IMG/VR virus record: IMGVR_UViG_3300020118_000197
Coordinates: 1-26,656 of that record
Length of the DNA: 26,656 nt
Source of the DNA: a virus
Reading direction: 5' to 3' (one strand)
Every line of letters begins with the position of its first letter. Position 1 is the stretch's first letter. The translations under genes and the position numbers were made by a program. Below, in pieces: positions 1 to 26,656 of the stretch. The notes below the pieces were generated by a model. The model saw only the letters and a list, made by a program, of their open reading frames with translations, was not told where the DNA came from and searched no databases.

Positions 1-48
1 GGCTCGATCGGCAGCATCCACGTCATCGACGCGGCGGCGACGTTCTAA
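1..48 (+). CDS. C-terminal end of an upstream gene, probably tail tube protein (partial)
   Basis: Frame 1 is open from the window edge to TAA at 46-48, giving only the last 15 residues, GSIGSIHVIDAAATF. Too little remains to identify it from sequence. Its place directly before the tail assembly chaperone gene is where siphovirus genomes normally carry the major tail (tube) protein, so that is the positional inference. Confidence 0.5.
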   Translation, partial: GSIGSIHVIDAAATF

Positions 49-58
49 GCGATTCACC

Positions 59-89
59 GGGGCTCAGGTCCGGCGCGGGCCTGAGCCCC
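59..89 (+). other. GC-rich hairpin between tail tube and chaperone genes
   Basis: Positions 59-71 pair with 77-89 as a 13-bp stem with one G-T pair, closed by the 5-nt loop GGCGC. No T-run follows, so it is not a textbook intrinsic terminator. It sits just before the strong ribosome binding site of the chaperone gene. It may be a partial terminator or a processing/stability element that lowers expression below the abundant tube protein; this role is inferred. Confidence 0.6.
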
Positions 90-114
90 TGGCAATAGGC
101 GAAAGGAGGAGATC

Positions 115-480
115 ATGGCAGGCGAAGAAGTGACCCTCGGGACAACTCCTGAGGCGTTGGCGAAACGGCGGGCCGATGTCGTTCTGAGCGACGGCTCGAC
201 CATCACCGTCCACAAATGGTCATGGCTGAAGTTCCAAGCCCTGATCCCGCTGGTCGGCCTGCTTGGAAGCTCGCTCAAGCTGGCGACGGAGTCGGTTGAG
301 GAGAAGGACCGCGAGCGCGTCTCCAAGATGGATGGGGACGACATCCTGGCGATCTCCATCGCCGCGACGAACCTCAACCTTACCCCGGGTGTCCTGGGAA
401 ACCTGGAGACGCTTCTTCGTCATCAGGCGCGCGTGGAGGAAGCGGCGGAGAGAAAGCGCGGCCAGTCGAGTCAGTCCTAG
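115..480 (+). CDS. tail assembly chaperone, short (gpG-like) form
   Basis: This 121-residue acidic/helical protein follows the tail tube position and precedes the tape measure, the place of the lambda gpG-type chaperone that coats the tape measure during tail assembly. An excellent Shine-Dalgarno (AAAGGAGGA) lies just before ATG 115. The N-terminal half is a compact domain (about residues 1-95). The last 25 residues after the slippery site are rich in Arg, Ser and Glu (AAERKRGQSSQS). Primary sequence similarity to lambda gpG is not evident; the call rests on position, size and the in-frame GGGAAAC signal. Confidence 0.72.
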   Translation: MAGEEVTLGTTPEALAKRRADVVLSDGSTITVHKWSWLKFQALIPLVGLLGSSLKLATESVEEKDRERVSKMDGDDILAISIAATNLNLTPGVLGNLETLLRHQARVEEAAERKRGQSSQS

Positions 481-815
481 CCTCATTATGCTCAAACGGA
501 ATCGCGTCGATAGAGAGCCTGCTTGCATGGGACGGCCCATGGAGCATAGACCTCATCAATTTGATGGGGCCATGCTGCGTGGAGGTCGAGGTCAAGCGGG
601 AGCAGGCCTTCGGTCGGGCGGTCATCTCTGCGGTTGCTTCTCTTCAGAAGGGGGATGCTTGGAGGCAATATGCAGATTCCCTCAAGGATGTCCTGAAGGC
701 CGTGGAGAACGATCAGCTGACGGCGCGAGGGGTTACGAAGGAAGATCTAAGGGCAATGGCGGCCGACGAACTGGTCTCACTATTCAGCAAAATGCAGGGG
801 ATCAAGAGGGGATAA
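115..815 (+). CDS. tail assembly chaperone, long frameshift fusion (gpGT-like)
   Basis: A -1 slip at 396-402 fuses the first 96 residues of the short form to 137 residues in frame 3, giving a product of about 233 residues ending at TAA 813-815. Directly after the slip the sequence is a Ser/Gly linker (PGDASSSSGARGGSGG), followed by a domain with DLINLMGPCC and a helical C-terminus (KDVLKAVENDQLTARG, LVSLFSKMQG). No credible start or ribosome binding site exists for this second frame: TTG 561 and ATG 564 lack any GGAGG-like upstream sequence. In lambda-like phages the long form recruits tail tube subunits to the chaperone-coated tape measure; that function is taken from the family. Confidence 0.75.
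396..402 (+). promoter_or_regulatory. -1 ribosomal frameshift slippery heptamer
   Basis: Read in the chaperone frame this is G GGA AAC, the canonical X XXY YYZ arrangement and one base different from lambda's GGGAAAG in the G-T region. A -1 slip moves ribosomes into frame 3, which has no stop until 813-815. Confidence 0.8.
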
Positions 816-817
816 GC

Positions 818-1054
818 CTATCGCTTCTCCCTGCCGTACAGCCGCACGTTGATGTCCTTGATCGCGCAGCCGTTGGAGTTGTCGCAGTCATCGGCAAGCG
901 GATGATGGTACTTCGCCTCATGCTGGCTGATCTTTATTCGAAGCTGGTCGCTCTGGTAAATCCTCCACCCAAGAAATCCGCCGACGATGAGGACGACGAC
1001 GATGAGCGCCGGGATCCACCCGGAGGCCTTTTTGGGCTGATCGGTTTCTCCCAT
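818..1054 (-). CDS. small membrane protein, moron inserted antisense in the tail operon
   Basis: This 78-residue protein starts MGETDQPKK, has one hydrophobic membrane segment at about residues 13-30 (WIPALIVVVLIVGGFLGW), and then a 48-residue polar tail with two cysteines 7 residues apart (C57 and C63-like spacing). By the positive-inside rule the tail is probably outside the membrane. It stops 2 nt from the chaperone stop and is transcribed against the tail operon. The longer open frame to 1189 was rejected because ATG 1054 sits just after a near-perfect promoter. No family was recognised. A self-promoted gene inside a late operon fits a moron expressed in the lysogen. Confidence 0.65.
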   Translation of the reverse strand: MGETDQPKKASGWIPALIVVVLIVGGFLGWRIYQSDQLRIKISQHEAKYHHPLADDCDNSNGCAIKDINVRLYGREKR

Positions 1055-1063
1055 AGTCCAAAG

Positions 1064-1072
1064 ATTATAGCA
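1064..1072 (-). promoter_or_regulatory. extended -10 promoter of the minus-strand moron
   Basis: On the minus strand the sequence reads TGCTATAAT, a perfect TGn plus TATAAT extended -10 element. Only 9 nt separate it from ATG at 1054. Transcription would start about 2-4 nt before the start codon, and no Shine-Dalgarno fits in that space. No convincing -35 is seen, as is common with extended -10 promoters. Confidence 0.65.
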
Positions 1073-1100
1073 CAGCCGTCGCGGCTTGTGGGGGTGGCCA

Positions 1101-2801
1101 ATGGCTGAAGGGGGCTTCGACGCCGGGTCGATCTTAGTCCAACTTCGCGCCGATCTGACGGACTTCAATACCGGGCTCGACTCCGCCAAGAGCAGGTTGG
1201 ACGCTTTCGGAGAATCCGGGACCGCCTTCGGCGCTGCCTTCCAGAGGGGAAGTCAGACTTTTCTGACTGCCAGCAATGGGGTTCAGCAGGGATCCCAGAA
1301 GGTCATCAACTCCCTAAACGACATCGGGGAAGCTGAGATCCGCCATGACGCTCGAATGGTTCGGCTGATCGGCCGCTTCATTCTGGCGGAGAACGCCGTC
1401 CATGCGTTTTCTGATGGGACCAGCAAGGAAGCAACCGCGATCTCCAGGGCGCTTTCTCTTTTCGGATCCATCCTCAGCGTCATGCCGAACGAGGTCGGGC
1501 TGGTCGTGGGAGCCTTGGCCGCGATGGCTGTCGGGTTCTCCGCCGTATTCGGACCAACCGAAAAGGAGACCGCAGCGGCAAAGGCCCTGAAGGCTGAGCT
1601 CGAGGGGGTCGACAAGGCCCTCACAAGCCTCAATAAGCAGTCCGCAAAAGGCGAGAAGAAGTCCGCTCTCGAGCAGACTTTTAGCCTGGCTCCCACGAAG
1701 TCTGACGAGTCGATCAAAAATGACGAACTCCTCAAGGAGCGAGAGAATCAGATAGAGCGACTCCTCACTCTGGAGGACAAAGAGAAGCTCCTCGAGAAGG
1801 AGAACGCTGCACTCTTTGCTGAGAGGAACAAAGCTGAGGAGAGCAGCGTCGCCGGAATCAACGTCCTGGGGCGCAACGTCTCCACCATCAACGACGCGAT
1901 CAAGACGAATCAGAAAGACCTGAAGGACGTCCGCGTCGACATCGACGACACCACCAAGTCTCTTACGGACGCCAACAAAGCAGCCAAGGACTTCACCAGC
2001 ACTTTCGAAGCGGCGACCAAGCGCGACAGCCTGATTAAGGCTTTCAAGGATCAGCTGAACGGATTCAGCGCCCAGCTGGCAGCAAATAAAGACGACATCA
2101 CGAACGGGCTGATCGATCCCCTCGACGGCGCGAAGCGTGAAGCGGACATCTTCATTGCCCGCGCCAAGGCCATCCTGGAGTTCCAGGAGAAGATCGCGCA
2201 GCTTCCGGATGCGGTCAAAAAGAATCTTCCGACAATCGATCAGGCCCTGATCACCCAGGGAACCCAGTCATTCCGGGACAAGGAAGCCCAGAAGGCGGCG
2301 GGAGAGTTCGCATCCGGGTTGTCGCGGGCCGTGGGCGATGGCATCAGCCAGGGGATCCTTTCCGGCGAAAAGCCGATGGCGATCTTGGCGGGCGTCGGTC
2401 AAAACCTCTTCTCGAACTTCCTGCAGAAGACCGTCGACCAATTCGAGAAGTCGATGGTCAAGGCCTTCGAAAGCATCGGAGGTCAGGGCGGCGAGATCCT
2501 GGGAGGACTGTTGACCGCAGGCCTCGGGGTTGCTGGGGCGCTACTTGGGAAGAAGCAGAACTCCAGTTCCTTCAACCCCGTCCAGAGCGCCGTGACGTCG
2601 ACCGCGGCCGTCAGGGGTATCGTCGCGGGCCCCTCGAGCGTGGCGATCGCCGACGTGGGCGACAACCTGGCCCGGGCGCTCGCCCCCATGTTCCAGAAGC
2701 AGGATGCGACGAACGGCTGGCTCCAAAAGATCGAATCGAATACGCGCGGCCGCGGCGCGGGCCCGGGGGCATTCCCGGCCGTCGCCGCCCCGACCGCATA
2801 G
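1101..2801 (+). CDS. tail tape measure protein
   Basis: The 566-residue protein sets tail length and is ejected with DNA in siphoviruses. The N-terminus (ILVQLRADLTDFNTGLDSAKSRL split across residues 11-33) is the typical tape-measure opening. A long hydrophobic stretch lies at about residues 118-150, followed by a Lys/Glu-rich helical and coiled-coil middle (about 155-380) and a second hydrophobic Gly-rich segment near the C-terminus (GGLLTAGLGVAGALLG). ATG 1101 is preferred over TTG 1086 because MAEGG starts the conserved region and has the purine-rich GGGGGTGG upstream. It is short for the family; at about 1.5 angstrom per residue the tail would be roughly 85 nm. Confidence 0.85.
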   Translation: MAEGGFDAGSILVQLRADLTDFNTGLDSAKSRLDAFGESGTAFGAAFQRGSQTFLTASNGVQQGSQKVINSLNDIGEAEIRHDARMVRLIGRFILAENAVHAFSDGTSKEATAISRALSLFGSILSVMPNEVGLVVGALAAMAVGFSAVFGPTEKETAAAKALKAELEGVDKALTSLNKQSAKGEKKSALEQTFSLAPTKSDESIKNDELLKERENQIERLLTLEDKEKLLEKENAALFAERNKAEESSVAGINVLGRNVSTINDAIKTNQKDLKDVRVDIDDTTKSLTDANKAAKDFTSTFEAATKRDSLIKAFKDQLNGFSAQLAANKDDITNGLIDPLDGAKREADIFIARAKAILEFQEKIAQLPDAVKKNLPTIDQALITQGTQSFRDKEAQKAAGEFASGLSRAVGDGISQGILSGEKPMAILAGVGQNLFSNFLQKTVDQFEKSMVKAFESIGGQGGEILGGLLTAGLGVAGALLGKKQNSSSFNPVQSAVTSTAAVRGIVAGPSSVAIADVGDNLARALAPMFQKQDATNGWLQKIESNTRGRGAGPGAFPAVAAPTA

Positions 2802-2813
2802 AGGGAGGAAACA

Positions 2814-3623
2814 GTGAGCACGTATGCCCTTGTTCAGCGCGGAGTCGCGCACGCGGACAGCACGGTCGGCGGCGGCGTCTCGCCGCTCGACATCGCCCTG
2901 GCCAGCCCGATCAAGCTCGGCTCGGCTTTCGTGGTCGCCCGTCCGAAGGACATCCGGCGCGATGCGGCGGTCCAGCGCGGGTCGATCAACCTGACGAGCG
3001 CGAGCGTCTCGCCGCTCGATACCGTGATCACGTCCGTCGACCTCACGACCTCCGAAGTCCGCATGAGCTACAAGCAGAAGCGGACGAACTCGAACAGCGG
3101 CGTCACGATCAAGCTCCTCGACGCGACGCATGTCCGGGTCCAGTTCGACACCATCGCCGCCGGCGACACGGTCGACATCGAATGGGAAGTCGCTCAGCGC
3201 CGGTCGAGCCGGGGCGGCAACCTGCGGATTCTGGACGCGAATCATGTCCGCATGGAGTGGGACGGAACGCTGGTCGCGGGCGAGTCGATCGACATCGCCT
3301 ATGACGTCTTCGATCTGGCGAATTTCGGGGATGACATCAAGGAACTCCTGTTCCGGGTCGAGCGCCTCCTGGCCATCGGAGGGGAGAACTCCCTCCAGGA
3401 CAATCAGCTTTACGATCAGGCGGGGAATCCCACGACCTTCCGGATCCGGACCTTCGACACGCTGGCCCATTGTCAGGCGGCCGTCGTGGGCGACACCGGA
3501 GGCCTCGCGACGGGCGAGCTCTCCCGCTGCACCGTGACCTTGACCTGGCCGACCGGGAAGAACCGCCCGACCGCGATCCAGGCCGTGATGACCGACCTCC
3601 TTGCCACCCCGGGGATCGGATAG
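2814..3623 (+). CDS. tail-tip structural protein with internal duplication
   Basis: The 269-residue protein starts at GTG 2814 after the good ribosome binding site GAGGGAGGAAA. It is mostly beta-rich and contains two internal repeats. SPLD-containing units recur near residues 23 and 65. A strand pattern ILDA/NHVRxxxDxxxAGxxxDIxxxV appears as LLDATHVRVQFDTIAAGDTV and again as ILDANHVRMEWDGTLVAGES about 43 residues later. This suggests tandem beta domains of a distal tail or fibre protein. It is the first gene after the tape measure, where distal-tail-like proteins are usual, but no named family was recognised. Confidence 0.6.
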   Translation: MSTYALVQRGVAHADSTVGGGVSPLDIALASPIKLGSAFVVARPKDIRRDAAVQRGSINLTSASVSPLDTVITSVDLTTSEVRMSYKQKRTNSNSGVTIKLLDATHVRVQFDTIAAGDTVDIEWEVAQRRSSRGGNLRILDANHVRMEWDGTLVAGESIDIAYDVFDLANFGDDIKELLFRVERLLAIGGENSLQDNQLYDQAGNPTTFRIRTFDTLAHCQAAVVGDTGGLATGELSRCTVTLTWPTGKNRPTAIQAVMTDLLATPGIG

Positions 3624-3626
3624 ACC

Positions 3627-4226
3627 ATGTGGCGCCCTAATCGTCTGGCCGGGTTCGTGCCTTCGGGCTGGCCTGCCTTCTTCGGCAGCCGCATCCCGTC
3701 GACGTCCGCTCGGCTGCTACAGGATCCTCGCTTGAATCCGCTGACGGGCGGCGGCCGGCGGCTGATCCATCCATACTTGCCCGATGTGATCTATCCGGAG
3801 AATCCGACGTCGACGCTCGGCTTCGACGTGGATGCGATCCCCAGGATGCGGCCCGTGGTCGCCCGCATGGCGGCGGGCTCGGCGCTTCTCCAGTATCCCG
3901 ACTCGAAAGACGACGTACTGATCTCCGAGAACTGGAATGCCGGGACTCTTTCGACGAACGTCGATTTCGTCCGGCAGCTGATGGAGTATCTGATGAGCCC
4001 GCTCCCCACGGGGGACTTCATCGGGTGGAACCCCCGGGACCGGACGCCTTACAACTACTTCGTCGACCTGGTGAACCTTGCCATCGGGTCGAACGACGCC
4101 TATCACCTGGAAGAGCAGCACTCGAACCTCGACGACCTCCTGATCACCGAGCCCGTGACCCTGACGTTCAAGCTCGTCCGCGATGAGGCCTCGCCTTCCG
4201 GGGCCTTGGTCTTCTTGGGCTTCTAA
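3627..4226 (+). CDS. tail-tip/baseplate protein of unknown family
   Basis: This 199-residue protein starts at ATG 3627, three bases after the upstream stop, with only a weak GGAT ribosome binding site, suggesting translational coupling. It is rich in aromatic residues and proline (MWRPNRLAGFVPSGWPAFFG) and ends in a beta-like stretch (EPVTLTFKLVRDEASPSGAL). The bases before the next gene's start overlap nothing: stop 4224-4226, next ATG 4228. A structural role is inferred only from its place in the tail run. Confidence 0.5.
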   Translation: MWRPNRLAGFVPSGWPAFFGSRIPSTSARLLQDPRLNPLTGGGRRLIHPYLPDVIYPENPTSTLGFDVDAIPRMRPVVARMAAGSALLQYPDSKDDVLISENWNAGTLSTNVDFVRQLMEYLMSPLPTGDFIGWNPRDRTPYNYFVDLVNLAIGSNDAYHLEEQHSNLDDLLITEPVTLTFKLVRDEASPSGALVFLGF

Positions 4227-4227
4227 G

Positions 4228-5616
4228 ATGACGAATCCGCTGACCGTTCCGCCGCCCGACTGGGTGAGGCTCCGCCATGCGGATGAGCCGTCGCTTCGTC
4301 AGCAGCTTCCCGGCTTCTCGACGCCTACCGAATCGGCGAACGTCCTCCTCAACAAGCAGATCGCGACGCTGAACCGGGCTGGCTCGGGACCAGGGAATCC
4401 CATCCTTTCCGGGCTCGGGGTCACGATCCAATACGCCCTCTCGCGCGGCGAGCGCATCACGGGGCTCTTCATCTTCCAGGATCCCGGGGCTCTGGGGATC
4501 AGCCAGCTTCCCGCGGCGTCCCTGAATGCCCTGCTGCTCACCTACAACTTCAGGGCCGGGAGCGGCCTCACCAAGGCGGGCTCCCCGCTGACCGGCGCGA
4601 AGAAGAACATGCTCCGGATCTCGAGCGCGACCGGCGGGACGGAGCGGGAATACTGGATCAAGTCCTACGACTCCGACATCGTCACCCTGAACGGCGAAGC
4701 GGGCCTCGACAAGACGACGCTTCTACCCGTGCCGATCACGGTTCAGCAGGTGACGGGGCTCGTCTGGCAGGACGTCCGGGTCGACTTCATGCCCTCCTGG
4801 AACGACGAGTTCCAGGTCCTCCATGCCTCGACCGATGCCGACCGGGAAGCGGGCTTCCGGAAGTCCTACGGCGGCGCGGCCTTCGTTTCGTTCTTCGACA
4901 CCACCCCTGGGACAGAAGGGGTCGGGACGGGGGTCAACCCGATCACCCAGGCCTTCATCTACGAGACCCGGTCGATCCAGGTCGACAACTCGCCCGGGAC
5001 CTACCATATCACCGCCCGCTTCCGGTCCAGGAAAGACTCCTCATACTTCGTCGACATCCCGCTCGTCATCACCGTCACGGCAGCCCCCGCCGGATCGTGC
5101 CTGCCGCCCGTGGACGAGCCCTGCGGGAAAATGCTGCTCCTGAGAGGCACCGCGCTCCCTGCGAACGTCCAGGGCGCTCCTAGCGTGCCTGGAGTGCAGG
5201 ACGTGCTGGGCACCCCGGGCGCGATCCTGACGAAGGATCTCTTCTGGGTCAGCCTTCACGCCTCCATTGTTGGTTCTACCCCGACCCTCCTGGTCCGGAA
5301 ATGGGGTCTCGCGGCCTCCGGGCAGGACTTGAGCGGGGCGAAGGAGATCCAGATCGGGTCCGACCTCGAATACCTGCCCCTCGTCCAGCCTGCGACGTCC
5401 CCGGTCCCCGGGGCGCCGTACCAGCCGCCGAACATGCTGACCCTCTGCTTCGACGTTGCGTCCGAGAAGGTCTTGGGCGTCGCATGGTACACGGTGAGCG
5501 TGAAAGACGGCCATTCCCTGTCCCCGGCCCAGCTATTCGCGGGACCGCAGGCGAGGAGCATCGCGTTGATGCCCGCCGGCGGCCTTGGAGGGACGGATCC
5601 GTGCGTGATCTACTAG
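4228..5616 (+). CDS. large tail-tip/baseplate protein
   Basis: This 462-residue protein begins MTNPLTVPPPDWVRL at ATG 4228, one base after the upstream stop; ATG 4183 in the same frame would overlap the previous gene by 44 nt and is less likely. Residues about 235-290 form a beta-rich stretch ending with an Ig/cadherin-like strand pair (TYHITARFRSRKDSSYF then DIPLVITVTA). The remainder is Pro/Gly-rich beta sequence with several cysteines (SCLPPVDEPCGK). This is typical of virion appendage proteins, but no named family was recognised. Its end overlaps the first glycosyltransferase by 16 nt. Confidence 0.55.
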   Translation: MTNPLTVPPPDWVRLRHADEPSLRQQLPGFSTPTESANVLLNKQIATLNRAGSGPGNPILSGLGVTIQYALSRGERITGLFIFQDPGALGISQLPAASLNALLLTYNFRAGSGLTKAGSPLTGAKKNMLRISSATGGTEREYWIKSYDSDIVTLNGEAGLDKTTLLPVPITVQQVTGLVWQDVRVDFMPSWNDEFQVLHASTDADREAGFRKSYGGAAFVSFFDTTPGTEGVGTGVNPITQAFIYETRSIQVDNSPGTYHITARFRSRKDSSYFVDIPLVITVTAAPAGSCLPPVDEPCGKMLLLRGTALPANVQGAPSVPGVQDVLGTPGAILTKDLFWVSLHASIVGSTPTLLVRKWGLAASGQDLSGAKEIQIGSDLEYLPLVQPATSPVPGAPYQPPNMLTLCFDVASEKVLGVAWYTVSVKDGHSLSPAQLFAGPQARSIALMPAGGLGGTDPCVIY

Positions 5617-6341
5617 TTTCGGTCATCACCAGCACGCACAACCGGCCGCTCTTCATCCGGAAGGCGATCGATCTCTTCGCGGCTCAAACGTGGCCCCATC
5701 GCGAGATGATCATCATGGACGACGGCCCTGCCGGGATTGTCCCGTCGCTCCTGCCTCATGGGGTGCGGCACGTCCGGATCCCGTCCTATACCTGGATCAC
5801 CCACAAGCACCGGATGGCCTTCCCGCTCTGCCAGGGCGAGTTCATGGCCTACTGGGACGACGACGATTTTTACTCCCCCCGGCGGCTCGCGATGCAGGCC
5901 CAGGAACTCATCGACGGCCGCGCGGACGTGGTCGGCTTCCATGTGAAGGTGCTGGCGAGCGTTCCGGATCCGGGCTTCTGGAAATGGAGCCGGAAAACGC
6001 TCGACAAGTGGGAACGCGATTCTAAGCCGGGATTCGAAGCGGGGCTTCCATTCCACGACGGCACGGCCATGTGGCGTTCCAGCCTGCTCAACGGCCTCCC
6101 CGAGAGCATTCTTCAGGCGAGCCAGCTGGATCTCATGCGCTGGCTCCGCGTCCGCGGGGCGAGGCTGAAGGAACTCCCGAACGACGGGACCTTCGTCTAC
6201 GTGCGCCATTCCCGGGTCGGCTGGGACTTCGACGTCCGGGATCTGTGCGACCCGGTCGACTGCCCCGCCTGGATCCCGAAGGAAATGCTCGCCTTCTGGG
6301 CCAATCCCGCGCTCTCGGATGAGGGGGTGCGGCATGGGTGA
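5601..6341 (+). CDS. GT-A glycosyltransferase 1 (family 2-like)
   Basis: This 246-residue enzyme probably transfers a sugar from a nucleotide-sugar donor. It starts at GTG 5601 with GGAGGGA 9 nt upstream, inside the end of the preceding tail gene. The N-terminal GT-A signature is clear: strand plus loop VSVITSTHNRP (residues 6-16), DDGP (40-43), and a metal/nucleotide-binding WDDDD (85-89). The C-terminal half has a HDGTAMWR segment shared in position with the HDGSAMYT of the next gene, showing the two are paralogues. It is translationally coupled to its neighbours, which suggests that the acceptor is a virion protein made at the same time. Donor and acceptor are unknown. Confidence 0.8.
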   Translation: MRDLLVSVITSTHNRPLFIRKAIDLFAAQTWPHREMIIMDDGPAGIVPSLLPHGVRHVRIPSYTWITHKHRMAFPLCQGEFMAYWDDDDFYSPRRLAMQAQELIDGRADVVGFHVKVLASVPDPGFWKWSRKTLDKWERDSKPGFEAGLPFHDGTAMWRSSLLNGLPESILQASQLDLMRWLRVRGARLKELPNDGTFVYVRHSRVGWDFDVRDLCDPVDCPAWIPKEMLAFWANPALSDEGVRHG

Positions 6342-7059
6342 CCCCTTGGTGACCTGCGTCTGCCCGACGTGGAACCGGCCTGCGTATCTCCAGCACGCGA
6401 TCAAGCTCTTCCTCGCCCAGACCTATTCACGGGCGGAGCTCGTCATCCTGGACGACAGCGACAAGGACAAGCGCATCCCGAAGAGCCAGCACTCCCGGAT
6501 CCGGCACGTTCAGCTTCCCGAGCGCCTCAGCATCGGGGCGAAACACAACCTGGGCCACAAGCTAGGGCAGGGCGATGTCTTCTGCTACTGGGACGACGAC
6601 GACTGGTTCAACCCGCGCCGGCTGATCCGTCAGCTGGAGCCCATCATCCTCAAGACCGCCGAGCTCGTCGGCTTCCGGCGGAATTACATCATGACCACGG
6701 GCCCCGCAGGGGGCTGGTGGAAGGCCCGGGAACTGGCGATCGCTCCCGAACTCTGGATCGGAAACGGGGCGATGAACCTCAAGGTCTATATGCACGACGG
6801 AAGCGCGATGTATACCCGCGCGGCCGCCGAGCGGTCCAAGCCTCACCCCGACCAGACCATGAACGAGAAGGTCGGATTCCTGAATGGCCTGGTCGAAACG
6901 AAGACCGTTTCGAAGACGATCCCGAACGACGACCTCATGGTCTATGTGCGGCACGGCCGCAATACCTGGAAGTACAACGAGGCTATGGTCCACGCGCCGG
7001 TCGGAATCCCCAGCTGGTTCCCGCGCTCCGAGCTCGACTTCTATCGGAGGGCCGCATGA
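6334..7059 (+). CDS. GT-A glycosyltransferase 2 (family 2-like, paralogue of the preceding gene)
   Basis: This 241-residue protein starts at ATG 6334, overlapping the previous stop by 8 nt, with GAGGGGG upstream. GT-A motifs are VTCVCPTWNRP (6-16), LDDSD (39-43) and YWDDDD (85-90). The C-terminus (NDDLMVYVRHGRNTWKY) parallels NDGTFVYVRHSRVGWDF of glycosyltransferase 1. The stop TGA is embedded in the ATGA start of the hub-like gene, so the enzyme is locked into the baseplate translation unit. The DDDD motif is intact and it is probably active. Donor and acceptor are unknown. Confidence 0.8.
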   Translation: MGDPLVTCVCPTWNRPAYLQHAIKLFLAQTYSRAELVILDDSDKDKRIPKSQHSRIRHVQLPERLSIGAKHNLGHKLGQGDVFCYWDDDDWFNPRRLIRQLEPIILKTAELVGFRRNYIMTTGPAGGWWKARELAIAPELWIGNGAMNLKVYMHDGSAMYTRAAAERSKPHPDQTMNEKVGFLNGLVETKTVSKTIPNDDLMVYVRHGRNTWKYNEAMVHAPVGIPSWFPRSELDFYRRAA

Positions 7060-8783
7060 GCCGGAACCTTCTGGCCGGGTCCAAGCTGAACGAGATCGCG
7101 GGCTCGCCGAGACGCTGGCCGGACTTCCAGGTCCTCGTCTGGAATCCGCTTCGCGTGGATATCGCGGACGTGGCGACGGGGCTCGTCCAGGACGCGCCGC
7201 TCGATCTCTCCCCCTACGTCGACCAAGTCCAGATCCAGGAGAACATCGGCTACGAGAACGCGAACGATCCACAGCCGACGAAGGCCTCCTTCACCTTCAA
7301 GCGGAATCTGCGCCTAGAGACGATGCGTCGCGGGCTGATCGAGGATGGGGTGATCGTCCGGATCCTGGTCGGCGATCGCCGCGTCGCGCGGCAGGACTGG
7401 ACCCCGATCTTTACCGGCACGTTCCGCGGCCGCCCGGGAGACGATCCCGGGACTCGGGCGACCCTAACCGAAGGCCTCAGCGCCAATGCCTACGGGCGCG
7501 AAGAGCGGTTCATGAGCATGGCTCCCATTACGACGGACCCCTTCCCCGGTCCGGTCGACGTCGGCAGCATGGCCTACGAGATCGCCCGAGGGAAGATGGG
7601 GCTCGGGCAGAATGAGATCCTCTTCGGGGCGATGGGGTTCCAGTCGCTCGCCGTGACTAATCAGATCGTGACCTTGCCTCCTCTCCAGGCGCTCTACGAA
7701 TGCATGTTCCCGGCCGGGAAGAAGCCGAAGTTCGACGGAATGGGCTGCCTGACCGCCGTCGACGTCAACCTCGACAAGCCGGCCGTCCGGATCTATTCCA
7801 ATCTCTCCTCGGTGATCCAGAGCGTCATCGCGACGCCGAACGACGTCGAGGTCAACAATCAGGTCATCCTGCGCGGTCTCGACCACGTTATGACGAAGAC
7901 CGTCCAGGATCCCCAGCTGCTCGTCACGGTCAACCCGACGACCGGGTTCTTCGACAGCAGCTTCGACCAGGACGAGTATTACTCCCAGGACCATACCCAG
8001 CGGGCCCAGGACACCTACGTCAACACCAAGAAGAAGATCAAATGGGCGAAGGCGAAATGGAGGGAGGTCGACGAGTTCCACGGCCGCCTTTCGATCGACA
8101 CCCATTATCTCGCCGCCGTCCGTGAAACGATCTTCGGCGTTTACCTTGCGGCCCAGCTGACGGTCGCGGCGATCGATGAGGTTTTGCAGTCCGACAGCGC
8201 GACCGGCATCGTGGGCGCGGTCGTCACGACTCTCTTCTCAAGCGAGGTCGAAATCCTGGTCGCGCTTCGCTTCGCCCTCCAGACGACTTCCCAGGTCGCG
8301 CTCGCCGCGCTCCTCTGGGCGATGAACTTCATCGGGAACGGCGAGTACGAGGTCTGGGGCTCGCCCTTCGAATTCGTCTATCAGGAGCTCGTCAGCGACA
8401 ACCGGCTGGTCGGTCTCGACGCTTCAGAGCTCAGGGCATACGACTACCGGAACGACTTCATCAGTCAGATGTCGGATCTCGACACGATCGGGCGCGAGCG
8501 CCTGCGCCGCGAGATGGTGAAGAACCAGACCTACGAGATCAAGCTGCTGGACGACCCCCTCCTCGAGGTCGACGACGTTATCGAGATCGACGGCTCGCGC
8601 TACTACGTGACCGCGACGGATCGGACGCTCCAGCGCGGCGGAGACGGAATCCTGACCCTCACGACCTGGAAGATCTTCGATCCGATGGGCGGCTATGCCC
8701 AGCTGCTTTCGGTTCCCACGGGAGTCGACGTCCCCCTGGGATACGGACTCGATTATGGTTCCTACTACGGAATGGGGCTCTAA
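7056..8783 (+). CDS. baseplate/tail hub-like protein
   Basis: The 575-residue protein starts at ATG 7056 (ATGA overlap with the glycosyltransferase). The N-terminal 130 residues look like a tail-hub domain: a helical entry, then PTKASFTFKRN, DGVIVRILVGDRR and WTPIFTGTFRGRPGDDPG, the pattern of beta-barrel hub proteins in which a local coordinate 'measure' is transformed. The C-terminus reads LLEVDDVIEIDGSRYYVTAT, then LQRGGDGILTLTTWKI, the ending found in many phage hub/minor tail proteins. A hydrophobic helical insert lies at about residues 350-430. The hub would close the tail tube and contact fibres and ejection machinery. Confidence 0.6.
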   Translation: MSRNLLAGSKLNEIAGSPRRWPDFQVLVWNPLRVDIADVATGLVQDAPLDLSPYVDQVQIQENIGYENANDPQPTKASFTFKRNLRLETMRRGLIEDGVIVRILVGDRRVARQDWTPIFTGTFRGRPGDDPGTRATLTEGLSANAYGREERFMSMAPITTDPFPGPVDVGSMAYEIARGKMGLGQNEILFGAMGFQSLAVTNQIVTLPPLQALYECMFPAGKKPKFDGMGCLTAVDVNLDKPAVRIYSNLSSVIQSVIATPNDVEVNNQVILRGLDHVMTKTVQDPQLLVTVNPTTGFFDSSFDQDEYYSQDHTQRAQDTYVNTKKKIKWAKAKWREVDEFHGRLSIDTHYLAAVRETIFGVYLAAQLTVAAIDEVLQSDSATGIVGAVVTTLFSSEVEILVALRFALQTTSQVALAALLWAMNFIGNGEYEVWGSPFEFVYQELVSDNRLVGLDASELRAYDYRNDFISQMSDLDTIGRERLRREMVKNQTYEIKLLDDPLLEVDDVIEIDGSRYYVTATDRTLQRGGDGILTLTTWKIFDPMGGYAQLLSVPTGVDVPLGYGLDYGSYYGMGL

Positions 8784-9674
8784 ATGACTGAGAGATTCAC
8801 CCCGGTTCATGGCCTTGGCGAATGGGACGACCTCGACACTCCCGGCGCTGCAGCCCTGAACATGAACTGGGACATCATCGAGGCGAATCTGGTGAAGTGC
8901 TCCGGGGCCTTCCCAGCCTCGTTCCCGCTCAACAAGATCCTGGTGAGGACGGATCTCTTCGCCTTCTACCTCAATACCGGCACCGTGAACGTGCCAGTCT
9001 GGACGTCGCTCCCGGTCATCCCTCCGGGATTCACCGATGCGAACCGTGCGGAGCTCGCGCTGGGGAAGAAGTTCTTCACCGACAATGGCCTCATGCCTGC
9101 GAATATCATCAAGGAAGCCCTGAACATCTTTCCGGCTCCGGATGTCAGCAATCCCGCCGGCGGGACCTTCACCAGGAAACACGCCCGCGCCAGATTTACG
9201 GGCGTCGGAACCGCTCCCGCAAACTTCGTCTGGAACCTCGGGGCGAACTATACCAAGGTTCTGATCATCCTGGGCGGCACTCGGTACGAAGCTTTCAACC
9301 TGGGGCCCACGGTGATGAAGTCTCTCCCGGTCGACGGGGCTGGTCCTGACGGTTACTTCCTGACGAACGGCACACCTTTCACCCTCTTCAGGAATAACGG
9401 CGGGGCCAGCTATACGAGCCGCGGCAATCTGGATGCGCTCGCCAACAACCCGGGCACCGGAGGCCCGACCGTTGGCATGGCGCTTCTCATCGACTGCGTC
9501 GCTCAGATTCAACAGTGCTTTTTGCGCTATGGGCCGGAGACGTGGATCTCGGGCCCTGACTTTGCCGCCGATGCCTCCAGCATCACCTTCGCGCGTTACG
9601 CCGGGATCTGGCTGCAGACCCAGGGAGCCGCGGACGAATGGATCACCTGCCCGATTGGGATCTATGCCGAGTAA
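8784..9674 (+). CDS. tail fibre or receptor-binding-like protein A
   Basis: This 296-residue protein starts at the ATG immediately after the hub stop (TAAATG). Its opening, ending GAAALNMNWDIIEANLVK, resembles short helical attachment segments at the N-terminus of phage fibre proteins and recalls the same region of the gene at 10970 (IVKANFDALASALNDAMAQI). The rest is beta-rich with Asn/Gly-rich turns (FRNNGGASYTSRGNLD). It overlaps the next gene by 11 nt. Host recognition is inferred from position and composition. Confidence 0.5.
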   Translation: MTERFTPVHGLGEWDDLDTPGAAALNMNWDIIEANLVKCSGAFPASFPLNKILVRTDLFAFYLNTGTVNVPVWTSLPVIPPGFTDANRAELALGKKFFTDNGLMPANIIKEALNIFPAPDVSNPAGGTFTRKHARARFTGVGTAPANFVWNLGANYTKVLIILGGTRYEAFNLGPTVMKSLPVDGAGPDGYFLTNGTPFTLFRNNGGASYTSRGNLDALANNPGTGGPTVGMALLIDCVAQIQQCFLRYGPETWISGPDFAADASSITFARYAGIWLQTQGAADEWITCPIGIYAE

Positions 9675-10287
9675 TTTCCAACTCCTAAGGATCGTCAAGG
9701 TCTACTCGCTCGACGACCTTCGCAGCATTTCGGCGAAGGCCGCTCCGAGTCTGGAGGCGATCCTCTTCCCCTCCAAGCGCCGCTATCTGTTCAATCCCGC
9801 GAGCCGAGCGGACGACGACGGCGACAAGGTCATCGCGCCTGTTTCCCAGGTGACGGAATGCTGTCAGGATCAAGGTCGCTGGGAGGTCGAGGCATTTTCC
9901 AGCCCTTCAAGCGGAACCGCGAAGATCCTGGAAGCTCAGGACACCGCAGGCAACTCGGGAGCAGGCGGAGCCTATATCACGGATGCCACGATCAGCTTCA
10001 CCCTGACGGATGAAAAGGACGTCGACGTCATCGCCTCGGGGACTGCGAATATTGATTTCGCCCTGCGTACAAGCGCGGCCCTTGGGATTGAAATCGACGG
10101 AGTCCAGTTTCCTGGGACGACGGCATCGTCTTCGACGCTCGGCTCGGGAATGATCACCCCCACCGTCGCGCAAAAATTCGTCCATCTCGGGATAGGCCCC
10201 CACACGATCAAGCTGTTTGGGGGTGGATCCGTCGGGCTTATTTCCGACGCCTCCAGGCCCACGCGCTTGAGGGTGATCCTCTTATGA
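9664..10287 (+). CDS. tail/fibre-associated protein B
   Basis: This 207-residue protein starts at ATG 9664 within the end of the previous gene (11-nt overlap). The longer open frame back to 9433 would lie entirely over the fibre gene and is rejected. It is beta-rich (ITDATISFTLTDEKDVDVIA; FVHLGIGPHTIKLFGGGS), resembling a small jelly-roll or carbohydrate-binding-like domain, but no family was recognised. It overlaps the following ATG by 4 nt. Confidence 0.5.
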   Translation: MPSNFQLLRIVKVYSLDDLRSISAKAAPSLEAILFPSKRRYLFNPASRADDDGDKVIAPVSQVTECCQDQGRWEVEAFSSPSSGTAKILEAQDTAGNSGAGGAYITDATISFTLTDEKDVDVIASGTANIDFALRTSAALGIEIDGVQFPGTTASSSTLGSGMITPTVAQKFVHLGIGPHTIKLFGGGSVGLISDASRPTRLRVILL

Positions 10288-10958
10288 AGAACGTAGCCCT
10301 CGCCGCGCGTCGGGAGCTCGAGGCCCACCGGGTCTTCGATACCGGCGTCACCGCGAGCCGTCCCGCCTACAAGGCGATCGACACGCTTGGAAATCAGGAT
10401 TGGGTCGTCGATGTCTATGCGGGGCCGCTTGATCCTTCGGGCCTGAACATCATCCGCGACGTCCTGATCGCCCCCTATGCCCGTCAGCTGGTGACCGATG
10501 CGAGGCAGCCGATCCTCATGGAGCGGTCGCTCCAGGGGAAATATACCGTCGTCGGCCGCGCGAAGGTCATGCCTTCCGGGGCTCAGATGCCGGAAGGCTC
10601 GATCCTCGAGCCGACCTATAACCGCATCGAATACAACCTGGCCGACCTTGGCCTCATGTTCGTGGCCGATCTCGACGTCGATGCGGAGGCGTGGGGAGAC
10701 AAGAACTGGGGCGAACAGGGGAAGCCGTGGCAGCAGCTTCAGTTCACCGATGCTTTCGGAAACATCGTCGTCGGAGACGGGATCGATCCGGCCAGCATTC
10801 CGCCGGCGCTCGTTCCCGCGCCCATCTCCACGACCACGACCAGGCACGTCATCTTGACCTCGAAGACCTGGGGCCCCGGCGGAGATCCCCACGCGCTCGC
10901 CTGGGGCACCGACGAATGGGGCGCGGCGGATCAGGTTCTCGTTGAATTGGAAAGCTAA
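10284..10958 (+). CDS. tail/fibre-associated protein C
   Basis: This 224-residue protein starts at ATG 10284 (ATGA-type overlap of 4 nt). Its N-terminal two thirds are mixed alpha/beta, with a Trp/Gly-rich segment (EAWGDKNWGEQGKPWQQL). The C-terminus repeats Trp-Gly turns (SKTWGPGGDPHALAWGTDEW). It is structural by position; no family was recognised. Confidence 0.5.
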   Translation: MKNVALAARRELEAHRVFDTGVTASRPAYKAIDTLGNQDWVVDVYAGPLDPSGLNIIRDVLIAPYARQLVTDARQPILMERSLQGKYTVVGRAKVMPSGAQMPEGSILEPTYNRIEYNLADLGLMFVADLDVDAEAWGDKNWGEQGKPWQQLQFTDAFGNIVVGDGIDPASIPPALVPAPISTTTTRHVILTSKTWGPGGDPHALAWGTDEWGAADQVLVELES

Positions 10959-10969
10959 AGGAGGCGATC

Positions 10970-11998
10970 GTGACTAACCCCGTTGTCCTGGCAGACATCC
11001 CGGTCGGAACCAAGCAGTACCCGGCGATCGTGAAAGCGAACTTCGACGCGCTGGCGTCAGCCCTGAATGACGCGATGGCTCAGATCCTCGCGGTCTCGGG
11101 AGACGGCGCTCAGCTGCTCCTCGACACCTACGACCGGAACGGTATCGTCGGAACGACGAGCTACCGGCTCGACCTCCCGAATTACAGCGGCGGCTCCCAG
11201 ATCGTGATCGGCCGCCGTCCGGTCTTCGACGCGGGGAAGCAGGAGCAGAACGTCTCCATCGCCTTCGGGACCTATGGCGGCCAGCGGACGCGCGTGACCA
11301 GGACCGGGGACGTCACCCTCGACGCCGCCTCGATCGTGAGCGGCCTTCCGAAGACGATCTACGTCGGAATCATCTCGGACGGGACGCCCCAGCTGTTCGA
11401 GGACAACTCTAATCCGGAGGTCCTCTACATCTATTCCCTGTGCTGGGATGGCTTCTCGCTCACCTGCCCGAAGTACGAAGCGCCAATCCTGCTGTCCGAT
11501 GAGACGCTTCAGGACATCGCAGGAGCACCGTCGACCGAACGGGTTTTCGATTCCCAAACCGATTGGCTCAGCCATACCCAGAGCCGGTCGACCATCGTGC
11601 TTGCGGGCGACGGCGGCGTCAGCGAGACGGGACTGAACATCTCCAAGAGGGTCATCGGCGGCTTCATCGCGACTGGGCCCGGAGATGCCGAGGGCTTCTT
11701 CTGCCCAGCCGGCACGGACAAGCTGCTCACCCTCGAGCTCTGGGACGATCAGGACCGCCGCTGGAACCTGCAGCCGATCCAGATCGATTGCTCTGCGACC
11801 CCGACACGGTTCTTCTTCACCATCGATCCCGCCCTCGGGGATGACCGCTTCGTCACGGACGTCGCCGAGTTCCGCCTGGTCCGGACGAGCGTCGGCGGCG
11901 ACATCGCATCCGCTCGCGGCTTCACCTGGGGCTTGCATACCATCCCGGTCCTCGGGACGCCGATCCCGAAGAACGACGCGAAGGTCCGCGTGTTCTAG
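10970..11998 (+). CDS. tail fibre or receptor-binding-like protein D
   Basis: This 342-residue protein has a perfect ribosome binding site (AAAGGAGGCGATC) before GTG 10970, so it is probably well expressed and partly uncoupled from the upstream genes. It opens with a fibre-like helical attachment segment (KANFDALASALNDAMAQI), followed by beta-rich domains (LITVTRTG-like strands, GGFIATGPGDAEGFFCPAG, then LLTLELWDDQDRRWN). The last gene of the tail run is often the fibre or receptor-binding protein, which supports the inference. Confidence 0.5.
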   Translation: MTNPVVLADIPVGTKQYPAIVKANFDALASALNDAMAQILAVSGDGAQLLLDTYDRNGIVGTTSYRLDLPNYSGGSQIVIGRRPVFDAGKQEQNVSIAFGTYGGQRTRVTRTGDVTLDAASIVSGLPKTIYVGIISDGTPQLFEDNSNPEVLYIYSLCWDGFSLTCPKYEAPILLSDETLQDIAGAPSTERVFDSQTDWLSHTQSRSTIVLAGDGGVSETGLNISKRVIGGFIATGPGDAEGFFCPAGTDKLLTLELWDDQDRRWNLQPIQIDCSATPTRFFFTIDPALGDDRFVTDVAEFRLVRTSVGGDIASARGFTWGLHTIPVLGTPIPKNDAKVRVF

Positions 11999-12026
11999 GA
12001 CGGCTTGAGAGAGGAGGACGAGAGAG

Positions 12027-12494
12027 ATGGGCGAAGAGATAGCCGACCTGCTCAGGCGGGTCTCTGGGCAGTTGGACGGTGTAGAGCGTGTTCTCGGCAA
12101 CATGGATAAAGACCATCGGGAACTCCGGGCCAAATATACGGAACTCCTTACTCGTGTCGCCGTGCTGGAACGGGACGAAGTCTGGACGGGCAAGGAGCGC
12201 CGCAAGGTTGACCAGCGCCTCGGCACCGGAGATCACACCTTCAAACGGATCGAGGCGAAGGCTGGCGCCGCGTGGGACTTGGCCGAAGACGCCCTCGAGC
12301 TCGCGCAAGAGCTCAAGAAGCTCGTAGAGAACCTGCCCCAGAAAGAAACGGGCATTCGGCATCGCGTGAAGAAGCTCGCCCTCGAGGCGGCCGCGCCTGT
12401 CATTGCAGTCCTGCTCCTGCAGATCCTCTATCACGTTCTCATGTTCGGGCCGAAGATCGCGGCGCTGATGAAGGCCGCTGAAGGGGTGCATTAA
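12027..12494 (+). CDS. coiled-coil protein with C-terminal membrane anchor
   Basis: This 155-residue protein starts at ATG 12027 after GAGGAGGA. Residues 5-60 have heptad-like Leu/Val spacing (ADLLRRVSGQLDGVERVLG; ELLTRVAVLE), and a second charged helix spans about 70-105. A single hydrophobic segment, about residues 117-140 (APVIAVLLLQILYHVLMF), near the C-terminus would anchor it with the coiled coil facing the cytoplasm. Its stop overlaps the receiver-domain gene as TAATG, so the two are translationally coupled and may act together. An unusual holin-associated or spanin-like role is possible but not supported by a motif. Confidence 0.6.
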   Translation: MGEEIADLLRRVSGQLDGVERVLGNMDKDHRELRAKYTELLTRVAVLERDEVWTGKERRKVDQRLGTGDHTFKRIEAKAGAAWDLAEDALELAQELKKLVENLPQKETGIRHRVKKLALEAAAPVIAVLLLQILYHVLMFGPKIAALMKAAEGVH

Positions 12495-12955
12495 TGGCGC
12501 ATCGAGTTTTAGTCGTCGAAGACGACGATAAGCAGCGGCATATCATCTGCCTGATCCTGGCCAACGCGGGCTACGGCACCGTCGAGGCTGTGAGCGTGAA
12601 GACCGCGCTCATGCACCTGGACATCATCGACCTTTCCGCGATCGTGCTAGACCTTCGACTCCCGAACGGTCACGGCCGGAAGGTGGTGGAAGCCCTCATC
12701 GAGAAGAGGGACGACGTTCCTGTCGTCGTCCTGAGCGGCTTTCCAGAGGACGCGCCGACCGGATTCCCAGTAACCGCGGTCGTCGATAAGATCCTCGATC
12801 GCCGAGCCAAGCCCCAGGAGGGCGAGAACTTCGAACATCCCACCTTTCGAAGCAGGCTGCTCCATGCCGTCGCCGATGCCAGGACGACGTCGGACGCGAT
12901 CAAGTCCCTGAGATCCTCGACGCGAAAGCTCGAGAAGAGACTTCCACCGAACTAA
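12494..12955 (+). CDS. stand-alone CheY-like response regulator receiver protein
   Basis: This 153-residue protein has an intact receiver domain: acidic pocket E9-D10-D11 (VLVVEDDD), phospho-acceptor D53 in IVLDLRLPNG, switch Ser81 in VVVLSG, and the conserved Lys99 (VDKIL, although the usual Pro after Lys is missing). About 50 residues follow the receiver core, Arg/Lys/Ser-rich and probably helical, with no recognisable DNA-binding or enzymatic output domain. Phosphotransfer from a host histidine kinase would be needed for signalling. TAATG overlap couples it to the membrane coiled-coil gene. Receiver proteins are very unusual in a phage late operon. Confidence 0.85.
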   Translation: MAHRVLVVEDDDKQRHIICLILANAGYGTVEAVSVKTALMHLDIIDLSAIVLDLRLPNGHGRKVVEALIEKRDDVPVVVLSGFPEDAPTGFPVTAVVDKILDRRAKPQEGENFEHPTFRSRLLHAVADARTTSDAIKSLRSSTRKLEKRLPPN

Positions 12956-12994
12956 TTGTCTGGTTTTTGTTTTTTTGGAGAGAGGAGGCGCATC

Positions 12995-13618
12995 ATGGTC
13001 GACGTACTGGTGAAGTTCGAGCCGTTCATCCTGAAGCTGCTGGTGGGGGTCCTGGGGACCTTCTTCGGCTATCTAAACAAGAAGTACGAGCTGGGCATAG
13101 ATCCCATCGGGATCGCCACGACGACGGGGACGATCATCCTCGGCATCGCGATCCACTACGCCGCGAAGGACCACGGCGTCAGCGCCGCCAAGGCGGCCAA
13201 TCCGCCGGCGGATGCAGGAGCGGGGCCCGGAGCGGGTGCCGGGGCCGTAAATGCGGCAGCCGCGTTCCTGATCGGCTTCCTGGCCCTCGGAGCCCTGGCC
13301 GGCTGCAGCGCGATCGACAAGGCCACGCTCCAGGAGTTCCAGTCGGGCGAGGCCCTGATCCTCAAGGACATGGCGATCTACGTGGCGGCCGACGTCGCCG
13401 CCGGGAAGATGCCCGCGATCTCGCAGTCGGCCATCGACGCTCATCTGGCGAAGATCAACGCCGATCCGCGGAGCGTGGATCCCGCCGAAGAACAGGCGAT
13501 CATGTCCCAGTTCATCGCCTACCTCGCGGCGGATCCGAAGATCTCCAGCGGAACGATGAAGGCCTGGGGAGGCGAGGTCCATGCCCATATGGACCTCTTT
13601 ACGTCCGTTCATAGGTAA
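12995..13618 (+). CDS. membrane protein with holin-like N-terminus and internal lipobox
   Basis: This 207-residue protein starts at ATG 12995, set by GAGAGGAGGCG; the open frame back to TTG 12956 lacks a binding site. Two hydrophobic segments lie at about residues 10-27 (FILKLLVGVLGTFFGYL) and 38-56 (GIATTTGTIILGIAIHYAA). A Pro/Gly/Ala linker spans 68-88. A third hydrophobic stretch ends in a textbook lipobox, LAGC, with Cys at 104 (FLIGFLALGALAGC). A 103-residue soluble helical domain follows. This looks like a small holin-like protein fused to a lipoprotein. A lysis role is inferred from position and topology only. Confidence 0.6.
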   Translation: MVDVLVKFEPFILKLLVGVLGTFFGYLNKKYELGIDPIGIATTTGTIILGIAIHYAAKDHGVSAAKAANPPADAGAGPGAGAGAVNAAAAFLIGFLALGALAGCSAIDKATLQEFQSGEALILKDMAIYVAADVAAGKMPAISQSAIDAHLAKINADPRSVDPAEEQAIMSQFIAYLAADPKISSGTMKAWGGEVHAHMDLFTSVHR

Positions 13619-13652
13619 GCCCTGAGGCGAAGAGAGAAGAAGGAGAAACACT

Positions 13653-14030
13653 ATGGCAGATTCACCGGCGGCAGCCCCGGCGGGCCTCGACTGGTCCGCG
13701 ATCGGGAGTTCCATTTTCGCGGATGCGAAGGCGATCCTGGGCGCGAAGGCGACCGGGTTCCTCGAGGCGCATCCGAACGCGCTCGCCTTCCTGGAGGATG
13801 CGAGTATCGAAGCGGCGAAGCAGCTGGTCCTCTACGGCCTGACGTCCGATCCGGACGCCAAGGCCGACCACAAGCTCGACGTCGACCTCTGGCGGAAGGC
13901 GATCAGGGAAGAGGCGATGAGTATCGTGAAGGACGTCACTGACGAAGCGCCCTCGGTCTTCCTCACCATCGTTGAGGACATCGGCCGACTGGCGATCGGC
14001 GCGGCGCCGCTTCTGCTGAAGGCGCTGTAA
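13653..14030 (+). CDS. unknown late protein
   Basis: This 125-residue protein starts at ATG 13653 with AGAAGGAGAAA upstream. It is Ala-rich and mainly helical: an N-terminal Pro/Ala stretch (MADSPAAAPAGLDW), a central ALAFLEDASIEAAKQLVLYG, and an amphipathic/hydrophobic C-terminus (EDIGRLAIGAAPLLLKAL). It is the last gene before a strong hairpin, so it closes the late operon. No family was recognised. Because it follows the membrane protein it could be part of the lysis or a virion-decoration set. Confidence 0.6.
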   Translation: MADSPAAAPAGLDWSAIGSSIFADAKAILGAKATGFLEAHPNALAFLEDASIEAAKQLVLYGLTSDPDAKADHKLDVDLWRKAIREEAMSIVKDVTDEAPSVFLTIVEDIGRLAIGAAPLLLKAL

Positions 14031-14081
14031 GAGGCACCATGATCCGCCGCCGGGGTCGCCGCTCCGGTGGTGTCGCCTCCT

Positions 14082-14119
14082 GGGGGTCCATGGTCGCCGC
14101 CATGGGCCCCCTTTCCTTT
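14082..14119 (+). terminator. probable terminator at the end of the late operon
   Basis: Positions 14082-14093 pair with 14100-14111 in a 12-bp stem containing one G-T pair, loop TCGCCG, followed by TTTCCTTT. The T-tract is interrupted, so efficiency may be moderate. It separates the late operon from the independently promoted glycosyltransferase. Confidence 0.6.
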
Positions 14120-14120
14120 C

Positions 14121-14129
14121 TGCTATGAT
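14121..14129 (+). promoter_or_regulatory. extended -10 promoter of glycosyltransferase 3
   Basis: TGCTATGAT matches TGnTATAAT with one mismatch and ends 8 nt before ATG 14138. Expected transcription would begin at or just before the start codon. It shares TGCTAT and spacing with the promoter of the minus-strand gene at 818-1054. No -35 match is seen at the proper distance. Confidence 0.5.
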
Positions 14130-14137
14130 CGAGGTTT

Positions 14138-14752
14138 ATGATTACGCTGAGCATAATTGTTCCGACCTGCGGCCGTCCGACTCTAGCCAGGACGCTCTCG
14201 AGTATTCTGGCGGCTGGGATATCCGAAGTCGATGAGGTATTAATCGTTGGTGACGGCCCTCAACCTGAAGCTCGGCGAATCATGACTGAGTTCCAGGGAT
14301 CTACATCACGTCTCATATATCTGGAGAGCATTCCCTACCATGAAGGCGCGGGCGACCATCAGCGTAACTTCGCGATTCCTTTCGCAAAGGGTACGCATCT
14401 CCAGTTTATCGATGATGACGATGCCTTCCGTCCCGGTGCAATCAATCTGATCAGAAAGGCAGCAGAGAAAGCGCCCGGAAAGATCCTGATGTTCCGGATG
14501 CAGTCCATGAATCCTGAGCGTCATGCATGGGCGCCGATCCGATGGGTTGACTATAAAGACCCCTTCGTCGGCAATATTGGCACGCCGATGTTCACCGTTC
14601 CCAATCAGCCTCAATGGCTTGGGGTTTGGAAGGAACGAGGCGAACGGCAGGGAGGCGGGGACTTCAAGTTCATGGAGAGCACACTCGCGAAATGGCCTGG
14701 AGGGAAGGCCTCGATTGTCTGGTATGAGGACGTTACCGTCGACGTCTATTGA
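14138..14752 (+). CDS. GT-A glycosyltransferase 3 (family 2)
   Basis: This 204-residue enzyme has a classic GT2 opening (LSIIVPTCGRPTLARTLSSI, residues 4-23), VGDGPQ (37-42) and the nucleotide/metal site FIDDDD (90-95). It is not close to the two tail glycosyltransferases: its motifs and C-terminus differ, and its DNA is visibly richer in A+T. It has its own promoter and an upstream terminator, so it is a separate accessory gene that could be expressed in the lysogen, for instance to alter host surface sugars. Its end overlaps the convergent minus-strand gene by 7 nt. Donor and acceptor are unknown. Confidence 0.8.
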   Translation: MITLSIIVPTCGRPTLARTLSSILAAGISEVDEVLIVGDGPQPEARRIMTEFQGSTSRLIYLESIPYHEGAGDHQRNFAIPFAKGTHLQFIDDDDAFRPGAINLIRKAAEKAPGKILMFRMQSMNPERHAWAPIRWVDYKDPFVGNIGTPMFTVPNQPQWLGVWKERGERQGGGDFKFMESTLAKWPGGKASIVWYEDVTVDVY

Positions 14753-15345
14753 TGCGGTGCGGGCGCGAGCACAAAGCCCGAGACCTTCCATTGACCGCCA
14801 GAGGCCACCAGGAAGAGCTTGGATTTCTCAACCGAGATCGCGCTGACGGTAGTCGCCTTGGCCCAAGCAATCTTCCCCTTCCAGAACTTCCTTCCGTCTA
14901 ATTCGACGGTCAGTCCATCCTTGCGAACGCTGAACTTCGCCGTCCGGGACTTACCCTTTCTGAAGGTTGGGCCTGGAGTTGATTCGCCCTCCTGACCGGC
15001 CAGAAGCGCAACGGAGTTCTTTGTCGCGTCCCAGGTATCGAAGTGATAGGCGCAGGAGTATTCGCCGAACGGGAGCCCGACAGCGAAGTCCTTCTTGGTA
15101 TCATCCATTCGCTCGATGATGACGGTCAGGTCGTACTCCTCGGGGATCTCCTGGCTGAACGTCAGGATCTCACGGACTGGGAAGACTGCGTCGACGCAGA
15201 GCGTCTTAGCGACGACGCGCCAGGTCCCGTCCTTCGGGATCTCGGCCTTCGGGATCAGGTCGACCGGCATCGCCTTCTTGTCCTGAGGGCCAGCCCAGCA
15301 GGGCATCGAGAACGCCAGCATCAGGATCGCCACCATCGTCTTCAT
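14746..15345 (-). CDS. exported protein of unknown function
   Basis: This 199-residue protein begins MKTMVAILMLAFSMPCWA, a Sec signal peptide with a probable cleavage after CWA (about residue 18). The mature part is beta-rich with charged loops (EYDLTVIIERMDDTKKDFA; LTVELDGRKFWKGKI). ATG 15345 was chosen over the frame start at 15366 because AGAGGCG lies before it and the signal peptide starts there. It is the second gene of a minus-strand operon with the gene at 15354-15617, 8 nt apart. A periplasmic or secreted product from a temperate phage fits lysogenic conversion; the function is unknown. Confidence 0.7.
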   Translation of the reverse strand: MKTMVAILMLAFSMPCWAGPQDKKAMPVDLIPKAEIPKDGTWRVVAKTLCVDAVFPVREILTFSQEIPEEYDLTVIIERMDDTKKDFAVGLPFGEYSCAYHFDTWDATKNSVALLAGQEGESTPGPTFRKGKSRTAKFSVRKDGLTVELDGRKFWKGKIAWAKATTVSAISVEKSKLFLVASGGQWKVSGFVLAPAPHQ

Positions 15346-15353
15346 CGTCGCCT

Positions 15354-15617
15354 CTACTTTCTCCAACCCAGGATTTTCATTTGTTCAGTATAGCGGGCGT
15401 CATGGTTTGGATCTTCGTAAATCCAGTGTCCATCCGGGGTGAAGGTGTTGTCGTGGATCGTGTCGATCCGGCGCTGCTCGTCAGCCTTCATTCTCAGGAG
15501 ATACGGCGGGAGCTCCACGGCCTCCTCGTCTTCGACCTGGGTGAACCCGAAGAAGACCGCCATAACCATGAAGGGATAGGCCAGGCCCAGGGCGACCGGA
15601 GCGGAGATCTTCTTCAT
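15354..15617 (-). CDS. small membrane-anchored protein
   Basis: This 87-residue protein starts MKKISAPVALGLAYPFMVMA, a signal-anchor-like hydrophobic segment (about residues 6-25), followed by a charged region with several aromatic/acid residues (ELPPYLLRMKADEQRR; GHWIYEDPNHDAR). It is the first gene of the two-gene minus operon and was probably acquired with the exported protein downstream. Promoter-like TACAAT lies 8 nt before its ATG. No family was recognised. Confidence 0.65.
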   Translation of the reverse strand: MKKISAPVALGLAYPFMVMAVFFGFTQVEDEEAVELPPYLLRMKADEQRRIDTIHDNTFTPDGHWIYEDPNHDARYTEQMKILGWRK

Positions 15618-15625
15618 CTACTTAT

Positions 15626-15631
15626 ATTGTA
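15626..15631 (-). promoter_or_regulatory. -10 box of the minus-strand two-gene operon
   Basis: On the minus strand AGCTACAAT lies with TACAAT 8 nt before ATG 15617. There is no clear -35 and no Shine-Dalgarno in the short gap (ATAAGTAG). The layout repeats that seen at 1064-1072 and 14121-14129, so a leaderless or near-leaderless transcript is predicted. Confidence 0.45.
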
Positions 15632-15639
15632 GCTACGAA

Positions 15640-15659
15640 TTCATAGAAAGCACTATGAA
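15640..15659. promoter_or_regulatory. operator-like inverted repeat in a divergent intergenic region
   Basis: TTCATAG and CTATGAA form a perfect 7-bp dyad separated by AAAGCA. It lies in the 84-nt gap between the minus operon start (15617) and the RHH-like gene start (15702), upstream of both -10 boxes. Such a dyad would suit a dimeric repressor, and the neighbouring RHH-like protein is the obvious candidate; that pairing is inferred. Confidence 0.5.
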
Positions 15660-15666
15660 AAGAGAA

Positions 15667-15695
15667 TTGCATAATCAAAGATTTTCGCCTATACT
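15667..15695 (+). promoter_or_regulatory. sigma70-like promoter of the RHH-like gene
   Basis: TTGCAT at 15667-15672 and TATACT at 15690-15695 are separated by exactly 17 nt. The -10 ends 6 nt before ATG 15702, so the expected start of transcription falls on the A of ATG. No ribosome binding site is present, which predicts a leaderless mRNA. Confidence 0.7.
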
Positions 15696-15701
15696 CCCGA
15701 T

Positions 15702-15887
15702 ATGGAAAAGGTGACACCAAGAGGGGGAGAGCGTCCCGGAGCAGGCCGCCATCAGGAATTCGATGGCGTCTATCAGCTTCGATTCAAGGAAGAGGATCGC
15801 CGGGCCTGGGAGCGAAAAGCCAAGGCCGAAGAGAAAGTCCTCGCCGACTGGATGCGCGACACCCTCAACGCCGCCGCTAAGAAGTAG
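15702..15887 (+). CDS. ribbon-helix-helix-like small DNA-binding protein
   Basis: This 61-residue protein opens with a Gly/Arg/Pro stretch (RGGERPGAGRHQ), then a strand (GVYQLRF) followed by two helices (KEEDRRAWERKAKAEEKVL; ADWMRDTLNAAAKK), the beta-alpha-alpha arrangement of Arc/CopG-type repressors. LADWMRDTLNAA is typical of the second helix of that fold. It lies convergent to the integrase (6 nt between stops) and beside a perfect dyad, so it may regulate the island, the integrase or itself. A recombination directionality factor is an alternative. The gene is probably translated from a leaderless mRNA. Confidence 0.6.
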   Translation: MEKVTPRGGERPGAGRHQEFDGVYQLRFKEEDRRAWERKAKAEEKVLADWMRDTLNAAAKK

Positions 15888-15893
15888 CCCTCC

Positions 15894-16859
15894 TCACTTC
15901 TTCGGCTCCTCTCCCTTCGGCTTCATCCCAGGATGTTTCGCATACTGCTCCTTCAGCCGCTCAGTCGAGACCGCGAGATATTTCTGGGTCGTGGTCAGCT
16001 GCTCATGCCGCGCGAGCTCCTTGATGCTCATAAGGTCTGCCCCGCGGTTCAGGAGGTCGGTACAGAAGGAGTGCCTGAACTGGTGGGGGTGAATGTGGCG
16101 CCCAAGGACGGCCTGGCCGACCTCGCCCACGATCTGCCAGATCGAGACCTTGTCCATCCGCTTCCCGCTCTTGCTCAGAAAGAGCGGCGGCCAGTCCTTC
16201 GGCTTTTCCCATTTCCGGATCATCTTCTCCCGGATCGGGAGATAGGCCTTGATCGCTTCGACGGCCGCCGGCGTCAGCATCCCCAGTCCGTCCTTCTTCC
16301 CTTTCCCGGCCCGGATCATGACGTAGGGCTCGGGAGCGTCGAGGACGACGTCATTGATGTCGAGCGAGGCGAGCTCGCTGTTGCGGATCCCGCTCGCATA
16401 GAAAACCTCGAGCATCGCCTTGTTTCGCACCTTGTTGATCCAGGGCATTTTCTTTGCCTCGAGGAGGACTTTCTCCGTATCTCCGACAGGGATAGGCTTT
16501 GGCAAGTATTTCGGGAGCTTGATCGGAGCGAGCATTTCGATTGGATTCCTATCCGCGCGGCCGACCCGGATCAGCCACCGATAGAATCCCGAGATGCTGG
16601 TCTTGTTGGCCTGGAGGGAATATTCCTTCACGCCAGTCAACCGGATTGCTTGGAGCCACCGAAGAAGGCAGCCGTGATCGACGCATCTGGGATCGGTGCG
16701 ATCGGCGATGAAGAGATCTTTGCCTTCGGCGGAAATGTGGTTGATGAAGCGTTCCAGGTAGCGCTTGATGCTGGCGGTGTTGATGGAGGAATAGCCTTGA
16801 ACCAGGAGACTTCCCAAGTACTCCTCAGCGAGCTTCCGAAGCTCGACCGCCTGAGACAT
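15894..16859 (-). CDS. int: tyrosine recombinase / phage integrase (XerC/D type)
   Basis: This 321-residue protein has an N-terminal core-binding SAM-like domain (about residues 5-105) and a complete C-terminal catalytic domain: Arg159 (ASGIRNSELASL), the beta-hairpin Lys near 186-189 (GKGKKDG), His259-x-x-Arg262 (HPHQFRHSF), His285 (ARHEQL) and the nucleophile Tyr294 (TQKYLAV). It should catalyse integration and, with a partner, excision. The start at 16859 has GGAGG upstream, and both lie in a perfect hairpin that may limit translation. It is the only large minus-strand gene and marks the boundary between late/accessory and early regions. Confidence 0.93.
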   Translation of the reverse strand: MSQAVELRKLAEEYLGSLLVQGYSSINTASIKRYLERFINHISAEGKDLFIADRTDPRCVDHGCLLRWLQAIRLTGVKEYSLQANKTSISGFYRWLIRVGRADRNPIEMLAPIKLPKYLPKPIPVGDTEKVLLEAKKMPWINKVRNKAMLEVFYASGIRNSELASLDINDVVLDAPEPYVMIRAGKGKKDGLGMLTPAAVEAIKAYLPIREKMIRKWEKPKDWPPLFLSKSGKRMDKVSIWQIVGEVGQAVLGRHIHPHQFRHSFCTDLLNRGADLMSIKELARHEQLTTTQKYLAVSTERLKEQYAKHPGMKPKGEEPKK

Positions 16860-16880
16860 CGGCCCTACCTCCGATGTCTC
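16853..16880 (-). promoter_or_regulatory. int: hairpin enclosing the integrase start codon and ribosome binding site
   Basis: GAGACATCGG at 16853-16862 is a perfect inverted repeat of 16871-16880 with an 8-nt loop. In the integrase mRNA the AUG lies in the 3' arm and the GGAGG spans the 5' arm and loop. It could hold integrase translation low, or act as a DNA operator; the sequence alone cannot decide. Confidence 0.7.
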
Positions 16881-16982
16881 CCCTCACTCTCCTACCCCAC
16901 GAAATATTGAACCGTATGACCGTGCCATCTAAGGTCACATAGGTTTTCGCGGGGCTGGAGAGGGCGTCCCGAGTGCGGAGGT

Positions 16983-17011
16983 TCTATATCATGCCGTGCA
17001 TTAAAAATCAA
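16983..17011 (-). promoter_or_regulatory. sigma70-like promoter for the integrase
   Basis: On the minus strand TTGATT (17011-17006) and TATAGA (16988-16983) are separated by 17 nt. It points at the integrase and would give a leader of about 115 nt ending at the start-codon hairpin. Confidence 0.6.
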
Positions 17012-17022
17012 CCATACTGGTT
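17010..17022. promoter_or_regulatory. operator-like dyad overlapping the integrase -35
   Basis: AACCA-TAC-TGGTT is a perfect 5-bp inverted repeat with a 3-nt centre. Its left edge overlaps the -35 box of the minus promoter. A bound dimer would block integrase transcription. The binding protein is unknown. Confidence 0.35.
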
Positions 17023-17078
17023 TCGATATGGGTAAATGAGTGTTTTTGAACTATTTGAAAAAATGTGCGCTTTTTTTG

Positions 17079-17107
17079 TTGCACAAAAGAATTGAGCGGA
17101 GTATAAA
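17079..17107 (+). promoter_or_regulatory. sigma70-like promoter of the early operon
   Basis: TTGCAC at 17079-17084 and TATAAA at 17102-17107 are spaced by exactly 17 nt in the most A+T-rich part of the window. It points into the early operon. A short inverted repeat (TGTGC with GCACA, loop of T-rich sequence) overlaps its upstream edge and may be an operator. Confidence 0.7.
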
Positions 17108-17120
17108 GTGTGTGAGCGAT

Positions 17121-17189
17121 ATGAGAAACGAAGCGACGGCCCAGCGGAACCCGGGTGCGAAGCTTCTCTCTAACGCTCAGATTTCTTAG
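17121..17189 (+). other. possible 22-codon leader peptide ORF
   Basis: ATG 17121 opens a 22-codon frame that ends with TAG at 17187-17189, one base before a hairpin. It starts about 7 nt after the expected transcription start of the early promoter. There is no clear ribosome binding site. The arrangement resembles a leader-peptide attenuator, but a frame this short could easily be chance. Confidence 0.3.
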
Positions 17190-17190
17190 C

Positions 17191-17238
17191 GGCCCCGAAC
17201 TTCACTTCTTATCTTTTAAGTTAGGAAGTGGCGGGGCC
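17191..17238 (+). promoter_or_regulatory. leader hairpin before the first early gene
   Basis: GGCCCCG (17191-17197) pairs with CGGGGCC (17232-17238), and CACTTC (17203-17208) with GAAGTG (17225-17230), separated by an asymmetric bulge. It ends just before the AGAAGGAG ribosome binding site of the gene at 17253, so it could affect that gene's translation or protect the early mRNA. Confidence 0.5.
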
Positions 17239-17252
17239 CAGAAGGAGCAAAT

Positions 17253-17639
17253 ATGGGCCCGAAACTTGGAAACATCGGTAGTCCGGTTGGTCCTGACGCG
17301 GTTCGCGCGGAGAGGGCGTCCGAGTGCCGTCAGGGCCAGCCAAATTTGATCACGGTCAAGAACCCCATCACCGGGCAGTATTACCGCTGCGCACCCCCCA
17401 AGCTCCAGGTCGTCCCCCTCCGGTATTACGTCCCCGGCCTCCAGGCCTTCTCCCGCTCGAACGGGATGATGATCAAGTTCGAGTTCGTCTCGAACGAGCG
17501 CATCGACGAGGCAGATGCTCGGGACGCTCAGTGCCGCGCCGGGTGGTCGGATGTTGGTTATGGCCACTACGGCTTCATCTGCGAGGAGCGCGACGGGCAC
17601 TTCGTCGCGACCTGGGATTGCGGGGTGAGTTGTGATTAG
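17253..17639 (+). CDS. first early-operon protein, unknown
   Basis: This 128-residue protein starts at ATG 17253 after AGAAGGAG. It has six cysteines distributed along the chain (SECRQ, YRCAP, AQCRA, FICEE, WDCGVSC), and a compact beta-rich core (PLRYYVPGLQAFSRS; MMIKFEFVSNERI). A metal-binding or disulfide role is possible but no standard CxxC pair is present until the last residues, WDCGVSCD. As the first gene from the early promoter it may act on the host soon after entry. No family was recognised. Confidence 0.55.
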   Translation: MGPKLGNIGSPVGPDAVRAERASECRQGQPNLITVKNPITGQYYRCAPPKLQVVPLRYYVPGLQAFSRSNGMMIKFEFVSNERIDEADARDAQCRAGWSDVGYGHYGFICEERDGHFVATWDCGVSCD

Positions 17640-17817
17640 CCCCAACGGCGTCAGCGCCCTCAACTCCCATGCGGTCATGGCGACCGAGGTCTCCGATCTC
17701 CGCAAGGAGCTCCGCGATCTCCTGGGCGCCTGCAAGAAAGCCGCTCCCGCGCTCCCGGCGAATGAGCGCGGCGAGCTCATCGACCAGATGCTCAAGGCTG
17801 AACTGAGAACGAAATAG
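17632..17817 (+). CDS. small helical early protein
   Basis: This 61-residue protein starts at GTG 17632, overlapping the previous stop by 8 nt. Its core is a charged amphipathic helix (TEVSDLRKELRDLLGACKKA) and a second helix (ERGELIDQMLKAELRTK). An internal ATG at 17677 is a possible alternative start but has no ribosome binding site. No family was recognised. Confidence 0.5.
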   Translation: MISPNGVSALNSHAVMATEVSDLRKELRDLLGACKKAAPALPANERGELIDQMLKAELRTK

Positions 17818-17826
17818 GAGGCGAGC

Positions 17827-18225
17827 ATGGACTATTCGACGACGCGATCCCTGGCCAGCAAGATCGAGACGGCTCTCTACTCCTGGAAGGCCAAAGGCGA
17901 AATGAAGTGCCTCGCGTGCGGGGACCTTAGGGAGATGATGCCGTTCCGCATCGAGCTCAGGCCGTCCGAAGACGAGCTCACGGTCGAGCTCATCGGCGAG
18001 AAGGTCATGCGGGACGGCTGGATCGAGATCTACACCGAACCGAGCGAAGACGCGCCCGTCAAGGGCGTCATCTGTCGCGACTGCGCTGAGCGCCGCAAGG
18101 TGGTCGAACCCAAGCCCGAGCCCACGGCCACCCGGGACGTCGAGACGATCGCCGCCCCGGTCAGCACGACCCCGACCGAGATCCCGCCCGTTCCCGACAG
18201 CATCAAGGCCGAGATTCCCTTTTAA
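17827..18225 (+). CDS. zinc-ribbon-like early protein with SSB-like C-terminal tip
   Basis: This 132-residue protein starts at ATG 17827 after TAGGAGGCG. Two CxxC pairs, CLAC near residue 29 and CRDC near residue 80, flank a beta-rich core and could form one zinc site. The last 45 residues are Pro/Thr/Glu-rich, look disordered, and end in KAEIPF, closely resembling the DxIPF tip by which bacterial SSB recruits partner proteins. No CxxC-containing SSB is known to me with this layout, so binding of host SSB partners is inferred only from the tip. Neighbours are recombination genes. Confidence 0.6.
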   Translation: MDYSTTRSLASKIETALYSWKAKGEMKCLACGDLREMMPFRIELRPSEDELTVELIGEKVMRDGWIEIYTEPSEDAPVKGVICRDCAERRKVVEPKPEPTATRDVETIAAPVSTTPTEIPPVPDSIKAEIPF

Positions 18226-18251
18226 CCCGAACTGAACGAAGGAGGCGATCC

Positions 18252-18848
18252 ATGGAAACTCAGCAGATCGCGGAGGCGACCAAGCAGATCGAGCACGCGA
18301 CGGAGACCCCGACGCTCGACCAGATCGTCGAGGAGTACGTCGCGGACCAGGAAGAGCAGCGCGGCGCCCGGGTGAACGTGTTCCGGGAGTGCATCCAGAA
18401 CAACGTCGTCACGGTCTCGACGGAGACCCAGGCGAGCGAGATCGCGCGGCTCATGAACGCGGCCGACGCCGAGGTCGAGCGCGTCCAGGCGATCGCCGAC
18501 GCGATGGTGAAGAGGGCGCAGGCCCGGGTCAAGAACCTCGAGTTCCTCTTCATGGCCCCGCTCGAGGCCTGGACGTCCGCGAAGCTGGTCGGCAAGAAGA
18601 CCCGCTCGCTGATCCTGGAAGGCGGCAAGCTCGCGCTCCGCACGGTCCCCGAGTCGATCCGCACCGAGGACGGTGCCGCGACGCTCGCATGGGCGCAGGA
18701 GAAGCTCCCGACCGCGATCGAGATGGTCCCGAAGCTCAAGCTCGACGTGGTGAAGGAGTTCGAGAAGCTCAGCGTCACCGTCGCCCCGGGCCGCGTGAAG
18801 ACGCCCGCCCACGACTCGTTCACGGTCAGCGTGCCCAAGCTCAAGTAA
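18252..18848 (+). CDS. Gam-like (Mu Gam family) DNA-end protecting protein
   Basis: This 198-residue protein starts at ATG 18252 after GAAGGAGGCG. Its shape fits phage Gam-like host-nuclease inhibitors: a long N-terminal helical region (about residues 50-95, rich in Ala/Glu/Arg), then a strand-turn-strand segment (RSLILEGGKLALRTVPE) followed by EDGAATLAWAQEKLPTAI, and a C-terminal helix plus strand. Gam-type proteins bind double-strand ends and block RecBCD-like nucleases. Placement directly before Sak4 and DUF669 genes agrees. Similarity was judged by eye, so Gam is probable but not proved; the Gp157 family is an alternative. Confidence 0.5.
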   Translation: METQQIAEATKQIEHATETPTLDQIVEEYVADQEEQRGARVNVFRECIQNNVVTVSTETQASEIARLMNAADAEVERVQAIADAMVKRAQARVKNLEFLFMAPLEAWTSAKLVGKKTRSLILEGGKLALRTVPESIRTEDGAATLAWAQEKLPTAIEMVPKLKLDVVKEFEKLSVTVAPGRVKTPAHDSFTVSVPKLK

Positions 18849-18882
18849 ACGGCATGAACCCTCTCTAGAAGGCTGGGGAGGA

Positions 18883-18942
18883 CACACAAATCCGCACCTT
18901 GGGGCGGGAGAGATCACCGGAACCAAGGTGCGGGGTTGTGTG
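18883..18942 (+). repeat. long intergenic hairpin between the Gam-like and Sak4-like genes
   Basis: CACACAA (18883-18889) pairs with TTGTGTG (18936-18942), and CCGCACCTTGG (18892-18902) pairs perfectly with CCAAGGTGCGG (18923-18933), with a 2-by-2 internal loop between them. The 20-nt apical loop has no coding frame of interest. There is no T-run, so it is not a standard terminator. This is the longest near-perfect inverted repeat in the window and it lies in a 146-nt gap without a gene. Confidence 0.75.
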
Positions 18943-18994
18943 AAGCGCGGGCCCGATGGTGCGGGGCCGGGAGTTTTTGAAAGGAGGCGAACCC

Positions 18995-19951
18995 ATGGCG
19001 ACCAAGGAAAAGGTCCCGGTGGACCATTCGGCGATCAGCGGGCCGAAGCCCGAGGAGAAGCCCAAGAGCGAGTTCCTGGCGGCGATGGAGAAGACCGTCC
19101 AGCAGACGGCCTCGAAACCGGCCCCTGAGGAGCCCGCGCTGCCGCCGCAGGCGGCGAAGCAGTCGGGACCGCTCTCGGCGATCCGGAAGGGCCGGATGCC
19201 CATGCCGCCCCGGATCTTGCTGGCCGGCACGGAAGGCATCGGAAAGAGCACATTCGCGGCGAAGGCCCCGAACGCGATCTTCGTGCCGACCGAGGACGGC
19301 CTGAACGAGATCGACTGCGCGAAGTTCTCCTGGATGGACAACGGAGTCGAGCGGTACAAGGCGAACACCTACGACGAAGTCCGCTTGGCCGCCCTAGCGA
19401 TCGCCACCCAGGCCCACGACTTCAGCACCATCGCCATCGACTCGGTCGACTGGCTGGAGCGGCTGATCTGGGACAACGTCTGCCGCCGGTTCAACAAGAA
19501 GAACATCGAGGACATCGGCTACGCGAAGGGCTACATCTACGCCCTCGACGAGTGGCGCGAGATCCTCGAGATCCTCGAGAAGTGCCGGGCTCGCGGGATG
19601 GCGGTCATCCTGATCTCGCATACGAAGATCGAGAAGTTCGAGGATCCGGAGTTCCCGACCTACGACCGCTATTCCCCCCGCCTGCACAAGCACGCGCAGG
19701 CGCTCCTGACCGAATGGGTCGATGCCGTCCTCTTCGCGACGCGGCGGATGACCATGAAGAAGGAGAGCAAGGATTCCGACGCGCGGGAGATCGCGCAGGC
19801 CGTGGGAGCCGCGGGCGGCGAGCGCATCCTCAAGACCACGGGCTCGCCGACCTGCATCGCGAAGAACCGTTACAACCTGCCTCCCGAGATCCCGCTCAGC
19901 TGGGAGGCCTTCAACGAGAACCTGGCGAAGTTCATGACCGGCGCGGCCTAG
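18995..19951 (+). CDS. Sak4-type RecA-like ATPase (AAA_24)
   Basis: This 318-residue protein starts at ATG 18995 after AAAGGAGGCG. A 65-residue Pro/Ala/Glu-rich N-terminal tail precedes the ATPase core: Walker A GTEGIGKST (78-86), then a short DGLNEID strand region, Walker B TIAIDSVD (145-152) and AVILISHTKIEKF. This is the RecA-fold Sak4/AAA_24 family used by phages for ATP-dependent strand annealing or recombination. The next gene is DUF669, a frequent partner of this family. Its stop is inside a probable terminator stem. Confidence 0.85.
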   Translation: MATKEKVPVDHSAISGPKPEEKPKSEFLAAMEKTVQQTASKPAPEEPALPPQAAKQSGPLSAIRKGRMPMPPRILLAGTEGIGKSTFAAKAPNAIFVPTEDGLNEIDCAKFSWMDNGVERYKANTYDEVRLAALAIATQAHDFSTIAIDSVDWLERLIWDNVCRRFNKKNIEDIGYAKGYIYALDEWREILEILEKCRARGMAVILISHTKIEKFEDPEFPTYDRYSPRLHKHAQALLTEWVDAVLFATRRMTMKKESKDSDAREIAQAVGAAGGERILKTTGSPTCIAKNRYNLPPEIPLSWEAFNENLAKFMTGAA

Positions 19952-19968
19952 GTAGGCCCGCCCTTTTT
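19940..19968 (+). terminator. probable intrinsic terminator overlapping the end of the Sak4-like gene
   Basis: GGCG (19940-19943) pairs with CGCC (19959-19962), and GGCCT (19945-19949) with AGGCC (19954-19958), with one bulged C and loop AGGT, followed by C and TTTTT (19964-19968). It could reduce readthrough into DUF669, or be partial. The stop codon of the upstream gene lies within the structure. Confidence 0.5.
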
Positions 19969-19999
19969 CAACCTTCAACATTCGAAAGGACGGAGACAG

Positions 20000-20491
20000 A
20001 TGGCAGACATCAACGGATTCGATGCGGACCAGGTCGAGCCCAACAAGGACTTCGACGTCGTCCCGGCCGATCGCTACGAGGTCGTCATCCTCGAAAGCGT
20101 CTGGGAGAACACCAAGGCGGGCACGGGCAAGTTCATCAAGTTCACGATGCAGATCGTCTCGGGCCCCCACTCGGGGAAGCCGCTCTACGATCGCCTCAAC
20201 CTGGACAATCCCTCCGACAAGGCGGTCCAGATCGCGAAGGGAACCCTCTCGGCGATCTGCCGCGCGGTGAACGTCCCGCGTCCGAAGGACACCAGCGAGC
20301 TCCACAACCTGCCCCTCATCGTCCGCGTGGACAAGGAGGAATACGAGCCGGGCAAGTGGTCGAACCCGGTCAAGGCCTACTACCCGAAGGCCGCTCCGGG
20401 GGCAGCCGCGGCGACGGGCACGATGGGCAAGCCCGCGGCGGCCTCGGCGGCGCCGGCGGGCCCCTCGAAGCCCGCATGGCATCGGGTCTAG
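20000..20491 (+). CDS. DUF669 protein, probable single-stranded DNA-binding partner of Sak4
   Basis: This 163-residue protein starts at ATG 20000 after AAAGGACGGAG. It matches the DUF669 pattern: the opening DINGFDADQVEP, DFDVVPADRYEVVILES, then GKFIKFTMQIVSGPHSGK and LYDRLNLDNPSDKAVQIAK, and AICRAVNVPRPKDTSELHNL. Members of this family are found beside phage recombinases and behave like single-stranded DNA-binding proteins. The C-terminal 30 residues are a low-complexity Ala/Pro/Gly tail ending WHRV, without an acidic tip. It overlaps the longer alternative start of the helicase. Confidence 0.88.
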   Translation: MADINGFDADQVEPNKDFDVVPADRYEVVILESVWENTKAGTGKFIKFTMQIVSGPHSGKPLYDRLNLDNPSDKAVQIAKGTLSAICRAVNVPRPKDTSELHNLPLIVRVDKEEYEPGKWSNPVKAYYPKAAPGAAAATGTMGKPAAASAAPAGPSKPAWHRV

Positions 20492-20538
20492 AACTTCCAC
20501 CCCCGGGCGCCCTCCCCTCACCGGGCGGGCGCCCCCAG

Positions 20539-22239
20539 ATGGAACTTCGAAACTATCAGTCCGAGGCGATCGCCGCACTCTGGGCTCACGTCCGGACACG
20601 CGAGGATAACCCCTGCATCGTGCTCCCCACGGGCGCAGGCAAGGGCGTCGTCATGGCGCAGGTCGCGAAGGACGTGGTCGCCTGGAAGGGCCGCATCGCC
20701 ATCGTGGCCCACGTCAAAGAGCTCCTGGAGCAGACCGCCGGGAACATCGTGCGGATGGCGCCCGAGATCCCGGTCGGGATCTACTCAGCCGGCCTTAAGT
20801 CCCGCGACCTCGGCTATCCCGTGACGGTCGCGGGCATTCAGAGCATCTACAACAAGGCGGAGCAGCTGGGCCCGGTCGACATCATTGCGATCGACGAAGC
20901 GCACCGGATCCCCCCAGACGGCGAAGGCCAGTATCGGACCTTCCTCGACGCGGCGAAGAAGCTGAATCCGAACGTGCGCCTGGTCGGCCTGACCGCGACG
21001 CCCTACCGGATGTCGACGGGGATGATCTGCGGCCGCGACCAGATCTTGAATCAGGTCTGCTACGAGATCGGCGTCCGGAAGCTGATCGTCGACGGCTACC
21101 TCTCGCCGCTCAAGTCAAAGGCGACGGCAGAGCGCACCGACGTCTCCAAGGTCTCGATCCGCGGCGGCGAGTACGTTCAGGGCGAGCTTCAGGCGGCCAT
21201 GATCGACGACCAGGAGAAGGTCGTCCGCGCGTGCCTCGAGATCTCCCAGAAGGTCGAGGACCGGAAGAGCACGATCGTCTTCTGCACCGGCATCGATCAT
21301 GCCCGAATGGTGGCCCAGTTCCTCCGGGACATCAACGATACCGAGGCCTTCCTGGCGACGGGCGGCAGCCAGGAGGGAAGCCAAGTTCGCACCGTCTTCG
21401 GTGACACGCCGGATGCGGAACGCGCCCGCACGATCGCCGACTTCAAATCGGGGAAGGTGAAATACCTCGTCAACGTCGACGTTCTGACGACGGGCTTCGA
21501 TGCCCCGGGAGTCGACTGCGTCGCGATCCTGCGGCCGACGCTCTCTCCCGGCCTCTTCTATCAGATGGTCGGCCGGGGCTTCCGCCTGGCGCCCGGCAAG
21601 AAGGATTGCCTCGTCCTGGACTTCGGCAACAACCTCTTCGTCCATGGCCCGGTCGACCGCATCGTCATCAGCGAGGACAAGAAGACCGGCCAGGTTGGCA
21701 ATGGCGGCGCTCGATTCAAGGAGTGCCCCCACTGTTCGGAGGTCCTCCCATACTCCTGCGAGGTCTGCCCGGACTGCGGCGGCAAGATCCCGAAGCTTGA
21801 GGACTGCTTCGCGCCCCATAGCGATTCGGCGGCGAGCCAGGAGCCCCTCTCGGGCCCCGAGGACATCGCGGAGATCACCTACCAGAAGCATGAGAAGCGG
21901 AACAACCCGGAAGGAAAGCCGCCCACCCTGCGAGCGGACTACTTCTGCGGCCTAATTCGCACGCCTTCGGAATACATCGGATTCGAGAGCGTGAGCTCCT
22001 TCGCGAGACGCAAGGCTGCCGAGTGGTGGCTACTCCGGTCGACGGAGCCTGTCCCGAAGACCGTCGAGGAGGCCCTCGAGGTGATTCGCACGAAGGGGAT
22101 CAACGAGCCGCGCCAGGTGGTCTTCAAGTCCGAGAACGGTTTCCTCAAGCCCGAAAAGTACATCGACATGAAGCTGAACCTCGCCCCGTCCGTGGTGAAC
22201 GGCGTCGAGCGGGACGCGAATCTGAGGGGGGCGTGGTAA
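20539..22239 (+). CDS. superfamily II DEAH-box helicase with C-terminal zinc ribbon
   Basis: This 566-residue enzyme starts MELRNYQSEAI, with Q-motif-like residues before Walker A PTGAGKG (30-36). Further motifs are DEAH (119-122), TATP (152-155), the helicase C domain motif VDVLTTGFDAPGVD, and QMVGRGFR (342-349). A four-Cys zinc ribbon follows (CPHC near 396, CPDC near 410). The C-terminal 130 residues carry a Trp-rich DUF-like region (FARRKAAEWWLLRSTEP). It probably unwinds DNA in phage recombination-dependent replication. ATG 20539 was preferred to 20476, which lies inside the DUF669 gene and adds a Pro/Gly stretch without homology. Confidence 0.9.
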   Translation: MELRNYQSEAIAALWAHVRTREDNPCIVLPTGAGKGVVMAQVAKDVVAWKGRIAIVAHVKELLEQTAGNIVRMAPEIPVGIYSAGLKSRDLGYPVTVAGIQSIYNKAEQLGPVDIIAIDEAHRIPPDGEGQYRTFLDAAKKLNPNVRLVGLTATPYRMSTGMICGRDQILNQVCYEIGVRKLIVDGYLSPLKSKATAERTDVSKVSIRGGEYVQGELQAAMIDDQEKVVRACLEISQKVEDRKSTIVFCTGIDHARMVAQFLRDINDTEAFLATGGSQEGSQVRTVFGDTPDAERARTIADFKSGKVKYLVNVDVLTTGFDAPGVDCVAILRPTLSPGLFYQMVGRGFRLAPGKKDCLVLDFGNNLFVHGPVDRIVISEDKKTGQVGNGGARFKECPHCSEVLPYSCEVCPDCGGKIPKLEDCFAPHSDSAASQEPLSGPEDIAEITYQKHEKRNNPEGKPPTLRADYFCGLIRTPSEYIGFESVSSFARRKAAEWWLLRSTEPVPKTVEEALEVIRTKGINEPRQVVFKSENGFLKPEKYIDMKLNLAPSVVNGVERDANLRGAW

Positions 22240-22598
22240 TGGAAACGACGACTCCCGTCATCTGCGGCGAATGCCAGTCCCCGATGGCGCTGAAGAACAG
22301 CCGCTTCGGGAAGTTCTGGGGATGCACCCGGTATCCGCTCTGCATGGGCACCCACGGCGCCCATCCCGACGGGAAGCCCCTGGGCGTCCCGGCGAACGCC
22401 GCGACGAAGCAAGCCAGGATGCGGGCTCATGCGGCCTTCGATCGCCTCTGGAGGTCGGGAAAGATGAGCCGCACCGATGCCTATCGGTGGATGCAAAAGA
22501 ACATGGACCTCACGAAGGACGAAGCCCACATCGGCAAATTCGATATGGCGAAGTGCGCGAAGCTCGAGGACCTGGTGAGCCTGGAGATGTCGCGATGA
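22239..22598 (+). CDS. DUF3268 zinc-finger protein
   Basis: This 119-residue protein starts at ATG 22239 in a TAATG overlap with the helicase. An N-terminal zinc motif like that of topoisomerase I tails (ICGECQSPM, KFWGCTRYPLCMGTHGAH) is followed by a helical DUF3268 region (FDRLWRSGKMSRTDAYRWMQ). It probably contacts DNA beside the helicase. The coupling suggests that the two are made in equal amounts. Confidence 0.8.
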   Translation: METTTPVICGECQSPMALKNSRFGKFWGCTRYPLCMGTHGAHPDGKPLGVPANAATKQARMRAHAAFDRLWRSGKMSRTDAYRWMQKNMDLTKDEAHIGKFDMAKCAKLEDLVSLEMSR

Positions 22599-22783
22599 GC
22601 GCAAAACGCTGTGAGAAGTGCGGTATGCCGATCGCGCAACCTGAGCGCGTCTGCTCGCTTTGCAGGATCCGTATCGCCAAGAAGTCGAGGCCTCAGGGCT
22701 CGGCGCTGTTCGGCTCTCCGGCTCGCGGGACTAAGGAAGACCTCTCGGCATCCAGGGATCCCGAAGAGGATCTTGAGTCATGA
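22595..22783 (+). CDS. small zinc-ribbon protein
   Basis: This 62-residue protein starts at ATG 22595 in an ATGA overlap. Its first 25 residues hold a complete zinc ribbon, CEKCGMP and CSLCR, followed by a basic stretch (RIAKKSRPQG) and an acidic end (EDLSASRDPEEDLES). No family was recognised; nucleic-acid binding is plausible. Confidence 0.6.
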   Translation: MSAKRCEKCGMPIAQPERVCSLCRIRIAKKSRPQGSALFGSPARGTKEDLSASRDPEEDLES

Positions 22784-22971
22784 GCACCTTCAAGCAGATC
22801 GACAAGGAGCGGCGCTTGCTTCGCGGCATCATCGCGAAGCTGGCCGACGATCTGATCGTCGAGGCCCGCGCGACCGGCAATAAACGGATCTGGAATTTGG
22901 TGGCACGCCTGGAAGGAGTCATGGCGGCGTGCGGCATCGAGAGAGACGGGGGAACGAGGAGGAATCCATGA
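22780..22971 (+). CDS. small helical protein
   Basis: This 63-residue protein starts at ATG 22780, overlapping the previous stop by 4 nt, and its stop overlaps the LacI-like gene start. It is largely helical (DKERRLLRGIIAKLADDLIV; KRIWNLVARLEGVMAACGIE). It was kept because of its tight coupling on both sides. No family was recognised. Confidence 0.5.
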   Translation: MSTFKQIDKERRLLRGIIAKLADDLIVEARATGNKRIWNLVARLEGVMAACGIERDGGTRRNP

Positions 22972-23249
22972 GCGTGCGACAGGCAGACATCGCGAAGGCG
23001 GTCGGGATCGACGTGTCGAGCGTCAACAAGATCCTGAACCGTCGTCCCGGCGTGGTCTTCAAGGAAGAAACGATCAAGCGCGTCTTCGAGGCCGCGGAGC
23101 GGATGGGCTGGAAGGCCAGCGTCAACTCCAAGTTCCTGATGAGCGAGGAACTCCGCGCGGCCAAGGCCCGCATCGCGGACCTGGAGACCGAGGTCAAGGT
23201 TCTCAAGAGGCAGCTGTCCGCGCTGAAGAAGATCTACAAGAGCGCGTAG
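22968..23249 (+). CDS. LacI-type helix-turn-helix protein with coiled coil
   Basis: This 93-residue protein starts at ATG 22968 after GAGGAGGAA. Residues 2-48 are a LacI-family DNA-binding headpiece: VRQADIAKAVGIDVSSVNKI, then LNRRPGVVFKEETIKRVFEA and AERMGW. The sugar-binding domain of normal LacI proteins is absent. Instead about 30 residues (KARIADLETEVKVLKRQLSA) have heptad leucines and probably form a dimerising coiled coil. This would be a minimal, ligand-free repressor, possibly acting on a phage control region. Confidence 0.8.
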   Translation: MSVRQADIAKAVGIDVSSVNKILNRRPGVVFKEETIKRVFEAAERMGWKASVNSKFLMSEELRAAKARIADLETEVKVLKRQLSALKKIYKSA

Positions 23250-23286
23250 TCGGGGCGTCGTAGGCATCGAGAGAGAGGAGGAGACC

Positions 23287-23394
23287 ATGAAGTTGAGCGA
23301 GAAAGATCATCGGGCGATCGTGGCGGGACTCGCGGGCCTGATCGGGCTGATCCTGATCGTGGCGCGAATCATCGTCGAGCGACAGGGGCGGTAA
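23287..23394 (+). CDS. 35-residue single-pass membrane microprotein
   Basis: ATG 23287 is preceded by GAGAGAGGAGGAG, a very strong ribosome binding site, which is the main support. The 35-residue product has a charged N-terminus (MKLSEKDHR), one membrane helix (IVAGLAGLIGLILIVARII) and the tail VERQGR. A small membrane toxin, holin-like or superinfection-exclusion function is possible but unsupported. Confidence 0.6.
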   Translation: MKLSEKDHRAIVAGLAGLIGLILIVARIIVERQGR

Positions 23395-23425
23395 AGGGGT
23401 AGTTCCCGGGGTTTCGATCGGTGGG

Positions 23426-23443
23426 CCCGCGCAGGGGCGCGGG
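23426..23443 (+). other. short perfect GC hairpin before the methyltransferase gene
   Basis: CCCGCGC and GCGCGGG pair over 7 bp with loop AGGG. No T-run follows. It lies 24 nt before the GTG start of the methyltransferase, within a 73-nt gap. Confidence 0.5.
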
Positions 23444-23467
23444 AAGAGAGAGACAGGGGTCAAGAGA

Positions 23468-24508
23468 GTGGGCATTCCGCTCAACGAGATCGTCGTTGGC
23501 GACGCGCTGGAGGTTCTCCGGACGTTGCCCGACGAGTGCGTCAATACAGTGGTGACGTCGCCGCCCTACTGGGGCCTGCGCGACTATGGCGTCGAGGGTC
23601 AACTCGGCCTCAAGGCAACGCCCGCCGAATACCTCTGGCGCATGGTCAAGATCTTCAGGCAGGTCCGTCGAGTGCTCCGGAGTGACGGGACTGCCTGGGT
23701 CAATATGGGCGACTGCTATGTCGCCGGCGGCCGCGGGGGCGATACCGGGGCCTCGACCTTGAACGGCGGGACCGAGCACCAGGACGAAAGCAAGAAGGCC
23801 CGCAAAGCCAGCGCCGGCGCCGGTCCTCGCCTCGGCCATCGCTCCAGCTTCCGACGCGATCGGATGGCGCGGCAGGATCATCCGCATAAGTCGGTCCGCG
23901 GGCTGAAGGTGAAAGACCTGGTCGGGATGCCTTGGCGTCTCGCCTTCGCGCTGCAGGCCGATGGCTGGTATCTCCGCTCGGACATCATCTGGGCGAAGCC
24001 GAACCCGATGCCCGAGAGCATTCAAGATCGGCCGACCAAGTCTCACGAATACGTCTTCCTGCTCGCGAAATCACAGAGGTACTACTACGACGCGGACGCG
24101 ATTCGGGAGAAATATGAGGAGGACACCTTCAAGCGAGCCGCCTATGGATGGAGTTCTACCGGAAGCCGGATTCAGAAACACCAACCAGGCGTAGACCAGC
24201 GGAACGAAGTCGGATACGACAAGCTCAACGCGAAGGGCAGGAACAAGCGGACCGTATGGTCCGTTTCCACCTCGCCATTCCCTGACGCTCACTTCGCCAC
24301 ATTCCCCCAGAAGCTCATCGAGCCTTGCATTCTGGCCGGTTGCCCTAGGGGGGGGGTAGTCCTCGATCCGTTCATGGGGGCCGGTACGACGGCCCTCGTT
24401 GCGCTCAAGGCGGGAGTCCAGTTCATCGGAATCGAACTCAATCCGAAATATGCCTCCATGGCGCGAAAGCGGATTGCGCCGGAACTCGCGCAGGGGAGGC
24501 TCGCCTAA
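23468..24508 (+). CDS. DNA methyltransferase, N4-cytosine or N6-adenine (beta class)
   Basis: This 346-residue enzyme starts at GTG 23468 with only moderate AAGAGA upstream. Order of motifs is catalytic TSPPY (30-34) first and the S-adenosylmethionine motif DPFMGAGTT (300-308) near the end, so it is a beta-class amino-methyltransferase. SPPY rather than DPPY favours N4-cytosine, but does not exclude N6-adenine. A basic region of about 60 residues, rich in Arg/His/Gly, sits around residues 95-150 and may recognise the target. It probably masks phage DNA from restriction. TAATG couples it to the Mom-like gene. Confidence 0.9.
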   Translation: MGIPLNEIVVGDALEVLRTLPDECVNTVVTSPPYWGLRDYGVEGQLGLKATPAEYLWRMVKIFRQVRRVLRSDGTAWVNMGDCYVAGGRGGDTGASTLNGGTEHQDESKKARKASAGAGPRLGHRSSFRRDRMARQDHPHKSVRGLKVKDLVGMPWRLAFALQADGWYLRSDIIWAKPNPMPESIQDRPTKSHEYVFLLAKSQRYYYDADAIREKYEEDTFKRAAYGWSSTGSRIQKHQPGVDQRNEVGYDKLNAKGRNKRTVWSVSTSPFPDAHFATFPQKLIEPCILAGCPRGGVVLDPFMGAGTTALVALKAGVQFIGIELNPKYASMARKRIAPELAQGRLA

Positions 24509-24999
24509 TGTTCTCCCTCGCCGAGTTCGACCTGGTTGACGACACCTACGCCGATCATCTGCTCGAAAAGTGGGGGCACTTCCTTGGTGCTCTCAATCGT
24601 CCCTTCGGCCGCCAGTCCTTTGTCCTGTCGATCGAGGGGGAAGCCGCTTCGGTAGCCGTGAGCGCATCGACGGTCGGGATCTCCGCCGGCGGGATTCCCC
24701 GCTTCGAATGCGTCGAACTCGCCCGCCTCTGCACCGCACCAGGGCATAAGGATCTCACGCGCGTCGCTCTTCGGCTCTGGCGTCGACTCGCTCCGATGTG
24801 CTGGAAGCGGTCCTATTGGCCGGTCCGCGCCGTTGTCAGCTACCAGGATCAGACCAGGCACAAGGGCGACATCTATCGCTTCGACGGCTGGAAGAAGGTC
24901 TCAGACGTGAAGGGGTCCACCGGCGGCGGCCATCACTCGACCAAGAAGGACCGCGTCCCGAAGGCGGTCTGGGTCTACGAACTCGGGAGGGTTGCTTAA
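24508..24999 (+). CDS. Mom-like / GNAT-fold DNA-modification protein
   Basis: This 163-residue protein has the Mom/XF1762-type GNAT pattern: a VELARLCTAPGHKDLTRVAL strand-helix, a basic WRRLAPMCWKRSYW segment, then VRAVVSYQDQTRHKGDIYRF and DGWKKV. In phage Mu, Mom converts adenine to a carbamoylmethyl-type adduct that blocks restriction. TAATG overlaps on both sides (24508 and 24999) lock it between two DNA methyltransferases, strongly supporting DNA modification. The actual chemistry and target base are unknown; assignment is by motif inspection. Confidence 0.6.
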   Translation: MFSLAEFDLVDDTYADHLLEKWGHFLGALNRPFGRQSFVLSIEGEAASVAVSASTVGISAGGIPRFECVELARLCTAPGHKDLTRVALRLWRRLAPMCWKRSYWPVRAVVSYQDQTRHKGDIYRFDGWKKVSDVKGSTGGGHHSTKKDRVPKAVWVYELGRVA

Positions 25000-26351
25000 T
25001 GGGCCTCCAGGCCGACTTCGAATTCATCGACCTCTTCGCCGGCTGCGGCGGCGGAACGTCAGGCGCCGTGGAGGCTTGCCAGGAGCGGGGCCTCAGCATG
25101 GACGGGGTCGCGATTAACCACAACCAGCGTGCGATCGAGACCCACTGGGCGAATCATCGCTGGATGCGCCATGAGCGCCAGGACATCCGTGCGATCCAGC
25201 CACTCCGCGTCGTGCCGAGCGGCCGCCGTGACTTCTTCATTGCCGCGCCCGAGTGCAAGGCCTACAGCCCGGCCCGCGGCAACAAACCCTGGAAACCGCA
25301 GTTCAGGACCTCCCCGCGCGAGATCCTCCGCTTCATGAAGGACCTCGACGTCCCGGATGGGCTGATCGAGAACGTGCGCGAGTTCCAGGACTGGGGTCCG
25401 AACGACGAGAACGGAGACCCGATCCCGGCCTTCGAGGGGATCTTTTTCAAGCGCTTCATCGACGCGATCCGGGACTTGGGCTACAACGTCGACTGGCGCG
25501 TCCTGAACGCCGCTGACTATGGCGATGCCACGACGCGCAAGCGGCTCTTCATCCAGTGCAGGCGCGGCTTACCGATCACCTGGCCGAAAGTGACGCACAC
25601 GCCCGACCGCTACAGATCCGCGCGGGAGATCATCGACTGGAGCATTCCAGGGGTTTCCATCTTCAACCGGAAGAATCCCCTCAAGCCGAACACGATCAAG
25701 CGGATCATCGCCGGCCTTAAGAAGCACGGCGGGGATGCCTTCCTCGCGATGTTCTACGGGACGAACGACGTCCGCTCACTGGATCTGCCGGCGCCCACCA
25801 TCACGGCCCAGGGCCAGCACTTCGGTCTCTGTGAGTTCCTGATCGGCCAGCACGGCGGGGCAACGCCTCGGAGCATCGAGGAGCCAACCCCGACGATCTG
25901 CCGCTCAGGCGCGATCTCCTTCATCCAGGCGAAGGGCTTCATCATCCCGACGAACCATGGCGAGGGCGACGAGCGGGCCTACGACCTTGGCGAGCCGATG
26001 CGAACCATCACGGGCGTCGACGCCTGGGGCCTCGTCGAGCCGCTAATCATGGAATATTACGGAAATGGGAATACCCACCCCGTCTCTCATCCCCTCGGCA
26101 CCGTCACGACGCACGACCGCTTCGCCCTGATCGTGGCCACGCCCAAGGGGAAGTTCGGAGTCGACATCCTCTTCCGGATGCTGCAGCCGCATGAGCTCGC
26201 CGCGGCGATGTCCTTCCCGAAGGACTACATCTTCAGCGGCACGCGACGCGACCAGGTCCAGCAGATCGGAAACGCTTGGCCGGTGATGCTGGGGAAGAAC
26301 CTCATCGGACACATGATCGACACGCGGCGAATTCTGCGGAGGGTGGCTTAG
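24999..26351 (+). CDS. C5-cytosine DNA methyltransferase
   Basis: This 450-residue enzyme starts at ATG 24999 in a TAATG overlap. Motifs: I FIDLFAGCGGGTSG (9-22), IV with catalytic Cys86 in APECKAYSPARG, VI ENV (124-126), VIII TTRKRLFIQ (178-186), and X QIGNAWPVML (422-431). The catalytic loop reads PEC rather than the usual PPCQ, as in a subset of phage-associated members. A long target-recognition region lies at about residues 195-380 with repeated PTIT/PTIC/TIT-like segments (LPAPTITAQG; EEPTPTICRSG; EPMRTITGVD). It should methylate cytosine C5 and protect phage DNA. Confidence 0.9.
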   Translation: MGLQADFEFIDLFAGCGGGTSGAVEACQERGLSMDGVAINHNQRAIETHWANHRWMRHERQDIRAIQPLRVVPSGRRDFFIAAPECKAYSPARGNKPWKPQFRTSPREILRFMKDLDVPDGLIENVREFQDWGPNDENGDPIPAFEGIFFKRFIDAIRDLGYNVDWRVLNAADYGDATTRKRLFIQCRRGLPITWPKVTHTPDRYRSAREIIDWSIPGVSIFNRKNPLKPNTIKRIIAGLKKHGGDAFLAMFYGTNDVRSLDLPAPTITAQGQHFGLCEFLIGQHGGATPRSIEEPTPTICRSGAISFIQAKGFIIPTNHGEGDERAYDLGEPMRTITGVDAWGLVEPLIMEYYGNGNTHPVSHPLGTVTTHDRFALIVATPKGKFGVDILFRMLQPHELAAAMSFPKDYIFSGTRRDQVQQIGNAWPVMLGKNLIGHMIDTRRILRRVA

Positions 26352-26374
26352 AAATTTCCCGGGGGTGTTGTTGG

Positions 26375-26393
26375 GGCTCCGGGTGAGGGAGCC
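26375..26393 (+). other. hairpin after the modification trio
   Basis: GGCTCC (26375-26380) and GGAGCC (26388-26393) form a 6-bp stem with a 7-nt loop, 23 nt after the methyltransferase stop. There is no T-run. Confidence 0.4.
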
Positions 26394-26436
26394 GGGCTCG
26401 GGCTGAGGGGGCGACAAAGGAACGACCGGGGCGAAC

Positions 26437-26464
26437 GGGGCAGGCCCATGGAGGGGCCTGCCCC
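26437..26464 (+). other. strong perfect hairpin before the last gene
   Basis: GGGGCAGGCCC (26437-26447) and GGGCCTGCCCC (26454-26464) form an 11-bp perfect stem with loop ATGGAG, followed by TGAAAAATT rather than a T-run. It resembles the hairpins at 59-89 and 14082-14111 in size and loop. It ends 22 nt before the start of the following gene. Confidence 0.65.
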
Positions 26465-26486
26465 TGAAAAATTGGTGGAGAGAGAA

Positions 26487-26656
26487 ATGGGGACGAACGT
26501 GGTCCAGCACAACGCGGATAAGTGTCCGAAGTGCGGCTCGGGGCTGATCGAGGACCTGGCCGAGCAGAACGGCTTCCGTCGCCATACCTGTCGCGCGTGC
26601 GGCGAGAACTTCACGACCATTATCGGCTCGCGGCACATCGGCGACATCCCGGGCGA
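26487..26656 (+). CDS. zinc-ribbon protein (partial, runs off the window)
   Basis: ATG 26487 follows GGTGGAGAGAG. The first 56 residues are visible: two CxxC pairs, CPKCG near residue 13 and CRACG near residue 35, form a classic zinc ribbon. The gene continues past the right edge, so its full length and function cannot be judged. It may be a zinc-ribbon nucleic-acid-binding domain of a larger enzyme or a stand-alone small protein. Confidence 0.65.
   Translation, partial: MGTNVVQHNADKCPKCGSGLIEDLAEQNGFRRHTCRACGENFTTIIGSRHIGDIPG

Follow-up and report, generated by a model that had tools for sequence, protein, structure and literature searches.

A phage-encoded stand-alone receiver paired with a membrane-anchored coiled-coil protein: a conserved two-gene module with a possible role in lysis timing

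What could a virus do with a complete response-regulator receiver that carries no output domain and is encoded together with a small membrane-anchored protein? This question is raised by a locus in the stretch of DNA analysed here (the window), a linear IMG/VR record of 26,656 bases. A first-pass annotation had described two translationally coupled genes at this locus, and the sequence confirmed both open reading frames as well as the TAATG overlap between them. The features on which the analysis rests are the following:

10284..11998, + strand: two genes upstream of the pair, whose synteny with it is kept in two other viral contigs, G001 and G002 (45-47% identity)
12027..12494, + strand: CC, a 155-residue coiled-coil protein with a C-terminal membrane segment, the partner gene of RR, with homologues in G001, G002 and G003
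12390..12446, + strand: predicted membrane segment of CC, from hydropathy (residues 122-140), AAPVIAVLLLQILYHVLMF
12480-12486, + strand: Shine-Dalgarno-like sequence GAAGGGG ahead of the RR start
12492..12496, + strand: TAATG stop/start overlap coupling CC to RR, read from the sequence
12494..12955, + strand: RR, a 153-residue stand-alone receiver with E9, D10, D53, S81 and K99
12791..12838, + strand: 16-residue insertion in the β5-α5 loop of RR (residues 100-115), unique to the window phage
12890..12952, + strand: conserved basic tail at the C-terminus of RR (residues ~133-153), carried by an extended α5 helix
12995..13618, + strand: downstream neighbour, coding for a membrane protein that has hydrophobic stretches and a lipobox-like sequence, GALAGCS

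CC and RR are not chance frames, since three further contigs have conserved both of them side by side. The gene at 12995..13618 occupies the same position as the lipoprotein/transmembrane gene that follows RR in G001 and G002, and profile searches returned no family match for its product or for these two counterparts. With Pfam and PHROGs, no endolysin, holin or spanin was recognised among the neighbours of the pair in the window, G001 or G002; the window family has the pair in a late position without recognisable lysis genes. That the window might be a host fragment was rejected, as it encodes an integrase and a Sak4-like recombinase and has genes of the tail region that it shares with two 54-kb viral contigs. 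Other genes of the window were also recorded: three family-2 glycosyltransferase-like genes lie within or near the tail region (5601-7059 and 14138-14752), and related genes occupy the corresponding position in G001 and G002 (in tandem in G002). In addition, two genes with DNA-methyltransferase-like sequence motifs (23468-24508 and 24999-26351) stand on either side of a 163-residue gene that is shared with G002 at 67%.

The description of RR as a receiver without an output domain was borne out. It matched PF00072 (E=2.1e-11; 44.4 bits, above the gathering cut-off of 30.2), and its matches, all of receiver type, covered residues 4-87, followed by α5 and the basic tail up to residue 153; by profile search, a PhoB/OmpR winged-helix DNA-binding domain was absent from the 153-residue protein. 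NCBIfam equivalogs matched RR in its receiver part only and far below cut-off, and the cREC model PF20274 did not match it. PADLOC returned only short partial overlaps of RR with larger models (E ~1e-5) and none for CC, and an anti-phage defence system was rejected on these grounds. The AF2 model of RR (pLDDT 76.7, pTM 0.74) showed all five strands of the receiver fold and, at the C-terminus, a long helix (118-149). Structure searches, which had been proposed as a way to place the receiver, brought up PhoB (2iyn; Foldseek E=5.6e-7) and the receivers of PleD, DctD, HupR and NtrX (VIA Z 17-18, up to 17.9), several of which have long α5 linkers.

With regard to the active site, the phospho-acceptor D53, S81 and K99 were as first annotated, whereas the acidic pair given as D10/D11 was off by one and is E9/D10. 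In an alignment of the four family members, E9, D10, D53 and K99 were invariant and position 81 was S or T in all of them. K99 aligned gaplessly to the lysine of the KP motif in G002 and G003, and an arginine placed in this column by one automatic alignment was discarded after that gapless comparison. The K-P motif of RR is split (K99...P116) because the 16-residue insertion follows K99; within the insertion region, pLDDT fell below 50 at residues 109-115. The strictest conservation in RR was found around D53 (ALMHLD..DLSAI.LDL.LPNGHG) and in the basic tail.

The C-terminal anchor that had been attributed to CC was likewise recovered as a predicted hydrophobic segment of 19 residues at 122-140 (KD 2.16), after which 15 residues remain. 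The AF2 model of CC showed three long helices at low confidence (pLDDT 57) and was read for helices alone, and XhlA/holin models in Pfam, PHROGs or NCBIfam did not match the window protein. K/R residues were more numerous on the side of the membrane segment where the coiled coil lies in 15/15 contig partners and in 7/7 isolate partners, with ties in this charge comparison for the L134 fusion (see below) and for the coiled-coil gene near the G009 receiver. Partner proteins were anchored at either the C-terminus or the N-terminus, and the K/R excess fell on the same side regardless; by the charge rule, the coiled coil is therefore predicted to be cytoplasmic, on the same side as RR. The hydrophobic segments of the partners in Alteromonas phages V22 and A5 and in G002 were weak (KD 1.2-1.3). 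A CC profile run against 396 genomes from the phylum of an Acidobacteria bin and 379 from the phylum of Nannocystis gave three weak matches (E ~1e-4), which we read as coiled-coil noise.

Co-occurrence of the two genes in relatives had been set as the main check on the pair, and they were adjacent in every relative found. G001 (54.3 kb), G002 (54.7 kb) and G003 (51.5 kb) are viral contigs with CC and RR next to each other in the same order, so that CC and RR form a conserved two-gene module. Translational overlap was intact in 4/4 family members, as TAATG in the window and G002 and as ATGA in G001 and G003, and identity to the window was 53-58% for RR and 26-43% for CC. With four members bearing intact active-site residues, the possibility of a single-genome insertion with an eroded active site was rejected. 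While most virion genes of G001 and G002 were 75-85% identical, their RR proteins shared 43% and their CC proteins 32%. G003 belongs to a different phage (54% G+C) that had only CC and RR in common with the others, apart from a single sigma-factor-like gene also present in G001; its pair lies upstream of terminase/portal-like genes and outside recognised lysis genes. Both the low RR and CC identity between G001 and G002 and the little that G003 shares beyond the pair indicate that the pair has been exchanged as a unit between phages. As for close relatives in public genomes, the genome contig scan returned ordinary receivers only. Near the integrases of G001 (12693-13613) and G002 (48326-49243) we noted related genes with LSPAEKKK...CFV.NW..GLP..AKGGD sequences, which may be planctomycete-like by their domain style and a possible clue to the host.

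In order to place this family among other phage receivers, stand-alone receivers in viral contigs were surveyed. The set combined earlier matches with those obtained by scanning for the motif RVL[VL]VED[DHE], and the receivers were mostly about 30-40% identical to the query. Genes were called by a codon-based script, neighbours were scored for a small product combining a coiled coil with one or two membrane segments, and genes of the same loci served as controls. Stand-alone receivers adjoined such a gene in 13/23 cases, compared with 15/262 control genes (OR 21, p=2.5e-9), figures in which host-like loci were kept since their exclusion had been decided after seeing the data. When the window family was left out, the values were 9/19 receivers and 14/161 controls (p=8e-5). 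Thresholds and gene calls were crude and the loci not wholly independent; under every threshold tried, the direction was unchanged (p from 1.5e-6 to 0.045). A tree built from 124 columns divided the phage receivers into about seven groups with weak support. Some IMG/VR contigs, such as L096, L098, L100 and L102, resembled host fragments.

Among the surveyed loci, a 402-kb contig (L134) encoded a single 251-residue protein (6043-6798) composed of a receiver, a coiled coil and a C-terminal transmembrane segment, with a PAS histidine kinase and then a second, Rcp-like receiver downstream. This three-gene cluster in a jumbo viral contig (IMGVR 3300027985_000918, 6043-8399) is apparently a complete phage-borne two-component system. 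A histidine kinase also stood beside the receiver and membrane coiled coil in G005, L132, L144 and L148. In G000 (the window) to G004 and G006 to G009, records that may be incomplete, no kinase ATPase domain exceeded the cut-off. The receiver gene of G009 overlapped an Amidase_2 endolysin gene, and the partner in G004 was the sole one with an XhlA-type match, a weak one to phrog_937 (E=1.5e-4). Clusters of a tail-anchored coiled coil, a receiver and a histidine kinase were recorded in L144 (7446-9922), L148 (7443-9985), L132 (7615-9349) and L113 (13294-15693), those of L144 and L148 just downstream of a tail-sheath-like gene of ~1750 residues.

Cultured phages with the same architecture were reached through a structural match to Alteromonas phage V22; from the matches of an INPHARED tblastn search, annotated Alteromonas isolates alone were used. 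The pair was present in seven cultured Alteromonas phages from several unrelated groups, usually after tail-fibre or chaperone genes, and it stood among lysis genes in 6/7. The gene order was a papain-like amidase, CC, RR, an Rz-like spanin overlapping RR (PHROG E 7e-6) and a two-transmembrane protein in V22, and CC, RR, an overlapping Rz-like spanin (E 2.9e-8), a two-transmembrane protein and an annotated endolysin in PT15-A5. In R9Y1, CC and RR preceded a GH108 lysozyme, with 4-base overlaps on both sides, and the annotation of R9Y2 shows the same order. R8W and H4/4 had a class II holin, CC, RR and a membrane protein, whereas PB15 had a tail-anchored CC, RR and a peptidase M15 overlapping RR. 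The separate holin-like genes in R8W, V22 and A5 indicate that CC is not simply the holin. Between R8W and H4/4, dN/dS was 0.16 for RR and 0.28 for CC, and no histidine kinase was found at the family cut-off in the seven Alteromonas phage genomes. The window RR was at most about 29% identical to the Alteromonas phage receivers over a useful length, which makes the Alteromonas pairs analogues in architecture and not members of the window family.

Several further observations concern these records. V19 combined CC with a degenerate receiver without the phospho-Asp; this PT11-V19 receiver (L161, 3998-4450) reads IPASEKG at the lost position, its gene still overlaps that of the membrane partner, and it may work without phosphorylation. 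An 854-residue open frame of phage A5 (W02, OP481051; 55928-56161, minus strand) gave a sub-threshold HATPase match (E 1.5e-4) and is possibly rIIA-like. Many INPHARED records, for example OR846xxx, MT835xxx and CAKLQ, carried ordinary two-component genes in 'phage' entries that resemble bacterial contigs, so that counts of phage response regulators are inflated by them. Stenotrophomonas Bhz63 was discarded as an example, as it carries a full PhoP-like regulator.

Taken together, the pair could well be a split response regulator in which the membrane protein CC serves as the output and lysis timing is coupled to host phosphorelay signals, a reading that we prefer while holding it somewhat short of probable. 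RR would be the phospho-switch and CC, with its cytoplasmic coiled coil, the output partner. As the phages usually lack a kinase, the phosphorylation state of D53 would depend on a host histidine kinase or on acetyl phosphate, and it would in turn alter the binding of RR to CC through the extended α5 helix and the basic tail. CC would then favour lysis or hold it back at the membrane step, in the manner of an antiholin or a holin helper, and lysis timing would thereby follow host physiology. Binding of RR to CC, phosphorylation in vivo, and an effect on lysis together with its direction are what we infer here. Two observations speak for a function that is regulated and late: some phages supply a kinase themselves, and the overlap with genes for endolysins and spanins recurs. 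Timing of lysis at the membrane had been one of several alternatives offered at the outset, and it is favoured among them because this architecture is placed among lysis genes in the cultured phages; since no lysis gene was recognised beside the window pair, for the window family itself the lysis link is one of analogy.

The main rival, which we consider possible but on balance unlikely, is a membrane-tethered kinase decoy, whereby CC would hold RR at the inner membrane and RR would drain or block host histidine kinases, for instance those of envelope stress or motility. Lysis would then not be the target, and the position near lysis genes would simply be where late accessory genes accumulate. 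A complete active site with no phage kinase, an RR without output domain, a membrane partner with a predicted cytosolic coiled coil, and the late position of the window family away from recognisable lysis genes are all in line with such a decoy. However, a decoy has no need of the histidine kinases encoded beside the pair in G005, L132, L134, L144 and L148, and overlap with endolysin or spanin genes recurs across phages of different families.

With lower probability, the pair might belong to a host-recognition or superinfection-exclusion module beside tail fibre genes. A5 gp11 and V22 gp30 have been placed in a shared host-recognition module, suggested for A5, V22 and P24 and exchanged between phages along with the fibres, in which gp29, gp31 and gp32 were of unknown function (PMC10579305). 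This exchange and the usual position of the pair after tail-fibre or chaperone genes speak for it. Against it, the pairs of R8W, R9Y1 and PB15 sit with holin, lysozyme or peptidase genes, those of G003 and G009 lie away from fibres, and the coiled coil is predicted to be cytosolic. Moreover, the region just after the fibres is also a usual site of lysis cassettes.

A role as an accessory regulator of host metabolism appears very improbable, although it follows the published annotations, in which CDS-30 of V22 appears as an auxiliary gene of the CheY-like kind (PMC7289586) and G48 of R8W was named PhoB and interpreted as an adaptation to low phosphate (PMC8228385). No DNA-binding domain was found in the window RR or is visible in the 149-153-residue receivers of V22 and R8W, and this explanation leaves both the dedicated membrane coiled-coil partner and the lysis-gene overlap unaccounted for. 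The PhoB label of R8W gp48 (L159, 4001-4462; annotated 'PhoB, DNA-binding') is probably a misannotation because 153 residues are too short for a receiver plus a winged helix; this annotation has been used in a published ecological argument. Finally, that a captured host receiver came by chance to lie beside an unrelated small gene is scarcely credible, even with receivers common in bacteria and some contigs host-like, given that adjacency greatly exceeds the control level in several receiver groups, and given the natural fusion and the joint transfer.

Lysis timing is usually explained by the accumulation of holin and a few antiholins. More tentatively, unrelated tailed-phage families may have repeatedly recruited receivers as lysis-timing switches that gate holin triggering via a dedicated membrane coiled coil, under host kinases or, in some phages, their own; there would then be a class of lysis control set by phosphorelay signals and not by holin accumulation alone. 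Were receivers such switches in lysis cassettes, phages would read host physiology through host signalling to choose the time of bursting, and the published PhoB, metabolic-gene and host-recognition annotations would need revision. The idea is testable, since the module-bearing phages PB15, R9Y1-3, V22, A5, R8W and H4/4 grow on Alteromonas strains.

Among known systems, CheY, DivK and Spo0F resemble RR in being complete receivers without an output domain that act via a separate protein, with the same fold and active site; RR differs in being phage-borne, in its membrane coiled-coil partner from the same operon and in an α5 helix with a conserved basic tail. The receivers of DctD, NtrX, HupR and PleD are the closest structures and share the long C-terminal helix, which in them leads into an output domain of the same chain, whereas the RR chain ends there. 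On the partner side, XhlA-type phage proteins (PHROG 937 'hemolysin') and antiholins combine a small coiled coil with a single membrane anchor and are found in lysis regions. In contrast to XhlA-type proteins, the window CC has no XhlA match and is paired with a receiver, and the holin-like genes of the isolates are separate.

The nearest phage counterparts, the receivers of Alteromonas V22, A5 and R8W, are stand-alone like that of the window, follow tail fibre genes and lie directly downstream of a small coiled-coil gene; together with that of P24, they were published as metabolism or host-recognition genes with no CC or lysis link drawn. The initial statement that no phage system of this form had been described therefore needs qualification: such receivers had been annotated before (PMC7289586, PMC8228385, PMC10579305), while in the literature searched, largely outside subscription journals, no report tied stand-alone phage receivers to lysis or to a coiled-coil membrane protein. 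Jumbo phages, too, encode receiver folds in the form of cREC domains, but these make up a different, divergent group tied to NAD+/ADP-ribose enzymes and never to two-component systems (PMC7824862). Lastly, RoeA, a PhoB-like regulator of the Yersinia entomophaga lysis cassette with a DNA-binding domain and no phosphorylation domain (PMC10101115), is akin to the pair as a two-component-type regulator tied to a holin/endolysin cassette, and differs in that it acts on transcription, whereas CC and RR would act at the membrane.
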